This document shows, one piece after another, positions 1-64,000 of a stretch of 64,000 nucleotides of DNA. The stretch covers positions 222,001 through 286,000 of the forward strand of contig NZ_CP058350.1 of NCBI RefSeq assembly GCF_005860795.2, written 5' to 3'. Positions within the stretch are counted from its first letter, which is position 1. Every line of letters begins with the position of its first letter. The notes below the pieces were generated by a model. That model worked only from the letters and a program-made list of their open reading frames with translations, did not search any database and was not told the origin of the DNA. Both the position numbers and the translations under genes were made by a program. The stretch is from Peteryoungia desertarenae (GTDB taxonomy: Bacteria; Pseudomonadota; Alphaproteobacteria; Rhizobiales; Rhizobiaceae).

Positions 1-1
1 T

Positions 2-889
2 GGCATTGGCTTCTTTGAAGCTGCCAACAAGGGCGCACAGGAAGCAGCCGCGGAACTCGGTGGCGTGGAAGTCATCTATACCGGCCCGACCTCGACAACA
101 GCAGAAGGCCAGATTGAGGTCATCAACTCGCTGATCGCCCAGGGCGTCGATGCTATCGCGATTTCGGCAAATGATCCGGATGCCGTGGTACCCGCTTTGA
201 AGCGCGCAATGGATCGCGGGATCAAGGTTATCTCATGGGATTCGGGCGTTGCCGCTGAAGGCCGCATCATGCATCTCAACCCGTCGTCCAACGCGCTGAT
301 CGGCAAGATGTGCCTGCAGCTCGCGGCAAACCATCTGCCAGACGGCAAGGGTGACTTCGCGATCCTGTCTGCCACGACCACCTCGACCAACCAGAACATC
401 TGGATCGAGGAAATGAAGAAGCAGCTTTCGGACTTCCCCGGACTGAACCTCGTCACCACAGTCTATGGAGACGACCTTGCCGACAAGAGCTACCGTGAAG
501 CCAATGGCCTTTTGACCTCGCAGCCTAACGTGAAGGTCATCGTTGCACCGACCACGGTAGGCGTTCTGGCCGCCTCACAGGCCGTCAAGGATGCAGGCAA
601 GATCGGCGAAGTCTACGTCACCGGCCTCGGCCTTCCCTCTGAAATGGCAGGCGCCATCCAGTCGGGTGCAACCAAGGAATTCGCTATTTGGAACCCGATC
701 GACCTTGGCTACTCTGCCACGCAGATCGCTTATCGCCTCGTAAAGGGTGAGACGGATGCGGCCCCCGGCTCCGAGATCGAAGCCGGTCGTATGGGCAAGA
801 TCGCTGTCGGCGAAGGTGGTGAAGCTGCCATGGCCGACCCCTTCGTCTACGATGCCTCCAACATCGAAGAGTTCTCCAAGATCTTCTGA
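2..889 (+). CDS. rhaS: Rhamnose ABC transporter substrate-binding protein (5' partial)
   Basis: Periplasmic sugar-binding protein of the RbsB/RhaS type that would deliver L-rhamnose to the RhaT/RhaP/RhaQ importer. The window opens inside the gene; 295 residues are visible and roughly 35, including the signal peptide, lie upstream. The visible part reads as the two-lobed Peripla_BP_4 fold, with segments such as AISANDPDAVVPALKRA and VISWDSGV typical of the family. The assignment to rhamnose rests on the genes that follow (ATPase, two permeases, mutarotase, FGGY kinase), which match the order rhaS-T-P-Q-U-K known from Rhizobium leguminosarum. A strong hairpin lies just after the stop codon. Confidence 0.9.
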   Translation, partial: GIGFFEAANKGAQEAAAELGGVEVIYTGPTSTTAEGQIEVINSLIAQGVDAIAISANDPDAVVPALKRAMDRGIKVISWDSGVAAEGRIMHLNPSSNALIGKMCLQLAANHLPDGKGDFAILSATTTSTNQNIWIEEMKKQLSDFPGLNLVTTVYGDDLADKSYREANGLLTSQPNVKVIVAPTTVGVLAASQAVKDAGKIGEVYVTGLGLPSEMAGAIQSGATKEFAIWNPIDLGYSATQIAYRLVKGETDAAPGSEIEAGRMGKIAVGEGGEAAMADPFVYDASNIEEFSKIF

Positions 890-906
890 TCCTCTGGAAA
901 CCCTAT

Positions 907-927
907 CCCGGCGGCACTGCCGCCGGG
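907..927 (+). promoter_or_regulatory. Intercistronic hairpin between rhaS and rhaT
   Basis: A perfect 9-bp GC stem (CCCGGCGGC / GCCGCCGGG) with a 3-base loop begins 18 bases after the rhaS stop. No T-run follows, so it is not a normal intrinsic terminator. Such hairpins after binding-protein genes often protect the upstream mRNA from 3' decay or attenuate downstream transcription, giving more binding protein than transporter; that role is inferred. Confidence 0.6.
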
Positions 928-950
928 ACCTGTCGACAGCCGGTAAAGCG

Positions 951-2486
951 ATGATGACCGTTCAAACTTCAAAATTGACCGCCGGCACAACGCCGGTCGA
1001 TGACCCCTTGTTGGAAATGCGGGGCATTTCCCAGATATTCCCGGGGGTGAGGGCGCTGGATCGTGTGGATATCGCCCTTTATCCCGGCAAGGTCACCGCC
1101 TTGATCGGGGAGAACGGCGCCGGGAAATCCACACTGGTGAAAATCCTGACCGGCATCTATCGACCCAATGAAGGCGAGATCCGGATCGACGGGAAACCGA
1201 TTTCATTATCCAATGCACAAGATGCAATCGATGCCGGCGTTACGGCCATCCACCAGGAAACTGTGCTTTTCGATGAACTCAGTGTCGGCGAAAACATCTT
1301 CCTCGGGCATGCACCAAAGAACCGTTTTGGTCTCATCGACTGGAAAAGCATCAACAGCCGGGCCCGTATACTGCTGGAAGCGCTGGAAAGTAAGATTGAT
1401 CCGACCACCCGGCTGAAAGATCTTTCGATCGCCCAGCGCCATCTGGTCGCGATCGCCCGCGCACTCTCTGTCGATGCCCGCATCGTCATCATGGACGAAC
1501 CGACAGCCGCCCTTTCGCGCAAGGAAATCGACGATCTCTTCCGCATCGTTGAAAACCTCAAGCAGCAGGGCAAGGCTATCCTTTTCATCAGCCACAAATT
1601 CGACGAGCTTTATGAGATCGCCGATCATTATGCCGTCTTCCGCGACGGGCGCATGGTCGGTTCTGGTCTGTTGAAATCCACGGCGCAGGACGAGATCGTC
1701 CGCCTGATGGTCGGTCGCGACGTGAATGAGGTCTTTCCGAAGACTGCCGTTGAAATTGGCCCCACGGTTCTTTCCGTCAGAGGCTATTCCCACGAGACCG
1801 AATTCCGCGACATCTCCTTTGATCTGCGGCGCGGCGAAATCCTTGGAGTCTACGGCCTGATCGGTGCCGGCCGGTCCGAACTCTGCCAGTCGCTTTTCGG
1901 CGTGACGAGACCGGCTGCCGGCACGCTGCAACTGAATGGCCAGCCAATCAGCATAGGCTCGCCAACCGACGCGATCGCCGCCGGCATCGTCTACGTCCCC
2001 GAAGAACGCGGACGTCACGGGCTGGCGCTCGAAATGCCGATCTACCAGAACATGTCGCTGCCTTCGCTGATCCGGACCTCTGTCCGCGGCTTCCTGAAGG
2101 CGGCCAATGAATTCGCCCTGGCACGGAAATATGCCGAACGGCTGGATCTGCGAGCCGCCGCTCTCTCGGTGCCGGTCGGCACTCTTTCCGGCGGCAATCA
2201 GCAGAAGGTTGTCATCGGCAAATGGCTTGCGACTGCGCCGAAGGTCATCATTCTCGACGAGCCGACCAAGGGTATCGACATCGGCTCCAAGGCAGCCGTC
2301 CACGCCTTCATCTCCGAACTGGCAGGCGAAGGTCTCTCCATCATCATGATCTCGTCCGAACTGCCGGAAATCCTCGGCATGTCTGACCGCGTCATGGTCA
2401 TGCGCGAAGGCCTGTCCGCCGGCATTTTCGAGCGCGATCAACTGACGGCGGAACGGCTGGTCCGCGCCGCAACCGGCAATGCCTGA
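951..2486 (+). CDS. rhaT: Rhamnose ABC transporter ATP-binding protein
   Basis: Two-domain sugar ABC ATPase (RbsA/XylG type, 511 residues) that would power rhamnose uptake. The first cassette has a normal Walker A (GENGAGKST, near residue 53), signature region LSIAQRHLVAIARAL and Walker B VIMDEP. The second has the degenerate Walker A of this family (GLIGAGRSE), signature LSGGNQQK and Walker B IILDEPTKG. I place the start at the ATG at 951 (a second ATG follows at 954). The frame stays open further upstream into rhaS, but that part does not resemble the family. In R. leguminosarum nomenclature RhaT is the ATPase, not the E. coli rhamnose-proton symporter of the same name. Confidence 0.92.
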   Translation: MMTVQTSKLTAGTTPVDDPLLEMRGISQIFPGVRALDRVDIALYPGKVTALIGENGAGKSTLVKILTGIYRPNEGEIRIDGKPISLSNAQDAIDAGVTAIHQETVLFDELSVGENIFLGHAPKNRFGLIDWKSINSRARILLEALESKIDPTTRLKDLSIAQRHLVAIARALSVDARIVIMDEPTAALSRKEIDDLFRIVENLKQQGKAILFISHKFDELYEIADHYAVFRDGRMVGSGLLKSTAQDEIVRLMVGRDVNEVFPKTAVEIGPTVLSVRGYSHETEFRDISFDLRRGEILGVYGLIGAGRSELCQSLFGVTRPAAGTLQLNGQPISIGSPTDAIAAGIVYVPEERGRHGLALEMPIYQNMSLPSLIRTSVRGFLKAANEFALARKYAERLDLRAAALSVPVGTLSGGNQQKVVIGKWLATAPKVIILDEPTKGIDIGSKAAVHAFISELAGEGLSIIMISSELPEILGMSDRVMVMREGLSAGIFERDQLTAERLVRAATGNA

Positions 2487-2494
2487 GGTGAGAC

Positions 2495-3490
2495 ATGCCA
2501 AACCTGCTGAAAAACCGTGAACTTCTCCTCGCATTCATCATCATCGGCATGATCTTTGGCTTTTCGACGCGAGCCGAAAACTTCGCAAGCCCTGTCAATC
2601 TCGCCAATATCTTCAACGATACGGCGATCCTGATCATCCTGGCGCTCGGCCAGATGGTGGTCATCCTGACCAAATCGATTGACCTGTCTGTGGCCGCAAA
2701 CCTTGCCTTTACCGGCATGGCCGTCGCCATGCTTGATGCAGCCATGCCTGGCTTCCCTCTGCTTTTGCTGGTGCTGGTCGCAATCGGCATTGGAGCGACG
2801 CTGGGCGCCATCAATGGTTTTCTCGTTTGGGCGCTCAGCATTCCGCCGATCGTCGTGACACTCGGCACGCTTACCATCTATCGCGGCATGAGTTTCGTCC
2901 TGTCCGGCGGCGCCTGGGTCAACGCTCATCAGATGCAACCGGATTTCCTCGGCGTACCGCGCATGCCGGTGCTTGGCCTACCGATCCTGTCCTGGATTGC
3001 CATTGCAGCGGTCATCCTCGTCGGCTTCATTTTGACGCGCACCTCATTCGGCCGATCGACCTATGCCGCAGGCGGAAATCCGGTGGCCGCAGTATACGCC
3101 GGCATCAATGTCGGACGCGCACGCTTCCTGGCCTTCGTTCTCTCCGGTGCATTGGCTGGCCTTGCAGGTTACCTTTGGGTCTCGCGTTATGCCGTCGCCT
3201 ATGTCGATATCGCCGCCGGCTTCGAACTCGACAGTGTCGCGGCCTGCGTCATCGGCGGTATCTCGATTGCGGGCGGCATTGGCACGGTCATTGGTACAGT
3301 CTTGGGCGCGCTCTTCCTCGGGGTAATCAAGAACGCCCTGCCCGTCATCGGTATCTCGCCTTTCGCTCAGATGGCAATCTCCGGCATCGTGATTGTTCTG
3401 GCTGTTGTCTTCAATGCAAGGGCCGAAGCAAGGAAGGGCCGCATCATCCTGCGCGACAGCGCAGCAAAGTCTACGGAGGTGAGCGCATGA
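2495..3490 (+). CDS. rhaP: Rhamnose ABC transporter permease
   Basis: Integral membrane permease of the BPD_transp_2 (RbsC-like) family, 331 residues, almost entirely hydrophobic with about 8-10 membrane segments. The cytoplasmic coupling region around SVAACVIGGISIAGGIGTV, about 80 residues from the end, is typical of sugar permeases. It starts 8 bases after rhaT behind a good ribosome-binding site (GAGGTGAG). Its last four bases overlap the start of the second permease (ATGA), so the two are probably translated as a coupled pair forming a heterodimeric channel. Confidence 0.9.
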   Translation: MPNLLKNRELLLAFIIIGMIFGFSTRAENFASPVNLANIFNDTAILIILALGQMVVILTKSIDLSVAANLAFTGMAVAMLDAAMPGFPLLLLVLVAIGIGATLGAINGFLVWALSIPPIVVTLGTLTIYRGMSFVLSGGAWVNAHQMQPDFLGVPRMPVLGLPILSWIAIAAVILVGFILTRTSFGRSTYAAGGNPVAAVYAGINVGRARFLAFVLSGALAGLAGYLWVSRYAVAYVDIAAGFELDSVAACVIGGISIAGGIGTVIGTVLGALFLGVIKNALPVIGISPFAQMAISGIVIVLAVVFNARAEARKGRIILRDSAAKSTEVSA

Positions 3491-4503
3491 GCACGACCGG
3501 AAGTGAAACTATTGTCAGGCGACAGATCCCGGATCGGCTCGACACTCCGTTGAAGCGTGCCTTCGGTAGCTGGGAAATGCTGCTTTTCGCCGTCGCGATC
3601 GCGATCTTCATCGCCAATTCTCTGGCTTCACCTTACTTCCTCAATGCTTGGAACCTTTCGGACGCGACATTCAACTTTACAGAGAAGGCAATGATCGCCT
3701 TTGCCATGGCGCTCTTGATCATTGCCGGCGAAATCGACCTCTCTGTTGCGGCGATCATCGCGCTCGCTTCCACCGCTATGGGCTTTGCCGTCCAGATGGG
3801 GGTCAGCACTCCGGGACTGGTCGCCATTGGTATCACGACAGGCCTTGCCTGCGGGGCCTTCAACGGCCTTCTCGTTGCCGTGTTCAAGCTGCCTTCCATT
3901 GTCGTAACGATTGGCACGATGAGCCTGTTTCGCGGCATTTCCTATCTGGTGCTCGGCGATCAAGCATTCGGCAAGTATCCCGCCGACTTTGCCTTCTTCG
4001 GTCAGGGCTATGTCTTCTGGGTCATCTCGTTCGAGTTCGTGCTCTTTCTCATTGTGGCTGCCATCTTCGGCGTGATCCTGCACGCAACCAATTTCGGGCG
4101 GCAAGTCTATGTGATCGGAAACAATCCACTGGCCGCGCGCTTTTCCGGCATCCCGGTGGAAAGGGTGAAGTTCAAGCTCTTCCTGCTGACAGGCTTGATG
4201 AGCGGCATTGCCGCGATCTGCCTGACGTCGAGACTGGGCTCGACCCGACCCTCGATCGCACAGGGATGGGAACTCGAAGTGGTCACGATGGTCGTCCTCG
4301 GCGGTGTCTCCATCCTCGGAGGCTCCGGCACCATTCTGGGTGTCTTCATCGCTGCCTTCGTCATGGGTCTCGTAACCTTCGGCCTCGGCCTTCTGAATGT
4401 CCCCGGCATTGTCATGTCGATCTTCATAGGCCTGCTGCTGATCATCACCATCGCCCTTCCCATCATTGCCCGCAGGATAAAGCACGCAAGGAGCGCCGGA
4501 TGA
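3487..4503 (+). CDS. rhaQ: Rhamnose ABC transporter permease, second subunit
   Basis: Second RbsC-like permease (338 residues), partner of RhaP. A soluble N-terminal stretch of about 35 residues precedes the first membrane segment. The conserved loop [19 protein letters not shown] corresponds to the ATPase contact region seen in the first permease. The ATG at 3487 overlaps the rhaP stop as ATGA; the frame is open further upstream but only as an unrelated out-of-frame reading of rhaP. The 3' end overlaps the mutarotase gene by four bases in the same way. Confidence 0.9.
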
Positions 4504-4823
4504 GCAATCTGGAAACCTATGCATTCAAGATGCAACTCAATCCGGGCATGGAAGCCGAATACAGGAGGCGCCATGATGAGATCTGGCCGGAATTGCTGGA
4601 GCTTTTAACGAACGCCGGTGTCAGCGATTACTCGATCCATCTCGATCGCGAGACAAACACGCTGTTTGGCGTCCTGAAGCGACCTGCCAATCACGGCATG
4701 GCGGGCTTGCCGGAGCATCCGGTAATGAAGCGCTGGTGGGCGCATATGGCCGATATCATGGAAACGAACCCTGACAACTCGCCAGTCGCAAAAGATCTCG
4801 TTTTGGTTTTCCACGCGCAATGA
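4500..4823 (+). CDS. rhaM: L-rhamnose mutarotase
   Basis: 107-residue enzyme that interconverts alpha and beta anomers of L-rhamnose so that downstream enzymes get the right anomer. It is called rhaU in R. leguminosarum. Residues matching the known RhaM active site are visible: Tyr21, His25 and the tandem Trp79-Trp80. Length equals the family norm (about 104). It overlaps both neighbours by ATGA junctions, placing it firmly inside the rhamnose operon. Confidence 0.93.
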
Positions 4824-6187
4824 GCAACCGGACACCAGCGCGCATAGCTGTCATCGACATCGGCAAGACAAATGCCAAGGTCGTGGTGGTGGACGCCGCA
4901 TCCGCACGCGAACTTGGCCTGCGCAAGACGCCAAATACCGTCCGGCGCACGGCCCCATATCCCCATTTCGATACGGAAGCGCTGTGGCAATTCATCCTTT
5001 CAGCATTGAAAGATCTGGCCGTTGAGCCGGGTTACGACGCCATTTCCATCACGACCCATGGCGCGAGTGCCGCACTTCTGGACGCGCAGGGCAATCTCGC
5101 TTTGCCCGTTCTGGAATACGAGCATCTCTATCCGGACGAGATCAACCGAAGCTATGACCAGCTTCGTCCAGATTTCGGTCAAACTTTTTCGCCTTGTCTC
5201 GCCGGTGGGCTGAACCTCGGAGCGCAATTCCACTATCAGAAGACCGCCTACCCCAAGGAGTTTGCCCGGGTCGCCACGATCGTGACCTATCCTCAATACT
5301 GGGCTTTCAGGCTGACCGGTGTCGCGGCCAACGAAACAACGTCTCTCGGCTGCCATACGGACCTCTGGCTTCCTTTCGACAAAACCTACTCCCCCCTCGT
5401 CGACAGGCTTGATATCCGCGACAAGCTCGCACCGATACGATCAGCCTTTGACGTACTGGGAGATGTCCGTCCCGAAATTGCGACGGCGATTGGCCTGACA
5501 AAGCCGGTATCCGTTCAATGCGGAATTCACGATTCCAATGCCTCTCTCCTTCCCCACCTGATCGGCTTCGGAGCGCCCTGCACCGTCGTCTCAACGGGAA
5601 CCTGGGTCATCTGCTTTGCCGCCGGAGGCAAACCGGAAAACCTCGACCCGATGCGAGATACACTGGTCAACGTCGATGCCTATGGCAATCCAGTGCCTTC
5701 GGCCCGATTTATGGGGGGACGGGAATGGGAACTGTTGACCGCTGGCTTGCCGGCGATCACTGAAAGCGAGGCGGCAGATGCCCTAAACGACGTCATCGCT
5801 AAAAGGATCATGCACCGACCGGGCCTGGTAAACGGCAGCGGCCCCTTCCCCACGGGTGAAGGCCGTTGGACCAGGGTCCCGGAAACGCCAGCCGCGACCC
5901 ATGCTGCTGCGAGCCTGTATGAAGCACTGATGACGGCAACCTGCCTGGACCTCATTGCAGCAGACGGGCCGATCATTATTGAAGGTCCCTTTGCGTCCAA
6001 TGGTATCTACACCGCCGCACTCGCCAGCCTGACCGGGCGCTCCGTCTACATTTCCCAGGCCATCACCGGGACTGCGATCGGTGCGGCTCTGCTGACAGGG
6101 ACAAGCCCGGTGTCTGAACTGGCTCCCGTACCGTCCAACGGACTTGTCCTCAATGACTATGCTACCCATTGGCGCGCATTGAATTGA
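4820..6187 (+). CDS. rhaK: Rhamnose kinase, FGGY family
   Basis: FGGY carbohydrate kinase of 455 residues. The N-terminal phosphate-binding strand [14 protein letters not shown] and the C-terminal ATP-site segment [10 protein letters not shown] are visible. In R. leguminosarum the equivalent kinase is needed not only for rhamnose breakdown but for activity of the ABC transporter itself. It is the last gene of the operon, coupled to the mutarotase by an ATGA overlap. No obvious intrinsic terminator follows in the 167-base gap before the next gene. Confidence 0.9.
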
Positions 6188-6354
6188 GGGCAAGCGTTTC
6201 TATTTCCTGCATATTCTCTTTCCTTGGGAAGCTCGGTCGGCAGCAGGAGCAAAGACCAATAGGCGCATATTTGCGTTAATTTAACATATCCTCATCTAGT
6301 CTCTTCTACCAAGGCGCGAGTTGGAAGCGGCGTGCAGATGAGGATGCGTATGAT

Positions 6355-8337
6355 ATGAAGACAGCGATCAGCCAGTTTTGGGATGTGTTCAGGGTACCGA
6401 ACGGCAATCCGGAACTGACGCTTGCGCAGTATGAAGCTTTCTCGAAACAGGTGCCGCTTCTCTATTTCATACTCGCGACAAATCTGATCTCGCTGTCATG
6501 GACCCATCAGGGCGTCGCACCCGACTATCTCGTCCGCTACATTCCAGGGCTATTGGTTCTCGCCTTTGCATTGCGCGGAGTCATCTGGTTCACCCGGCGG
6601 AAGATGAGGGTTACTGCCGAGCAGGCTTTCCGCAAACTGAGATCGACAAATCGTCTGGCGATCCCGATTGCGGTCGTCTGCACCGCCTGGGCTCTTGCTG
6701 TTTTCCCTTATGGAAACGCCCATCAGCAAGCGCATGTCGCCTTCTTTATGGCCATCACCGTCATCGGCTGTATCTTCTGTCTGATGCACCTGCGCTCGGC
6801 CGCCTTGATGGTGACTATCCTGGTCAACTTCCCCTTCTTCGTGTTCATGGTGTGGACGGGTGAGCCGACATTTATTGCAACGGGAGTAAATGTCATCCTC
6901 GTCTGCATGGCCATGGTCATGATCCTGCTGACGCACTATCGCGATTTTCGGCAATTGCATGAAACGAGCCAGGTTCTGATGCTGCAGCAAACGGCTCTGC
7001 AGGAACAGAACAAGGCGATGCAGGCCCTGTCTGACGAGAACTTGCGGCTCGCCAATCTCGACAGCCTGACAATGCTCGCCAATCGCCGCTGCTTTTTCCA
7101 AAGCCTCGATATTCAGTTCGAGCGGGCACGGAAATCAGGCACTCAACTCGCTATCGGCGTTATCGATCTTGATGGCTTCAAGCCGATCAACGATATGTTC
7201 GGCCATGCTGCGGGTGACAAAGTGCTTGTCGAGGTCGGTGAACGGCTGAGCCGGATGGCCACAGGCGATTTGTCGGTCTACCGCCTGGGAGGCGACGAGT
7301 TCGCCCTTACTCTCTGCGGGGAAGTCACGGAAGCAAGGGTGCAGTCCCTGGGTGCTGCCGTCTGTGAGGCGATTGCCGAGCGCATCAACGCGGGATCAGC
7401 CGTTGTTCAGGTCACAGGTTCGATCGGATTTGCCATCTATCCAGACGTTGGAGCAAACGGGCAGGAGCTCTACGAACGGGCAGACTATGCTCTCTATGCT
7501 GCAAAGCGAAACCAGCGCGCCGGCGCAGTTATCTTCAACGCCGTCCAGGCCAGCGAGCTTTCAAGACAGAAGACTGTTGAAGAGGCATTGCTTGCCGCAG
7601 ACCTTGAAACAGAACTCCAGCTCGTCTTCCAGCCGATCATCGACATCGCCTTGGACAAAACCGTTGGTTATGAAGCACTTGTTCGCTGGCATAGTCCAAG
7701 CCTTGGTCTTGTTTCGCCGGGCGAGTTCATTCCGATCGCGGAGCATACCGGCCGCATTGGCCTGATTACCCGACTGGTTTTGAAACAGGCATTGGAAGTG
7801 GCCAAGACCTGGCCTGATGACATCTATCTCTCCTGCAACCTGTCACCCCACGATATCACCACGCCGGATTACGCCCTTCGCATTGTCTCGACCGTGATGA
7901 GCAGTGGATTCAACCCGCGACGGATCAATTTCGAGATCACCGAAACGGCCGTCATGCACGACTTCGATCAGGCAATCATTTCGATTCAGCTGCTGCGTGA
8001 CATCGGTGCTGGCGTGTCGCTCGACGATTTCGGCACCGGCTATTCGAGCCTCAATCACGTCCACAAGCTGCCGCTCACCAAAATCAAGATCGACAGCAGC
8101 TTTGTGCGCGACATCCATATCCTCCCGTCAAGCTTCCAGATCGTCAAATCCGTGCTCGCCCTGAGCGCAGAAATGGGCTTGGAAGCCATTGTAGAGGGAG
8201 TTGAAACGGCAGAGGAACTGGCGGTTTTGAAAGATCTCGGCGTTAGATCCGTTCAGGGTTTCTATTTCTCCCGCCCGGTGCCTGCGTCCGAGACAATCAG
8301 TACTCAATCCGTCGAGCGGCAGCAGATACGCGCCTGA
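6355..8337 (+). CDS. Membrane-bound GGDEF-EAL (cyclic di-GMP) protein
   Basis: 660-residue signalling protein. Residues about 35-195 form a six-helix membrane sensor region of no family I can name. It is followed by a short coiled-coil linker rich in Gln and Leu, a GGDEF domain (motif RLGGDEF near residue 311) and an EAL domain (YEALVRW near 439, DDFGTGYSS near 556). Both catalytic signatures are intact, so it could make or degrade cyclic di-GMP. The RxxD inhibitory site normally five residues before GGDEF is not present (the region reads ATGDLSVYRL). It appears monocistronic, with a purine-rich GAGGA about 12 bases before the ATG. Confidence 0.9.
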   Translation: MKTAISQFWDVFRVPNGNPELTLAQYEAFSKQVPLLYFILATNLISLSWTHQGVAPDYLVRYIPGLLVLAFALRGVIWFTRRKMRVTAEQAFRKLRSTNRLAIPIAVVCTAWALAVFPYGNAHQQAHVAFFMAITVIGCIFCLMHLRSAALMVTILVNFPFFVFMVWTGEPTFIATGVNVILVCMAMVMILLTHYRDFRQLHETSQVLMLQQTALQEQNKAMQALSDENLRLANLDSLTMLANRRCFFQSLDIQFERARKSGTQLAIGVIDLDGFKPINDMFGHAAGDKVLVEVGERLSRMATGDLSVYRLGGDEFALTLCGEVTEARVQSLGAAVCEAIAERINAGSAVVQVTGSIGFAIYPDVGANGQELYERADYALYAAKRNQRAGAVIFNAVQASELSRQKTVEEALLAADLETELQLVFQPIIDIALDKTVGYEALVRWHSPSLGLVSPGEFIPIAEHTGRIGLITRLVLKQALEVAKTWPDDIYLSCNLSPHDITTPDYALRIVSTVMSSGFNPRRINFEITETAVMHDFDQAIISIQLLRDIGAGVSLDDFGTGYSSLNHVHKLPLTKIKIDSSFVRDIHILPSSFQIVKSVLALSAEMGLEAIVEGVETAEELAVLKDLGVRSVQGFYFSRPVPASETISTQSVERQQIRA

Positions 8338-8415
8338 ATATCAGGCCACTACACCACTTTCGCGCTTGCAATGTCGCGGGTCTTCGGCAGTAATCCTTTG
8401 ACTTTCAACATTAAC

Positions 8416-8441
8416 TTGCCCCTCCCGATCAGGCGGGGCAA
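8416..8441. other. Inverted repeat between the GGDEF-EAL gene and pxpA
   Basis: A 7-bp perfect inverted repeat (TTGCCCC / GGGGCAA) with a 12-base spacer lies 79 bases after the GGDEF-EAL stop and 68 bases before the pxpA start. No T-run follows on either strand, so a terminator role is weak; it could equally be an operator or a leader hairpin for the pxp genes. Confidence 0.3.
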
Positions 8442-8508
8442 TCGTCGACAGCGCCGGTCCGCAAGCTATCGGATGCAAGGGCACCGTTGACAGACACGGG
8501 TGTAAGAC

Positions 8509-9279
8509 ATGACTGCCATCGATCTGAACAGCGACCTCGGCGAAAGCTATGGCGCCTGGGCTATGGGCGACGACGAGGCGATGCTCGCAATCGTCTCCAG
8601 CGCCAATGTCGCCTGCGGTTTCCATGCCGGCGATCCCGTCGGCATCCTGAAGACCGTGAAAGCTGCCGCAGAGCGCGGTGTCTCGATCGGGGCGCATGTC
8701 TCCTATCCCGACCGCGTCGGCTTTGGCCGGCGCGACATGGATGTCACATCAGCGGAACTGACCGCCGATGTGATCTACCAGATCGGCGCGCTGAAGGGTG
8801 TTGCGGCGGCTGCCGGCGTCACCGTCGGCTATGTGAAGCCGCATGGTGCGCTCTACAATCGCATCGCCCATGACCCGAAGCAGGGCCAGGCGGTGATCGA
8901 CGGGATCAAGGCGATCGATGCCGATCTGGTGATGATGGGGCTGGCAGGCTCGCCGATCCTCGATCTCGCCCGCGCCTCTGGGCTGAAGGTCGTTGCTGAG
9001 GCTTTCGCCGACCGCGCCTATACTCCTTCCGGTGCGCTTGTCTCCCGCCGGGAGCCGGGTGCGGTGCTGCACGATTCTGCGCTGATTGCCCGACGCATGC
9101 TGCAGCTTGCCCATGAGGGGACGATCGAGGCGATCGATGGTTCGACCATCAGGATCGAGGCTCAGTCCATTTGCGTGCATCGCGACAGCCCCGGTGCTGT
9201 CGCGATCGCGCGGGAGATCCGCCAGGCTTTCGAGAAGGACGGCATCACGGTGCGATCCTTCCTCCAAGCGCGTTCCTGA
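8509..9279 (+). CDS. pxpA: 5-oxoprolinase subunit A, LamB/YcsF family
   Basis: 256-residue LamB/YcsF-family protein. PxpA together with PxpB and PxpC forms the bacterial ATP-dependent 5-oxoprolinase that opens 5-oxoproline to glutamate. Family signatures include the N-terminal [32 protein letters not shown] and [10 protein letters not shown]. Length matches the family (about 245-255). The pxpB-pxpC fusion starts seven bases downstream, so the two are surely cotranscribed, and the biotin carboxylase gene follows. Confidence 0.9.
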
Positions 9280-9286
9280 GGCTCCG

Positions 9287-10888
9287 ATGCGTTTCCTTCC
9301 CGTCAGCCTGACCGTTCTGATCGTCGAATTGAACGATCTCGACGAGACGCTCGCGCTCTTTGCCTCGCTGGAAGCCGAACCGGTGGATGGCATCGTCGAC
9401 ATCGTCCCGGCGGCCCGGACGCTGATGATCCGGTTCCGTCCGGAGATCCTGACGGCGGAAGGCTTGGCTGCGGCGATCAGCACCCGTGATCTTTCGGCGA
9501 AGATTGCGCCGTCCGACATGCTGGTCGAGATCCCCGTCACCTATGATGGCGAAGACCTGAAGGATGTTGCGGAGCTGACGGGACTTTCCGTCAGCGAGGT
9601 GATCGAGCGGCACACGGCAAGCGAATTTACCGTGGCCTTTAGCGGCTTTGCGCCTGGTTTCGGCTATCTGGTCGGGGGCGACCCGGCCTTGCAGGTGCCG
9701 CGGCGGCAAAGCCCGCGCACGAAGATCCCCGCAGGATCGGTCGCGCTGGCCGGTGCCTTCTCCGGTGTCTATCCGCAGGCAAGCCCCGGTGGCTGGCAGA
9801 TCATCGGCACAACGCCGCTCAAGATGTGGGACCTTACGCGCGATCCACCTGCACTCTTCCAGCCGGGATACCGCGTGCGGTTCTTCGATCTTGCAAAGCG
9901 AACTCAGAGCGTGGTTGTGCCCGGTCGAGCAGAACCGATCTCCACCGGCACCACTGCATCCGATGCAGCCACGACGATTACTGTCACCGCAGCCCCGATG
10001 CCGGCGCTGGTGCAGGATCTCGGCCGTTTCGGCCAGGCCGGACAAGGCGTATCCTCCTCAGGCGCTCTCGACCAGGGGGCCTTCCGTGCGGCGAACCGGA
10101 TTGTCGGCAATCCCTTGGAAGCGCCCTGCCTGGAGATCACGATGGGCGGTTTCGCATTCGAGATTTCCGGGCCGACCGTGATGGCGCTTACCGGCGCTCC
10201 CTGCCCGATCGTTATCCGCAACAAGGCGGGTCGGACCATTCCAGCCGAAGGATATCAGCCGATTTCGCTCGAAGCGGGAGACATGGTTTCCCTCGGTTTT
10301 GCGCCAGGGGGAGCCCGCAGCTATCTGGCATTTCGTGGTGGTCTCGACGTGGCACCGGTTCTCGGCAGCGCCTCGACGGATACGCTCGCCGTAGTCGGGC
10401 CGGAGCCGGTCGGCGTCGGCGCGGTGCTAGCCATTGGACATGGAGAGCACCGCCTTTCGCCGGTGTCGCTGACCGAGAGCCCCGCCTTTGTCTGTCCGGC
10501 ACCGGGCGAAATCGTCACGCTCGATGTCGTCATGGGCCCCCGTAGCGACTGGTTCACCGAGCGGGGGATCAAGACGCTGTCGAGCCAGGTCTACGAGGTG
10601 ACGCCGCAATCGAATCGGGTCGGCATTCGGCTCTCCGCTCCTGAGGCGCTCGAGCGCAAGGACAAGGCGGAGCTTCCGAGCGAGGGGACGGCGACGGGGG
10701 CTATCCAGGTTCCGCATAGCGGGCAGCCCGTGCTCTTCCTCGCCGACCACCCGCTGACCGGCGGCTACCCGGTGATCGGCACGGTCGCCGAATATCATCT
10801 CGATCTCGCCGGCCAGATCCCGGTGAATGCGAAAATTCAATTCCGGCCCATAACGCGTTTCGCCGAGATCAAGCCCGACCGGGCATGA
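9287..10888 (+). CDS. 5-oxoprolinase subunits B and C fused (PxpB-PxpC, KipI-KipA type)
   Basis: A single 533-residue chain. Residues about 1-225 are PxpB/KipI-like (FSGFAPGFGYLVG, RRQSPRTKIPAGSVALAG), and residues about 235-533 are PxpC/KipA-like (GRFGQAGQGVSSSGALDQ, MGPRSDWF, ADHPLTGGYPVIG). Most bacteria encode these as two genes; fusions are also known. The same two domains form the carboxyltransferase half of urea carboxylase, which matters because a biotin carboxylase-BCCP gene follows 48 bases downstream. I chose the ATG at 9287, seven bases after pxpA; an earlier in-frame start would overlap pxpA by 190 bases without family resemblance. Confidence 0.88.
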   Translation: MRFLPVSLTVLIVELNDLDETLALFASLEAEPVDGIVDIVPAARTLMIRFRPEILTAEGLAAAISTRDLSAKIAPSDMLVEIPVTYDGEDLKDVAELTGLSVSEVIERHTASEFTVAFSGFAPGFGYLVGGDPALQVPRRQSPRTKIPAGSVALAGAFSGVYPQASPGGWQIIGTTPLKMWDLTRDPPALFQPGYRVRFFDLAKRTQSVVVPGRAEPISTGTTASDAATTITVTAAPMPALVQDLGRFGQAGQGVSSSGALDQGAFRAANRIVGNPLEAPCLEITMGGFAFEISGPTVMALTGAPCPIVIRNKAGRTIPAEGYQPISLEAGDMVSLGFAPGGARSYLAFRGGLDVAPVLGSASTDTLAVVGPEPVGVGAVLAIGHGEHRLSPVSLTESPAFVCPAPGEIVTLDVVMGPRSDWFTERGIKTLSSQVYEVTPQSNRVGIRLSAPEALERKDKAELPSEGTATGAIQVPHSGQPVLFLADHPLTGGYPVIGTVAEYHLDLAGQIPVNAKIQFRPITRFAEIKPDRA

Positions 10889-10936
10889 TCCGCCAAGCAG
10901 CGATGGCAGGCCAAGAGAGACAGTGAGGAGACCCCG

Positions 10937-12670
10937 ATGAAGAAAGTGCTGATCGCCAATCGCGGCGAAATCGCCGTGCGCATCATCCGCGCCTGCCGCG
11001 ACTACGGGCTTAAGTCCGTCGCGGTCTATGCCGATCCGGATCTGGATGCGATGTTCGTCAGGCTCGCGGATGAGGCTTATGGGCTGGGCGGCAGTCGTCC
11101 GGCAGAGACTTATCTCGATATCCAGAAGCTCATCGAGATTGCCCACCGGTCCGGCGCGGACGCGGTGCATCCCGGCTATGGGCTCCTGTCCGAACGGGCG
11201 GAATTCGCCCGCGCCGTGCAGGAGGCAGGCCTCACCTGGATCGGTCCGGATCCGCATGTGATCGAAGCGCTCGGCGACAAGGTCGAAGCGCGGCGGATCG
11301 CGCTTTCGGTCGGCGCTCCGCTGGTCGCCGGCAGCGATGGCCCGGTCGAGACGGCCGAGGAGGTAATCGCTTTCGCAAAAACACATGGACTGCCGGTTGC
11401 GATCAAGGCAGCGCATGGCGGCGGCGGGCGCGGCCTGAAGGTCGCCTGGAAGATGGAGGATGTGGCGGAGCTCTATCATTCCGCCGTGCGCGAAGCGGAA
11501 GCCGCCTTCGGCCGTGGCGAATGTTTCCTCGAACGTTTCCTTGATCGGCCGCGCCATATCGAGGCGCAGGTTCTCGCCGACAAGCATGGGAATGTTCTGG
11601 TGCTCGGCACGCGCGACTGTTCTCTGCAGCGGCGCAATCAGAAGCTCGTCGAGGAGGCGCCGGCGCCCTTCCTCAGCGATGCACAGCGGCAGGCGATCCA
11701 CGACGCGGCGAAGAAGATCTGCGCGGCCGCCGGTTATTCGGGAGCGGGCACGGTCGAGTTCCTGCTCGGTATCGACGGGACGATCTCGTTCCTCGAGGTC
11801 AACACCCGCCTGCAGGTCGAGCACCCGGTAACCGAGGAAACGACCGGGATCGACCTTGTCATCGAGCAGTTTCGGATTGCCGAGGGCAAGGCGCTTGAGG
11901 TGCTGGAAACCCCTGCCCCGCACGGTCACTCGATCGAGTTCCGCATCAATGCCGAGGATCCCGTCCGGGGCTTCCTGCCGACGCCGGGCGCAATCACCCG
12001 CTTCGACCCGCCATCCGGTCCGGGCGTGCGCCTCGACACGGGCGTGACCACCGGCTCGACAGTTCCGGGCACCTTCGATTCCCTGATGGCAAAGCTGATT
12101 GTCACAGGCGCGACCCGCGAGCAGGCGCTTGCCCGGGCGCGGCGTGCCCTTGCAGAGTTTGCCATCGAGGGTATTGCAACGGTGCTGCCCTTCCATCGTG
12201 CCGCAATGGAAGCCCGCGACTTTACGGGTGAAGATGGTTTCCGCGTTCACACCCGGTGGATCGAGACGGATTTCGCCGAACCGCTTGCAGCGGCAGCCCG
12301 GCCCGAGCCGCTTCCAGATAGATCGCTGATCCGCACCCATGTCGAGATCGACGGCAAGCGGCACGAACTTGCCATCCCGGCAGGCCTTCTCAGCGGCATT
12401 GGCGGACAGTCCAGCTCATCGACCAGCGGCTCCACGTCATCGCCAGAATCGGAAGATATGTCAGGCGTCAGAGCACCGATTTCCGGAACATTGCAGGCGT
12501 TCAAGATCGAGGATGGAGCCGAAGTCAAGGCAGGGGACCTGATCGCCGTGATGGAAGCAATGAAAATGGAGACACAGGTGACAGCACCGCGCGCCGGACG
12601 CGTCAGCCTGAACGAAAGCCCAGGCAGTTATCTACAGGCGGGAACCATGATTGCCCGTTACCAGGACTGA
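10937..12670 (+). CDS. Biotin carboxylase fused to a biotin carboxyl carrier domain
   Basis: 577 residues: a full biotin carboxylase (about 1-445, beginning [17 protein letters not shown], glycine-rich ATP loop [12 protein letters not shown], and catalytic-site segment [17 protein letters not shown]). A Ser/Thr-rich linker follows, then a biotinyl domain with EAMKME and the acceptor lysine at residue 543. There is no carboxyltransferase domain of its own. GAGGAG lies ahead of the start. Being in line with pxpA and pxpBC, it may supply carboxybiotin to the KipI/KipA-like domains. Alternatives are a subunit of an acyl-CoA carboxylase encoded elsewhere. The substrate cannot be read from the sequence. 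Confidence 0.88.
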
Positions 12671-12683
12671 CATGGGGCAGATC

Positions 12684-12713
12684 AAAAAAAGAGCGGCTGA
12701 GATCATCAGCCGC
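12684..12713 (-). terminator. Intrinsic terminator of gabT-gabD
   Basis: On the minus strand an 8-bp perfect stem (GCGGCTGA / TCAGCCGC, 5-base loop, 12693-12713) is followed within three bases by seven Ts. It lies 23 bases after the gabD stop and also separates gabD from the convergent biotin carboxylase gene. Confidence 0.85.
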
Positions 12714-12736
12714 CCGTCTCGTTGAAGACATCTACC

Positions 12737-14215
12737 TCAGATGCTGAGGCAGAGATACTTCATCTCGATATAGTCCTCGATCCCGTATTTCGAACCTTCG
12801 CGGCCCTGACCTGACTGTTTGATGCCGCCAAAGGGTGCGACTTCAGTTGAGATCAGACCGGTATTGATGCCGACCATGCCGTATTCAAGGGCTTCCGCCA
12901 CGCGGAAGACCTTGGACAGGTCACGGGAATAGAAATAGGAGGCGAGGCCGAATTCGGTATTGTTGGCCATGTCGATGACCTCCTCCTCCGTCTCGAACTT
13001 GAAGAGCGGCGCCACCGGTCCAAAGGTCTCCTCGCGCGCGACCTTCATATCGGTAGTCACGCCCGTCAGGATCGTCGGCTCGAAGAACAACCCGCCCTTT
13101 TCGCCGCGCTTGCCGCCAACAGCCACCTTGGCACCCTTGGACGTTGCATCCTCGATATGCTCCTCGACCTTGGCCAGCGCCTTGTCGGAAATCAGCGGAC
13201 CCGCATTCACGCCCGGCTCGAAACCGTCGCCTACCTTCATCTCACGCACTTTGATGGCAAGCTTTTCGGCAAAGGCATCATAGACACCGGACTGGACATA
13301 GATGCGGTTGGCGCAGACACAGGTCTGGCCATTGTTGCGGTACTTCGAAACCATCGCCCCCTCGACCGCCGCATCAAGATCGGCATCGTCAAAGACGATG
13401 AAGGGCGCATTTCCTCCAAGTTCAAGACCAAGCTTCATGATCTGGTCAGCGCCCTGGCGCATCAGGATTTTGCCGACATTGGTGGACCCGGTGAAGGTGA
13501 GCTTACGCACCTTGTCGTTCGAGCACATCTCCTGGCCGACTGCAGCCGAATCCGTCGATGTGATGACGTTGAACAAGCCGGCAGGCAAGCCTGCACGCTC
13601 GGCCAGCAGCCCCAGCGCCAGCGCAGAAAGCGGCGTCTCGCCAGCAGGTTTTGCCACAATGGCGCATCCGGCAGCGAGAGCCGGCGCCATCTTGCGGGCC
13701 AGCATGGCATTCGGGAAGTTCCAGGGCGTGATCGCCGCCACGACACCGACCGGCTGCTTGATGACGATGATACGCTTGTCCGGCTGATGGCCGGGGATTG
13801 TGTCGCCATAGATGCGCTTGGCCTCTTCGCCGAACCATTCGACATAGGAAGCACCGTAGAGGATCTCGCCCTTTGCCTCGGCGACTGGCTTGCCCATTTC
13901 CGACGTCAGAATGACCGCCAGGTCATCGGCATTGGCAACCATCAGATCGAAGAGCTTGCGCAAGATCCCAGCGCGCTCCTTGCCGGTCTTCGCGGCCCAG
14001 GCCTTCTGCGCTTTATAGGCGGCGTCGATCGCGCGTTTCGTTTCGGCAGGCCCCATGTCAGGCAGCGACGCGATCACCTCGCCGGTTGCCGGATTGCTGA
14101 CGTCAAAGCTCTTGCCACTATCACTCTTGGCGATCCACTCGCCATTGATCAGCGCCTTGTCGACCAGAAGGCTCTGGTCCTTCAACTTGGAAAGCAGTTT
14201 TTCGGAAATCGTCAT
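12737..14215 (-). CDS. gabD: Succinate-semialdehyde dehydrogenase, NAD(P)+
   Basis: 492-residue aldehyde dehydrogenase that would oxidise succinate semialdehyde to succinate, the second step of GABA degradation. Visible signatures: LELGGNAPFIVFDDADLD with the catalytic Glu, NNGQTCVCANRIYVQSG with the nucleophilic Cys, and ITPWNFPNAM in the cofactor domain. Length matches GabD (about 482-490). It lies three bases after gabT, which makes GABA aminotransferase plus semialdehyde dehydrogenase a two-gene operon. Substrate preference within the family is inferred from this context. Confidence 0.92.
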   Translation of the reverse strand: MTISEKLLSKLKDQSLLVDKALINGEWIAKSDSGKSFDVSNPATGEVIASLPDMGPAETKRAIDAAYKAQKAWAAKTGKERAGILRKLFDLMVANADDLAVILTSEMGKPVAEAKGEILYGASYVEWFGEEAKRIYGDTIPGHQPDKRIIVIKQPVGVVAAITPWNFPNAMLARKMAPALAAGCAIVAKPAGETPLSALALGLLAERAGLPAGLFNVITSTDSAAVGQEMCSNDKVRKLTFTGSTNVGKILMRQGADQIMKLGLELGGNAPFIVFDDADLDAAVEGAMVSKYRNNGQTCVCANRIYVQSGVYDAFAEKLAIKVREMKVGDGFEPGVNAGPLISDKALAKVEEHIEDATSKGAKVAVGGKRGEKGGLFFEPTILTGVTTDMKVAREETFGPVAPLFKFETEEEVIDMANNTEFGLASYFYSRDLSKVFRVAEALEYGMVGINTGLISTEVAPFGGIKQSGQGREGSKYGIEDYIEMKYLCLSI

Positions 14216-14218
14216 GTA

Positions 14219-15499
14219 TCAGGCTTCCTTGGCGCATTCGCGCAATGTGTGTTCCAGAATGTCGAGGGCTTCGGCAAAGACGTCGTCCTGAATGGTAATC
14301 GGCGACAGGAAACGGATGACATTGCCGTAGACGCCGCAGGTCAGAAGGATAAGGCCCTTTTCCAGCGCACGTAAACGGACCTTGTTGGTAAAATCAGCAT
14401 CCGGTGTCGTTGTTCCAGGCAGATTGAACTCAACTGCGTTCATGAAGCCTGGACCACGAATATCGGCGATTTGCGGCACTGCATCGCGAAGAGACTGGAG
14501 CCGCTGCTTCAGACGGTTGCCAAGGTAATCGGCCCGTTCGCAAAGCTTTTCTTCCTCAATCACATCAAGGACGGCATTGCCCGCTGCAATACCGATCGGA
14601 TTGCCGCCATAGGTGCCGCCAAGGCCGCCCGGGCCCGGTGCATCCATGATTTCGGCACGACCCGTGACCGCTGCGATCGGGAAACCGCCCCCCAATCCCT
14701 TCGCCATGGTCGTAATGTCCGGCACGACGCCATAATGCTCCATGGCAAACAGCTTGCCGGTTCGGGCAAAGCCGGTCTGCACTTCGTCAGCGATCAGCAG
14801 AATACCGTGTTTGTCGGCAATCTCGCGCAGCTTCGGCATGAAGCCACGCGGCACTTCATAGAAACCGCCCTCCCCCTGAACCGGCTCGACAATGAAAGCG
14901 GCCACGCGCGCGGGATCCACATCCGCCTTGAACAGCTTGTCGAGCACGGAAAGCGTATCCTCGACAGAGGTCCCATGCAGTTCCACCGGGAAGGGTACAT
15001 GGAAGACGTCCGGCATCATCGCGCCGAAACCGGTTTTGTACGGCACCACTTTGCCGGTCAGCGTCATGCCCATGAAGGTGCGGCCATGAAAGGCGCCGGT
15101 AAAGGCAATGACAGCAGAGCGATTGGTCGCGGCACGGGCGATCTTGATCGCATTTTCCACCGCCTCGGCACCGGTCGTGACAAAAATCGTCTTCTTCTTG
15201 AAAGCGCCGGGCACGGCATTGTTCAGACGCTCGGCGAGCGTCACGTAATTCTCATAGGGGATCACCTGATGGCAGGTATGGGTGAAGTGATCGAGCTGAT
15301 CCTTCACAGCAGCAATCACCTTCGGATGCCGATGCCCGGTATTGACGACGGCGATGCCGGCGGCAAAATCGATATAGCGCCGACCCTCGACATCCCAGAT
15401 TTCCGCATTCTCGGCGCGGTCGGCATAGACCTGCGTGGTGACGCCAACCCCGCGCGAAATCGCATCGGTCCTGCGTGCTGCAATTTCCGTATTCAACAT
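14219..15499 (-). CDS. gabT: 4-aminobutyrate aminotransferase
   Basis: 426-residue class III PLP aminotransferase that converts GABA and 2-oxoglutarate to succinate semialdehyde and glutamate. The PLP-lysine region reads TTMAKGLGGGFPIAAVTG, preceded by LLIADEVQTGFARTGK. The start is the ATG at 15499, giving the family N-terminus; the open frame continues 45 codons upstream but across the regulatory region and the palindrome. First gene of the gabTD operon, divergent from the MerR-XRE-cupin regulator 147 bases away. Confidence 0.92.
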   Translation of the reverse strand: MLNTEIAARRTDAISRGVGVTTQVYADRAENAEIWDVEGRRYIDFAAGIAVVNTGHRHPKVIAAVKDQLDHFTHTCHQVIPYENYVTLAERLNNAVPGAFKKKTIFVTTGAEAVENAIKIARAATNRSAVIAFTGAFHGRTFMGMTLTGKVVPYKTGFGAMMPDVFHVPFPVELHGTSVEDTLSVLDKLFKADVDPARVAAFIVEPVQGEGGFYEVPRGFMPKLREIADKHGILLIADEVQTGFARTGKLFAMEHYGVVPDITTMAKGLGGGFPIAAVTGRAEIMDAPGPGGLGGTYGGNPIGIAAGNAVLDVIEEEKLCERADYLGNRLKQRLQSLRDAVPQIADIRGPGFMNAVEFNLPGTTTPDADFTNKVRLRALEKGLILLTCGVYGNVIRFLSPITIQDDVFAEALDILEHTLRECAKEA

Positions 15500-15563
15500 G
15501 AAAATCCCCTGGATGTTCTTGGGCGCAAACAATGCCGGACGCAATCCACTGTTCCGGCGTTCG

Positions 15564-15581
15564 ATGCAAGATTTCTTGCAT
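15564..15581. promoter_or_regulatory. Perfect 18-bp palindrome in the gabT/regulator intergenic region
   Basis: ATGCAAGA-TT-TCTTGCAT is a perfect dyad of two 8-bp arms with a 2-bp centre, 65 bases upstream of the gabT start and 66 bases upstream of the regulator start. A further TTGCA half-site lies at 15595-15599. Position midway between divergent genes, one encoding a DNA-binding protein, makes it the best candidate operator for that regulator. This is inferred; no binding data can be seen. Confidence 0.65.
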
Positions 15582-15646
15582 TTTTTCTGTAGAGTTGCAA
15601 TGTGCCTCGAAAGATTTATCGAGAGGCTCGACACAGGGAGGTCGCA

Positions 15647-16477
15647 ATGGATGAGATCCGCTTCAAGATCGCTGAAGCCGCCCGCATGGCGGGCGTCTCG
15701 CCCTCAACCCTTCGCCTGTGGGAGAGTCAGGGCCTGATCGAACCCATCCGTACGGCCTCCGGCCAACGTCTCTTTACGCGGGACCACATAGAGCGCCTGA
15801 AGACCATCCGCTGGATGCGCAACGAGAAGGGTCTGAACCCGGCCGCCATCCGGGAGGCTCTGGCCGAGGAACCGCTCTTTGTGCCGCAGGCAAGTGAACC
15901 GGACGATGAGCTCGGGCCAACCCAGGGGACAGCGCTGTCCATCGGCTTCAAACTGCGGCGCCTGCGCCATGAAGCGGGAAAGACGCTAGAGACCGTGTCA
16001 CAGGCGACAGGCATTTCCGTTTCTCTGCTTTCAACCTTCGAGCGCACCTCCCAGGGCCTTTCCTTCAAGGCGCTGCATGAACTGGCAGATTATTTCGGCA
16101 CCACGATTGCCGCGCTCTCCGGCCAGGAGGACCAAAGGGAGGGGCAGTCCCTGATCCGGGCCGGCAAATGGGCGATCTGGCCTACCACGACGTCCGGTGC
16201 CACGGTCCAGGTGCTGGCAGAGGGGCGCAATCAGATGGAATGCCATCGCTTTCAACTGGCGCCCGGCGCATCAAGCGAGGGCGCATATCGGCACGAAGGC
16301 GAGGAATTCATTCACGTGTTGACGGGCCGGCTGGAAATCATTCTTGATGGCGACCAGTTCTTTGAACTCGGGCCCGGAGACAGCTTTTACTTCGAGAGCC
16401 GCCGTCCGCATTCCTGGCGCAACAGTGACGAAGGCGAAACCGTCCTTCTCTGGATCAACACACCGCCGACATTTTGA
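15647..16477 (+). CDS. Transcriptional regulator with MerR, XRE and cupin domains
   Basis: 276-residue regulator with three recognisable parts. Residues about 5-75 are a MerR-type winged helix (FKIAEAARMAGVSPSTLRLW). Residues about 100-165 are a Cro/C1-type helix-turn-helix (LRRLRHEAGKTLETVSQATG). Residues about 195-275 are a C-terminal cupin (GEEFIHVLTGRLEI, LGPGDSFYFES) likely to bind a small ligand. The ATG at 15647 follows a near-perfect Shine-Dalgarno (AGGGAGGT); an in-frame start 15 codons earlier lacks one. Divergent from gabTD, so probably a regulator of GABA use. The XRE-cupin part recalls PuuR of putrescine/GABA catabolism; the added MerR head is unusual. Confidence 0.88.
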   Translation: MDEIRFKIAEAARMAGVSPSTLRLWESQGLIEPIRTASGQRLFTRDHIERLKTIRWMRNEKGLNPAAIREALAEEPLFVPQASEPDDELGPTQGTALSIGFKLRRLRHEAGKTLETVSQATGISVSLLSTFERTSQGLSFKALHELADYFGTTIAALSGQEDQREGQSLIRAGKWAIWPTTTSGATVQVLAEGRNQMECHRFQLAPGASSEGAYRHEGEEFIHVLTGRLEIILDGDQFFELGPGDSFYFESRRPHSWRNSDEGETVLLWINTPPTF

Positions 16478-16583
16478 GGGTATAGAACGACCAGTCGGTT
16501 TAGCCACGATGCAGAAGCGATAGGGTCTGGTCCGCCGACCGCGTTCGACTAGGATCAAGAGCAGGGAATCATAAGGAACGGTC

Positions 16584-17453
16584 ATGACGGACATCATCGA
16601 CATCGGGACCGGCGACCTGCGGGCCAGCATTTCGGCACTAGGGGCGGAATTGCAAAGCCTGACGACAGATGACGGGCGTGACTGGCTCTGGCATGGCGAC
16701 CCGGTCTGGTGGAGCGGACGCTCACCCATTCTGTTCCCCATCGTCGGCAAGGCACCGAATGGTCAGATCGCCATCGCGGGGAAAACCTATGCGATGGCCC
16801 AGCACGGCTTTGCCAGAAGAAGCCGATTCGAATTGATCGCCCACACTGAAGACAGTTGCGAGCACCAGCTGGTCTCATCCGATGAAACGCGTGGCCAATA
16901 TCCCTTCGATTTCTGTCTCAGCCTCGCACATCGGGTTGATGGGCGGTCGCTTGTGGTCACCGCAAAGGTTCAGAACCGGGATGAAGGGCCACTGCCCTTC
17001 GGCATCGGCTTTCACCCTGCCTTTCGCTGGCCGCTTCCGGGGGCGGACGGCAAGGCCCATTATGTTAGTCTGGACAATGGCCAAAGTCCGAAAATGATCC
17101 AGTTGGAAGACGGACTGATTGGTCAGAGCCTGCCGGGCTCGCCGTTCAGGGCGGGGCGATTGGAACTTGAACACCACCTGTTCGACCATGATGCGCTGAT
17201 CTTTCCCGAGGGTGCTGGCACGGGCCTGACCTATGGCGCCGAAGGTGGACCGTCACTCCACTTTACCTTTGAAAACCTGCCCAACATCGCGTTGTGGCAA
17301 AAACCCGGTGCACCATTCCTGTGCGTGGAACCCTGGCATGGCATGGCAGCCCATGCCGGTGGCACTGCCGAAATCACCGAGCGGCCATACACCATCGCGC
17401 TGGCGAAGGGTCAGGACATGTGCTTTTCCTTCCGCCTGACGCTTGATGGCTAA
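16584..17453 (+). CDS. Aldose 1-epimerase family protein
   Basis: 289-residue galactose mutarotase-like protein (LacX/YeaD-like group). Seen: opening beta strands with SALGAELQSL, WHGDPVWWSGRSPILFPIVG and QHGFARRSRF, the latter carrying the His of the sugar site. Also seen are FGIGFHPAFRWPL and CVEPWHGMAAH with a further His and Glu. It would interconvert anomers of a free aldose; the substrate cannot be told. Stands alone between the gab regulator and adenine deaminase, all on the same strand, with a 106-base gap upstream. Confidence 0.82.
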   Translation: MTDIIDIGTGDLRASISALGAELQSLTTDDGRDWLWHGDPVWWSGRSPILFPIVGKAPNGQIAIAGKTYAMAQHGFARRSRFELIAHTEDSCEHQLVSSDETRGQYPFDFCLSLAHRVDGRSLVVTAKVQNRDEGPLPFGIGFHPAFRWPLPGADGKAHYVSLDNGQSPKMIQLEDGLIGQSLPGSPFRAGRLELEHHLFDHDALIFPEGAGTGLTYGAEGGPSLHFTFENLPNIALWQKPGAPFLCVEPWHGMAAHAGGTAEITERPYTIALAKGQDMCFSFRLTLDG

Positions 17454-17522
17454 ACAAAACGCTCTTGGCGGTTCAGCCGAGATTGCCTAACATGAAGAAA
17501 ATTTATTGCACGAGGGGAAACG

Positions 17523-19217
17523 ATGAGCAGTCTCGAAAGCCGCATTGACCAAGGCGTCGGTCGCGAACCAGCCGATATCGTTCTCAAGGGTGGCCGTTTC
17601 TTCGACCTGACCACAGGCGAACTGGTCGCGTCCGATATCGCGATCTGCGGCGACACGATTGTCGGAACCTGCGGTGAATATGATGGCCGCGAAGTGATCG
17701 ACATCTCCGGCAGGATCGTCGTGCCGGGCTTCATCGATACCCATCTGCATATTGAAAGCTCGGTGCTGACGCCGCAGGAATTTGATCGCTGCGTATTGCC
17801 CTATGGCGTGACGACCATCATCTGCGATCCGCATGAGATTGCAAATGTGCTCGGCACCGACGGCATCCAGTTTTTCCTGGATTCGGCCATGGAAAGCGTC
17901 ATGGACATCCGGGTGCAGCTGTCCTCCTGCGTGCCGGCCACCCATCTCGAGACCGCCGGTGCCGATCTTCCGATCGAAAAGCTCCTGCCCTTCCGCGATC
18001 ACCCCAAGGTCGTCGGCCTTGCCGAATTCATGAATTTCCCCGGCGTCATCCACAAGGACCCCGGCTGCCTTGCCAAACTTGAGGCCTTCCAGGGCGGCCA
18101 TATCGACGGGCATGCCCCACTGCTGCTCGGCAAGGAACTGAACGGTTACCTCTCGACCGGCATCCGCACCGACCATGAATGCACCTCGGCTGCCGAGGCA
18201 TTGGAGAAAATCCGCAAGGGCGTGCATGTTCTGGTCCGCGAAGGCTCGGTCTGCAAGGATCTGCACCACCTGCTGCCCGTGATCACCGAACGCCTGTCGC
18301 CCTTCATCGCGCTTTGCACCGACGACCGCAACCCGCTCGACATTGCCGATGAAGGCCATCTCGACCATTCGATCCGCACGGCCATTGCCCATGGTGTCGA
18401 ACCGATTGCCGTCTACCGTGCCGCCTCGATTTCCGCTGCCCGCGCTTTTGGCCTTCGTGATCGCGGGTTGATCGCGCCCGGCTGGAGGGCCGATCTGGTG
18501 GTCATCGACAGCCTGGAAAACTGCGCGGCAGACATGGTCTTTGCCGGTGGCCGCAAGGTGACCGAGGCCCTGTTTGCCAGCCGTAAAAAGGTCGAGCCCG
18601 TCGGCCTCGACAGTGTGCGTATCACTCCGCGACAGCCCAAGGATTTTGCCATTGCCGCGAGCGACCGGGAATTTCCGGTGATCGGTGTCGTTCCCGGCCA
18701 GGTGATCACCGAGCATCGCCGGCTGCGTCTGCCGATGGCCGGCAATGAGGCGACGATGGATTTCGACCGGGACATCATCAAGGTCGCCGTCATCGAACGG
18801 CACGGCAAGAATGGCAATCACGCCAATGGCTTCGTCCAGGGCTTCGGCTTAAAAAAGGGTGCGATTGCCTCAACCGTCGGCCATGACAGTCACAATATCT
18901 GTGTGGTTGGTGCCAATGAAAGCGACATGGCGATTGCCGTCAACCGGTTGGCGGAGATCAAGGGCGGCTTTGTCGTGGTCGCCGATGGCGAGGTGCTGGG
19001 AGAAATTTCGCTGCCGGTCGCAGGACTCATGAGCCTGCAGAGCTTTGAAACCGTGCGCGATGAGCTGAAGGCGCTGCGCCAGAAGGCCGTCACCCTCGGA
19101 ACATCGCTGCAGGAACCCTTCCTCCAGGTCTCCTTCCTGCCGCTGCCGGTGATCCCGCATCTGAAACTCACCGACATGGGCATGGTGGATGTCGACAGGT
19201 TCGAGTTGATCGCGTGA
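17523..19217 (+). CDS. ade: Adenine deaminase
   Basis: 564-residue metal-dependent amidohydrolase that deaminates adenine to hypoxanthine, feeding the xanthine dehydrogenase encoded 15 kb downstream. Signatures: metal site [28 protein letters not shown], and the C-terminal Ade-specific domain with [19 protein letters not shown]. Length and domain layout match Ade rather than the shorter adenosine deaminase-like type. A clear ribosome-binding site (GAGGGGA) precedes the ATG. Confidence 0.93.
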
Positions 19218-19348
19218 TCTGACCAACACCGTATTGGACAGTTGCGGATCGCCGACGCGGGAACACTTGCAGGCGTGTTCCGTTGCAGGAACCGGGAGCG
19301 CGGCATCAGGAGGCGCCAGCCCCTGAAATGTTTGACTTAAGGAGATCC

Positions 19349-20140
19349 ATGCCAGACGCAACGATCAAGCCAAGATTGAAGATTATCCGCCAGCAACTGG
19401 CGCGCCTCTATTACGGACACGACACGGCGGCAATCCGTTTCCAGTTCGTGCTGATGGTCATTGACCTTGCCATTATCGGCTTCTTTCTGGCGGGACCCTA
19501 TTTGCGCGATCGCCCAAGCTATCTGATCCTTGACTACATGATTGCTGCCTGGATTGCCCTTGAGCTGATTGCACAATGGTCGGCAACTTATTCCACCCGG
19601 CGCTTTCTCATGCGCCCGCTGACCTGGGTCGACATCTTCGTTCTCTGCACGCTGCTCTTTCCGCATTGGCTGTTCAATTTCGCCTTCCTGCGGGTCGCAC
19701 GGATATGGGCGATCACCCAGCGACCGGTCTTCAAGCTGATGCTGCATCGGCTTGGTCTTCTGGAGCGCGCGGATGTCGTGTCCGCCTTCATCAACCTCTT
19801 CGTCTTCCTGTTCCTGGTGACCGGCTTCGTCTACACCTTCTTCTTCTACCAGGAAGACCCCGGCACCGGCTTCGTCGATGCTCTCTATTTTACGGTGGCC
19901 ACTGTCACGACAACTGGTTTCGGTGACATCACCCTGCCCGGCACCTTCGGCAAGCTCACATCCGTGATCACCATGATCGTCGGAATTTCGCTTTTCGTTC
20001 GGCTCGCCCAGGCGATCGTCAGGCCCAACAAGGTGACATTTCCCTGCCCTCAATGCGGCCTGTCTCGGCACGACATCGATGCCGTACACTGCAAGGCCTG
20101 TGGGCATCTGCTCAATATCCCAGATGAAGGTGTAACCTGA
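19349..20140 (+). CDS. Two-pore-helix ion channel with C-terminal zinc ribbon
   Basis: 263-residue membrane protein. About four N-terminal hydrophobic segments form a voltage-sensor-like or S1-S4-like block. A pore region follows with the K+-type filter TVTTTGFGD (near residues 184-192) and a final transmembrane helix. The last 35 residues hold two Cys-x2-Cys pairs (CPQC at about 232, CKAC about 20 residues later), a rubredoxin-like zinc ribbon. The start at 19349 is chosen because AAGGAG lies five bases upstream; an ATG at 19328 is possible. A potassium or non-selective cation channel is likely; the ribbon may sense redox or metal, which is inference. Confidence 0.85.
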   Translation: MPDATIKPRLKIIRQQLARLYYGHDTAAIRFQFVLMVIDLAIIGFFLAGPYLRDRPSYLILDYMIAAWIALELIAQWSATYSTRRFLMRPLTWVDIFVLCTLLFPHWLFNFAFLRVARIWAITQRPVFKLMLHRLGLLERADVVSAFINLFVFLFLVTGFVYTFFFYQEDPGTGFVDALYFTVATVTTTGFGDITLPGTFGKLTSVITMIVGISLFVRLAQAIVRPNKVTFPCPQCGLSRHDIDAVHCKACGHLLNIPDEGVT

Positions 20141-20143
20141 ACC

Positions 20144-20596
20144 TCAAAGACGACGGCGAAAACAGACGACCCGCTGCGTCTCTTCGAAACCAAGCGCCTC
20201 ATGCATGGCATGGGAAATCGTGTTACTCAGTTCAGCATCGGAAGCGAGCTCTGTCAGCCCCTTTGACCGCGCCCAAGCAGCAACGGCGTTGACGAGCGCT
20301 GTCGCAACGCCTTGCCGTCTCACCGGAGATCGCACGAAGATGCCTTCAAGAAAGGCGACTGGCGAGGTTTCGCATCCATTGACGTAATCGGACCTGACAC
20401 TTGCTTCGGCGAACCCGATTGCCTCTCCGTTAAGATCCACACAGAGAAAAGCCACCAGCCTTCCCGGCTCTGAAAGAGCATCAACAATCTCTGCCCTATG
20501 GCTATCAACGGCAAGATGCGGCCAAAGCTGATGCCGCAGTTCCGCGCAGATATCGAGGTCAGCTGCCGAAGCTCTGACCACCGTCAGCCCACTCAC
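20144..20596 (-). CDS. Aminoglycoside 6'-N-acetyltransferase-like GNAT protein
   Basis: 150-residue GNAT acetyltransferase closely resembling the AAC(6')-I group. It keeps the stretch AIGFAEASVRSDYVNGC, the run FLEGIFV, the acetyl-CoA loop RRQGVATALV and the C-terminal ALGFEETQRVVCFRR, all characteristic of chromosomal AAC(6')-Iy/Iz-type enzymes. It would acetylate aminoglycosides on the 6' amine, though its natural substrate may differ. The GTG at 20596 overlaps the alpha-glucosidase stop as GTGA, so I prefer it over a TTG five codons earlier. The two genes are thus coupled in translation. Confidence 0.82.
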   Translation of the reverse strand: MSGLTVVRASAADLDICAELRHQLWPHLAVDSHRAEIVDALSEPGRLVAFLCVDLNGEAIGFAEASVRSDYVNGCETSPVAFLEGIFVRSPVRRQGVATALVNAVAAWARSKGLTELASDAELSNTISHAMHEALGFEETQRVVCFRRRL

Positions 20597-22257
20597 GAGA
20601 GCCTCGCACAAATACCGTCAAGCGGACCGAGCCTGATTTCGCCATCGACCACGGTTCCGCCCAGGCCGGGCATGGCAAGTACCGCCTGCACGGCATGCCC
20701 GCTCGGCAGCGCCAATTCCTGCGGCCCGCGGCGAAGGTTAAAGACGAACAACAGCCGATCCTCACCCTTGCTCCGGGTAAAGGCCAGAACATCCTCGTTC
20801 GTCGCCACGAACTGCATCTCGCCATCGATCAAAGCCGGGTGCAGCTTTCGGAAAGCGAGTGTCGCGCGGTAATGGGCAAGAACCGATTCCTCGTCCTTCT
20901 CCTGGACATCCACGGCCATGGAGAGATGTTCCTCCGGCACCGGCAGCCAGGGCTTCCCGGCAGAAAAACCGGCCTTTGCCTTGCGATGCTCCCAGACCAT
21001 CGGGGTCCGGCATCCATCACGCCCCTTGAAGGCCGGCCAGAAGCGTATGCCATAGGGATCGCGCAGATCCTCGAAGGCAATCTCGGCCTCTGGCAGCCCC
21101 AGTTCTTCCCCCTGATAGAGACAAATCGAGCCACGCAAGCTGGCAAGCACGCTGATGGCGATTTTCGCCACCGCTTCACGCTCACCGCTCTCCTCGACAA
21201 AGCGGCTGACATGGCGAGGCACATCGTGATTCGAAAAGGCCCAGCAGACCCAGCCATCCGCCACTTGTTTCTGGAACGACTGAACGCAGTGGCGAATATG
21301 GCTTGGGGTGAAATCCGGACTGAGGAGATCGAAGGTGTAGCACATGTGCAGCTTGTCGCCGCCGGACGTGTAAGCCGCGACCGTTTTGAGCGAACGCGCG
21401 CCGTCGCCGACTTCGCCCACGGTTGTGCGATCCGGATATTGGTCGAGGAGTGCTCGGAAGCGCTTCAGAAACTCGATGTTCTCCGGCTGCGTCTTGTCGA
21501 ACAGATGGCTTTGCATGCCGTAGGGATTGACGTCGGGCGCATCGAGCCCGGCATCTTCGCTGTCTGGAACATGGGGTGGATTGTCCCGCAATTCCTTGTC
21601 GTGAAAGTAGTAGTTGACGGTATCGAGGCGGAAGCCGTCGACTCCGCGATCGAGCCAGAATTTGACTGCCTGCAGCACGGCATTCTGAACCTCCTTGTTG
21701 TGGAAGTTCAGATCTGGCTGGGATGTCAGGAAATTGTGCATGTAATATTGCTTGCGCACGCCATCCCATTCCCAGGCGGGGCCGCCGAAGACCGACAGCC
21801 AGTTGTTGGGTGCAGTCCCATCCGGTTTTGCCGCCGCCCAGATATACCAGTCAGCCTTGGGATTATCCCGGCTTTTCCGGCTTTCCTCGAACCAGGGATG
21901 CTGATCGGAGGTATGCGAAATCACCTGATCAATGATCACCTTCAGCCCAAGGCGCTTGGCCTCCTTCATCATGCGGTCGAAATCGGCCAGCGTGCCAAAC
22001 ATCGGGTCGACATCACAATAATCCGACACGTCGTAGCCCATGTCGGCCTGCGGTGAGGTGAAGAAGGGCGATAGCCATATGGCGTCGACACCAAGCGAGG
22101 CGATATAGGGCAAGCGCTCGGTAATGCCCTTGATGTCGCCAATCCCGTCGCCATCGGTATCCAGGAACGAACGTGGATAGACCTGATAGATCACCGCACC
22201 ACGCCACCAGTCCTGTCCGCGATCATACTTTTGCGTCTGGGCTTGATGCTTGATCAT
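20593..22257 (-). CDS. Alpha-glucosidase, GH13 family
   Basis: 554-residue intracellular alpha-glucosidase or oligo-1,6-glucosidase, without signal peptide. GH13 landmarks in order: GAVIYQVYPRSFLDTDGDG, DQVISHTSDQHPWF, nucleophile region DGFRLDTVNYY, acid/base TVGEVGDG and the transition-state Asp in AFSNHDVPRH. It hydrolyses terminal alpha-glucosides such as maltose, isomaltose, sucrose or trehalulose; rhizobial relatives include AglA. No sugar transporter genes lie beside it here. AAGGA precedes the ATG. The stop overlaps the acetyltransferase start. Confidence 0.9.
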   Translation of the reverse strand: MIKHQAQTQKYDRGQDWWRGAVIYQVYPRSFLDTDGDGIGDIKGITERLPYIASLGVDAIWLSPFFTSPQADMGYDVSDYCDVDPMFGTLADFDRMMKEAKRLGLKVIIDQVISHTSDQHPWFEESRKSRDNPKADWYIWAAAKPDGTAPNNWLSVFGGPAWEWDGVRKQYYMHNFLTSQPDLNFHNKEVQNAVLQAVKFWLDRGVDGFRLDTVNYYFHDKELRDNPPHVPDSEDAGLDAPDVNPYGMQSHLFDKTQPENIEFLKRFRALLDQYPDRTTVGEVGDGARSLKTVAAYTSGGDKLHMCYTFDLLSPDFTPSHIRHCVQSFQKQVADGWVCWAFSNHDVPRHVSRFVEESGEREAVAKIAISVLASLRGSICLYQGEELGLPEAEIAFEDLRDPYGIRFWPAFKGRDGCRTPMVWEHRKAKAGFSAGKPWLPVPEEHLSMAVDVQEKDEESVLAHYRATLAFRKLHPALIDGEMQFVATNEDVLAFTRSKGEDRLLFVFNLRRGPQELALPSGHAVQAVLAMPGLGGTVVDGEIRLGPLDGICARLS

Positions 22258-22448
22258 CGGTCAATCCTTGTTTCTGGAAGCTGTCGGGGGGAACAGAGCA
22301 CAAGATGGGGGGTTAGCTCAATCGGACCGGGGAAAACTGCGCTATCACGGTGACATCAGCCTGTCATATCGGAAGCGCATAACCCCTTCAGTGAAGACTT
22401 GGAGGAATCAACCGTTAAATCAAGGTGATTCCGGAATGGCGATCCAAG

Positions 22449-23573
22449 ATGCCCAGACTGACAATCATCACTGACGCGTGGCATCCCCAGGTGAATGGGG
22501 TAGTTCGCTCGATTGAGAACACCAATCGAGAATTGAAATCCATGGGTGTCGAGGTCTCGATGGTGACGCCGGAGCCGTTTTCCAGCATTCCAATGCCAAC
22601 CTATCCCGAGATCCGGCTGTCGCTTGCCACTCCCGGACAGGTGGGCCGACTAATCCAAGGGCAGAGGCCGGACTACGTTCACATTGCCACAGAGGGGCCG
22701 CTGGGCTTGCTCGCGAGGCGCTGGTGCCTGCGCAACGGTCAGCCTTTCTCCACCAGCTATCATACCCGCTTCCCGGAATATGTGGCGGCTCGTTTGCCGG
22801 TGCCGCTGTCCTGGCTTTACGCCTATGTCCGCTGGTTTCACAATCGCGGTGGAGCCTGCATGGTGGCGACGGAAAGTCTGCGGCAGGAGATGGCAGCACA
22901 CGGTCTGAAGAACCTTTGCCTCTGGAGCCGTGGGATAGACACCGAACGCTTTCATCCGCGCGCAAAATCAGACAAGCCCTTCGGCCTTCCCCGCCCGATC
23001 TTCATGACGATCGGTCGCGTGGCGGTGGAGAAGAACCTGCCAGCCTTTCTTGACCTGAATCTGCCAGGATCAAAGGTGGTGGTGGGAGATGGCCCCGCAC
23101 GCGCTGAACTGGAAGCCCGCTATCCGGACGTAGTTTTCACCGGCGTCAAGCATGGCGAGGAACTTGCCTCGGCTTATGCAGAAGCCGATGTCTTCGTCTT
23201 CCCATCGAAAACAGACACATTCGGCAATACGATACTCGAGGCCATGGCCTCGGGCGTCCCGGTTGCAGCATTTCCAGTCACCGGTCCGGTCGACATCATA
23301 CCGAGAGGATCAAAGGCCGGCGCTTTGCACGAAAATCTTGCAACAGCCTGTCTGGAAGCTCTCAAGTGCTCGAAAGAAGCCGCCCGCGAATTGGCGGAAA
23401 GCTTCTCCTGGAGAGCGGCAAGCCAGCAATTCTTCGACAATGTGGTGGAAGCCAAGGAACAGCGGCGCAGACGTGGTCTCAGGCAGCGTTTTGGCATTCG
23501 TCCCGCGGAAACGGATAAGCTCCGGAGACAGGGTGCTGATCAGTCACGTGATCAGAGCGAAGCTACGGCTTAG
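22449..23573 (+). CDS. Glycosyltransferase family 4 (GT4/GT1-like)
   Basis: 374-residue GT-B glycosyltransferase. The N-terminal acceptor half opens with [19 protein letters not shown]. The donor half holds [25 protein letters not shown] and the nucleotide-sugar motif [21 protein letters not shown] with its E-x7-E pattern. Relatives transfer mannose, glucose or galactose to lipids (for example bacterial glycolipid or phosphatidylinositol mannoside synthases); the acceptor here is unknown. Start placed at ATG 22449, just before the family N-terminus, although an in-frame GTG lies eight codons upstream. Its stop codon overlaps the stop of der on the other strand by three bases. Confidence 0.86.
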
Positions 23574-24997
23574 TGCTTCTTCTTCCTGTTCTCGAACGGG
23601 TTTTCACCAGCCTTGAAATGGATGCGGATCGGAACACCAGGCATCTGGAAATCCGTCCGGAGGCCATTGCTCAAATAGCGGACATAGCTTTCTGGAAGCG
23701 CATCCGGACGCGTGCAGGAAATCATGAAGGCCGGCGGACGAGCCTTGACCTGTGTCATGTATTTGAGCTTCAGGCGACGGCCCGAAACCGCCGGCGGCGG
23801 ATGTTGGGTGGTGACAGCATCGAGCCAGCGATTGAGCTTGGCGGTCGAGATGCGTTTGTTCCACACCTTGTCGGTGTCGACAATGTTCTGCATCAGCTTG
23901 TCGAGGCCATATCCGGTCTGGCCGGAGATCGGCACCGCGCGAATACCACGTGCCTGCGGCAACAATCGCTCGGTCTTTTCGCGCAGATCCGCCAGCACCG
24001 CCTGCGGGTCCTCGACGAGATCCCACTTGTTGAAGGCAAGAACGGCCGCGCGTCCCTCACGCAACACGAAATCCACGATCTGTAGATCCTGCTTCTCGAA
24101 AGGGATGGTCGCATCGAAGACGATAACGACTGTTTCCGCAAACCGGACAGCGCGAAGCGTATCGGCAACGGATAGTTTCTCCAGCTTCTCCTGAACGCGT
24201 GCCTTGCGCCGCATTCCGGCAGTGTCGAACATCTTGATCGTACGTCCGCGCCAGTCCCATTCAACGGAGATGGAATCGCGCGTGATACCGGCCTCAGGCC
24301 CGGTCAGCAGTCGATCCTCACCAAGGAAGCGATTGATCAGGGTGGACTTACCGGCATTGGGACGACCGACAATCGCAACCCGGAGCGGCTTGCTCTCGTC
24401 ATATTCCGGCTCCGCCTCACCATCCTCATCGCCTTCGGCATCGCCCTGCGGCAAGACAACATCGGTCTCGGCAACATCCTCCGGCTCGGGGAAGGCACGC
24501 TCCTCGCCGATTGCTTCAACGATCGCATCGCGCAGGTCGATCATGCCCTGCCCGTGCTCGGCAGAGATTGGAACCGGTTCACCGAGGCCAAGCGTATAGG
24601 CATCGTAGAACCCTCCATCGGAACCCTTGGCTTCCGATTTATTGGCGACCAGTACCACCGGCTTGCCGCGACGACGCAGCATTTCTGCCAGTGATTGGTC
24701 AACCGGCGTCAGGCCATATTTGGCGTCAACGACAAAGAGCGAGAGATCTGCCTCATCAATCGCCGCTTCCGTCTGGGCACGCATCCGGCCCTCCAGCGTG
24801 TCCGGACCTGCCGCTTCGAGGCCAGCCGTATCAATGATGCGAAAGCGAAGGTCCACGAGCTTGGCCTCGCCCGGACGACGGTCGCGGGTTACGCCCGGCG
24901 TATCATCGACAAGCGCAAGCTTCTTGCCAACCAGCCGGTTGAAAAGCGTGGACTTGCCGACATTCGGGCGGCCAACGATGGCAACAGTAAAACTCAT
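23570..24997 (-). CDS. der: Ribosome biogenesis GTPase Der (EngA)
   Basis: 475-residue double GTPase needed for maturation of the 50S ribosomal subunit. G domain 1 starts with GRPNVGKST (residues 9-17) and has DTAGLEA and NKSE. An acidic linker (about residues 165-205, many Asp/Glu) leads to G domain 2 with [17 protein letters not shown] and NKWD. The KH-like C-terminal domain ends in a basic NRKKKH tail. The frame runs 33 codons further upstream, but the ATG at 24997 gives the standard N-terminus. Confidence 0.96.
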
Positions 24998-25034
24998 GAA
25001 CGTCTTGGACTTTCTGGCTGCCTTGCAGCACCAA

Positions 25035-25706
25035 TCAATCGGCCTTGCCGGAAGCTGTAATGTTATCGAGAAGCATCTGAGCACGGTCAGAGACATTCCG
25101 CGGAGCTTCCGCGTCCTCTACAATCTGCTCAAACCATTCGCGTGCACGGACCATGTCTTCGGCCTTATATGCAGCAAGACCAAGCGCCTCACGCGCCGAA
25201 TGGCGCATGGCGTTGGTCGGGGTCGCCATCGCTTCGACGGCCGCCGAAACCTGCTCATAGGTCCCATGGTCGATCAACAGCCAGGCAGCGCGCATCTTCG
25301 CAACATTACGCACGGCCTCCGGAACGGCTGTATCTGAACCAATGGCGTTGAAATCCTGAACTGCCGCATCCGGATTCCCCTGCTCGGCCGCAATAGAGGC
25401 ACCACGCAATCTGGCCAATACGGCGTATGAACCGTATCCGTCCGTTTCGAGCGCGGCAAGAGCCTGAGCGGCTTCGTCCATCCGACCCTGATCGGCAAGT
25501 GTCAGAGCGGCAAGAAAGCGGTCCCCTGCATCCGAGGCGCGAGTGGTGTCAAAATGGTTCCAAAGACGATGGCCAGCGGTACCCACCACGATCAGGACGG
25601 CAACAGCAATGACGGCATATCCATAGCGTTTCCACGCCGAGCGGAACTGATCGGAACGGAGTTCCTCATTGACTTCGCGAATAAAGCTGTCGTTGTTGTC
25701 AACCAT
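25035..25706 (-). CDS. YfgM-like tetratricopeptide membrane protein
   Basis: 223 residues: a short cytoplasmic head, one membrane helix (about 30-50, [16 protein letters not shown]) and a periplasmic helical region with TPR-like repeats ([19 protein letters not shown] and onwards). E. coli has yfgM-bamB-der; here the yfgM-like gene lies 37 bases upstream of der with no bamB between. By analogy it may act with the Sec/periplasmic folding machinery; that is inferred from synteny and topology. The ATG at 25706 is preferred over one ten codons earlier because the shorter product starts right at the conserved charged head. Confidence 0.85.
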
Positions 25707-25821
25707 TCCTGTTCCCGGACGCGCCGGCCCTTCCAATGCATAGATGTGCGTGAGCGGCCTTCTAAACGATTTTTATCCGCTTGTAAGGGAAAAACGCCAA
25801 GAAGACTAACGGCGCAACCGA

Positions 25822-26403
25822 TCAGTTCACCACGATCGGCGCAACTCCGATCACGATCTTGTGGAGCCACATCGTAATTGCCGCCCAGGCAACCAGTCCA
25901 ATGACGACCGCCATCACGTCATGTTTGGCTGAAACGAATGGACGGAGCTTAGCGTCGCCTGCGGCCTGGCGCCGCTTGAGATTGATCCTCAAGATCACAC
26001 CCCATGCCAGAAAGGCAACGAACAGAAGGACAGACGCCACGTCACCATTGGCGATCAGATGGGCAAAGGCCCAGATCTTCACCGAGAGCACCATGGGGTG
26101 CTTCGTCTTCACGGCGATGTGGCCGGCAGGCAGGAAAGCAGCGACAAGACAGATCATCGCGAAGATCATGATCGTCGTCGTCAGATGACCCGTCCATGTT
26201 GGCGGGAACCAGATATTGACCGTCGGAGCGACAGCATAACCCCAGACGAGGATTGCAAGGGTTACTGCACTGAGACCGGAGTAAATGCCTTTCCAGCCCC
26301 CCTCTCCAAAACGAACGATCATCTGGTTGCGAAAACCTGGAGCCACCACCCGAACCATGTGGGTAGCGAGAAACAGAATGATGCCGACAATCAGGAGTGT
26401 CAT
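25822..26403 (-). CDS. NnrU family membrane protein
   Basis: 193-residue protein with five or six hydrophobic helices and the NnrU-type motifs HMVRVVAPGFRNQM near the start and KTKHPMVLSVKIWAFAHLI in the middle. NnrU was named for a gene near nitrite and NO reductase clusters in denitrifiers and is related to the isoprenoid-modifying methyltransferase family NnrU/MAPEG-like proteins. No denitrification genes are here, so the name gives only the family. The ATG at 26403 is the start that gives a normal first membrane helix. Confidence 0.82.
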   Translation of the reverse strand: MTLLIVGIILFLATHMVRVVAPGFRNQMIVRFGEGGWKGIYSGLSAVTLAILVWGYAVAPTVNIWFPPTWTGHLTTTIMIFAMICLVAAFLPAGHIAVKTKHPMVLSVKIWAFAHLIANGDVASVLLFVAFLAWGVILRINLKRRQAAGDAKLRPFVSAKHDVMAVVIGLVAWAAITMWLHKIVIGVAPIVVN

Positions 26404-26532
26404 CTGGGGAACCTCTTGGAAACCATAATGCCACAGGCATACCGGCACGCAGGTCCTTTTTCCAGTCTGTTCAAAGCTTGGCCGTAATTGTGTGCAACTT
26501 CACCCTGATTACCGTGATGATGGGCTTAATCG

Positions 26533-27543
26533 ATGTTGCGTAGTGTATTGACCGCCTGCATGCTGTTTCCTTTGCTTGACACAATAGCAAAGGCGGAAAC
26601 GACGCAAACCATCGATGACAAACGTGGAAAACAGCTGGTACTCATTTCCTTCGACGGCGCGCTCGACAATCGCCTTTGGGAAAGAAGTCGCAATTTCGCG
26701 AAAGCTCATGGCATCCATTTTACCTATTTCCTCTCCTGCACCACGCTGATCCCAAGAGAGCGCGCTGGGGACTACAAGGCGCCCGGCATGAAAGCGGGAC
26801 GCTCGAATATTGGTTTCGCCGCCTCTCCCGAAGACGTCTCCCTGCGTTTGCGACATATCTGGGAAGCCCATACGGAGGGCCATGAAATTGCGAGCCATAC
26901 CTGTGGCCATTTTGATGGGAAGGAGTGGACCAAGGCAGAATGGCTGACGGAATTCGAGACGTTTCATCGCGTTCTCGCCAATGTCTGGAAAGATAATGGC
27001 GAAGCGAACCAAGAGCCGGAGGGCTGGGCAGATTTCGTATCAAACGGCATTATCGGCTTCCGGGCACCCTATTTGTCGGCGCCGGAGAGCCTCCATGCAG
27101 CCCAGCGCGAGTTTGGTTACCGTTATGATGCAAGCCTCGTCAGCCACGATCCTGAACGACCCAGGACTGTGAAAGGCGTTACCCGCTTCGCTCTGCCGCT
27201 CATTCCGGAAGGTCCGCGCCAGCGACGGATCATTGCGATGGACTACAATCTGTTCATCCGCCATTCCGCAGGGCTCAACAACCCGTCTAGAGCAGCTGAA
27301 TTCGAGGAAAGTGCCTACCAGGCTTTTCGCGCCGCCTTCGAAAGTGAGTATCGAGGGGCTCGGGCGCCCCTGCAGATCGGCCTGCATTTCGTCGAAATGA
27401 ATGACGGTGCCTATTGGCGCGCGATGGAACGGCTTGCTTCCGACGTCTGCGGCCTTCCGGATGTAGCCTGTGTCACCTATAGGCAGGCTCTGGATATGCT
27501 CGAAGGTGAGGGTGATCAGGCGGCGACGCCAGGCGCCATGTGA
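26533..27543 (+). CDS. Secreted polysaccharide deacetylase-like protein
   Basis: 336 residues with a cleavable signal peptide (about 1-21, ending AKA). The carbohydrate esterase 4-like fold shows the Asp motif SFDGALDN, the metal-binding H-x3-H in SHTCGHFDG and FRAPYLSAP. It would remove acetyl groups from a cell-wall or extracellular polysaccharide in the periplasm. The CE4 first motif is usually TFDDG; here it is SFDGA, so only one Asp is kept and activity is uncertain. Monocistronic on the plus strand. Confidence 0.8.
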   Translation: MLRSVLTACMLFPLLDTIAKAETTQTIDDKRGKQLVLISFDGALDNRLWERSRNFAKAHGIHFTYFLSCTTLIPRERAGDYKAPGMKAGRSNIGFAASPEDVSLRLRHIWEAHTEGHEIASHTCGHFDGKEWTKAEWLTEFETFHRVLANVWKDNGEANQEPEGWADFVSNGIIGFRAPYLSAPESLHAAQREFGYRYDASLVSHDPERPRTVKGVTRFALPLIPEGPRQRRIIAMDYNLFIRHSAGLNNPSRAAEFEESAYQAFRAAFESEYRGARAPLQIGLHFVEMNDGAYWRAMERLASDVCGLPDVACVTYRQALDMLEGEGDQAATPGAM

Positions 27544-27610
27544 TCGCGTGACGCATTTACACTCAGGCCACCAGGACCGATATGCGCCTCATACACTTTT
27601 GGGGAAATCC

Positions 27611-27766
27611 ATGAAGATCTTGTTCCTGATCGCCTGCGCCTGCGTGATTGCCGCAACCATTGGCGCCCTCGCCATCGGCCTGACACTCTTTACCCAGCCC
27701 GAAGCCTATGCTGCGCTGGATCAGCCGCACTTTTTCCTTCAACTCACTCAATTCCGCTTGGTCTGA
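27611..27766 (+). CDS. Small membrane protein, unknown
   Basis: 51 residues: a single hydrophobic helix (ILFLIACACVIAATIGALAIGLTLF) followed by a short tail. A Shine-Dalgarno-like GGGGA lies eight bases before the ATG, and a strong hairpin follows 35 bases after the stop, which together support a real gene. It lies 67 bases after the deacetylase-like gene on the same strand. No function can be assigned. Confidence 0.55.
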   Translation: MKILFLIACACVIAATIGALAIGLTLFTQPEAYAALDQPHFFLQLTQFRLV

Positions 27767-27800
27767 TCACAAAGAAGCAGCCACGGTCAGTACAATTGAT

Positions 27801-27830
27801 GAAGGCCGCCCAATCTCTTGGGCGGCCTTG
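27801..27830. terminator. Bidirectional hairpin between the small membrane protein and bacA
   Basis: A 12-bp perfect stem (AAGGCCGCCCAA / TTGGGCGGCCTT) with a 4-base TCTC loop. It sits between convergent genes and could serve as terminator for both, although only two Ts end the stem on each strand and no longer T-run follows. Confidence 0.65.
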
Positions 27831-27873
27831 ATCTCATTGGGCGCGAGAAGGCCTTTGCGAAGACAAGCCCCTA

Positions 27874-29148
27874 TCAAAGACGGTTTGCGCCGATTTCACC
27901 CTCAACCGCTTCTGCTTCCAGATAGCGCTTGTCGATGTCCGGCAGGTCCTCACCGTCAATCGCGGCCTCAAAAGCGCGAAGACGCTTGTAGATGGACAAG
28001 AGCTCGACGATCGTCGGCCATGACGCCACCAGATACTGGAATGACGAGGTCACCTGTCCGAAGGCGCCTGATATCTGGTTGAGCGCGCCAAGCGAGATCT
28101 TGCCGGCAATGATGGACGGCGCGAGGATCACGATCGAGAAGATATTGTTGATTTGCAGATAGAAAATGCGGGCAATGTTGAAGTAGAGATAGTGGAAATA
28201 GAGGCGGAAGTAATTCCGCCGCACATCGGCAAACAGTTCCTGTACGGTCATCGGACGCGCACGATCGGCATTATCCTCGCCATAGACGAGTTCCTTGCGG
28301 TAGGCCGCCTCGACGCGCTGGTTGCGGAATTCGAGGCCTGGCAGCTTGATGCCCACAATTGCAAGAAACACGGTTCCGAACAACGACCAGACAATCGCGG
28401 CAACGAGGAGCGGATAGGGAATTTCGCCAACGATCGGCAGTTCGGTCACGTTTGCAGAGAGGCGGATCAGAACCGGGGTGAAGGCAATCAGTGTCATGAC
28501 GGAATCGACAAAACTAACACCCAGGCCCTCAACGGTGGAGGAAAAACGCATCGTGTCTTCCTGAACGCGCTGGGATGCACCTTCGATAAAGCGCAGTTTT
28601 GGCCATTGGGACATATAGTAGTCGTTCATCGCAGTGCGCCAACGGAAAATGTAGTGACTGACGAAGAAGCGCGTCATGACGGCAACGGCGACGGCAACGA
28701 GCGCAATTTGCAGGAAGACGGCCAGCTGACCGTAGAACTCACCCGCCGTCACTGGACGAGACTGCGAAACTGCAGCCTGCACCATGTCCCAGAATGGACC
28801 ATACCAGTTGTTGATCGCAACGCTGACCTGAACCTGAAAATAGGTCACGAACAGGATCAGTGCTGAGCCAAGGATGGACCAGGTCTGCCACGGATGGGGA
28901 GACACAATGAACCAGAATGCAGCAAAAAGCCCAACAACAAGAGCAAAATACAGGTAAAACCAAAGGAACGGCCCCGACCAGAATGTTGAAACTCCGATCA
29001 TTGGTGGAAGATCGGCGGGATAAGGACCCATACCGAAGACTGCCCCCAGGTCCTCAAAGAACAAATACCACATTATGATTGCGATAATTGACCAGAGAAC
29101 CACGGAGGGGAAAAAGATGGACGGCTTCGGGAAGAATGACTTGAACAC
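27874..29148 (-). CDS. bacA: SbmA/BacA-like peptide transporter
   Basis: 424-residue inner-membrane protein of the SbmA/BacA family. Several hydrophobic segments lie in the first half, followed by the conserved [19 protein letters not shown] region. BacA imports proline-rich and cysteine-rich antimicrobial peptides and is required in Sinorhizobium meliloti for survival inside legume nodules and for very-long-chain fatty acid modification of lipid A. Length matches BacA (about 420). It is proton-driven and has no ATPase domain. Monocistronic; the 219-base upstream gap holds no recognisable operator. Confidence 0.93.
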
Positions 29149-29367
29149 GGGCGGGTACTTTCGTGTCTTTGATAGGGTTGTCTGGAAGTTGCGTCGGATG
29201 ACGGCAAACTAGGGCAGAAGCATGTCACCAGCAATGGCGTTCAGGAATTGTGGACAGATTGTAACGCAAGGTTCACCATTCATTGATCACCACCGCCAGT
29301 TCCGTGACACCTTGCTCCCGTCCAGAAAATCGCTAGAGGAGGGTCACTAGACTTTCAGGAGCGTCCC

Positions 29368-29598
29368 ATGAGCGATCTCAGCCTGCAGCAGGCCATCGAC
29401 AATATCTATGCCTCGATCAACAACGACAACGAAGAGATCGACACCCATATTGCGGCGCTGAAGGCGGCGATGGCGCGAGAGGGCGTCAAAGAGGCCATTT
29501 TCGAGACGGGCAAGCTCGCCCAGCCGAACCGGCAGGGCCGGAAAATCATGCAGTCCTATTTCAAGAAGAAGGGTGTGGCCGTCGGCTTCACGGCTTAG
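29368..29598 (+). CDS. Small conserved-looking protein, unknown
   Basis: 76 residues, soluble, largely helical with an acidic first half (NIYASINNDNEEIDTHIAAL) and a basic end (GRKIMQSYFKKKG). A good Shine-Dalgarno (AGGAG) precedes the ATG, and codon use is like that of neighbours. It lies between divergent bacA and convergent map and is probably monocistronic. I do not recognise a family. Confidence 0.7.
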   Translation: MSDLSLQQAIDNIYASINNDNEEIDTHIAALKAAMAREGVKEAIFETGKLAQPNRQGRKIMQSYFKKKGVAVGFTA

Positions 29599-29625
29599 CA
29601 TCGCAGAACTCTGGCGGGGTGAGTG

Positions 29626-30375
29626 TTATTCCGCCAGCGTCAGCACCACAGGTCCGTTCTTCGTGACGACGATTGTATGCTCAAATTGCACTGTCGGCGC
29701 ACTCGGATCTGCATAGAGCGTCCATGGGTCATCACCATCTTCAGCCCAATGACCGCCCAGAGACAGGAAGGGCTCCACGGTGAAGACCAGCCCCTCCTCC
29801 ATCATCCGCGTTTCGTCCGGATCCGGCCATGTGGAAAGCTCGGTCGGCTCCTCATGCAGTGAGCGCCCGATGCCGTGGCTCGCCAGGTTCGTGATCAGCG
29901 TATAGCGGTTCTTCTTGGCAAAGGCGCCGATCGAGTTGCCGATATCGGCCAGCGGCCGACCGGTCTTCACCTGGTTCAGGCCGACCCAGAGCGCCCGCTT
30001 GCCGTCGCGAAGCAGCCGTTCGAGCTTGGCCGTACCAGGAGGCACGATGAAGGACGAGCCGGTATCGCCGAAATAGCCGTGCTTTTCGCCGGACACGTCG
30101 ATATTCACGAGATCGCCGGCCTTGATCACCCGGTCGCCGGGAATGCCATGAGCGATCTCTTCATTCACGGAGATACAGGTCGCACCCGGAAACTGATAGC
30201 AGAGCTCCGGCGCCGACTGCGCGCCGTTCTCCTCAAGAACCCTGCGCCCGATCCGGTCGAGCTCGCGCGTCGTGATGCCGGGTTCCAGCGCCGCCGCCAT
30301 GGTCTTCACCGCCGTCGCGCAGATGCGCCCGATGTCTTTCAGACGGACAAGGTCCTCTTCGGTTTCGACGATCAT
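29626..30375 (-). CDS. map: Type I methionine aminopeptidase
   Basis: 249-residue enzyme that removes initiator Met from nascent proteins. The five dimetal ligands are all in place: two Asp in NIDVSGEKHGYFGDTG, His in SHGIGRSLHEEP, Glu in VFTVEPFL and Glu in QFEHTIVV. The substrate-site His lies in EIAHGIPG. It is slightly shorter than the common rhizobial housekeeping Map (about 275), so it may be a second paralogue. A GC inverted repeat (29611-29617 with 29631-29637) overlaps its stop and could act as a weak terminator shared with the small convergent gene. Confidence 0.93.
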   Translation of the reverse strand: MIVETEEDLVRLKDIGRICATAVKTMAAALEPGITTRELDRIGRRVLEENGAQSAPELCYQFPGATCISVNEEIAHGIPGDRVIKAGDLVNIDVSGEKHGYFGDTGSSFIVPPGTAKLERLLRDGKRALWVGLNQVKTGRPLADIGNSIGAFAKKNRYTLITNLASHGIGRSLHEEPTELSTWPDPDETRMMEEGLVFTVEPFLSLGGHWAEDGDDPWTLYADPSAPTVQFEHTIVVTKNGPVVLTLAE

Positions 30376-30416
30376 GGCAGTCCTTCGATGGCTAAACAGC
30401 GGGGATAAGCGCTGCC

Positions 30417-31463
30417 TTAGGCGGCAGACGCCTTCTCCGTCAACGCCTTCCGAACCAGCGGGGCGACTTTTGTTCCGAAGAGTTCGATGCCGCGCATGAT
30501 ATCCTTGTGCGGCATCGGGCCGATCGCCATCTGCATCAGGAAGCGGTCGTTCTTGAAGATGCCATGCAAGGCGACAATCTTTTCGGCCACCGTTTCCGGA
30601 TCGCCGACGAAGAGTGCGCCGCGCGGGCCGCGCGAGGCATCGAACTGCGCCCGGCTGGTGGGGCCCCAGCCGCGCTCGCGACCGATGCGGTTCATCACGA
30701 CGGCCTGCGGCTCGTAGAAGATGTCGGCTGCCGACTGCACAGTATCATGGATGAAGCCATGCACGTTGATGCTGGTCTTCAACTGCTTCGGATCGACACC
30801 GGCCTTGGCGGCGCTCTGGCGGTAGAGATCGAAGAAGGGCGCAAACCGATGCGGCTCACCGCCAATGATGGCAAGCGCCAGCGGCAGGCCGAGATAACCG
30901 GCACGCGCCGCTGACTGTGGCGTGCCGCCGATCGCGATCCACAGCGGCAGGAGATCCTGCAGCGGACGCGGGTAGACACCTCGCGCTTGGATTGGCTTGC
31001 GGGTCTGACCTTCCCAGGTCACCACCTCGTTTTCGCGGATCTCCATCAAAAGCTGCAGCTTTTCGGCAAACAACAGGTCATAATCTTCGAGATCATAGCC
31101 GAAGAGCGGAAAGCTCTCGATGAAGGAGCCGCGACCGACCATCAACTCGGTGCGCCCACCGGAGAGCAGGTCAACCGTTGCATATTGCTGGAATACGCGC
31201 ACCGGATCGTCGGAGGAAAGAACCGAGACGGCGCTGGTCAGCCGGATTTTCTTCGTCTGCACGGCAGCGGCCGCAAGGATCGTCGCTGGGGAAGACGCCA
31301 TATAGTCTGGGCGATGATGTTCGCCGAGGCCGAAGACATCGAGACCGACCTCATCGGCGAGCTTGATCTCGGCGAGCAGCTCGTCCACGCGTCGCTTGTC
31401 TTCCGCACCCTTGTTGGCGGCCTTCGGATCGACGTCGGCGAAAGTGTAAAGTCCCAGTTCCAT
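30417..31463 (-). CDS. LLM-class flavin-dependent oxidoreductase
   Basis: 348-residue bacterial luciferase-like monooxygenase with the family opening MELGLYTFADVDP and GLGEHHRPDYMASSPATIL. The TIM-barrel region TAVSVLSSDDPVRVFQQYATVDLLSGGR is also characteristic. It uses FMNH2 from a separate reductase; the substrate is unknown. The ATG at 31463 is favoured over an in-frame start 33 codons earlier, since the shorter form starts at the first barrel strand. Separated from map by 41 bases on the same strand. Confidence 0.88.
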   Translation of the reverse strand: MELGLYTFADVDPKAANKGAEDKRRVDELLAEIKLADEVGLDVFGLGEHHRPDYMASSPATILAAAAVQTKKIRLTSAVSVLSSDDPVRVFQQYATVDLLSGGRTELMVGRGSFIESFPLFGYDLEDYDLLFAEKLQLLMEIRENEVVTWEGQTRKPIQARGVYPRPLQDLLPLWIAIGGTPQSAARAGYLGLPLALAIIGGEPHRFAPFFDLYRQSAAKAGVDPKQLKTSINVHGFIHDTVQSAADIFYEPQAVVMNRIGRERGWGPTSRAQFDASRGPRGALFVGDPETVAEKIVALHGIFKNDRFLMQMAIGPMPHKDIMRGIELFGTKVAPLVRKALTEKASAA

Positions 31464-31696
31464 GGCGTGCCTCGCGTGTTTGTCGGGCAGGAAGTAATCG
31501 AACGCCACAAACGTTACAAATGATCTCGTGGTGACGCTGTGTCCTTGTGCTGGAAACAGCAATCCCCAGATAGAGTTGGCGAGCCAGCGGCAGACGCCAC
31601 CCGTCCGAAAATCACGATTGCCAGCCCGAGGGCTTTGGGCATAACTTCTTTATCTGTTGCGGCGCAGCAGCAGATCGCATGAAGGGAGTATCAAGC

Positions 31697-32470
31697 ATGA
31701 CCAGAACCGTCGTCGTCACCGGATCGACCAGCGGGATCGGGCTCGGCATCGCGAAAGCCTTTGCCGCCGAAGGCGCAAACCTCGTCATCAACGGCTTCGG
31801 CCCCGCAGACGAGATCGAAGCGAACCGCAAGGCACTCGAAGCCCATGGCGGCAAGGCGATCTATCATGGTGCCGACATGACCAAGCCGGCGGAGATCGCC
31901 GACCTGATCGCGACAGCCGAGAACACCTTCGGTGGCGTCGATGTCCTCGTCAACAATGCCGGCATCCAGCATGTCTCGCCGGTCGAGGATTTCCCGATCG
32001 ACAAATGGGACCAGATCATCGCGATCAACCTGACAAGCTCCTTCCACACGATCCGAGCCGCAGTGCCCGGCATGAAGGCAAACAAGAAGGGCCGCATCAT
32101 CAATGTCGCCTCGGCGCATGCGCTGGTCGCCTCCCCTTACAAGTCGGCCTATGTCGCGGCCAAACACGGCATCATGGGCCTCACCAAGTCGGTCGCCCTA
32201 GAACTGGCGGAATTCGGCATTACCATCAACGCGATCTGCCCCGGCTATGTGCTGACACCGCTCGTGGAAAAGCAGATCCCCGACACGGCCAAGGCCCGTG
32301 GCATTTCCGAGGAACAGGTGAAGACGGACGTGATGCTGCGCCTGCAGGCGACGAAGGAGTTCGTCGCCATCGAGGAGGTCGCGGCAACCGCCATCTTCCT
32401 CGCCAGCGACGCGGCCAAGCAGATCACCGGCACCTCCATTTCGATCGATGGCGGCTGGACCGCGCAGTAA
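31697..32470 (+). CDS. bdhA: 3-hydroxybutyrate dehydrogenase
   Basis: 257-residue short-chain dehydrogenase that oxidises (R)-3-hydroxybutyrate to acetoacetate in turnover of polyhydroxybutyrate. The NAD site TGSTSGIGLGIAKAFAAEG, NNAGIQH, the catalytic S...YKSAYVAAKHG and PGYVLTPLVEKQI are characteristic of BdhA. AAGGGAG eight bases before ATG 31697 sets the start. xdhA follows 25 bases later; rhizobial genomes often place bdhA directly ahead of xdhA, so cotranscription is possible. Confidence 0.93.
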   Translation: MTRTVVVTGSTSGIGLGIAKAFAAEGANLVINGFGPADEIEANRKALEAHGGKAIYHGADMTKPAEIADLIATAENTFGGVDVLVNNAGIQHVSPVEDFPIDKWDQIIAINLTSSFHTIRAAVPGMKANKKGRIINVASAHALVASPYKSAYVAAKHGIMGLTKSVALELAEFGITINAICPGYVLTPLVEKQIPDTAKARGISEEQVKTDVMLRLQATKEFVAIEEVAATAIFLASDAAKQITGTSISIDGGWTAQ

Positions 32471-32495
32471 CGCGCCCCGCAGAAAAAGGCAGTTC

Positions 32496-33965
32496 ATGAC
32501 CAGCATTCGTTTCATCCTGAATGGCGAAGATGTCGCCCTTTCCAGCCTCGATCCGACTGAGACGCTGCTCGACTTCCTGCGCCTGAAGCGCCGGTTGACC
32601 GGCTCCAAGGAAGGCTGCGCGGAAGGCGATTGTGGCGCCTGCACGGTGCTGGTCGGGCGGCTCGTCGGCGGTCGGCTGAGTTATGAGACGGTCAATGCCT
32701 GCATCCGCTTCGTCGGCTCGCTGAACGCCACCCATGTGGTGACCGTCGAGCATTTGGCCGCGAAAGACGGCACGCTGCATCCGGTACAGCAGGCCATGGT
32801 CGACTGTCACGGCTCGCAATGCGGCTTCTGCACGCCGGGCTTCGTCATGTCGCTCTATGGGCTGTGGCTCACCTCGGAGAACCCCAGCCGTGCCGAGATC
32901 GAGCGCGCGCTACAGGGCAATCTCTGTCGTTGCACGGGCTACGAGCCGATCGTCAAGGCCGCCGAACAGGTCGGTCAGATCCGCCCGTCCTCCCTCTTCG
33001 ACCCGCTGGAACGCGAGCGCGCCAATATCATCGCACGGCTGGAAGAACTTGCGACCCGCGAGACGATCGCGATCACAGGCCCCGATGGCCGGCGCCTCGT
33101 CGTGCCCGGCAGCGTTGAAGGTCTGGCCGAAACGCTCGCCGCCCATCCCAAGGCGACCGTGGTTGCCGGTGCGACCGATGTCGGTCTCTGGGTCACCAAG
33201 CAGATGCGCGTGCTGGACCCGGTGGTCTTTATCAACCACCTGGAAGACCTGCAGAAGATTACCGTCACGCCTGACGGCATCACCATGGGTGCCGGCGTCA
33301 GTTATTCCAGCGCCCTGAACGTCTTGAGAAAAGAGAGCCCCGCCTTCGGTCGCCTGATCGAGCGCATCGGCGGCCAGCAGGTGCGCAACATGGGCACGAT
33401 CGGCGGCAATGTCGCCAATGGCTCGCCGATCGGCGACTCACCCCCCGCCCTGATCGCGCTCTCCGCCACCGTCACCCTGCGCTCTGCCAAGGGCACCCGC
33501 ACCATGCCGCTCGAAGACTATTTCATCGACTACGGCAAACAGGACCGCCAACCGGGCGAATTCGTCGAAAGCATGTTTGTCCCGCGCCCGAAAGCTTCGA
33601 GTCATGTCGCCGTCTACAAGATCTCCAAGCGCCGCGACGAGGATATCTCGGCGCTTTGCGGCGCCTTCCACCTCGAAACCGATGCGGCTGGTATCGTCAC
33701 CCACATCCGCATCGCCTTCGGCGGCATGGCGGCCACCCCGAAACGCGCGCGGTCGGTTGAAGCTGCGCTCTATGGCAAGCCTTTCATCCAGGCGACCGTC
33801 GAAGCCGCCCGCGACGCCTTCGACCTCGACTACAAGCCGCTCACCGACTGGCGCGCCACGGCGGAATATCGCCAGCTGACGGCGAAGAACCTGCTGACGC
33901 GGTTTTTTCTAGAAGTGTCCGGCACGCCGCAGGAGCTGCAGCGCTTTGCGGTGGAGGAGGCGTGA
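32496..33965 (+). CDS. xdhA: Xanthine dehydrogenase small subunit (2Fe-2S/FAD)
   Basis: 489 residues. The N-terminal plant-type 2Fe-2S domain has C-x4-C-x2-C in GCAEGDCGAC. A second 2Fe-2S domain shows CGFCTPGF and NLCRCTGYEPI. The FAD domain has VVAGATDVGLWV and GTIGGNVANGSPIGD. With XdhB it oxidises hypoxanthine to xanthine and xanthine to urate. AAGG precedes the ATG at 32496. Its TGA overlaps an ATG (TGATG) that would normally fit a coupled xdhB start, but xdhB lies 533 bases away here. Confidence 0.94.
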   Translation: MTSIRFILNGEDVALSSLDPTETLLDFLRLKRRLTGSKEGCAEGDCGACTVLVGRLVGGRLSYETVNACIRFVGSLNATHVVTVEHLAAKDGTLHPVQQAMVDCHGSQCGFCTPGFVMSLYGLWLTSENPSRAEIERALQGNLCRCTGYEPIVKAAEQVGQIRPSSLFDPLERERANIIARLEELATRETIAITGPDGRRLVVPGSVEGLAETLAAHPKATVVAGATDVGLWVTKQMRVLDPVVFINHLEDLQKITVTPDGITMGAGVSYSSALNVLRKESPAFGRLIERIGGQQVRNMGTIGGNVANGSPIGDSPPALIALSATVTLRSAKGTRTMPLEDYFIDYGKQDRQPGEFVESMFVPRPKASSHVAVYKISKRRDEDISALCGAFHLETDAAGIVTHIRIAFGGMAATPKRARSVEAALYGKPFIQATVEAARDAFDLDYKPLTDWRATAEYRQLTAKNLLTRFFLEVSGTPQELQRFAVEEA

Positions 33966-34498
33966 TGATGGACACACCCCGACATCTCATGGCGAACCGA
34001 CTCTCGGGTTCGCTGACATGTGAACAACTTGAGACGGTTGCGAGCAGTGAGGACTACTCAGGGAGCGTCTCATGCACGTAATAGCCACGGTCTTTACCGC
34101 CACGCTAAGTAGCATGGTCGTTGCTCTGACATTCCATGCGTTTACAGTTTCGCAGGAACGGAGCATCGTGAACGATTGGATGCCGGACGGCACCCTCTTA
34201 CTCGTCGCAAGATCTGAAACATGTCCATCCGGATGGAACAGTCGAGCTTCCGTACTGGCAAAACTTGACTATGAAACCAGTGATGACTTTTCGTTTCAGG
34301 ATTTTGACTATGTGTCCCGGACATCCAACCCTCAGGTTATTCGCTTGAGGACTTGCGTGAAAACGGACTGAAGCCCAGCGCCTTATCTTAGGGTGCCTTG
34401 AATAGAACGACGATCCCGAGCGCTACTACCGCTGGGACAAGAAAGACAAAGCCGGGCCGAGGGGACACGCACCCCTGAGGTTGGAGAAGGAGGCCCTC
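33966..34498. other. 533-base spacer interrupting xdhA and xdhB
   Basis: Besides the 99-residue gene at 34072-34371, this spacer holds a 38-codon open frame that starts at the xdhA stop (33965-34081) and has no recognisable product. It also holds an open stretch just upstream of, and in frame with, xdhB (34406-34498, reading NDDPERYYRWDKKDK). The latter looks like a coding remnant, but no family is recognised. The sequence is visibly more A+T-rich than the flanking xdh genes. Five bases, ATGGA, occur at both edges (33968-33972 and 34499-34503), as would be left by an insertion at the old xdhB start; this is weak evidence because the repeat is short. Confidence 0.5.
34072..34371 (+). CDS. Small exported or membrane-anchored protein inside the xdh locus, unknown
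   Basis: 99 residues with a hydrophobic N-terminus (about 3-25) and a soluble remainder containing MPDGTLLLVARSETCPSGW. This recalls the P-x-G...CP-x-GW pattern of small phage-tail-collar-like or adhesin-like domains, though the match is short. A GGGAG ribosome-binding site lies six bases before the ATG. Composition is less GC-rich than xdhA and xdhB. It separates two genes that are usually adjacent, so it looks acquired. Function unknown. Confidence 0.5.
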   Translation: MHVIATVFTATLSSMVVALTFHAFTVSQERSIVNDWMPDGTLLLVARSETCPSGWNSRASVLAKLDYETSDDFSFQDFDYVSRTSNPQVIRLRTCVKTD

Positions 34499-36835
34499 AT
34501 GGATAAGGCGACCTACGAGACGACAAAATACATCAAGGGGCCGATGCACCAGTCGCTGAGGCATGATTCAGCGCACAAGCATGTCGCCGGAAGTGCCGAA
34601 TATATCGACGATATGCCCGAACCGGCAGGCCTCCTGCACGGCGCGCTTGGCATGGCAGATCGCGCCCATTCGGAAATCCTGTCGATCGATCTTTCGGCGG
34701 TGAAGACCTATCCCGGCGTGGTCGATGTCCTGACCGCTGCCGACATCACCGGCGTCAATGATGTCTCCTCCGGCGGCCGCCACGACGAGCCGCTGATTGC
34801 GACAGACAAGGTTGAGTTCCACGGCCAGACCATCTTCGCCGTCATTGCAGAAACCCGCGATGCGGCCCGCAAGGCGGCGCGGCTCGCCAAGGTCGAATAC
34901 CGCGACCTGCCCTTCTGGACCGATATCGACGGCGCGCTGGAGAATGGCGCACCGCTCGTCACGCCGGGCATGACGCTGAAGCGGGGCACGCCGGAGACCG
35001 AGCTCGATAAGGCAAAGCATCGCATCAAGAGTTCGATGCGCATCGGCGGCCAGGAGCATTTCTATCTGGAAAGCCATATCGCGCTCGCGATTCCGGGCGA
35101 GGACGACGATGTCACCGTATGGTCCTCCACCCAGCACCCCTCGGAAATCCAGCACATCGTCGGTCATGTGCTCGACATCCCCTCCAACGCGATCACCGTC
35201 AACACACGCCGCATGGGCGGCGGCTTCGGCGGCAAGGAAACCCAGGGCAACCAGTTTGCAGCCCTTGCCGCACTCGCCGCCAAGAAGCTGAAGCGCGCCG
35301 TAAAATTCCGCCCCGACCGCGACGAGGACATGGGCGTCACCGGCAAGCGCCACGACTTCAAGATGGATTTCGATGTCGCCTTCGATGATGACGGAAAGAT
35401 CCACGCCATCGAGGCCAACTTCGCCGCCCGCTGCGGTTATTCCTCGGACCTGTCAGGCCCAGTCACCGACCGCGCCCTCTTCCATGCCGATTCCAGCTAT
35501 TTCTATCCGCATGTGAAGCTGACCTCGCAGCCACTGAAAACCCACACCGTCTCTAACACCGCCTATCGCGGCTTTGGGGGACCCCAGGGCATGCTGGGCG
35601 CCGAGCGGGTGATCGAGGAGATCGCCTATGCTTTGGCTAAGGACCCGCTGGAGGTCCGAAAGGCCAATTTCTATGGCGAGAAGGGTTCGGGCCGCGATGT
35701 GACGCCCTACCACCAGCAGGTGGAAGATAACATCATCCTGAGGGTCGTCGAGGAACTGGAAACCTCCTGCGACTACCAGGCGCGCCGCCTGGCGATCATC
35801 GACTTCAACAAGACAAGCCCCGTCATCAAGAAGGGCATCGCCCTCACCCCGGTGAAATTCGGCATTTCCTTCACCATGACCGCCTTCAACCAGGCGGGCG
35901 CGCTCGTCCATATCTATCAGGACGGCTCGATCCATCTGAACCATGGCGGCACCGAAATGGGCCAGGGCCTCTATACGAAGGTGGCACAGGTCGTCGCCGA
36001 CTGCTTCCAGGTCGATGTCGACACGGTGAAGATCACGGCGACGACGACCGGCAAAGTGCCGAACACCTCCGCGACCGCCGCGTCGTCCGGCTCGGACCTG
36101 AACGGCATGGCGGCATGGGATGCCGCCCGGCAGATCAAGGAACGGCTGGTCGCCTTTGCCACCGAGAAGTATGCGGTCCCGGCCTCGGAGGTCGAATTCC
36201 TGCCCAACCGGGTGCGCGTGGGCGACCAGATCTTCACCTTCGGCGATTTCGTCAAACAGGCCTATTTCGGCCGCGTCCAGCTCTCGGCTGCAGGCTTTTA
36301 CAAGACGCCCAAAATCCACTGGGACCGCGCCGCCGGTCGCGGCACGCCCTTCTATTACTACGCCTATGGCGCCGCATGCTCGGAAGTCTCGATCGACACG
36401 CTGACGGGCGAATATCTGATGGACCGCACCGATATTCTGCACGATGTCGGCAAGTCACTGAATCCGGCCATCGACATCGGCCAGATCGAAGGCGGCTTCG
36501 TCCAGGGCATGGGCTGGCTGACGACGGAAGAACTCTGGTGGGACGGCAAGGGACGGCTTCGCACCCACGCCCCCTCCACCTATAAGATCCCGCTCGCCTC
36601 CGACCGACCGAAGATCTTCAACACGCGGCTTGTCCCCTGGTCTGAAAACACCGAACCCACCATCGGCCGCTCCAAGGCCGTCGGCGAGCCACCCTTCATG
36701 CTGGCGATTTCGGTGCTAGAAGCCCTGTCGATGGCCGTGGCATCGGTCGCCGACTACCGGATCTGCCCGAGGCTAGACGCACCGGCCACGCCGGAGCGCG
36801 TGCTGATGGCGGTGGAGAGGTTGAAGCGGGCGTGA
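34499..36835 (+). CDS. xdhB: Xanthine dehydrogenase large subunit (molybdopterin)
   Basis: 778-residue molybdenum-cofactor subunit. Seen: HKHVAGSAEYIDDMPEP at the start, the cofactor segment RRMGGGFGGKETQGNQ, NTAYRGFGGPQGML with the substrate Arg/Phe region and QIEGGFVQGMGW. GEPPFMLAISVLEAL carries the catalytic Glu. ATG 34499 follows AAGGAGG, an excellent ribosome-binding site, and gives the family N-terminus; an in-frame TTG six codons earlier is less likely. The independent strong binding site fits a gene that has lost translational coupling to xdhA. Confidence 0.94.
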   Translation: MDKATYETTKYIKGPMHQSLRHDSAHKHVAGSAEYIDDMPEPAGLLHGALGMADRAHSEILSIDLSAVKTYPGVVDVLTAADITGVNDVSSGGRHDEPLIATDKVEFHGQTIFAVIAETRDAARKAARLAKVEYRDLPFWTDIDGALENGAPLVTPGMTLKRGTPETELDKAKHRIKSSMRIGGQEHFYLESHIALAIPGEDDDVTVWSSTQHPSEIQHIVGHVLDIPSNAITVNTRRMGGGFGGKETQGNQFAALAALAAKKLKRAVKFRPDRDEDMGVTGKRHDFKMDFDVAFDDDGKIHAIEANFAARCGYSSDLSGPVTDRALFHADSSYFYPHVKLTSQPLKTHTVSNTAYRGFGGPQGMLGAERVIEEIAYALAKDPLEVRKANFYGEKGSGRDVTPYHQQVEDNIILRVVEELETSCDYQARRLAIIDFNKTSPVIKKGIALTPVKFGISFTMTAFNQAGALVHIYQDGSIHLNHGGTEMGQGLYTKVAQVVADCFQVDVDTVKITATTTGKVPNTSATAASSGSDLNGMAAWDAARQIKERLVAFATEKYAVPASEVEFLPNRVRVGDQIFTFGDFVKQAYFGRVQLSAAGFYKTPKIHWDRAAGRGTPFYYYAYGAACSEVSIDTLTGEYLMDRTDILHDVGKSLNPAIDIGQIEGGFVQGMGWLTTEELWWDGKGRLRTHAPSTYKIPLASDRPKIFNTRLVPWSENTEPTIGRSKAVGEPPFMLAISVLEALSMAVASVADYRICPRLDAPATPERVLMAVERLKRA

Positions 36836-36841
36836 GTGCCG

Positions 36842-37723
36842 TCAGCGGATGACGGACCGCAGCATGTAGAGAAAAGCGGCGAGGATCAGCACCGGCAGGA
36901 CCAGAAGCTTCACCAGATAGGCAACCGCAATACCTATAGAGGCATTGAAGAGATCGTTGGATATGGCGACACCGACATTGATCACGGCAACATTGGCCGC
37001 AACTGTCGCTGCCATGTCTGACGCTGATTGTAGTGTTCCGCTAAAGGCCGAGCCGAGGCGGCCGAATAGCTGGCCGTCCCCGGCCTGTTGGTCGACCGAA
37101 GGCAAATTCTCCTTCGGCGCGCCCACCTGTTGCTCGACCTGAGCCAGAGCAGAATTGCCCTGCATGCGCTCGAAAACTTCAGTCGCGTTGGTCCACGCCT
37201 CTTCGGTGATAACACCACCGGCATAGAAGGCAACCGTATAGGAGGCAGGCAACAGGATCGCACCCAAAAGACCAAGCACGAGAAAAGATCGTGCGAGCCG
37301 GTCGATCAGCTTGGGGACGCGTTGCATCGAGACTGTCAGGGCCGCGCACAGCAATGCAAAGACCGCAAGTCCCGCAGCCGCCACCTTGGCAAGAGGCACG
37401 AGCACAACGGACAGAATGCCCGAGATGATGGCCAGATAGAACAAAAGATCGACCATCCTCTCAATGGTGTTGATGACCGGTTGCAGCAATTGTCCTGGAC
37501 TTGCCGTCACCGAGGCAACGCCAACGCCGCCCGAGACATCGGCATCACGTGCAATACTCATGACGGAATTTGCAATGCGCAGAGTGCCATACAGCGCTCC
37601 ACTGCCAATCATCACGTCATGGCTGAAGCGCGCAGCGACATCCGCCAGCGGGTTCACGAAGAAGATCACGACGGCGATAATTGCAACCATGACCCAGACG
37701 ATTGCAGCCTTGTTTCTGGTCAT
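36842..37723 (-). CDS. Multi-pass membrane protein, unknown
   Basis: 293 residues with an N-terminal membrane helix, a periplasmic segment of about 65 residues, three or four further hydrophobic helices in the middle (LLFYLAIISGILSVVLVPLA, FLVLGLLGAILLPASYTVAF). A Gln-rich polar stretch and a final helix pair follow. ATG 37723 precedes MTRNKAAIVWVMVAII; an ATG 36 codons upstream lies in the divergent promoter region. It lies antiparallel between xdhB and xdhC, six bases from the xdhB stop. No family recognised. Confidence 0.7.
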   Translation of the reverse strand: MTRNKAAIVWVMVAIIAVVIFFVNPLADVAARFSHDVMIGSGALYGTLRIANSVMSIARDADVSGGVGVASVTASPGQLLQPVINTIERMVDLLFYLAIISGILSVVLVPLAKVAAAGLAVFALLCAALTVSMQRVPKLIDRLARSFLVLGLLGAILLPASYTVAFYAGGVITEEAWTNATEVFERMQGNSALAQVEQQVGAPKENLPSVDQQAGDGQLFGRLGSAFSGTLQSASDMAATVAANVAVINVGVAISNDLFNASIGIAVAYLVKLLVLPVLILAAFLYMLRSVIR

Positions 37724-37851
37724 TATGCCTCCTCTTTGCGCCTGCCTGGCCGCGCATATCCGAATATGAAGTGCAAACAATGTCGCACTCCGCAACAAAC
37801 AGAAGCATGCTCTGTCCAGTTCCCGTTTCACGATGCTAGAATGACATCATC

Positions 37852-38658
37852 ATGATGGTCAAAGATCTCCGACATTTTCTTGCCGCCCATTCGGCCAGCG
37901 TTCTTGTGGAAGTGGCTGAAGCCAAGGGCTCAACCCCTCGTGACGCCGGCACAATCATGCTGGTGGCGCCGAATTCATTGCTTGGGACTATTGGCGGCGG
38001 ACAACTGGAATACTTGGCCATAGATCACGCCCGACGCATTTTGGCAGGCGAGACGCTGCCCCTGACCCTTGATATTCCCCTTGGTCCGGAGATCGGTCAG
38101 TGCTGTGGGGGCCGCACGCTGATTGGATTTCGCGTCGTGGACGCGGGTATCGCTGCAGAAGTGGAGGGACGCCTCCAGTATGAAATGGCGGGTGCTCCCG
38201 AAGTCATGGTTTTTGGCGCCGGTCACGTGGGCCTCGCTTTGGCCCGGGCGCTGGCCCCTCTCCCGCTCAAAGTCACACTCATAGACTCCCGTCCGGCAAT
38301 CGACGGTGAGGCTCCCCGGGACATCACCTTCCGCCGTGTCGCCATGCCAGAAGCCGAGGTTGGGACACTTCAGGCAGGGTCGGCAGTGGTCATCCTGACC
38401 CACGACCATGCCCTCGATTTCCTGGTCGCGCGCGAAGCACTGTCAAGGGGTGACCTTGCCTATGTCGGCATGATCGGCTCGAAGACCAAACGTGCCACCT
38501 TCTCGTCCTTCCTCAGACAAGAGGGCTTGAGCCCTTCTCTTCTGGACCAGTTGACCCTACCGATTGGTGGTTCTGATGTGAGAGATAAACGCCCCGCCGT
38601 CATCGCCGCTCTGGTTGCCGCAGAACTGCTCGGCGTACTCCTGAAGAAGCGCCCATAA
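37852..38658 (+). CDS. xdhC: Xanthine dehydrogenase accessory protein XdhC
   Basis: 268-residue chaperone that binds molybdenum cofactor, protects its sulfurated form and inserts it into XdhB. N-terminal XdhC/CoxI domain: GSTPRDAGTIMLV, GTIGGGQLEYLAI and the conserved Cys in GPEIGQCCGG. C-terminal Rossmann domain: VFGAGHVGLALARAL and YVGMIGSKTKRA. Divergent from the unknown membrane protein, 128 bases apart; not in one transcript with xdhA or xdhB because of that gene. Confidence 0.93.
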   Translation: MMVKDLRHFLAAHSASVLVEVAEAKGSTPRDAGTIMLVAPNSLLGTIGGGQLEYLAIDHARRILAGETLPLTLDIPLGPEIGQCCGGRTLIGFRVVDAGIAAEVEGRLQYEMAGAPEVMVFGAGHVGLALARALAPLPLKVTLIDSRPAIDGEAPRDITFRRVAMPEAEVGTLQAGSAVVILTHDHALDFLVAREALSRGDLAYVGMIGSKTKRATFSSFLRQEGLSPSLLDQLTLPIGGSDVRDKRPAVIAALVAAELLGVLLKKRP

Positions 38659-38664
38659 GCGCCA

Positions 38665-38883
38665 TCAGTGGGGCAATGAACGATGACCGAGCCGCCGGCT
38701 ATGCTGCCAGAATTCATTCTCGCGACGATCAGTCGGTTCATCCATCCCGAGACCAACGTCACGCAGAATATGGTCGGGCACATCTGACCTCGGCACCGTG
38801 ATGCGCCCTTTCTTTCTAAGGCTCATCCAATCGATCAGTCTTTGGAACAAGGGCACAAATCTGCCCGCAGCAGAAACCGTCAT
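38665..38883 (-). CDS. Small DUF1127-like protein
   Basis: 72 residues with the DUF1127/YjiS-like core PRSDVPDHILRDVGLGMDE preceded by a basic stretch. Such small arginine-rich proteins in Agrobacterium and Rhodobacter act in RNA turnover and phosphate or stress responses. No strong ribosome-binding site is visible (AGGGCGG lies upstream). It fills most of the 332-base gap between xdhC and the LysR gene and is divergent from the latter. Confidence 0.6.
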   Translation of the reverse strand: MTVSAAGRFVPLFQRLIDWMSLRKKGRITVPRSDVPDHILRDVGLGMDEPTDRRENEFWQHSRRLGHRSLPH

Positions 38884-38990
38884 CAGTCCGCCCTACAAGA
38901 ATTTCTGTTGATGTTAGGTGCCAGAAATGCGCTTGTTTTTTCAGAGTTTCCAATTCAATCTTCAGCTTCTGCCATAAAGAGGACTGATCC

Positions 38991-39893
38991 ATGAAACTCT
39001 CCCGACAACTACCGCTTCACGCGCTTCGCGTCTTTGAAGCGGTAGCGCGCCTGTCGAGCTTTACCAAAGCCGGTGAAGAGCTCGGCATGACCCAGACGGC
39101 GGTCAGCTATCAGATCAAGCTTCTGGAGGAGCATCTGGGGGAAAAGCTTTTCTTTCGCCTTCCGAGGCGCATTGAAATGACTGAGATCGGACATAGGCTG
39201 CTGCCCAAGATCTCGGATGCCTTCAACCTACTGCAGGAAGCCATACTGAGCGCCACACGTCGGGATGATGAGGTTCTGGAGATCCACTCTTCGCCAACCT
39301 TCGCCTCCCAATGGCTTGCAAAGACGCTGGGCAGCTTTCAGCTGGAATATCCCAATATCGCGGTCAGGCTGCTGCGCGGCTCAATGTTGACAGACTTCAA
39401 CCGGGAACCCGCTGACGTCGCAATCCGCGTCGGTCAGGGTCCCTGGCCAGGCCTCACCTGCCGTGAATTGATCAGACTGAGCTACACACCGATGCTCAGT
39501 CCAAAACTCGCGGCCAGCATTGGTGGCATCGAAAAGCCTGCGGATCTATTGAAATTGCCATGGATCAGCGATGCTGACACACGCTGGCGTGACTGGTTCC
39601 TGCTGGCCGGTCTTGAGGCCCCACCGCGATCTGTAGGAAAGCTGGATGCCCTCGGCGTGCTTGACCTTGAAGCAGGAGCCGCTTTGGCAGGCCATGGCGT
39701 CGCCATGCTGAGCCCCTTTTACGTCCAGGATGAACTGCTGTCAGGACGACTGATCCAGCCATTCGATATCAGTTGGACAGACGAAAACACCTATTGGCTC
39801 GTCTACCCGCAGTCACGACGGCATCAACCAAAGATCAAGGCGTTCGAAACATGGCTTGTGAATGCTCTTGGTGTCGACAGCCAGGCGCAATGA
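38991..39893 (+). CDS. LysR family transcriptional regulator (GcvA-like)
   Basis: 300 residues: winged helix at about 5-65 (LHALRVFEAVARLSSFTKAGEELGMTQTAVSYQI) and a GcvA-type effector domain (FASQWLAKTLGSFQLEYPNIAVRLL and PADVAIRVGQGPWPGL). GAGGA precedes the ATG. It sits 206 bases upstream of puuD-guaD on the same strand, so it may control those urate genes, but LysR proteins usually act on divergent genes and here the divergent gene is the small DUF1127 one. Effector unknown. Confidence 0.88.
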   Translation: MKLSRQLPLHALRVFEAVARLSSFTKAGEELGMTQTAVSYQIKLLEEHLGEKLFFRLPRRIEMTEIGHRLLPKISDAFNLLQEAILSATRRDDEVLEIHSSPTFASQWLAKTLGSFQLEYPNIAVRLLRGSMLTDFNREPADVAIRVGQGPWPGLTCRELIRLSYTPMLSPKLAASIGGIEKPADLLKLPWISDADTRWRDWFLLAGLEAPPRSVGKLDALGVLDLEAGAALAGHGVAMLSPFYVQDELLSGRLIQPFDISWTDENTYWLVYPQSRRHQPKIKAFETWLVNALGVDSQAQ

Positions 39894-40040
39894 AAAGGGA
39901 AATCTTGCGGACGTGCATCCCGAAACATTGGTCCTGCGGTCAAAGGCTAAAGCTTCACCAAATAGTTCCCAGATCCAAACATGTACACAGCGGGACACGA
40001 AAGCCGCCAAAAACGAAGGACTGCGCTGCTTTGCCCCTTC

Positions 40041-40065
40041 CCTTGTCGAATTGAATTCGACAAGG
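40041..40065. promoter_or_regulatory. 25-bp perfect palindrome upstream of puuD
   Basis: Two 12-bp arms (CCTTGTCGAATT and its exact complement) flank a single central G. It lies 35 bases before the puuD ATG. It does not have the LysR T-N11-A spacing. The symmetry suggests an operator for a dimeric regulator; as RNA it would form an 11-bp hairpin with a 3-base loop. Confidence 0.6.
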
Positions 40066-40067
40066 TA

Positions 40068-40085
40068 GTCGGCCGGGAGGCCGAC
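40068..40085 (+). promoter_or_regulatory. Second hairpin just ahead of the puuD ribosome-binding site
   Basis: A 7-bp perfect stem (GTCGGCC / GGCCGAC) with a GGGA loop, two bases after the 25-bp palindrome and three bases before the GGGGA ribosome-binding site of puuD. In mRNA it could modulate translation start or mRNA stability; no T-run follows, so it is not a terminator. Confidence 0.5.
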
Positions 40086-40099
40086 ATGGGGAACTTTGA

Positions 40100-41335
40100 A
40101 TGTATGAATATGCGATCGCCTGGGAATGGTTATCCTTTGCCGTCCGCTGGCTTCACGTGATCACGGCTATCGCCTGGATCGGCTCGTCCTTCTATTTCAT
40201 CGCACTGGATCTCGGCCTGGTGAAACGACCTGGATTGCCGGTCGGTGCGTATGGTGAGGAATGGCAGGTGCATGGCGGCGGCTTCTATCACATCCAGAAA
40301 TATCTGGTGGCGCCCGCCTCGATGCCCGAGCACCTCACATGGTTCAAATGGGAAAGCTATGCCACCTGGCTCTCGGGCTTTGCGCTCCTGGCTATCGTCT
40401 ATTACGGCGGCGCCGATCTCTTTCTGATAGACCGCACTGTGCTCGACATCGAACCCTGGCAGGCAATTGCCCTTTCAGTTGGCTCCTTGGCCGTCGGCTG
40501 GATCCTCTATGACCTGCTCTGCAAGTCCCCGCTTGGCAAGAATACCTGGGGTCTGATGGTCTTCCTATACCTCGTGCTCGTCGCGATGGCCTGGGGTTAC
40601 ACGCAGATCTTTTCAGGTCGAGCCGCCTTCCTGCATCTTGGTGCGTTTACCGCGACCATCATGTCGGCCAATGTCTTCTTCATTATCATACCCAACCAAA
40701 AGATCGTCGTTGCTGACCTGATTGCGGGCCGCACACCAGATCCGAAATACGGCGTGATCGCCAAGCAGCGCTCGCTGCACAACAACTACCTGACGCTCCC
40801 CGTCATCTTCTTCATGCTGTCAAACCATTACCCGCTGGCCTTTGCCACGGAGTTCAACTGGATCATTGCCTCCCTCGTCTTCCTGATGGGCGTCACAATC
40901 CGCCACTGGTTCAACACGACCCATGCCCGCAAGGGAAAGCCGACCTGGACATGGCTCGTCACTCTGCTTCTTTTCATCGCAATCATGTGGCTGTCGACTG
41001 TTCCAAAGGTGCTGACCGGCGAGGAGGAGATATCCCTGTCTGCGCGTCAGCAGGTTTTTGTCGAAAACGAGCATTTCATAGCTGTGCGTGATGTCGTACA
41101 GGGACGCTGTTCGATGTGCCATGCAGCCGAGCCCGTCTGGGAAGGCATTTTGCATGCACCGAAGAATGTTAAACTCGAAACGGACGGCGAAATCGCCGCC
41201 CATGCCCGCGAAATCTACCTCCAGGCAGGCCGCAGCCACGCGATGCCCCCCGGAAACATAACCGACCTGTCCGAAGAAGACCGCAGATTGCTCGTGGCCT
41301 GGTTCGAGACGGCGGTCCAAGGCAAGACAGAATGA
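40100..41335 (+). CDS. puuD: Membrane-bound urate oxidase with cytochrome c domain
   Basis: 411-residue PuuD that oxidises urate to 5-hydroxyisourate and passes electrons to the respiratory chain rather than to oxygen directly. The N-terminal region has about eight membrane helices with conserved His residues (RWLHVITAIAWIGSSFYF, HGGGFYHIQKYLVAP). The C-terminal periplasmic cytochrome c has the heme site CSMCH and distal HAMPPGNI. This type was characterised in Agrobacterium fabrum and replaces soluble uricase. Coupled to guaD by an ATGA overlap. Confidence 0.94.
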   Translation: MYEYAIAWEWLSFAVRWLHVITAIAWIGSSFYFIALDLGLVKRPGLPVGAYGEEWQVHGGGFYHIQKYLVAPASMPEHLTWFKWESYATWLSGFALLAIVYYGGADLFLIDRTVLDIEPWQAIALSVGSLAVGWILYDLLCKSPLGKNTWGLMVFLYLVLVAMAWGYTQIFSGRAAFLHLGAFTATIMSANVFFIIIPNQKIVVADLIAGRTPDPKYGVIAKQRSLHNNYLTLPVIFFMLSNHYPLAFATEFNWIIASLVFLMGVTIRHWFNTTHARKGKPTWTWLVTLLLFIAIMWLSTVPKVLTGEEEISLSARQQVFVENEHFIAVRDVVQGRCSMCHAAEPVWEGILHAPKNVKLETDGEIAAHAREIYLQAGRSHAMPPGNITDLSEEDRRLLVAWFETAVQGKTE

Positions 41336-42642
41336 CCCATACCCTTATCCGCGGTCGCCTTCTCTCCTTCCGGCATATGCCAGAGCATGCAGGCGACACG
41401 GACAGCTATGTCTATGAAGAAGACGGCGCACTACTGTTGACCGACGGCAAGATCGTCGCTGTCGGCGGCTATGATACCGTCAAGGCCAGGGCCAGCGCGG
41501 ACGTAAGTGAGATCGATCACCGCCCGCATCTGATACTGCCCGGCCTGATCGATTGCCACGTGCATTTCCCGCAGATGCAGGTGATCGCCTCCTACGCCGC
41601 CAACCTGCTGGAGTGGCTCAACACCTACACCTTCCCCGAGGAATGCCGCTTCGTCGAGTCGGCCCATGCCGAGCGCATCGCAACGCGGTTTTTCGACGAA
41701 CTCTTACGCCAGGGCACGACGACAGCCGTTGCCTATTGCTCCGTGCACAAGACCTCTGCCGACGCCTTCTTCGCCGAGAGCCTACGGCGCGGCACGCTGA
41801 TGATCGGCGGTAAGGTGATGATGGACCGCAATGCGCCACAAGGCCTGCTCGACACACCGCAGCTCGGCTATGACGAGACGCGCGCAGTCATTGAGCAATG
41901 GCATGGGCGCGGTCGCAACCACGTCGCCATCACGCCCCGTTTCGCCATCACCTCGACGCCCGACCAAATGGCGATGACGCAGAAACTGGCGGAAGAATTT
42001 CCCGACCTGCATATCCAGACGCATCTGTCCGAGAACCACGACGAGATCCGCTACACTTGCGAGCTCTATCCGGATGCCACTGATTATACGGATATCTATG
42101 CCCGCTACGGCCTCTTGCGGAAAAAGGCGCTTTTCGGCCATGCTATCCATCTGTCGGATCGTGAAGCAGATGCCATGGCGGAGAGTGGCGCGGTCGCAGT
42201 GCATTGCCCGACCTCGAACCTCTTCCTGGGCTCCGGTCTCTTTCCGCTAAAGGCGATCAAGCGCCGCGAAAAGCCTGTGACCGTCGCAGTCGCCACCGAT
42301 ATCGGCGGCGGCTCCAGCTATTCGATGTTCAAGACCATGGACGAGGCCTACAAGATTCAGCAGTTGCTCGGCGAGCGCATGAACCCGCTTGAAAGCTTCT
42401 ACCACATGACGCTGGGCAACGCCGTCGCACTCGACCTCGCCGACAGGATCGGCACGCTGGACGAAGGCACCGATGCGGATATCGTCGTGCTGAACGCCGC
42501 CGCAACACCGGCGATGCGGCTTCGCATGGAAACGGTGACCTCGCTATCGGAGGAGCTGTTCCTGCTGCAGACGCTAGGCGACGATCGCGCTGTGGTCGAA
42601 ACCTATGTGGCCGGCAAGGCGAGCAAAAGCATCCTGACGTAA
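41332..42642 (+). CDS. guaD: Guanine deaminase
   Basis: 436-residue zinc amidohydrolase converting guanine to xanthine. Zinc and substrate motifs: PGLIDCHVHFPQMQ, the GuaD-specific TYTFPEECRF, QTHLSENHDE, LFGHAIHLSDRE and ATDIGGGSSYSMF. Its ATG overlaps the puuD stop, so guanine deamination and urate oxidation are made from one transcript. Confidence 0.94.
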   Translation: MTHTLIRGRLLSFRHMPEHAGDTDSYVYEEDGALLLTDGKIVAVGGYDTVKARASADVSEIDHRPHLILPGLIDCHVHFPQMQVIASYAANLLEWLNTYTFPEECRFVESAHAERIATRFFDELLRQGTTTAVAYCSVHKTSADAFFAESLRRGTLMIGGKVMMDRNAPQGLLDTPQLGYDETRAVIEQWHGRGRNHVAITPRFAITSTPDQMAMTQKLAEEFPDLHIQTHLSENHDEIRYTCELYPDATDYTDIYARYGLLRKKALFGHAIHLSDREADAMAESGAVAVHCPTSNLFLGSGLFPLKAIKRREKPVTVAVATDIGGGSSYSMFKTMDEAYKIQQLLGERMNPLESFYHMTLGNAVALDLADRIGTLDEGTDADIVVLNAAATPAMRLRMETVTSLSEELFLLQTLGDDRAVVETYVAGKASKSILT

Positions 42643-42676
42643 ACCGAACTCCGGAGCGACTGGCTTGTGAACGGGT

Positions 42677-43192
42677 CTAATACCCGGCGATCCGGATGGC
42701 TTCTGCGAGCTCCTGGTAGGCCTCGCAGTCGACACCGCAAATCTGTGCAATCGTGCGCAATTCCTCGCGTGCAAGCGCCGGACGTTGCAGCATCAGATAG
42801 GCTTCGCCGAGATAGGCGCGCGCTTCGACATAGTAAGGCGATAGCAGCAGTGCGCGCTTGTAATAGGTTACGGCTTCCTCCGGGCGCCCGAGCTTGCGTG
42901 TCGCAAAGCCCCGATAGTTGAAGTAGCGGGCGTTGTTTTTCGCCGTGATCTGATCCAGCAGTGCCAGGGCTTCGGCAAAGCGCTCATCATCAATAAAGAC
43001 ACGAGCCTGTTTCAGACGCCCCTCGTCTGTCACGGCGCTCGGGTCATCGATGCAGCGCGAACTGGAGGGGTCAGAGATTTGCCCAAGCGGACAACTGGCC
43101 ACGGGATCGTCCTCAGGCAGGATAGCCGAAGCGGTCCCCGCCCACGCGATCATTCCGGCCAAAATGACAATTTGGATTATGCGTAAACGCAT
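42677..43192 (-). CDS. Periplasmic tetratricopeptide-repeat protein
   Basis: 171 residues with a signal peptide (about 1-23, ending GTASA) and two or three TPR-like units (ALALLDQITAKNNARYFNYR, AVTYYKRALLLSPYYVEARAYLGEAYL). Four Cys are left after signal removal (SCPLG, SRCID, ICGVDC), which may pair in the periplasm. The ATG at 43192 follows GAGGAA; an earlier in-frame start lacks a hydrophobic leader directly behind it. Probably a scaffold or binding protein of unknown role. Confidence 0.78.
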   Translation of the reverse strand: MRLRIIQIVILAGMIAWAGTASAILPEDDPVASCPLGQISDPSSSRCIDDPSAVTDEGRLKQARVFIDDERFAEALALLDQITAKNNARYFNYRGFATRKLGRPEEAVTYYKRALLLSPYYVEARAYLGEAYLMLQRPALAREELRTIAQICGVDCEAYQELAEAIRIAGY

Positions 43193-43385
43193 CCGTTCCT
43201 CTTCTCCCACGATCCGCATCACCATCCTCCCCAATTAATGTACGCGCGACAAGTGCATGTGACCGATCTGAAGATGTTGCAGTGGAACGAAAAGACAAAC
43301 ACAGCTCCATATGGATAGACAGCAAGGTCTTCAATTCTGTATGCCTTCCCCGTTGCGACAGATGCACATGCGGAAACGGAACGGC

Positions 43386-43823
43386 ATGAATTTGGCCCAG
43401 AACCTCGCCCTTGGTACCCTCATGATCTCCATGACAGTGGTGATCCACACGTTTGGGCTGATGGGTGTCACCCACATGATGCGATGGGTGACCGATCGCG
43501 TTCGTCTGCATGGCCATCGAAGTCGAATGGTCGCAATGAACACGGTGGTTCTGGGTGTCTTCGCCGTGCTCACAACCGAGGTCTGGCTGTGGGCAATTTG
43601 TTATCACCTTATTGGCTTCTTCGACGATTTCTCGACTACGCTTTACTTCGCGACAATCACCTTTTCGACCGTAGGCTACGGCGATGTCATTCCTCACAGC
43701 GATTGGCGTATGCTGGCTGCACTGCAGGGCATCAACGGCTTTGTCCTGATCGGCTGGTCCACCGCCTATTTGGTTGCCGCCGGAATGCGTGTCGGCCCCT
43801 TTCGCTCGGGAGAGCATTTCTGA
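43386..43823 (+). CDS. Small two-helix potassium channel
   Basis: 145 residues with three hydrophobic segments and a textbook K+ filter TFSTVGYGD near residue 94, between a pore helix and the last membrane helix. No cytoplasmic RCK or other regulatory domain. The start is uncertain: ATG 43386 has only a weak GGAA upstream, and in-frame ATGs at 43362 and 43368 would add six to eight basic residues. A second, larger channel lies at 19.3 kb in this window. Forty bases downstream is lldD. Confidence 0.8.
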   Translation: MNLAQNLALGTLMISMTVVIHTFGLMGVTHMMRWVTDRVRLHGHRSRMVAMNTVVLGVFAVLTTEVWLWAICYHLIGFFDDFSTTLYFATITFSTVGYGDVIPHSDWRMLAALQGINGFVLIGWSTAYLVAAGMRVGPFRSGEHF

Positions 43824-43862
43824 TGACCCACTGTCGCCAATCTTGACCAGACAGGACCAAAC

Positions 43863-45008
43863 GTGAAACCGATCCTTGAAATCGCCGACCTGAAAGACCT
43901 TGCTCGCCGCCGCGTGCCCAAGCTTTTCTTCGACTATGCCGACAGCGGCTCCTACACAGAAGGGACTTACCGCGCAAACGAAAGCGATTTTGCCCGGATC
44001 AAACTACGCCAGCGCGTTCTGGTCGACATGAGCGACCGAACGCTCGAAACGACGATGATCGGCGAAAAGGTCAGAATGCCCGTGGCACTCGCCCCGACAG
44101 GACTGACGGGAATGCAGCATGCAGACGGTGAGATGCTGGCCGCAAAGGCAGCCGAAGAGTTCGGTGTGCCCTTCACCTTGTCAACAATGAGCATCTGCTC
44201 GATTGAGGACGTGGCCTCGGTAACCAAGCGGCCTTTCTGGTTCCAGCTCTATGTCATGCGTGACCGTGAATTCGTCAAAAACCTGATTGAGCGCGCCCGT
44301 GCCGCCGGCTGCTCGGCGTTGGTGCTCACGGCAGACCTTCAGCTGCTTGGACAGCGCCACAAGGACATTCGAAACAACCTGTCTGCTCCACCCAAACTGA
44401 CGCCGAAGCATCTCTGCCAGATGGCCATGCGTCCCCGCTGGTGCTGGAACATGCTGAAAACCGACCGACGCACCTTCCGCAACATTCAGGGCCATGCCAA
44501 GAACGTCTCCGACCTTGCCTCACTCGGCGCCTGGACGGCTGAGCAGTTCGATCCCAAACTCTCCTGGAAAGATGTCGAATGGATCAAGAAGCAATGGGGC
44601 GGAAAACTGATCATCAAGGGGACCCTTGACGTTGAAGACGCCAAGATGGCCGCAAGAACCGGGGCTGACGCAATCGTGGTTTCCAATCACGGAGGCCGAC
44701 AGCTGGATGGCGCGCACTCGTCCATCGCCATGCTGCCAAGGATCGTCGATGCCGTAGGCCATCGGATCGAGGTGCATATGGATGGCGGCATCCGCTCTGG
44801 TCAGGATGTGCTGAAGGCAATCGCGCTTGGCGCCAAGGGGACCTATATAGGTCGCCCCTTCCTTTACGGTCTTGGCGCCATGGGCGAACAAGGTGTCACC
44901 AAAGCCCTTGAGATCATCCGGAAAGAAATGGATGTCACCATGGCCTTGTGTGGCAAGCGCCAGCTGGCGGATGTCGACAAATCCATCATTGCGGAGAACC
45001 CGTTCTGA
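43863..45008 (+). CDS. lldD: L-lactate dehydrogenase, FMN-dependent
   Basis: 381-residue alpha-hydroxy-acid oxidising flavoprotein that oxidises L-lactate to pyruvate and feeds electrons to quinone. Motifs: RVPKLFFDYADSGSYTE, the FMN phosphate site MDGGIRSGQDVLKAIALGA and the active-site SNHGGRQLDG. Length and the terminal IAENPF fit LldD. It starts with GTG behind AGGA. The next gene is convergent, seven bases away. Confidence 0.92.
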   Translation: MKPILEIADLKDLARRRVPKLFFDYADSGSYTEGTYRANESDFARIKLRQRVLVDMSDRTLETTMIGEKVRMPVALAPTGLTGMQHADGEMLAAKAAEEFGVPFTLSTMSICSIEDVASVTKRPFWFQLYVMRDREFVKNLIERARAAGCSALVLTADLQLLGQRHKDIRNNLSAPPKLTPKHLCQMAMRPRWCWNMLKTDRRTFRNIQGHAKNVSDLASLGAWTAEQFDPKLSWKDVEWIKKQWGGKLIIKGTLDVEDAKMAARTGADAIVVSNHGGRQLDGAHSSIAMLPRIVDAVGHRIEVHMDGGIRSGQDVLKAIALGAKGTYIGRPFLYGLGAMGEQGVTKALEIIRKEMDVTMALCGKRQLADVDKSIIAENPF

Positions 45009-45014
45009 CCGCCG

Positions 45015-45761
45015 TCAAGCAAGGCGACCAGTTGCAAGAGCAGCCGCCCAGCTTGCTCGCCCATTCATCATAGCAAGCCGCGACTGGGACATGTGGTCAT
45101 AAGGTATCAGTCGGAAATTCACGACCCATCCGTTATCGATCTGCTCACAGATCGCATAGGATGCGAGTGGCGTTCCGGCTTCTACGCGATGCGGAACTTG
45201 AAGGTCATCATCATAGGCCGGGCAGCCAACACTGCCCGGATTGACGATCATTCTGCCATCCGAAAGCGCCAATACACGCGGTAGATGGCTGTGGCCACAC
45301 AGGATCAGGGACTGCTCGATCCCCTCAGCCCAGGCTTCAATTTCCGCCTGGCCCCTCAAGACGACATGCCCTTTAGGCGTTACCGTTTCAAGCCAATAGC
45401 AATTGTCGTCCTGTGGTGTGGCATGGCACAGATAAGCGACATTCTGAAAGACCGCGTCAAACGGCAGGGACTTCAGCCAAGCAAGATCCTCCAGCGAAAG
45501 TTGCCTGAAAGCATGCGCATCGGAAGGGCCCATCTCCTCCAGCCGTTGCTCAATCAGATAGCGATCATGATTTCCGCGCACGGTGAACAGATCGAGAGAC
45601 TGAAGCAGAACCGCAACCCTCGTGGCCTCCAGCGGCCCAGAAAAGCAATCGCCAAGATTGACGGTATTCTTCGGGGCAATCCCCTGAGCGGCGATATCAG
45701 CAAGCACAGCCTTCAACGCTGCGGCATTGCCGTGAATATCGGCAATCGCTGCGAAGCGCAT
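45015..45761 (-). CDS. Metallophosphoesterase family protein
   Basis: 248-residue calcineurin-like phosphoesterase of the YfcE/MJ0936 type. Metal ligands: IADIHGNAAAL, GDCFSGP, RGNHDRY, CHATPQ and CGHSHLPR. The substrate is unknown; such proteins hydrolyse phosphodiesters or phosphatases' model substrates. The ATG shares one base with the hiuH stop (TGATG), so it is translated from the same message as the urate genes hiuH and allA. Whether it has a part in purine breakdown is not known. Confidence 0.87.
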   Translation of the reverse strand: MRFAAIADIHGNAAALKAVLADIAAQGIAPKNTVNLGDCFSGPLEATRVAVLLQSLDLFTVRGNHDRYLIEQRLEEMGPSDAHAFRQLSLEDLAWLKSLPFDAVFQNVAYLCHATPQDDNCYWLETVTPKGHVVLRGQAEIEAWAEGIEQSLILCGHSHLPRVLALSDGRMIVNPGSVGCPAYDDDLQVPHRVEAGTPLASYAICEQIDNGWVVNFRLIPYDHMSQSRLAMMNGRASWAAALATGRLA

Positions 45762-46117
45762 CAACTGCCCCGATAAGTCGAATAACCATAGGGTGAGAGC
45801 AAGAGCGGCACGTGATAATGTGCGGTGACGTCCGAGATCCCGAAACGGATCGGGATGACATCGAGAAAAGCAGGTTCCGTAAGTTGGATACCATGAGCCC
45901 GCAGATAATCCCCCGCATGGAAGAGGAGCTCATAATGGCCAATTTCGAATTCCTTACCAATCAGCATGGGGCCACCATCCACCCGGCCATCATCATTGGT
46001 GAAAACCGTCTTGATCAGGCTCGCCTCTTCGCCCTGCATGCGCATCAGCTGAATCTTTAGCCCCTTTGCAGGCTTGCCAAGGGCGGTGTCGAGTACATGA
46101 GTGGTGAGGCCGGTCAT
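45761..46117 (-). CDS. hiuH: 5-hydroxyisourate hydrolase
   Basis: 118-residue transthyretin-like enzyme (also called uraH or pucM) that hydrolyses 5-hydroxyisourate, the PuuD product, to OHCU. It has the active-site N-terminus [14 protein letters not shown] with its His, and the invariant C-terminal YRGS. It overlaps allA by four bases and the phosphoesterase gene by one, in a tight operon. Confidence 0.95.
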
Positions 46118-46650
46118 GGATGAGGCTCCCGAATCAAGAAGGGCTGATTGAAGAAGAGTTCTTCCAGATTGTTGCCGGGTCCATCCCGATCGACAACCAG
46201 AAAATCACTCACCGCGCCAATTGCCATCAGGGGATGATGCCAGACATTGCGGCGATAGTTTACGCCCTGATGGGCATGTGCCAGGAACACCTGAGGCCGC
46301 CCCGGCTTGCCATCCTCATCCGGCGACACAGCAACGAGGAAGGGGTGACCCGACAAAGGGGTGAAACTCTGGCTGCCCAGCGGATGCCGCTCCATCATGC
46401 CGACCTCGTATGGAAAAGGACGAGGCTGGCCGCGAAAGATGTTGAGAACAATCCGAGCCCCCTCGCCCTGAACATCTGCTTCCGAAAGTGCATGAAAACG
46501 CTCCGTCGTACCACCATTGATCAATCGCATAGTGGAAGGGTCGGCCTCGATGACATCACCGAATGGCGAAAAAGCGCCGGCCGTGAGTGGCTGAACAGAA
46601 AGCACGGGTGACACGGCGACATCCTCCATTATACGCGCATCCGGTGGCAT
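46114..46650 (-). CDS. allA: Ureidoglycolate lyase
   Basis: 178-residue AllA that cleaves ureidoglycolate to glyoxylate and urea, the last step of the pathway. Motifs: [34 protein letters not shown] and [17 protein letters not shown]. The ATG at 46650 has GAGGTGG upstream and is preferred, although an ATG at 46629 gives a length nearer the E. coli enzyme (160). It lies 52 bases after the MATE gene and overlaps hiuH by ATGA. Confidence 0.92.
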
Positions 46651-46702
46651 GGTTCTGGCACCACCTCACAGGGTTTCAGAATCAGCCTTTGCCGCATTTG
46701 CG

Positions 46703-48028
46703 TCAACCGGCCAAGCGCGTCAACCGGGTGAATCTCCAGATCAGCGCAATGGCAGCGAGGGCCAGTGCCGAGACGAAGCCGAGCCAGATGCCCTGCGGAC
46801 CGAAGCCTAACGGAAAGGCAAGTGCCCAACCGAGAGGGATGGCAATCGGCCAGTAGGCGAGGATTGAAATCACCGATGGGATCGCCGTATCGGACAGGCC
46901 GCGCAACGCACCAACAAGGGTGGATTGAAGCCCGTCCACGACCTGGCTCAGCGCAAAGACCAAGAACAATGTAGCAGCCAACTCGATCACGGCGGGATCT
47001 GACGAGATCAGCGCCGCAATCTCGGCGCCATAAAGGCCGAGCACCACAGCCGCCCCGGCAAGCCAGACGGTGGCCATGCCAAGCGCGGCGAACGTAACCG
47101 TCCGTACCCGGTCGAGCCGGTTCGCGCCCGCCGCCTGGGCGACGCGGATTGCGACCGCACCAGCGACGCCAAGCGGCACCATATAGAGAAGCGTGCCGAC
47201 CGACAGGGCCACTTGATTGGCGGCCAGCGCAATCGATCCGAACAGGCCGATCAGCATGGTTGCAACGGCCATGGCCGCCGTCTCGGCGACATACATCACG
47301 CCAAGCGGCGCACCTTCCCGCACCAGTTCTCCGGTTTTCACAGCGGAACGTTCGCCCCTCGCCCGCAAACGCAACGTAGATTGGGATAAACGCCAGTAAG
47401 CGAAGGCGGCCAGCAGCGCGATTGCCTCGGCAACGAGCGAAGCAATGCCTGCACCAACGAGGCCGAAAGGTGGAAGCGGACCAATACCATAGATCAGGCA
47501 GTAGTTGAGCGGGATATTCAGCACACAGGCGAGCGCACCGAAACTCACGCCAATCCAGGGTCTGTCAATTGCCTCGAAGGCGGACTTGAACACTGTGAGC
47601 ACCGCATACGGAATGAGAAAGACCGCGATCAGGTGCCAATAAGCCGAAACCTGTGCCAAAACATCTGACGGTTGTCCGAAATAGGGCATAAGATAAAGCG
47701 ATGCGCTCATGATCACGGCAGCACCTGCACCTGCCACCGTGCCCAAGGTCAGACCGAGCCTGAGCACGGCTGCGACCCGGCGCCCCTGCCGCGCACCATA
47801 GGCATTCCCGATTCGAACGGAAACCACCGAAAGGAAGCCATATATGGCCGCCAGCAACACGGTAGCCACAGCGCCCGTCAAGCCAGCAGCCGCAAGCGGC
47901 ACATGACCAAGTGGCGCAATCATGATGGAATCGGTAACGGTAATCACCGCTCCAGTGCTAAGACCGACCACGATAGGAACGGCCAGACGCGCAATGTCCT
48001 TGAGTTCGTTCAGATATTGAGAAACCAT
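46703..48028 (-). CDS. MATE family efflux transporter
   Basis: 441-residue, 12-helix multidrug and toxic compound extrusion protein of the NorM type (IARLAVPIVVGLSTGAVITVTDSIM, VAIRVAQAAGANRLDRV). It exports cationic drugs or metabolites against Na+ or H+. It follows marR by 13 bases and precedes allA by 52 bases on the same strand, so its expression is probably tied to both. Given the setting, a purine-derived metabolite is a conceivable substrate, but nothing in the sequence proves it. Confidence 0.9.
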   Translation of the reverse strand: MVSQYLNELKDIARLAVPIVVGLSTGAVITVTDSIMIAPLGHVPLAAAGLTGAVATVLLAAIYGFLSVVSVRIGNAYGARQGRRVAAVLRLGLTLGTVAGAGAAVIMSASLYLMPYFGQPSDVLAQVSAYWHLIAVFLIPYAVLTVFKSAFEAIDRPWIGVSFGALACVLNIPLNYCLIYGIGPLPPFGLVGAGIASLVAEAIALLAAFAYWRLSQSTLRLRARGERSAVKTGELVREGAPLGVMYVAETAAMAVATMLIGLFGSIALAANQVALSVGTLLYMVPLGVAGAVAIRVAQAAGANRLDRVRTVTFAALGMATVWLAGAAVVLGLYGAEIAALISSDPAVIELAATLFLVFALSQVVDGLQSTLVGALRGLSDTAIPSVISILAYWPIAIPLGWALAFPLGFGPQGIWLGFVSALALAAIALIWRFTRLTRLAG

Positions 48029-48041
48029 CGGAGCCAATCCA

Positions 48042-48473
48042 TCAGGTTTTGGGCGGCTCAAGACTGGAGCACGCCTTTTGCAACAGGCGGTCCAGATCAA
48101 GGAGCTCATCTGCAGTCAGTGCGCTGGCCATCCGCGTTGCTGTTTCGGCATAGATGGACTGTTCTTCAGCCTCGAGCGCGCCGCACCTGGCTGTTGGCGC
48201 AATCAGGATTGATCTGCCGTCAGTACTGTCGGGGAGTTTATCGAGATAGCCGGCCCGCTGGAGTTTGCGCACCATGACTGAAGCAGAGGCTGGGCTGACA
48301 CGCATCTGTTTCGCCAGATCTGCGAGCCGCAGTGGAGTTTCGGCGGCAATGATCAGATAGAGGTAATCGAGCTCCGCGGCAGTGAGATCCATAGACCCGC
48401 TGCTACGTGATTCTTCCCGCCATCGGAACCACATATGCCATTGAAGGCGGCGCAGACTATCTTCCAGATGCAT
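48042..48473 (-). CDS. MarR family transcriptional regulator
   Basis: 143-residue winged-helix repressor. The recognition region reads LRLADLAKQMRVSPASASVMVRKLQRAGYL and the wing DSTDGRSILIAPT has the usual DxR. Start at ATG 48473; a TTG two codons earlier is also open. A 33-bp near-perfect palindrome ends nine bases upstream of this ATG, fitting autorepression. Urate-responsive members of this family (HucR, PecS) are known; whether this shorter protein binds urate cannot be told, but the operon it heads contains urate-degrading genes. Confidence 0.88.
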   Translation of the reverse strand: MHLEDSLRRLQWHMWFRWREESRSSGSMDLTAAELDYLYLIIAAETPLRLADLAKQMRVSPASASVMVRKLQRAGYLDKLPDSTDGRSILIAPTARCGALEAEEQSIYAETATRMASALTADELLDLDRLLQKACSSLEPPKT

Positions 48474-48481
48474 ATCCAACC

Positions 48482-48514
48482 ACTCATATAGTTAGGTTAA
48501 CTAAATATATGAGT
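48482..48514. promoter_or_regulatory. Candidate MarR operator upstream of marR
   Basis: A 33-bp A+T-rich inverted repeat centred at 48498; 14 of 16 positions of the left arm (ACTCATATAGTTAGGT) match the complement of the right arm. The core TTAG...TAACTAA resembles MarR-type sites. Its distance of nine bases to the marR start codon puts it over the promoter or ribosome-binding region, expected for an autorepressor site. Confidence 0.75.
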
Positions 48515-48593
48515 AAACTGCGGGCTGCAAGCCTCTCCGGCACACATACCGCTCCCCTGGCCAGCGCTCACACACGAAAGATCTCCTGCCCAT

Positions 48594-48629
48594 AAAAAAA
48601 GACAGCGCCGACAATGTGGCGGCGCTGTC
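48594..48629 (-). terminator. Intrinsic terminator of glnII
   Basis: On the minus strand a perfect 10-bp stem (GACAGCGCCG / CGGCGCTGTC, 9-base loop) is followed directly by seven Ts, 22 bases after the glnII stop. A canonical rho-independent terminator that isolates glnII from marR. Confidence 0.92.
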
Positions 48630-48651
48630 GTGAGTCGGAAGGCAGTGAAAG

Positions 48652-49686
48652 TTACGCTGCAGCAGAAGCGGAGAGCGGAACCTCGGCGATGGTCGCCAAT
48701 ACACGCGAAGCGATCTGGTAGGGGTCTCCCTGGCTGTTCGGACGGCGATCTTCGAGATAGCCACGATAGCCGTTGTTCACGAAGGAATGCGGAACACGGA
48801 TCGAGGCACCGCGGTCAGCAACACCGTAGGAGAACTTGTTCCACGGAGCCGTCTCGTGTTTACCGGTCAGGCGCAGATGGTTGTCCGGCCCGTAAACGTC
48901 GATGTGCTCTTTCCAGTTCTTGGCGAACGCAGCCATGAGCGCTTCGAAATATTCCTTGCCACCCACTTCGCGCATGTACTTGGTCGAGAAGTTGCAGTGC
49001 ATGCCCGAGCCGTTCCAGTCGGTGTCGCCGAGCGGCTTGCAGTGGAACTCGATATCGACGCCGTACTTTTCGCAAAGACGCAGAAGCAGGTAACGAGCGA
49101 TCCAAATTTCATCGGCAGCCTTCTTGGAGCCCTTGCCGAATACCTGGAATTCCCACTGGCCCTTGGCCACTTCGGCGTTGATACCTTCGTGGTTGATGCC
49201 GGCTTCAAGGCAGAGATCCAGATGCTCTTCAACGATTTCGCGAGCGATCTCACCGACATTCTTGTAGCCGACGCCGGTGTAGTATGGACCCTGCGGTGCC
49301 GGGAAACCGTGCTCCGGGAAGCCGAGGGGACGACCGTTCTGATAGAAGAAATACTCCTGTTCGAAGCCGAACCAGGTGTCGGGATCGTCCAGAATGGTTG
49401 CGCGGGAATTGGAAGCATGCGGGGTGACACCATCGGGCATCATCACTTCGCACATGACCAGCGCACCATTGGTGCGGGCCGGATCAGGATAAATGGCGAC
49501 AGGTTTCAGGACGCAGTCAGAGCTGTGGCCCTCGGCCTGCATCGTGGACGACCCGTCGAAGCCCCACAACGGAAGCTGCTCCAGCGTCGGAAATTCGGCG
49601 AATTCCTTGATCTGGGTCTTGCCACGGAGGTTCGGCACGGGCGTGTAACCGTCCAGCCAGATGTACTCAAGCTTATACTTCGTCAT
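48652..49686 (-). CDS. glnII: Glutamine synthetase type II (eukaryote-like)
   Basis: 344-residue GSII, the ammonium-assimilating isozyme typical of rhizobia, octameric or decameric and not adenylylated. Signatures: YIWLDGYTPVPNLRGKT, LPLWGFDGSSTMQAEGHSSD, FGFEQEYFF, NGSGMHCNFSTKYMR and the ATP-site NHLRLTGKHET. ATG 49686 gives the standard start; 34 in-frame codons upstream are leader. A sigma-54 promoter at about 49771-49788 and a canonical terminator after the gene mark a single-gene transcript. Nitrogen control is expected: low nitrogen switches it on through NtrC. Confidence 0.96.
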   Translation of the reverse strand: MTKYKLEYIWLDGYTPVPNLRGKTQIKEFAEFPTLEQLPLWGFDGSSTMQAEGHSSDCVLKPVAIYPDPARTNGALVMCEVMMPDGVTPHASNSRATILDDPDTWFGFEQEYFFYQNGRPLGFPEHGFPAPQGPYYTGVGYKNVGEIAREIVEEHLDLCLEAGINHEGINAEVAKGQWEFQVFGKGSKKAADEIWIARYLLLRLCEKYGVDIEFHCKPLGDTDWNGSGMHCNFSTKYMREVGGKEYFEALMAAFAKNWKEHIDVYGPDNHLRLTGKHETAPWNKFSYGVADRGASIRVPHSFVNNGYRGYLEDRRPNSQGDPYQIASRVLATIAEVPLSASAAA

Positions 49687-49770
49687 TGATCGTCTCTCTT
49701 CAGTCAAGCGCCTGCCATCGGCGCAACAGAGGGGTTGATTCTCCGGATCACCGGCGAGTCGAGTAGTAAC

Positions 49771-49788
49771 AAGCAGGAAGCGTGCCAA
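49771..49788 (-). promoter_or_regulatory. Sigma-54 promoter of glnII
   Basis: Minus-strand TTGGCACGCTTCCTGCTT matches the -24/-12 consensus (TTGGCACG-N4-TTGCW) with one mismatch; the key GG and GC doublets are exactly ten bases apart (49773-49786). Transcription would begin near 49761, leaving a leader of about 75 bases. Fits known sigma-54/NtrC control of rhizobial glnII. Confidence 0.85.
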
Positions 49789-50002
49789 CTTCCGAGATGC
49801 CGCAACCGCGAGGCTCCAGCTGTAACAGAATTGTGACGATTCAGGCCTGTTTGGGAGGATTCGATTAATGAGTCTTCGCTAAAGTTGCAGGAACATATCG
49901 GGCAGAAAGCGCATTTCTTAGTCACTGACGCAAGATATCGCATTTGATGAATTGGAAGCCATAAAGGGTCGCCTATAAAATATGCACATAAAATAGGCAG
50001 CG

Positions 50003-50019
50003 TGCACTTTTCGTGTGCA
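50003..50019. promoter_or_regulatory. NtrC-like binding site between glnII and gstI
   Basis: TGCACTTTTCGTGTGCA fits the 17-bp NtrC dyad TGCACY-N5-GGTGCA with one mismatch. It lies about 220 bases upstream of the glnII -24 element, a normal enhancer distance, and 68 bases before the gstI start, where it could also block the gstI promoter. A weaker half-matching 17-mer lies at 50027-50043. Confidence 0.7.
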
Positions 50020-50086
50020 TTTGAGTTGCGGCTATGGTATGCAATGTCATCGAAGAGACATTCGGTGGATAAAGCGAGGTAGTAGC

Positions 50087-50266
50087 ATGACAACGAACAT
50101 GGTTCGGGAATCGGCGAAAATCTACGAATTCCCGGTGCGTGACGCGGCGAGACTGAAGGCAATGCGTGAACGCCAGACGGCGCGGCCTGTGATTTATGAA
50201 AGCGGCTCGGCCAGTTGGTATCACGAGGAAGCCATCCGCGAAGCGGAAAAGACAAGCAAGCAATAA
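50087..50266 (+). CDS. gstI: Glutamine synthetase translation inhibitor (DUF2735)
   Basis: 59-residue DUF2735 protein (MTTNMVRESAKIYEFPV at the start, SASWYHEEAIREA near the end). In Rhizobium leguminosarum gstI is divergent from glnII and its 63-residue product blocks translation of glnII mRNA when nitrogen is plentiful. Position, orientation, size and sequence all agree here. The frame is open 24 codons further upstream, but through the NtrC-like region. An 11-bp hairpin follows. Confidence 0.9.
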   Translation: MTTNMVRESAKIYEFPVRDAARLKAMRERQTARPVIYESGSASWYHEEAIREAEKTSKQ

Positions 50267-50287
50267 GCGTTGCGAGCCCCACTCAGA

Positions 50288-50312
50288 AAGCCGTCCGCCA
50301 AGCGGACGGCTT
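50288..50312 (+). terminator. Terminator of gstI
   Basis: An 11-bp stem (AAGCCGTCCGC / GCGGACGGCTT, loop CAA) starts 22 bases after the gstI stop and is followed by TTGTT-type sequence. It may also serve the convergent alc gene. Confidence 0.75.
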
Positions 50313-50357
50313 GTTATGCGATGAGCGGGCCGATGCCCGCTCTTCTTGTTTTCGCCG

Positions 50358-51380
50358 TCAGGCTTTCGTTCCAAACAGACGCAGGCGCATCACGCCGCCA
50401 TCCGGATGCATGGCAATTCGCACATGCGTCACCGGCCCGATCTTCTGCACCTGATCGCCCTCGTAGAAATGCTCGGCATCCATTTGCATCTTCTGCCGCG
50501 TCAGGATCGGCTTCCACTGTTCTGACGCTGCGATCTCCGCTTCCGAGAAGGTGTCGCCGGCTTCCGGCAGATAGGCGCCAAGCAACTCGCAGGTGTCGGG
50601 ATAATTGCCCTTGTAGAAATGCGTATCGATCAGCACCCGGTTGATGACGCCGGGATGGCCGAGCCGGATGATCGCCCAGTCGTGGCCTGGACCACGGCGG
50701 CGCTTGGTTTCCCAGCCATCGCCCATATTCGTGCCGCGGCCCGGCGACAGGATCTTGTCTGGGTGGCCGTAATGAGCGTCCGACCAGGCGAGCGACTTTG
50801 CGCCATGGAAGATATAGGCAAGATCGATCTCTTCCGAAGCGCCGACCTTCGACCAGTCGAAATGCGCCGCGCCGTAGACACGCAGACGCGCGACACCGCC
50901 ATCCGGATAGATATGCAGGCGAAGATGCGTCCAGACCTTCGACGCATCGGCATTCTTGAAGAAATGCTGCGCCGAGGCACCCAGCGGAGACTTGGTCACA
51001 ACTTCGGTCCAAACCGTCGCATCCGTCGGATCACCGCTCTCGACATGGGCTGCCTCGATCGAGCAATGCGGCGGATAATTGCCGGTGAAGAAGCGCGTAT
51101 CGACATCGAAGCCGAAGATGCGGCCGGGCATGGCAAGCCGGATGACGGCATAGTCATGCCCCGGCACGCGTTTTCGCCGGCTTTCCCAGCCATCCATGTA
51201 TTTGCCGTTGTCGTCGTAGAGATCCGGGTCGAAACTCGCCGGATCGTCGTTCAGCATCCGCGACAGCGGCGCGAAGAACTCGTCGGTCGAGAAGATGCCG
51301 GTCGCCCCGAGGCGCGCGGAGGCAAGGTTGACGGCGCCGGCGGCGAAATCCGGCAGAACGACGGTCGAGGTCTCAAGCAT
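50358..51380 (-). CDS. alc: Allantoicase
   Basis: 340-residue enzyme hydrolysing allantoate to ureidoglycolate and urea. Two tandem allantoicase repeats are obvious: MDGWESRRKRVPGHDYAVIR with GNYPPHC in the first and MGDGWETKRRRGPGHDWAII with GNYPDTC in the second. Its ATG is one base after the uraD stop (TGACATG), so uraD-alc is a coupled pair. AllA, made from another operon five kilobases away, acts on its product. Confidence 0.94.
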   Translation of the reverse strand: MLETSTVVLPDFAAGAVNLASARLGATGIFSTDEFFAPLSRMLNDDPASFDPDLYDDNGKYMDGWESRRKRVPGHDYAVIRLAMPGRIFGFDVDTRFFTGNYPPHCSIEAAHVESGDPTDATVWTEVVTKSPLGASAQHFFKNADASKVWTHLRLHIYPDGGVARLRVYGAAHFDWSKVGASEEIDLAYIFHGAKSLAWSDAHYGHPDKILSPGRGTNMGDGWETKRRRGPGHDWAIIRLGHPGVINRVLIDTHFYKGNYPDTCELLGAYLPEAGDTFSEAEIAASEQWKPILTRQKMQMDAEHFYEGDQVQKIGPVTHVRIAMHPDGGVMRLRLFGTKA

Positions 51381-51381
51381 G

Positions 51382-51879
51382 TCAGTGTGTCTCCGGAAGC
51401 AGGCTTTCGAGGCGAAGCCTGGCGATTTTTTCCACCTGCTGGCAGGCGGTGTCGAATTCCTGATCGCGGCTGTTGGAAATCCGCGATCCGAAGGCTGCGA
51501 GAATGTCGTCCTTGGTCAGCCCCTTGACCGCAATGATGAAGGGAAAGCCGAATTTCTCGACATAGGCCGTATTGAGCTCGGTGAAGCGGGCATGCTCGTC
51601 GGCACTCAGGCGATCAAGACCGGCACCGGCCTGTTCGCGCTTGCTGTCTTCGGTCAGCTCGCCCGCAATCGCAAGCTTGCCGGCAAGGTCCGGATGCGCC
51701 CTGAGCACGCCGAGCCGCTCTTCGGCACTGGCCGATCTGAAGATCGCAGCCATCGCTTCATGCACGCTCGAGGCGCCAAGAGGTTCGGTGATTGTACCGG
51801 CATCATAGGCACGCTCGGCAATAAAGGGGGAGTGCTCGAACACTCCGCCATATCGCTCGACAAATTCTGCTCTTTGCAT
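51382..51879 (-). CDS. uraD: OHCU decarboxylase
   Basis: 165-residue enzyme converting 2-oxo-4-hydroxy-4-carboxy-5-ureidoimidazoline, the HiuH product, to S-allantoin. Family signatures: GVFEHSPFIAERAY with the active-site His, RAHPDLAGKLA, LTEDSKREQAGAGLD and the C-terminal NSRDQEFDTACQQVEKIARLRL pattern. Length matches the bacterial stand-alone form. Confidence 0.93.
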   Translation of the reverse strand: MQRAEFVERYGGVFEHSPFIAERAYDAGTITEPLGASSVHEAMAAIFRSASAEERLGVLRAHPDLAGKLAIAGELTEDSKREQAGAGLDRLSADEHARFTELNTAYVEKFGFPFIIAVKGLTKDDILAAFGSRISNSRDQEFDTACQQVEKIARLRLESLLPETH

Positions 51880-52002
51880 TCACCTACCCGAAATTGATAG
51901 AAAAACTGCGAGGGCGCTCGCTCGAATGGACGGCTGGACCGGAAGATCGATCCGCGTGGAAGAAGGATTAGACAAGCCGGATGCGCTTGTCGAGAACCCG
52001 CC

Positions 52003-52866
52003 TTACTGACCATCCTCCAACCGATAGCCATTGCGCTCCGGAAACGGCCAATCCGCGAGCAGCGCCATGTCCGGCCGGTAAATCTCCACCTTGAGCGGAT
52101 AGCACTTCGCCACGTCGCTCGAGTGGCTGGTACTGCAATCGCCACCTGGACAAGCCGAGAGAGCGCCCAAGAGATCGATCTCGGCAAACATCTCCAGGAA
52201 GTCGCCGGGGCGCACCGGGCTTGCCTTCATGAAATACTGCCGCGTGTCGCGGGTAAAGCCAGTGCACATGAAGACGTTCAAGACGTCATGCACATGCGGC
52301 TCGGCGGCCTTGATATCGATGCCCTGGTGATGAGAAAGCGCCCGGCAGAGGTTCGAATGGCAGCAGTGATGATAGTCGCCGCCGGAGAGCAGACGGTTGG
52401 TATAGGGATCGCAGCGCGTGCCGATCACGTCATGCACCCCGCCGCCGAATTCGTCGAAACCGTACCAGCCAAGCGTATCATGGCTGATCGTCGCCATGGG
52501 GCGGAGCGACGGCAGATTGCTCCAGAGGCGATTGCCGGTCGTGACATGGGTGGCATGCAGCGCCCGCGTCTTGCCGGAAAAGAAGCGCTCGGAAAGGTCA
52601 TTGGCATTCCACAGATTAAGGTCTCCGACCTGCGGCCCCTCAACGCTGACGATGCGGAAGAAATGCCCCTTGGGCACCTCGAAGGTGTTACCCTCGCGCG
52701 GCGGCACGATCACCTCGCCGACCTTCTCCATCGTCGCCCGCGCCCGCTCCAGGATGCTCATGTCGGGTGCTCTCAACGACTCGACCGGATAGCAGACGAC
52801 GGGTTTTACAGCCCGACGGGCAGCCGCATCAGCGGGAACGGGGATGTTGGCATTGAAGGGGGACAT
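52003..52866 (-). CDS. DUF1989 (urea carboxylase-associated family) protein
   Basis: 287-residue DUF1989 protein. Its core keeps VEGPQVGDLNLWNANDLSER, GGGVHDVIGTRCDPY and the Cys/His-rich GDYHHCCHSNLCRAL. The pair in CPGGDCS is also kept, suggesting a metal site. Members accompany urea carboxylase or purine-degradation genes; the biochemical role is not settled, although aminomethyltransferase-like functions have been suggested. It lies between puuE (56 bases) and uraD (123 bases), all on the same strand. ATG 52866 is chosen over an open extension of 43 codons that lies in the intergenic gap. Confidence 0.85.
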   Translation of the reverse strand: MSPFNANIPVPADAAARRAVKPVVCYPVESLRAPDMSILERARATMEKVGEVIVPPREGNTFEVPKGHFFRIVSVEGPQVGDLNLWNANDLSERFFSGKTRALHATHVTTGNRLWSNLPSLRPMATISHDTLGWYGFDEFGGGVHDVIGTRCDPYTNRLLSGGDYHHCCHSNLCRALSHHQGIDIKAAEPHVHDVLNVFMCTGFTRDTRQYFMKASPVRPGDFLEMFAEIDLLGALSACPGGDCSTSHSSDVAKCYPLKVEIYRPDMALLADWPFPERNGYRLEDGQ

Positions 52867-52921
52867 AACTTGCTCTTTTCGTGCTGGACTTAGGACAGGC
52901 CTGTGTTGTGACGGAGCAGTC

Positions 52922-53842
52922 TCACCACGCCGGCTTGTGAAACTTGTGCCAGTGCTCGGCAATCTCGATGCGCTTCGGCACCCAGACCTTCTCATGAGCA
53001 GTCACATAATCGATGAACCGCGCCAGCGCCGCAGCGCGCCCCGGACGACCGACGAGGCGACAGTGCAGGCCGACGGACATCATCTTCGGGCTGCCGTTTT
53101 TCCCCTCCTCGTAGAGCACGTCGAAGGCGTCCTTGAGATAGGTGAAGAACTGATCGCCGGAATTGAAGCCCTGCGGCGTCGCGAAACGCATGTCGTTGGT
53201 TTCAAGCGTATAGGGTATGATCAGGAAGGGCTTGCCGTCGAGATCCGGCACCCAGAACGGCAGGTCGTCGGAATAATTGTCGGAGGAGTACATGAAGCCA
53301 CCCTCCTCCATCACGAGCCGCAGCGTGTTCATGGATGGCTTGCCCTGATACATGCCGAGCGGATGCGAGCCGGTCAGTTCCTTGTGCAGGCGCACGGCTT
53401 CTCGAATGTGCTGACGTTCGACCTCTTCGGGAAAATCCTTGTATTCGAGCCAGCGATAGCCGTGGCTGGCGATTTCCCAACCGGCTTCCTTCATCGCGGC
53501 AACGGCTTCCGGGTTACGCGCCATGGCAAGCGTCACACCGTAGACGGTGACGGGCACTTTCCGCTCGGTGAACGTCCGCCAGAGCCGCCAGAAACCGGCG
53601 CGCGAGCCGTATTCGTAGATCGATTCCATGTTGAGATTGCGCTGGCCGGGCCAGGGCTGGGCGCCGACGATTTCCGACAGCAGGCATTCCGAGGCAGGGT
53701 CGCCATCGAGAATGCAGCTTTCGCCACCCTCCTCGTAATTCACCACGAACTGCACCGCGATCCGCGCATCGCCCGGCCATTTCGGATCGGGGGTGTCACG
53801 GCCATAGCCGATGAGGTCGCGGGGATAGGGAGCAGTCGTCAT
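52922..53842 (-). CDS. puuE: Allantoinase PuuE
   Basis: 306-residue allantoinase of the polysaccharide-deacetylase fold (not the amidohydrolase AllB type) that opens allantoin to allantoate. Signatures: YPRDLIGYGRDTPDPKWPG, NYEEGGESCILDGD, ESIYEYGSRAGFWR, ASHGYRWLEY and SVGLHCRLVGRPGR. First gene of a probable puuE-DUF1989-uraD-alc operon on the minus strand. Confidence 0.94.
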   Translation of the reverse strand: MTTAPYPRDLIGYGRDTPDPKWPGDARIAVQFVVNYEEGGESCILDGDPASECLLSEIVGAQPWPGQRNLNMESIYEYGSRAGFWRLWRTFTERKVPVTVYGVTLAMARNPEAVAAMKEAGWEIASHGYRWLEYKDFPEEVERQHIREAVRLHKELTGSHPLGMYQGKPSMNTLRLVMEEGGFMYSSDNYSDDLPFWVPDLDGKPFLIIPYTLETNDMRFATPQGFNSGDQFFTYLKDAFDVLYEEGKNGSPKMMSVGLHCRLVGRPGRAAALARFIDYVTAHEKVWVPKRIEIAEHWHKFHKPAW

Positions 53843-53930
53843 GAATTCACCTCGGCTGATTTTGCACCGAAGCTATGCGCGTCGACTACGCCTGTCGAGA
53901 TGTAAAGCGGCGAAGCAGCCTTGGAGGCGG

Positions 53931-54638
53931 TCAAGCGATCCGACGGCTCGCCACCCGACCCAGCGGATGCAGAGAATGCACGACAAAGGGTGCCCCGGCG
54001 CCCTGCTCCACAAACAGCGCAAGATTGTTGATAACCACCGGCTCCGCCAACACAGGAGAAAAATGGCTCCGCAAGGCATCCTCTATCCGGGGAAAATCAC
54101 GGGCGAGAAGCGGTCCAGTCAGCGTCATGTGGAAGCGGAATTCGTCCATGACATAAGGATGCCCCCAGCGATGCAGATTTGAAAACTGCGGCGCCGACAA
54201 GCGATCAGGATTGCGACGCTCGATCTCCGCTTCGCTGAGAGGTGCGCGATAAGCGTCAAAAGCCTGGACTACGGATGCTGCAAGATAGTCAACAGAGGGG
54301 CAAGGGCGATCAAGCACAAGTCCATACACGTCGCCAATACGCCCGATCGACAAACCGCTCAATACGACAGGCTCCATCGTACCGGCAAAATGCATGAGTT
54401 CACGCAACAGGGCCTGTTCTGAGCTGCCTTCACTCAGTCGAAACGGCGCCTTTAATGTAGCATGAAAGCCGACACGCCGAGGAAGCGCAGTATGGAACGC
54501 AATCTCATGAACGCTGAGCCCTCTCAATCCCGGATGCTCCGCCGCGAGCCCGGAATAGACGTTACGCCCGAGCCAACTTGCCGCAGCAAGCGACAGCGGA
54601 TCACCCGATGGGGGCGTAAAACATATGGAATACCGCAT
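53931..54638 (-). CDS. DUF1045, 2H-phosphoesterase-like protein
   Basis: 235 residues with two H-x-T/S motifs (FHATLKAPF at about residue 60, FHMTLTGPL about 110 later), the mark of the 2H phosphoesterase superfamily. DUF1045 proteins often sit beside phosphonate C-P lyase genes in rhizobia and may act on cyclic phosphoribosyl intermediates; no phn genes are here. ATG 54638 gives MRYSICFTPPSGDPL; an in-frame start 11 codons upstream is less likely. Same strand as the puuE operon, 88 bases upstream. Confidence 0.82.
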   Translation of the reverse strand: MRYSICFTPPSGDPLSLAAASWLGRNVYSGLAAEHPGLRGLSVHEIAFHTALPRRVGFHATLKAPFRLSEGSSEQALLRELMHFAGTMEPVVLSGLSIGRIGDVYGLVLDRPCPSVDYLAASVVQAFDAYRAPLSEAEIERRNPDRLSAPQFSNLHRWGHPYVMDEFRFHMTLTGPLLARDFPRIEDALRSHFSPVLAEPVVINNLALFVEQGAGAPFVVHSLHPLGRVASRRIA

Positions 54639-54742
54639 GCGAGCACCTCGTCTGGCTCGGTTCGGCCACATCGAAGTGTGACCCTACAACCCAGTGGTTA
54701 GGTGATTTGCGTGACAGTATGACGAAGAGAGCGAGGCGGGAA

Positions 54743-55921
54743 TCAGGCTTTTTCTTTGGCAACGGAAATGTGATGCATCACTGAAAAGCTCGGAGGTAGA
54801 GCGGATTCACGCCCCTCAACGGCGTCGATAGCAGCGTTTGCCAGCAGATGCGCGATACCGAAGCTGACCTTGAACCCACCGGTCAAAGCCACAACTTTTG
54901 CGGCAAACGGATGACAGCCGACCATGGGGTCACGACCGACCGCACGCGGTCTTAGTCCCGCCCATCTTTCGATGACCGGCGCATCTTCGAGCACCGGAGC
55001 CAATTGCCTTGCACGGACCAGCAAATCATCCAGCAGCTTGTCAGTGGACAGCGGCTCGACAAATTCGTGCTCGCTGGTGCTGCCGATGGCGACGGTCCCG
55101 TCCTCATGCGGCACGATATAAAGGCCATCCAAATAGATGAGCGGATAGTCATGCGGCAGATCCATCTTCAGAAGGGCTGCCTGTCCTTTGACCGGCCCGC
55201 CGAGCGGCACCGGGAGGTCTGGGCCAAGGTTCGAAAGAAGCGGAAATGCTTCATATCCACCGGCCACGATCACGTGCCCGAACGAGATCCCTGCTCCATC
55301 ATCAAGCTCTGCGTAACCGACTGCGGCATCAAGCAGTTTGACGCGCTGCCCTTCGATAACCGTGACTTTTCGCAATTGTCGTATGCGCGCCGCCAATGCC
55401 GCGAGAAGTCGTCTTGGCGAAATGCGAGCACCGAATGTGTCTTCCACGACACCAGCGCTGCAAAACTCCGCATCTGGCCATTGACCGCCTATCGGAGACT
55501 TGTCGTGGACATTCCAGAAAAATCGATGTCGCCCCTGATGCCAGTTGTTGGCGGCCTCTTGGGAGTGGCGTTCGGCAATCTGCCGCAGATGCGGTTTGGG
55601 AAGCGGAACCAAACGTCCCGAACGACGATAGCCGGTGGGAAGCCCGGTTCTGTCTTCCAATGCAGCTATTTCGGGTTCCAACGAAACCAGAGCGTCGAAC
55701 TGAAGCTGTTTTTTCTCGTTCCAACGGTCCGGCATATGCGCCATCAACGCACCAAGCAAACCACCGCTGGCCCCCGCCCCAAGCCCGCGCGCCTCAACAA
55801 GCGTCACACCATGACCGCGGTCGGCCGCCTTGACCGCCGCCCACATTCCCATGACGCCACCGCCGATGACCAGGACATCTGCATGAGATTGACCAGCGAT
55901 GACTGGCGCTTTATCGGACAT
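54743..55921 (-). CDS. FAD-dependent oxidoreductase, DadA/MnmC-like
   Basis: 392-residue FAD enzyme with the dinucleotide fold DVLVIGGGVMGMWAAVKAADRG (about 14-36), FAD-contact GAGASGGLLGALMAHMPD and C-terminal AGLRPRAVGRDPMVG. It belongs to the D-amino acid oxidase-like superfamily, which contains the oxidoreductase half of MnmC. The neighbour is the methyltransferase half, so a role in making mnm5U from cmnm5U of wobble tRNA is plausible. ATG 55921 lies directly before the fold; the open frame runs a further 244 codons upstream, but that part is antisense to the methyltransferase. Confidence 0.83.
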   Translation of the reverse strand: MSDKAPVIAGQSHADVLVIGGGVMGMWAAVKAADRGHGVTLVEARGLGAGASGGLLGALMAHMPDRWNEKKQLQFDALVSLEPEIAALEDRTGLPTGYRRSGRLVPLPKPHLRQIAERHSQEAANNWHQGRHRFFWNVHDKSPIGGQWPDAEFCSAGVVEDTFGARISPRRLLAALAARIRQLRKVTVIEGQRVKLLDAAVGYAELDDGAGISFGHVIVAGGYEAFPLLSNLGPDLPVPLGGPVKGQAALLKMDLPHDYPLIYLDGLYIVPHEDGTVAIGSTSEHEFVEPLSTDKLLDDLLVRARQLAPVLEDAPVIERWAGLRPRAVGRDPMVGCHPFAAKVVALTGGFKVSFGIAHLLANAAIDAVEGRESALPPSFSVMHHISVAKEKA

Positions 55922-55924
55922 CTG

Positions 55925-56647
55925 ATGACCCACTCGAATGACACGACACCGCCCGATAACGTGGGAGCACCGTTGGCCTGGCACGACGGCGATATGCCCT
56001 ATTCCACGGCCTTTGGCGACCACTTTTACTGCCAGTCCGATGGCAGGCTGGAATGCAGCCATGTCTTCCTTGCTGGCAACGGCCTGCCGGAACGATGGGC
56101 GGGCGCACAACAATTCCGCATTGGCGAACTGGGTTTTGGAACCGGTCTCAATGCTTGCGAAACCTGGCGGCAATGGAAGATTCATCGCAAAGCCGGCACC
56201 CATCTGCACTTCGTTTCGTTCGAACTCTATCCCATGCAGTCGCAGCAGATCGACCGCGCCCTGTCGCGCTGGCCGGAACTTGATCTCGAAAGGCAGACAC
56301 TGGTGGACCACTGGCCCGCAAAGCCTCAAGGCACAGTGAAGGTCGCCCTTGACCCGCAAACAACTCTGTCGGTGGTTTGCGGCGATGCCCTTTCGAGCCT
56401 CAGTGAAAGTTCGCTGATTTTTGATGCCTGGTTTCTGGACGGTTTTGCGCCCTCCCGCAACAGTGCGATGTGGTCCCAAGAGTTGATGCAGCAGGTATTC
56501 AACCACACAATTCCGGGCGGCAGCTTTGCAACCTACGCCGCAGCTGGTTTCGTCAGACGCAATCTGATCGCCACTGGCTATGCTGTTGAGCGGCGAGCCG
56601 GCTTTGCCGGAAAGCGCGAAATGCTCTGTGGCCGCCGAACAAACTGA
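55925..56647 (+). CDS. mnmD: tRNA (mnm5s2U34)-methyltransferase, MnmD/MnmC N-domain type
   Basis: 240-residue SAM-dependent methyltransferase (DUF752). Motif order: MPYSTAFGDHFYCQSDGRLE, HVFLAGNGLPERW, SAM loop IGELGFGTGLNACETW and the signature DAWFLDGFAPSRNSAMW. In E. coli this domain is fused to an FAD oxidoreductase in MnmC; here the two are separate and divergent. ATG 55925 is three bases from the start of the FAD gene; an in-frame ATG at 55883 would overlap that gene. Neither has a strong ribosome-binding site. Confidence 0.85.
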   Translation: MTHSNDTTPPDNVGAPLAWHDGDMPYSTAFGDHFYCQSDGRLECSHVFLAGNGLPERWAGAQQFRIGELGFGTGLNACETWRQWKIHRKAGTHLHFVSFELYPMQSQQIDRALSRWPELDLERQTLVDHWPAKPQGTVKVALDPQTTLSVVCGDALSSLSESSLIFDAWFLDGFAPSRNSAMWSQELMQQVFNHTIPGGSFATYAAAGFVRRNLIATGYAVERRAGFAGKREMLCGRRTN

Positions 56648-56674
56648 TACCATGCGGGCGCGCCGGTCTCGCTT

Positions 56675-59600
56675 TCAGTTGTGGAATTCGATTGGTGCCG
56701 CCGCTTTGGATTTTCGACGAGCCCAGAAAGCGACCCTTTCTACAAGCGTCTCAGGCGAAATCGGCTTGGTCAGGTAATCATCCATGCCAGCCGATAGGCA
56801 GAGTTGCCGATCGCTGTCCAAAGCATGCGCGGTGACACCGATGATAGGGACATGCGCGCCCAGCCCCTCGCTACGCTCCCGCTCGCGGATGATCCGCGTT
56901 GCCTGATGGCCGTTCATGACCGGCATGGAAACATCCATGATGATCAACTCGGGTTTCAAGCTCTGCCAGACCTCGATTGCAGCCTCACCGGTGCCAACGA
57001 TCTTGAAGCGGATGTTTGCTGCCTGAAGTGTTTGACTGAAGACGATCTGATTGATTTCATTGTCTTCCGCAATCAGCACATCGAGACTTTCCGGGGCCTC
57101 GGACGGAGCAACCGTTTGCCTGTCAATCACCAGGTCCGGGGAGGTTCTGTACCCTGCGACGCGCGCATGATCGACATTTGCTGAGTGAGCTTGGATGGGC
57201 GCGCTGTTACGTCCTGCTGCTATTCTCTTGCTTCGAGCAACCTCGATGAGTGCATTCCGGAGCAAATTGGACCGTGCCGGCTTCATCAGATGCGCATTCA
57301 TCCCGTGCTGCCCGAGGGTCTGATCATCGCCGGACATATCCAGTGCCGTGAGCAATACGATTCCGGTGTCATTCGAAAGTGTATCCGACATAATCAGGCG
57401 AGCGACTTGGGCACCCGTCTCGCCACGCAACTGATGATCAATCAGAACCACGTCGACCGCCAGCCCATGATCTTTCGCAGTCTGCAGGAACATCACTGCC
57501 ATGGCACCGCTGTCGACGACAACGGCCTCAAAGCCCCAGCACTCAAGCTGCTCCCGCAAGACATCACCACTGACAGGATTGTCGTCAACAATCAGAATGC
57601 GCGCTCCCTGGACGATTGTGGGCAAACCCTTGAGCCCCTGCCGCTCGCCGACAATCTCCATTGGGAATTCGACCGCAAATATCGAGCCATCTCCGAGGCT
57701 GGACGTCACATCGATTGTGCCCCCGAATAGCTTGACGAGCCCTGCGGTGATCGCAAGACCCAGTCCCGTACCTTCCTGCCGACGGCTAAAGCTTCCGTCA
57801 ACCTGTGAGAACTTCTCGAAAATCTGCTGCAACTGCCCCTGGGCAATTCCAACGCCGGTATCCTCGACCATCAGGCGTAGCGAAAGTCGGCCGTCAGGCC
57901 GCTCTTCGGCCTCTAGAGAGATGAAGACCTGCCCGATTTCGGTGAATTTGATGGCATTGCCGACGAGATTGGTGACGATCTGCCGGAAGCGACCGGCGTC
58001 GCCGCGCACCCTGTGGCGAACCACTGCATCAGCACGCACGATGAGCTCAATATCCTTTTGCGCCGCCGCCGCGGCCATGAGGGTCGCGACATCCTCGACA
58101 GCCTCGACCGGATCGAAGGGTTGTTGGCGCAACTGCATCTGCCCTGAGTCGATCTTGGAGAAATCCAGGATATCATTGATGATCGTCAGCAATGAATTGC
58201 CCGACTTCATGATGATATCGACAAAGGTCTTCTGTCGCGTATCGAGTGCTGATTTCGCAAGGAGCTCGGCCATGCCGAGAACGCCATTCATGGGTGTCCT
58301 GATTTCATGGCTCATATTGGCCAAAAACTCGGACTTGGCGCGATCAGCCGTCTCGCTGCGGGCCAACAAGACCTGAAGCTCGGCCTCGCGCTCCTTGAGG
58401 TCGGTGATATCCGTCAGCAGAACGATCCAGTGGCCGCGACCGCCGAAGGTTGCCTCCATCTGCACCCAGGTCTTCCCGCCTGCCAGGAATGTGGTCGTAA
58501 AGCCAGTCGTTTCCTTGAGCTTGGCGCGCCAGTCCTTCAGGAGACCAGCAGGCTCCTCCCCGAAATCTCCCCTGTCGGCACAGTAGTGGAAAGCAGAGAG
58601 CCAAGTCTGCCCCTGCGTCACGACACCGGGCGGCAAGTCAAGGATCCGGCTGAAAGACTCGTTTGCATGCGTTACTACATTGTCTTCGATAACCATCAGG
58701 CCCTGTGACATTACCCGCATCGCGGCCTGCATGAACTCGCCGAGGCGCCCGAGTTCGTTTCGAGCCTGATCGATCTCAAGCTCCCTCTTGCGGACCTCTG
58801 TAAGGTCAGCATAGGTCAGCAGAATGCGCCCCTCTGTCAGCCGGGTTGCCGTTGCCAGAACGGATTTGCCGTCCGGGTATGAAAGCTCGCGTGAGCGCGT
58901 ACCCTCAAGCATTTTGAACTCGTCGACCCGCAACTGGTAGCCTTCTTCGAAGTCCAGCCCGGGCCAGGTCCAACCGCGCTTGTCGTTTTCGACACAGTAA
59001 TCCCGGAATGTGAGCCCCTCGAGCGGCATATCATCCCGCCAACACCAGATTTCCCGACATTTTTCGTTGGCAAACTCAACCCTCAGGTTTTCCGTCAGGA
59101 TCACAATTCCAATCGGCATATTGAGCAGGATGCTGATGAGATCTGCGTAAAGCTTGTCAGAGGTCGAACGCGCCTCGATCAAGGCAGCCTCATGTTCCCG
59201 CAGGGCCGATACATCCGATAAAGACCCCAGCAGATAGTGCCTTTTCTGCCTGGTGGTGATGCGACTGAGGCGCGACATAACCGGGATCAGCTTTCCGTCG
59301 GCCACGATCACATCGCGCGGGTTTTCGACAAAGTCACCGTCGCGCAAGATCCGCTCGTTTTCTTCACGAAATTGGGACCCTCGGTCAGGAAACATCTCTT
59401 CTTCGGTCAGGCCGTAGATGGCTTCCCTTGGCGTCCGGTTCAGCTTTTCGTAGGCCTCATTGACAAACACGAGCCGTCGGTCATGGTCCCGGATGAAGAC
59501 AGGAACAGGCATCTGCTCGAGCGCGGTGCGGTAAAGCTCTATTTGCTCCTCGTGCTCTTCCAGGACAGTGATATCGGAATAAGTGACGAGGATCTTTCCA

Positions 59601-60712
59601 CCGTCCAGCCGGGTGGCGGAGACTGCAATGACATGGTGAGATGGCGTTTTGACCTTGATCGTCGGGATGTCACCTTGCGTGGTATAAGCGTTCACTCGCT
59701 TCTCGATTGCCGCCTCGATCTCGTCGCCGTGAGAGCCTGCCATGGACCGACGATAAACGACTTCAAGAAGCGCTCGAACGGACAAGCCCTCCAGCGGCCC
59801 AAAATCCTCCAGTTCAAGAAAGCGACTGACAGCAGGATTCGCATATTCGATGTGAAGCATCTCGTTGAGAACGAGCGCACCCACCGGAAGTTCTCGCAAC
59901 AAGCCTTCAAAATGCACATGCAACCGGGCAGCGGCTTCCTTGGCCTCTTCGGCAAGCTGCTCACGCTGTCGCAACTGCGTTAGGTCGGTAATCGAGCCAA
60001 CCAGGTAGACTTGACCGTCAGGTCCGGTCATGGGCAAGGAACGGGAAAGAACCGGTATCGCCTCACCCGCTGCATTGATGAAGACTTCGCGACATTCTTC
60101 AGACTGGTTGCTCTCGACGACTCGACGGTTCTGATCGCGATAAGCTTCACCCAGTTGTGGAAATATCTCGATCTCGGTCTTGCCGATCAATGCAGAAAGG
60201 GGCAGGCCCGTGATGTCGCTATAGGCCTTGTTGGCATAAAGCAGACGATAGTTACGATCCCGAATATAGGTTGCGACCGGAAGGCTCTCGATGAGCGTCT
60301 TTAGGAGGTCTGCTCCTTTGCCGTCAGTGTTTCCGTCACCCTCGCCCTGCATTTGCGCATCGAGTAAATGGCCGCAGTAGCCGAACAGATATATGTGATC
60401 GTCATCATCAATGAAGCGTTCAATGATCAAGGGAATTGATCGCTGTTTGCTCCAGTCGGGGAGGGAAAGTTGAACGTCTTCGCCGAAGACGACACTTCGG
60501 CGCTCTTGATCATCCCTGAAGGGATCGAATTCAGTGGGCAGGATCTCCTGATCGACCATACCGGAGAAGTCGTCGGCAGAAAGATTGAAGAGATCGGCAT
60601 AGGCCTGATTGACCACAACATAGCGTAACTGGCTGTCCTTAATGAACGCCGGTTCCGGCAAGGCGACAATTCTGCAACGCGCTTGGGTCAGCAATCCTCT
60701 ACCGCCGTTCAA
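56675..60712 (-). CDS. Cytoplasmic PAS-rich hybrid histidine kinase
   Basis: 1345 residues, no membrane segments. About six PAS-type domains in a row (near 15-110, 140-250, 275-380, 395-510, 525-640, 665-765). Then come a HisKA domain (HEIRTP, phospho-acceptor His802), an HATPase domain (NLVGNAIKF, TGLGLAI) and two receiver domains (Asp1092 in VLIDHQL, Asp1260 in IIMDVSMP). No HPt domain, so phosphate must leave to a separate protein. The start is TTG 60712 behind GGAGGAA. Such PAS chains sense redox, light or small ligands; no cofactor-binding residue can be named. Divergent from the MttB-family gene. Confidence 0.9.
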   Translation of the reverse strand: MNGGRGLLTQARCRIVALPEPAFIKDSQLRYVVVNQAYADLFNLSADDFSGMVDQEILPTEFDPFRDDQERRSVVFGEDVQLSLPDWSKQRSIPLIIERFIDDDDHIYLFGYCGHLLDAQMQGEGDGNTDGKGADLLKTLIESLPVATYIRDRNYRLLYANKAYSDITGLPLSALIGKTEIEIFPQLGEAYRDQNRRVVESNQSEECREVFINAAGEAIPVLSRSLPMTGPDGQVYLVGSITDLTQLRQREQLAEEAKEAAARLHVHFEGLLRELPVGALVLNEMLHIEYANPAVSRFLELEDFGPLEGLSVRALLEVVYRRSMAGSHGDEIEAAIEKRVNAYTTQGDIPTIKVKTPSHHVIAVSATRLDGGKILVTYSDITVLEEHEEQIELYRTALEQMPVPVFIRDHDRRLVFVNEAYEKLNRTPREAIYGLTEEEMFPDRGSQFREENERILRDGDFVENPRDVIVADGKLIPVMSRLSRITTRQKRHYLLGSLSDVSALREHEAALIEARSTSDKLYADLISILLNMPIGIVILTENLRVEFANEKCREIWCWRDDMPLEGLTFRDYCVENDKRGWTWPGLDFEEGYQLRVDEFKMLEGTRSRELSYPDGKSVLATATRLTEGRILLTYADLTEVRKRELEIDQARNELGRLGEFMQAAMRVMSQGLMVIEDNVVTHANESFSRILDLPPGVVTQGQTWLSAFHYCADRGDFGEEPAGLLKDWRAKLKETTGFTTTFLAGGKTWVQMEATFGGRGHWIVLLTDITDLKEREAELQVLLARSETADRAKSEFLANMSHEIRTPMNGVLGMAELLAKSALDTRQKTFVDIIMKSGNSLLTIINDILDFSKIDSGQMQLRQQPFDPVEAVEDVATLMAAAAAQKDIELIVRADAVVRHRVRGDAGRFRQIVTNLVGNAIKFTEIGQVFISLEAEERPDGRLSLRLMVEDTGVGIAQGQLQQIFEKFSQVDGSFSRRQEGTGLGLAITAGLVKLFGGTIDVTSSLGDGSIFAVEFPMEIVGERQGLKGLPTIVQGARILIVDDNPVSGDVLREQLECWGFEAVVVDSGAMAVMFLQTAKDHGLAVDVVLIDHQLRGETGAQVARLIMSDTLSNDTGIVLLTALDMSGDDQTLGQHGMNAHLMKPARSNLLRNALIEVARSKRIAAGRNSAPIQAHSANVDHARVAGYRTSPDLVIDRQTVAPSEAPESLDVLIAEDNEINQIVFSQTLQAANIRFKIVGTGEAAIEVWQSLKPELIIMDVSMPVMNGHQATRIIRERERSEGLGAHVPIIGVTAHALDSDRQLCLSAGMDDYLTKPISPETLVERVAFWARRKSKAAAPIEFHN

Positions 60713-60916
60713 TTTCCTCCACCCTGTCGATCAATGATTGCGATTGGTAAACCCGGGGTAAAGGCACCCACCTCACACCTGACACCCCCGTCGGGCAATA
60801 ATGCAGAAAAACATCTGGCCAATGTTCCGCTAGAACCTCTTTCTGGTCGCAATTGGCAACGCGCATGGAGGGCGAAAACTGGCAGAACATGTCGATAACA
60901 AATCAACGGGTTGACC

Positions 60917-62503
60917 ATGAACGACATTAGCATTTCTGGCTTGTCTGAGACTGAAGGGACAACGCCGCCTGTCGAGCGCCGTCGACGAGGCACGGGACGC
61001 GGGACCGAGCGCACCCGCAAAAGCTCGACCGAACGGTATCGCAATCTCGTCAACCGCCTTGCCACAACCGAGCTGCTCGACCCTCAGGCACTCGACGAGA
61101 TGCACGAGGCATCGCTGACGATCCTCGAAGAGATCGGCATGGACATCATGCTGCCGGAGGCCCGCGCCATCATGAAGGCGCATGGTGCAGAGGTCGCCGA
61201 GGGCTCAGACCGCGTCCGCTTCGACCGCAACCTGATCATGGACATGATCGCGTCCGCCCCGCGCGAATTCCAGATGTTCGCCCGCAATCCCGAGCGCAAC
61301 GTCAAGATGGGTGGCAACAACCTCGTCTTCGCCCAGATTGCATCCGCCCCCTTCGTCGCCGATCGCGAGGGCGGCCGCCGCGCCGGCAACCAGGAAGACT
61401 TCCGCAAGCTCGTGAAGCTCGCCCAGTGCTATGACGTGATCCACACGACGGGCGGCTATCCGGTCGAGCCGATCGACATCCACGCCTCGGTCCGCCACCT
61501 CGACTGCCTCTCCGACATGGTGAAGCTCACCGACAAGGTCTTCCACTGCTATTCGCTCGGCAAGCAGCGCAATCTCGACGCCATCGAGATCGCCCGCATC
61601 GGTCGCGGCATTTCGATGGAGCAGATGGAGAACGAGCCCTCGCTCTTCACCATCATCAACTCGTCTTCGCCGCTGCGCCTCGATGGCCCCATGCTCCAGG
61701 GCATCATCGAAATGTCCTCGCGCGGTCAGGTCGTCGTCTTGACGCCCTTCACGCTGGCCGGGGCCATGGCCCCGGTCACCATTGCCGGTGCGGTCGTCCA
61801 GCAGAATGCCGAAGCGCTCTGCGGCATCGCCTTCACCCAGATGGTCAAGCGCGGCGCGCCCGTCGTCTATGGCGGCTTCACCTCGAATGTCGACATGAAG
61901 ACCGGCGCACCGGCCTTCGGCACGCCGGAATACATGAAGGCGGTTATTGTCGGCGGCCAACTCGCCCGCCGCTACGGCATCCCCTATCGCACGTCGAACA
62001 CCAATGCCGCGAACACGCTCGATGCCCAGGCGGCCTATGAGAGCGCATTCTCTCTCTGGGCGCTGACGCAAGGCGGCGGCAATTTCATCATGCATTCCGC
62101 CGGCTGGAGCGAAGGCGGTCTGACGGCCTCCTTCGAAAAATTCATCCTCGATGTCGACATGCTGCAGATGGTCGCTGAGTTCCTGACGCCGCTCGACGTC
62201 ACCCCGGATGCGCTGGCCCTCGACGCCGTGCGCGAAGTCGGCCCCGGCGGTCATTTCTTCGGCACGGCCCATACGCTTGCCCGCTACGAGACCGCTTTCT
62301 ATTCGCCGATCCTCTCCGACTGGCGCAATTTCGAGACCTGGACCGAGGCCGGCCGACCGACCACTTATGACCACGCCAACCGGATCTTCAAGGAAAAGCT
62401 GGCGAGTTACGAACGCCCGCCGATCGATCCGACCGTCGAGGAGGAGCTCGACGCCTTCGTGGCAAAACGCAAGGCCGAGGGCGGGGTTGCGACGGATTTC
62501 TGA
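60917..62503 (+). CDS. Trimethylamine methyltransferase (MttB) family protein, non-pyrrolysine
   Basis: 528-residue MttB-superfamily protein. A basic N-terminal extension (VERRRRGTGRGTERTRKSS) precedes the barrel (ALDEMHEASLTILEEIGMDI onwards; ARRYGIPYRTSNTNAANTLD). There is no in-frame amber codon, so it lacks pyrrolysine, like the glycine betaine methyltransferase MtgB group widespread in rhizobia. It would demethylate a quaternary amine and hand the methyl to a corrinoid protein, but no corrinoid protein or MtbA-like partner is in the window. ATG 60917 is used; an in-frame TTG lies two codons upstream. Confidence 0.87.
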   Translation: MNDISISGLSETEGTTPPVERRRRGTGRGTERTRKSSTERYRNLVNRLATTELLDPQALDEMHEASLTILEEIGMDIMLPEARAIMKAHGAEVAEGSDRVRFDRNLIMDMIASAPREFQMFARNPERNVKMGGNNLVFAQIASAPFVADREGGRRAGNQEDFRKLVKLAQCYDVIHTTGGYPVEPIDIHASVRHLDCLSDMVKLTDKVFHCYSLGKQRNLDAIEIARIGRGISMEQMENEPSLFTIINSSSPLRLDGPMLQGIIEMSSRGQVVVLTPFTLAGAMAPVTIAGAVVQQNAEALCGIAFTQMVKRGAPVVYGGFTSNVDMKTGAPAFGTPEYMKAVIVGGQLARRYGIPYRTSNTNAANTLDAQAAYESAFSLWALTQGGGNFIMHSAGWSEGGLTASFEKFILDVDMLQMVAEFLTPLDVTPDALALDAVREVGPGGHFFGTAHTLARYETAFYSPILSDWRNFETWTEAGRPTTYDHANRIFKEKLASYERPPIDPTVEEELDAFVAKRKAEGGVATDF

Positions 62504-62507
62504 TCCG

Positions 62508-63185
62508 TCACGCCAGCTGCTTGAGATAGGCCTGATAGGTCTGGTGCGGCGCCGGCTCGAAGCGGTCGCCCAGCACCTTCCAGTCCTCGACCCGGTCGAG
62601 GCGGAAGTCCCGAAAGCTTTGGCGCATCTCGCACCAGGCGGTCATCACCCAGATGGCGCCAAAGGCAGCAAGCCCCAGCGGCCAGACGACGCGCTGGCTG
62701 CGCTCGCCGGGCAGCGAATGATAGGCAATCCAGACCTTGCGGGTGGACGACAGGGTCGAGCGCACGTCGCCGAGACAGTCGGGCACCTCCGGCTGGGCCG
62801 ACGAACGGAAGGCGTGTATGGGCGCGGACAGCAAGCGCTCCGCATGCTCGCGCGGCAACATGCCGACCATCTTGTCCTTCGCCTCTCGCGCTGCCTGACC
62901 GAGTCTGGGATCGCCGAGCATCTCGACCGCCCGAAGTCCGAAGGCCAATGCTTCCAGCTGCTCGAAGGTGAAGGTCAGCGGCGGCGCGTCGAAGGCCTCG
63001 CGCAGCATATATCCCACGCCGCGTTCACCTTCGATCGGCGCACCGGAGGCGATCAGGTGGTCCATGTCGCGATAGATGGTGCGCGGCGCGACCTCCATCT
63101 TCTCGGCGATTTCCGCCGCCGTCATCGCGCGCCCGGTCGCGCGCATCAGCTGGATGATCCGGAACAGGCGATCGGCGGGACGCAT
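62508..63185 (-). CDS. YafY-like HTH/WYL transcriptional regulator
   Basis: 225 residues with an N-terminal HTH_11 domain (MTAAEIAEKMEVAPRTIYRDMDHLIASG) and a C-terminal WYL-type domain (WPLGLAAFGAIWVMTAWCEMRQ and FRLDRV). WYL domains often bind nucleic acid or small ligands. ATG 63185 is favoured over one five codons earlier. Divergent from the small monooxygenase-like gene 84 bases away, a frequent pairing in rhizobia, so it probably controls that gene. It converges with the MttB gene with four bases between stops. Confidence 0.88.
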   Translation of the reverse strand: MRPADRLFRIIQLMRATGRAMTAAEIAEKMEVAPRTIYRDMDHLIASGAPIEGERGVGYMLREAFDAPPLTFTFEQLEALAFGLRAVEMLGDPRLGQAAREAKDKMVGMLPREHAERLLSAPIHAFRSSAQPEVPDCLGDVRSTLSSTRKVWIAYHSLPGERSQRVVWPLGLAAFGAIWVMTAWCEMRQSFRDFRLDRVEDWKVLGDRFEPAPHQTYQAYLKQLA

Positions 63186-63269
63186 GGAAGGCCTCTGCAA
63201 AGGTTATGGCCAGAAGGTTGTCAGTTGGACTGTGTTAGGTCAAGCCGACATCAACCACAGGAGAGCCAA

Positions 63270-63569
63270 ATGACCACCGATACCGTTCTCGAAATCGCAG
63301 TTTGCACCGTTGCCGACAAGCCGGCAGCCGAACAAGCCCGCCGCGCCGCGATGGACGCCGTGAAAACCTATCCCGGTTTCGTCTCATGGCGGGCCCTGAC
63401 ATCAGTCGAACAGGGCGACATGATCGCCGACCTGGTCGAATGGACCGATAAAGACAGCGCGGATGCAGCCGCCACCAAGGTTCAAGCCGACCCGGCCTTC
63501 GCCCCCTATATGGCGGCGATCACGGGTGTTACCCTGATGCAGCATTTCGAAACACAAGGGACCATTTGA
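63270..63569 (+). CDS. Small antibiotic-biosynthesis-monooxygenase-like protein
   Basis: 99-residue ferredoxin-like fold protein of the dimeric alpha-beta barrel type (LEIAVCTVADKPAAEQ, YPGFVSWRALTS and YMAAITGVTLMQHF). ABM-domain proteins include heme-degrading and quinol monooxygenases, but no catalytic residue can be identified, so the name gives the fold only. A GGAGAG ribosome-binding site precedes the ATG. Eight bases later the DNA repair gene begins; the two are probably cotranscribed under the divergent WYL regulator. Confidence 0.75.
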   Translation: MTTDTVLEIAVCTVADKPAAEQARRAAMDAVKTYPGFVSWRALTSVEQGDMIADLVEWTDKDSADAAATKVQADPAFAPYMAAITGVTLMQHFETQGTI

Positions 63570-63576
63570 TCCGCCA

Positions 63577-64000
63577 ATGGCCGAGCCTTTGAAACATCTG
63601 ATCGGCCCTCAGACGGCCCGCGACACGACACATGCCGTGGCGCGGGCCTGGCGACCCTTCAATCGCGACCGCTTTCTCGCCGAGGTGCTTGCAGAGATAG
63701 AGGCACTCGAACTCATGCAGCGGGGCCAGTGCATCGCCGACGCGCTGAGCCGCCATCTGCCCCAGGATTTCACGCAGGCGACCAGGATCCTGCAGGACTG
63801 CCTGCCGAAACCGGAGCATCCGGGCCTCAGCGGCTGGGCGCTCCTCTCCTTCAACCAATACATTGCCGCCCATGGACGCGGTCATCTGGAGGTTTCCCTG
63901 AACCTCCTGAAGTCCCTCACCCCACACTTCACCGGCGAATTCGGCATCCGCCCCTTCATATCAGATGAACAGGACAAGGCGCTTGCGATCATCTCCGGCT
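63577..64000 (+). CDS. DNA alkylation repair protein (3' partial)
   Basis: The first 141 residues, MAEPLKHLIGPQTARDTTHA onward, resemble the HEAT-repeat DNA alkylation repair family (AlkC/AlkD-like glycosylases): AWRPFNRDRFLAEVL, ALELMQRGQCIADALSRHLP and GWALLSFNQYIAAHG. It would excise alkylated bases such as 3-methyladenine. The window ends inside the gene. It lies seven bases after the small monooxygenase-like gene. Confidence 0.78.
   Translation, partial: MAEPLKHLIGPQTARDTTHAVARAWRPFNRDRFLAEVLAEIEALELMQRGQCIADALSRHLPQDFTQATRILQDCLPKPEHPGLSGWALLSFNQYIAAHGRGHLEVSLNLLKSLTPHFTGEFGIRPFISDEQDKALAIISG

Follow-up and report, generated by a model that had tools for sequence, protein, structure and literature searches.

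Three adjoining genes of Peteryoungia desertarenae (a pxpA-like gene, a fused pxpBC gene and a biotin carboxylase-BCCP gene) probably constitute one biotin-dependent system, by which a lactam, most likely 5-oxoproline, would be opened through N-carboxylation and subsequent hydrolysis by PxpA. The genes lie in a stretch of 64,000 nucleotides (contig NZ_CP058350.1, positions 222,001 to 286,000), which is referred to here as the window. Their assignment to a predicted biotin-dependent carboxylase with PxpBC as the carboxyltransferase is well supported, because the biotin carboxylase gene is constantly linked to the fused gene, the other biotin carboxylases of the genome have other carboxyltransferases, as judged from size and position, and the chains are akin to those of PDB entry 9YX5. 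The domains, the linkage, the absence of a spare PF01039 partner and the kinship of both chains to the 9YX5 chains are taken as established at the level of sequence comparison.

Gene organization

The three genes were found in line, with gaps of 7 bases between pxpA and fused pxpBC and of 48 bases between fused pxpBC and the biotin carboxylase-BCCP gene, and the coordinates and lengths of the preliminary description, including those of the 533-residue fusion and of Lys543 in EAMKME, were confirmed (Table 1).

Table 1. Positions of the genes and sites of the locus in the window
Feature	Position	Strand	Product and basis
pxpA-like gene (LamB/YcsF family), predicted ring-opening hydrolase	8509..9279	+	256 aa; PF03746, 338 bits
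Fused PxpB-PxpC chain, predicted carboxyltransferase of urea carboxylase type	9287..10888	+	533 aa; PF02682 and PF02626; tree with 9yx5_V
Biotin carboxylase-BCCP gene, AccA3-like	10937..12670	+	577 aa; PF00289, PF02786, PF02785, PF00364; PDB matches; tree
Lys543 codon, predicted biotinylation site in EAMKME	12563..12565	+	Sequence
GC-rich hairpin, possible terminator, between the three-gene set and the convergent gabD-like gene	12691..12715	.	T run scored on the minus strand

The pxpA product scored 379.3 bits against the PxpA subfamily model NF003814 of NCBIfam (cut-off 226). In the fused chain, PF02682 and PF02626 were matched by residues 1-191 and 254-521, respectively (profile match), and the whole chain scored 236.8 bits against TIGR00724 (cut-off 230.2). 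The biotin carboxylase domains of the third product lie inside residues 1-443 and its biotinyl domain at residues 511-574, with Lys at the column of Lys543 in 20/20 aligned rows, the window's row counted. All three elements by which the biotin-dependent carboxylase superfamily is recognised were found: a biotin carboxylase, a BCCP bearing the MK lysine, and a carboxyltransferase whose function is predicted from homology. A 600-aa reading frame with a TTG start at 9086 was rejected as an over-extension, as the alignments with most named relatives begin at residue 1 of the protein read from the ATG. The structure predicted for the fused chain was of middling confidence (pLDDT 75.7, pTM 0.71), and no conclusion rests on the model.

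GABA aminotransferase-like and succinate-semialdehyde dehydrogenase-like genes adjoin the set and are convergent to it. The hairpin is weak evidence alone, since the hairpin scan gave 4 sites in the region versus 5.9 expected from shuffles.

Distribution of the biotin carboxylase gene

Three locus sets were surveyed, with some genomes occurring in more than one set. The co-occurrence of biotin carboxylase-BCCP with the fusion, for which the preliminary description had proposed such a survey, was constant, the biotin carboxylase gene adjoining the fused PxpB-PxpC gene in 108/108 fused loci and lying on the same strand in all 108. The gap between the two genes was -4 to 55 bases in 105/106 measured loci and 166 bases in the remaining one (2 of the 108 loci were unmeasured). 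The biotin carboxylase gene was retained where other neighbours were absent from fused loci, namely the Nramp gene (pxpT; missing in 8/108), ycsI (missing in 13/108) or both (6 loci). The 4.34-Mb genome holds 6 biotin carboxylase genes, which by our own arithmetic gives a chance of about 2% that a random 13-kb stretch contains one; the linkage observed in all 108 fused loci is beyond chance. Among the loci sampled over the phylum, a biotin carboxylase gene was near a PxpC-type gene in 24/80; biotin carboxylases of other lineages also adjoin other PxpBC lineages, which do not form one clade in the trees.

Profile matches in the genome comprised 6 biotin carboxylase genes, 4 PF01039 and 2 PF02626. 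Judged from the size and position of the frames, the remaining biotin carboxylases were assigned to sets with AccA/AccD-size genes, to sets with two beta-subunit-size genes, or to pyruvate carboxylase- and urea carboxylase-size chains. An unpaired PF01039 acyl-CoA carboxyltransferase, judged by size and position, was sought genome-wide and none was found, so that the pairing of the window's biotin carboxylase with such a partner elsewhere, named beforehand as a refuting result, was not encountered. Likewise, a genome search confined to the PF01039 and PF02626 families gave no carboxyltransferase that would be free to serve this biotin carboxylase. The genome's own urea carboxylase (TIGR02712 type) with allophanate hydrolase is located on C2, separate from the window's set, and no Hydantoinase_B gene was found in the genome.

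Phylogenetic relationships

The PDB entry 9YX5, whose source organism we take to be Mycobacterium smegmatis, contains two PxpB/PxpC homologues labelled 'allophanate hydrolase' besides AccA3, which is a biotin carboxylase-BCCP chain; a contact between AccA3 and these homologues is assumed because the chains are in one entry. The best PDB matches of the window's biotin carboxylase-BCCP chain were two AccA3 sequences (731 and 725 bits over residues 2-574), and the next match scored 460. Trees were constructed for the CT_A_B half with 9yx5_V and for the biotin carboxylase part with AccA3. In the former, 9yx5_V fell inside the clade of the fused chains and a Streptomyces pair (support 98); in the latter, AccA3 fell inside the clade of the biotin carboxylases from fused sets (support 100), with identities of 62-71% to that clade and of no more than 50% to any row outside it. 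The window's biotin carboxylase-BCCP chain belongs to this AccA3 clade (support 100, 68% identity), and the carboxyltransferase and biotin carboxylase halves of the window's system therefore both group with 9YX5 chains, as judged by the CT_A_B half and the biotin carboxylase part only. In addition, 9yx5_V is the same as the fused chains at five columns (a gap at 131, P134, V200, P243 and V250 in E. coli domain numbering).

The same three modules occur in 9YX5 and in the window, but the carboxyltransferase consists of two chains in the former and of one chain in the latter; AccA3 occurs in further PDB entries without carboxyltransferase-like chains, whereas the window's biotin carboxylase-BCCP gene is in the same operon as the carboxyltransferase. 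A physical complex of the chains may also be formed in P. desertarenae. The constant linkage, the absence of an unclaimed PF01039 gene and the double kinship to 9YX5 strongly support the proposal that a urea-carboxylase-like carboxyltransferase receives its missing biotin carboxylase and biotinyl domain from the third gene. As for the term 'uncharacterised enzyme system', it was only partly right: no paper describing the system was found, but a close relative of it is already in the PDB as 9YX5. A literature search of titles and abstract beginnings gave, among the matches listed, no description of a biotin carboxylase in the action of PxpABC, and the system is not claimed to be unpublished.

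Comparison with known enzymes

PxpA, PxpB and PxpC homologues stand together in the window as in the PxpABC clusters of E. coli, B. subtilis and C. glutamicum; the stretch examined around E. coli PxpABC holds no biotin carboxylase gene, whereas one adjoins in the window. The fused chain stayed below the NCBIfam equivalog cut-offs of PxpB (139.5 versus 145.55) and PxpC (164.7 versus 500). In its published description (PMC13274462), PxpABC is an enzyme of three subunits, and phosphorylation of 5-oxoproline is the presumed task of PxpB and PxpC; in the passages covered, biotin appears only as a strain auxotrophy and in one reference. Since PxpABC is described there without biotin, the PxpBC fold can presumably work without it.

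Gln250 of E. coli PxpC was found in 62/72 plain loci, 0/112 fused loci, 1/56 separate sets with a biotin carboxylase, 0/25 urea carboxylases and 0/1 fused locus without a biotin carboxylase, the count taking in all rows (L314, L182, L069, L101, L200, L152 and L156 included). Although the residue splits the groups well, no significance was reached in the test on independent pairs, of which there were 8 (a mean of 1.4 in the same direction and of 0.1 in the opposite one); it is therefore a lead only, and a residue signature as proof of function was rejected. Met207 was a weaker separator, M being also present in 31/56 separate sets with a biotin carboxylase. Ten plain rows are without Gln250 (L069, L101, L180, L182, L187, L191, L200, L205, L209 and L314), and the genomes of all but L314 were searched for biotin carboxylases. 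A second one of AccC size was found in G347, G256 and G311, further genes of about AccC size in G033 and G050 belong to other sets, and G379, G246, G399 and G203 have one biotin carboxylase gene only, so that a spare biotin carboxylase cannot account for all the deviating rows.

Biotin carboxylase, CT_A_B, CT_C_D and BCCP modules are common to urea carboxylase (TIGR02712) and the window, but in the former they are joined in one chain, in a different order and beside allophanate hydrolase, whereas in the latter they form two chains beside PxpA. The window's two chains scored 157.1 and 516 bits against TIGR02712, below the cut-off of 1303.85 and without its one-chain architecture. The fusion of PxpB and PxpC is not new, TTHA0988 (PDB 3oep; 494 aa) being a solved chain that carries both carboxyltransferase halves as the fused window chain does, with a match over residues 21-519.

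Proposed reaction and alternative explanations

In the proposed reaction, biotin on Lys543 would be carboxylated by the biotin carboxylase-BCCP chain with ATP and bicarbonate, and the carboxyl group would be ferried by the biotinyl domain to the fused PxpBC chain, by which it would be transferred onto the ring nitrogen of the lactam. The activated amide would then be hydrolysed by PxpA, and the N-carboxy product would yield glutamate with loss of CO2. We infer 5-oxoproline as the substrate, carboxylation as the activating step and this order of steps. The choice of substrate is suggested by the neighbours of kin loci, with an Nramp gene resembling PxpT in 75/80 and a D-glutamate cyclase-family gene in 73/80 named loci, and with pyroglutamyl-peptidase I adjoining the Streptomyces sister locus. 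For the window's own genome the argument is weaker, because no YcsI-family gene was found in it and a relative's PxpT-like protein gave no match in a search run without a positive control. A further counter-argument is that YcsG is regarded as a Mn2+ importer in a B. subtilis study (PMC10448178).

The two negative search results in the window's genome, together with the adjoining gab-type genes, would suit the action of the same carboxylase and PxpA on another small lactam or imide, such as 2-pyrrolidone (which would open to GABA), hydantoin-like compounds or a plant-derived lactam. This is unlikely, though it deserves some weight: a gabT-like gene was present in the examined stretch of 1/108 fused loci, the window's own only, so that the gab neighbourhood is not conserved; the possible terminator separates the set from the gab genes, and the kin loci have 5-oxoproline-type neighbours. 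2-Pyrrolidone as the main substrate was rejected on the same count. A parallel with fungal lamA/lamB was dropped after a literature search gave nothing usable.

An ordinary biotin-free PxpABC, with the biotin carboxylase-BCCP gene co-transcribed for another or a regulatory task, appears improbable. Plain PxpABC-type clusters without a biotin carboxylase gene in the examined stretch are indeed common (56/80 phylum loci and 13/71 non-urea-carboxylase relative loci), but none of the 108 fused loci was of this kind, the window's biotin carboxylase has no free carboxyltransferase of the PF01039 or PF02626 families to serve, the chains are akin to those of 9YX5, and the fused chains are without E. 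coli Gln250 and other residues that plain PxpC conserves. AccA3, the relative of the window's protein, serves acyl-CoA carboxylases in mycobacteria (PMC11001197); an equivalent role as alpha subunit for a carboxylase encoded elsewhere in the genome is nevertheless very improbable, as the PF01039 matches are an AccA-size gene, an AccD-size gene and two beta-subunit-size genes near their own biotin carboxylase genes, which leaves no acyl-CoA carboxyltransferase partner by size and position. A second urea carboxylase producing allophanate, suggested by the like kinds of domains, is hardly credible: urea is already covered by the separate urea carboxylase with allophanate hydrolase, the window's carboxyltransferase fell outside the urea carboxylase clade (tree of 87 rows), and its neighbour is PxpA, not allophanate hydrolase.

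Beyond the biotin-dependent opening of 5-oxoproline proposed for the window, it is conceivable, and put forward tentatively, that carboxylation-activated lactam hydrolysis is a general class, in which PxpBC-type carboxyltransferases, together with biotin carboxylases from different lineages, were linked to PxpA on several occasions, and in which biotin-borne CO2 would replace phosphorylation, with the biotin-free E. coli type among them.

Biological implications

5-Oxoproline is described as a by-product of glutamine and glutamate that cells cannot avoid (PMC13274462). If many bacteria open it with biotin and CO2, the genes beside PxpB/PxpC that are annotated as acetyl-CoA carboxylase subunits would carry wrong names, comparison would make it possible to test what the carboxyltransferase fold does in the biotin-free enzyme, and AccA3 would have a role beyond lipid synthesis.

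Genomic association of PxpBC with biotin carboxylase

The three genes of the window lie in line with gaps of 7 and 48 bases, and Lys543 is located within EAMKME of the biotinyl domain, in agreement between sequence, profile matches and the preliminary description. Three samples were used for the linkage survey. The first comprised the PF02626 neighbourhoods in 60 relatives (73 stretches, including 2 urea carboxylases but neither the remaining urea carboxylases nor two partial matches), and the second 80 of the 86 non-urea-carboxylase matches listed across 397 phylum genomes (matches listed reach E ~1e-83). For the third, a single scan with the fused chain as query gave 301 named loci, of which the 80 best were taken (from Rhizobium, Agrobacterium, Shinella, Ensifer, Peteryoungia and others).

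The co-occurrence of the PxpB-PxpC fusion with a biotin carboxylase (BC)-biotinyl carrier (BCCP) gene, for which a survey had been proposed, was seen throughout: BC stood beside the fused chain at 24 loci of the relatives, 4 of the phylum and 80 of the named sample, i.e. 108 of 108, which are not independent because the named sample was found via the fused chain and some genomes were repeated from the first sample. No fused chain without BC was found in the three samples. At all 108 loci BC was on the strand of PxpBC (its start overlapping the PxpBC stop by 4 bases in 16 of the 106 measured) and pxpA was present; the Nramp-family gene pxpT was missing from 8, the D-glutamate cyclase-family gene ycsI from 13 and both from 6, a few perhaps cut by contig ends. 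Separate pxpB and pxpC occurred with BC at 34 (relatives) and 20 (phylum) loci, and without BC in the fetched stretch at 13 and 56, respectively. The urea carboxylase-like fragment L156 was entered as separate without BC in the locus count and as fused without BC in the tree, where it was placed inside the urea carboxylase clade.

In two relatives (L043, L049) ycsI is missing and pxpT present, and the genome of the window has neither ycsI nor a pxpT-like match; pxpA, pxpBC and BC-BCCP are kept in all three, a stepwise difference. Matches were present in 736 plasmid records, of which nine were examined, and all four fused sets among these nine (L313, L315, L316, L319) had BC; Klebsiella made up 100 of the 736 (any match, urea carboxylases included). 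The Klebsiella pneumoniae plasmid L313 carries Nramp, pxpA, ycsI, fused pxpBC and a 539-residue BC frame together, and no BCCP match was found in this frame.

At least four further orders joining BCCP, BC, pxpA, pxpB and pxpC were found in relatives and other proteobacteria (L082, L089, L102 and others; L083 to L088 and others; L076, L096; L070; L080), with three different sets within one genome in, e.g., G011, G012 and G033. Two translated sets of the order BCCP-BC-pxpB-pxpC-pxpA have a second BCCP-like gene, in which the lysine motif for biotin is missing; such a gene is present in the related sets L200 and L209, but BC is absent from the fetched stretch.

Coordinates of the features in the window and in other loci
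Locus	Feature	Coordinates	Strand	Remark
Window	pxpA	8509-9279		first gene of set; profile matches
Window	fused PxpBC, 533 residues	9287-10888		PF02682 (carboxyltransferase subdomains C, D) + PF02626 (subdomains A, B)
Window	BC-BCCP, 577 residues	10937-12670		three biotin carboxylase domains + biotinyl domain
Window	succinate-semialdehyde dehydrogenase-like gene	12737-14215	-	downstream of set, convergent
Window	GABA aminotransferase-like (gabT-like) gene	14219-15634	-	downstream of set, convergent
Window	291-residue protein	15602-16477	+	adjoins gabT-like gene
L313	plasmid set	3150-9200
L320	BCCP-like gene without lysine motif	5435-5857	+	translation
L109	BCCP-like gene without lysine motif	7827-8234	-	translation
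L200	BCCP-like gene	10778-11248	+
L209	BCCP-like gene	2042-2512	-

Carboxylase partners in the genome

Six BC genes were found by profile search in the genome (4.34 Mb, 3 contigs): the window BC-BCCP, a urea carboxylase with allophanate hydrolase and UAAP2 genes as neighbours and, as named from size and position, one of AccC size adjoining a BCCP of AccB size, two of alpha-subunit size near PF01039 carboxyltransferases and one of pyruvate carboxylase size. PF01039 gave four matches, two of beta-subunit size near the alpha-subunit-size BC genes, the other two matching AccD and AccA in size (same basis), and PF02626 matched only the fused chain and the urea carboxylase. Since the others are all otherwise placed, the window BC-BCCP is, among these two families and with roles named from size and position, the sole BC without another carboxyltransferase (CT), and the fused PxpBC is the sole such chain in the genome without another BC. 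An acyl-CoA carboxyltransferase partner elsewhere, which according to the preliminary description would refute the pairing, was sought across the genome, and no PF01039 gene unpaired by size and position was found. Hydantoinase_B gave no gene by profile search of the genome, so an OPLAH-type 5-oxoprolinase is absent.

Phylogeny and kinship with PDB 9YX5

All trees were quick, with SH-aLRT as the only branch support (in brackets). In the CT tree (PxpB and PxpC domains, 87 representatives), the 9 fused rows formed a single clade (99), whose sister was a Streptomyces plasmid pair (100); the urea carboxylases clustered with separate sets of the order pxpA-BCCP-BC-pxpB-pxpC and some others (100, 21 rows, two without BC); and other separate sets with BC (7 rows, plus 2 without) had the plain E. 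coli-like rows as their sister group (98, 100). L152 has BC, yet falls among the plain rows. One group of all biotin-linked CT rows plus the Streptomyces row, defined after seeing the tree, was rejected (p-AU 3.1e-81). The linked BCs were likewise split into separate clades, namely fused sets (14 rows, 100), pxpA-first sets (22 rows, 99), two other orders (11 rows, 100) and L070/L080/L152/L226 (100); PxpBC-linked BCs and AccA3 as one group were rejected more weakly (p-AU 0.0126).

By PDB sequence search, entry 9YX5 holds chains labelled as subunits 1 and 2 of allophanate hydrolase, which with 3mml and 3oep were among the best matches of the window CT, together with AccA3, which matched the window BC-BCCP with 725 bits over residues 2-574 (5mlk, another AccA3, 731; next best 460). 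Chain 9yx5_V fell into a clade of 11 rows with the fused chains and the Streptomyces row (98), and AccA3 with the BCs of fused sets (100, 14 rows; identity 62-71%, at most 50% to the remaining rows); at the level of sequence, both halves of the window's CT and BC-BCCP pair are therefore matched by chains co-occurring in one solved entry. In E. coli PxpC domain numbering (full chain +7), 9yx5_V shares with the window chain the missing Gly131, Pro134, Val200, Pro243 and Val250 but has neither its His258 nor its Leu244.

Predicted substrate and reaction

Of the 80 loci in the named sample, 75 have an Nramp-family gene and 73 a D-glutamate cyclase-family gene (NCBIfam 'putative hydro-lyase'), and the Streptomyces sister locus adjoins pyroglutamyl-peptidase I, an enzyme that releases 5-oxoproline. 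According to PMC13274462, the Nramp relative PxpT is required for growth of C. glutamicum on 5-oxoproline; PMC10448178, a B. subtilis study, describes YcsG as a Mn2+ importer and cites the 2017 PxpABC paper for an Agrobacterium tumefaciens operon containing both pxpABC and ycsG. These neighbours of kin loci point to 5-oxoproline as the substrate. Against it count the genome of the window itself, where no D-glutamate cyclase-family gene was found by profile search and a relative's Nramp protein as query gave no match (no positive control), and the gab genes adjoining the set, with which 2-pyrrolidone would suit instead; a gab neighbourhood, however, was seen at only 1 of 108 fused loci, the gabT-like neighbour being confined to the window's own genome. 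The 291-residue protein adjoining the gabT-like gene combines MerR-type and Xre-type HTH domains with a C-terminal cupin, to our knowledge an uncommon composition for a regulator.

The component pieces, chains with both CT halves (3oep) and a related AccA3 entry are already known. The system had been called uncharacterised, which is only partly right in view of 9YX5. In the literature searched, no description was found of a biotin carboxylase in PxpABC action or of its recurrent pairing with PxpBC lineages. BC-BCCP and PxpBC very probably constitute one biotin-dependent carboxylase. For the steps beyond domain identification we infer, by analogy with urea carboxylase, that BC-BCCP would form carboxybiotin from ATP and bicarbonate, PxpBC would pass the carboxyl group on to the nitrogen of the lactam, PxpA would open the N-carboxylated ring, and the resulting N-carboxy amino acid would shed CO2. 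This whole predicted reading, with 5-oxoproline included as the substrate, is considered more probable than not.
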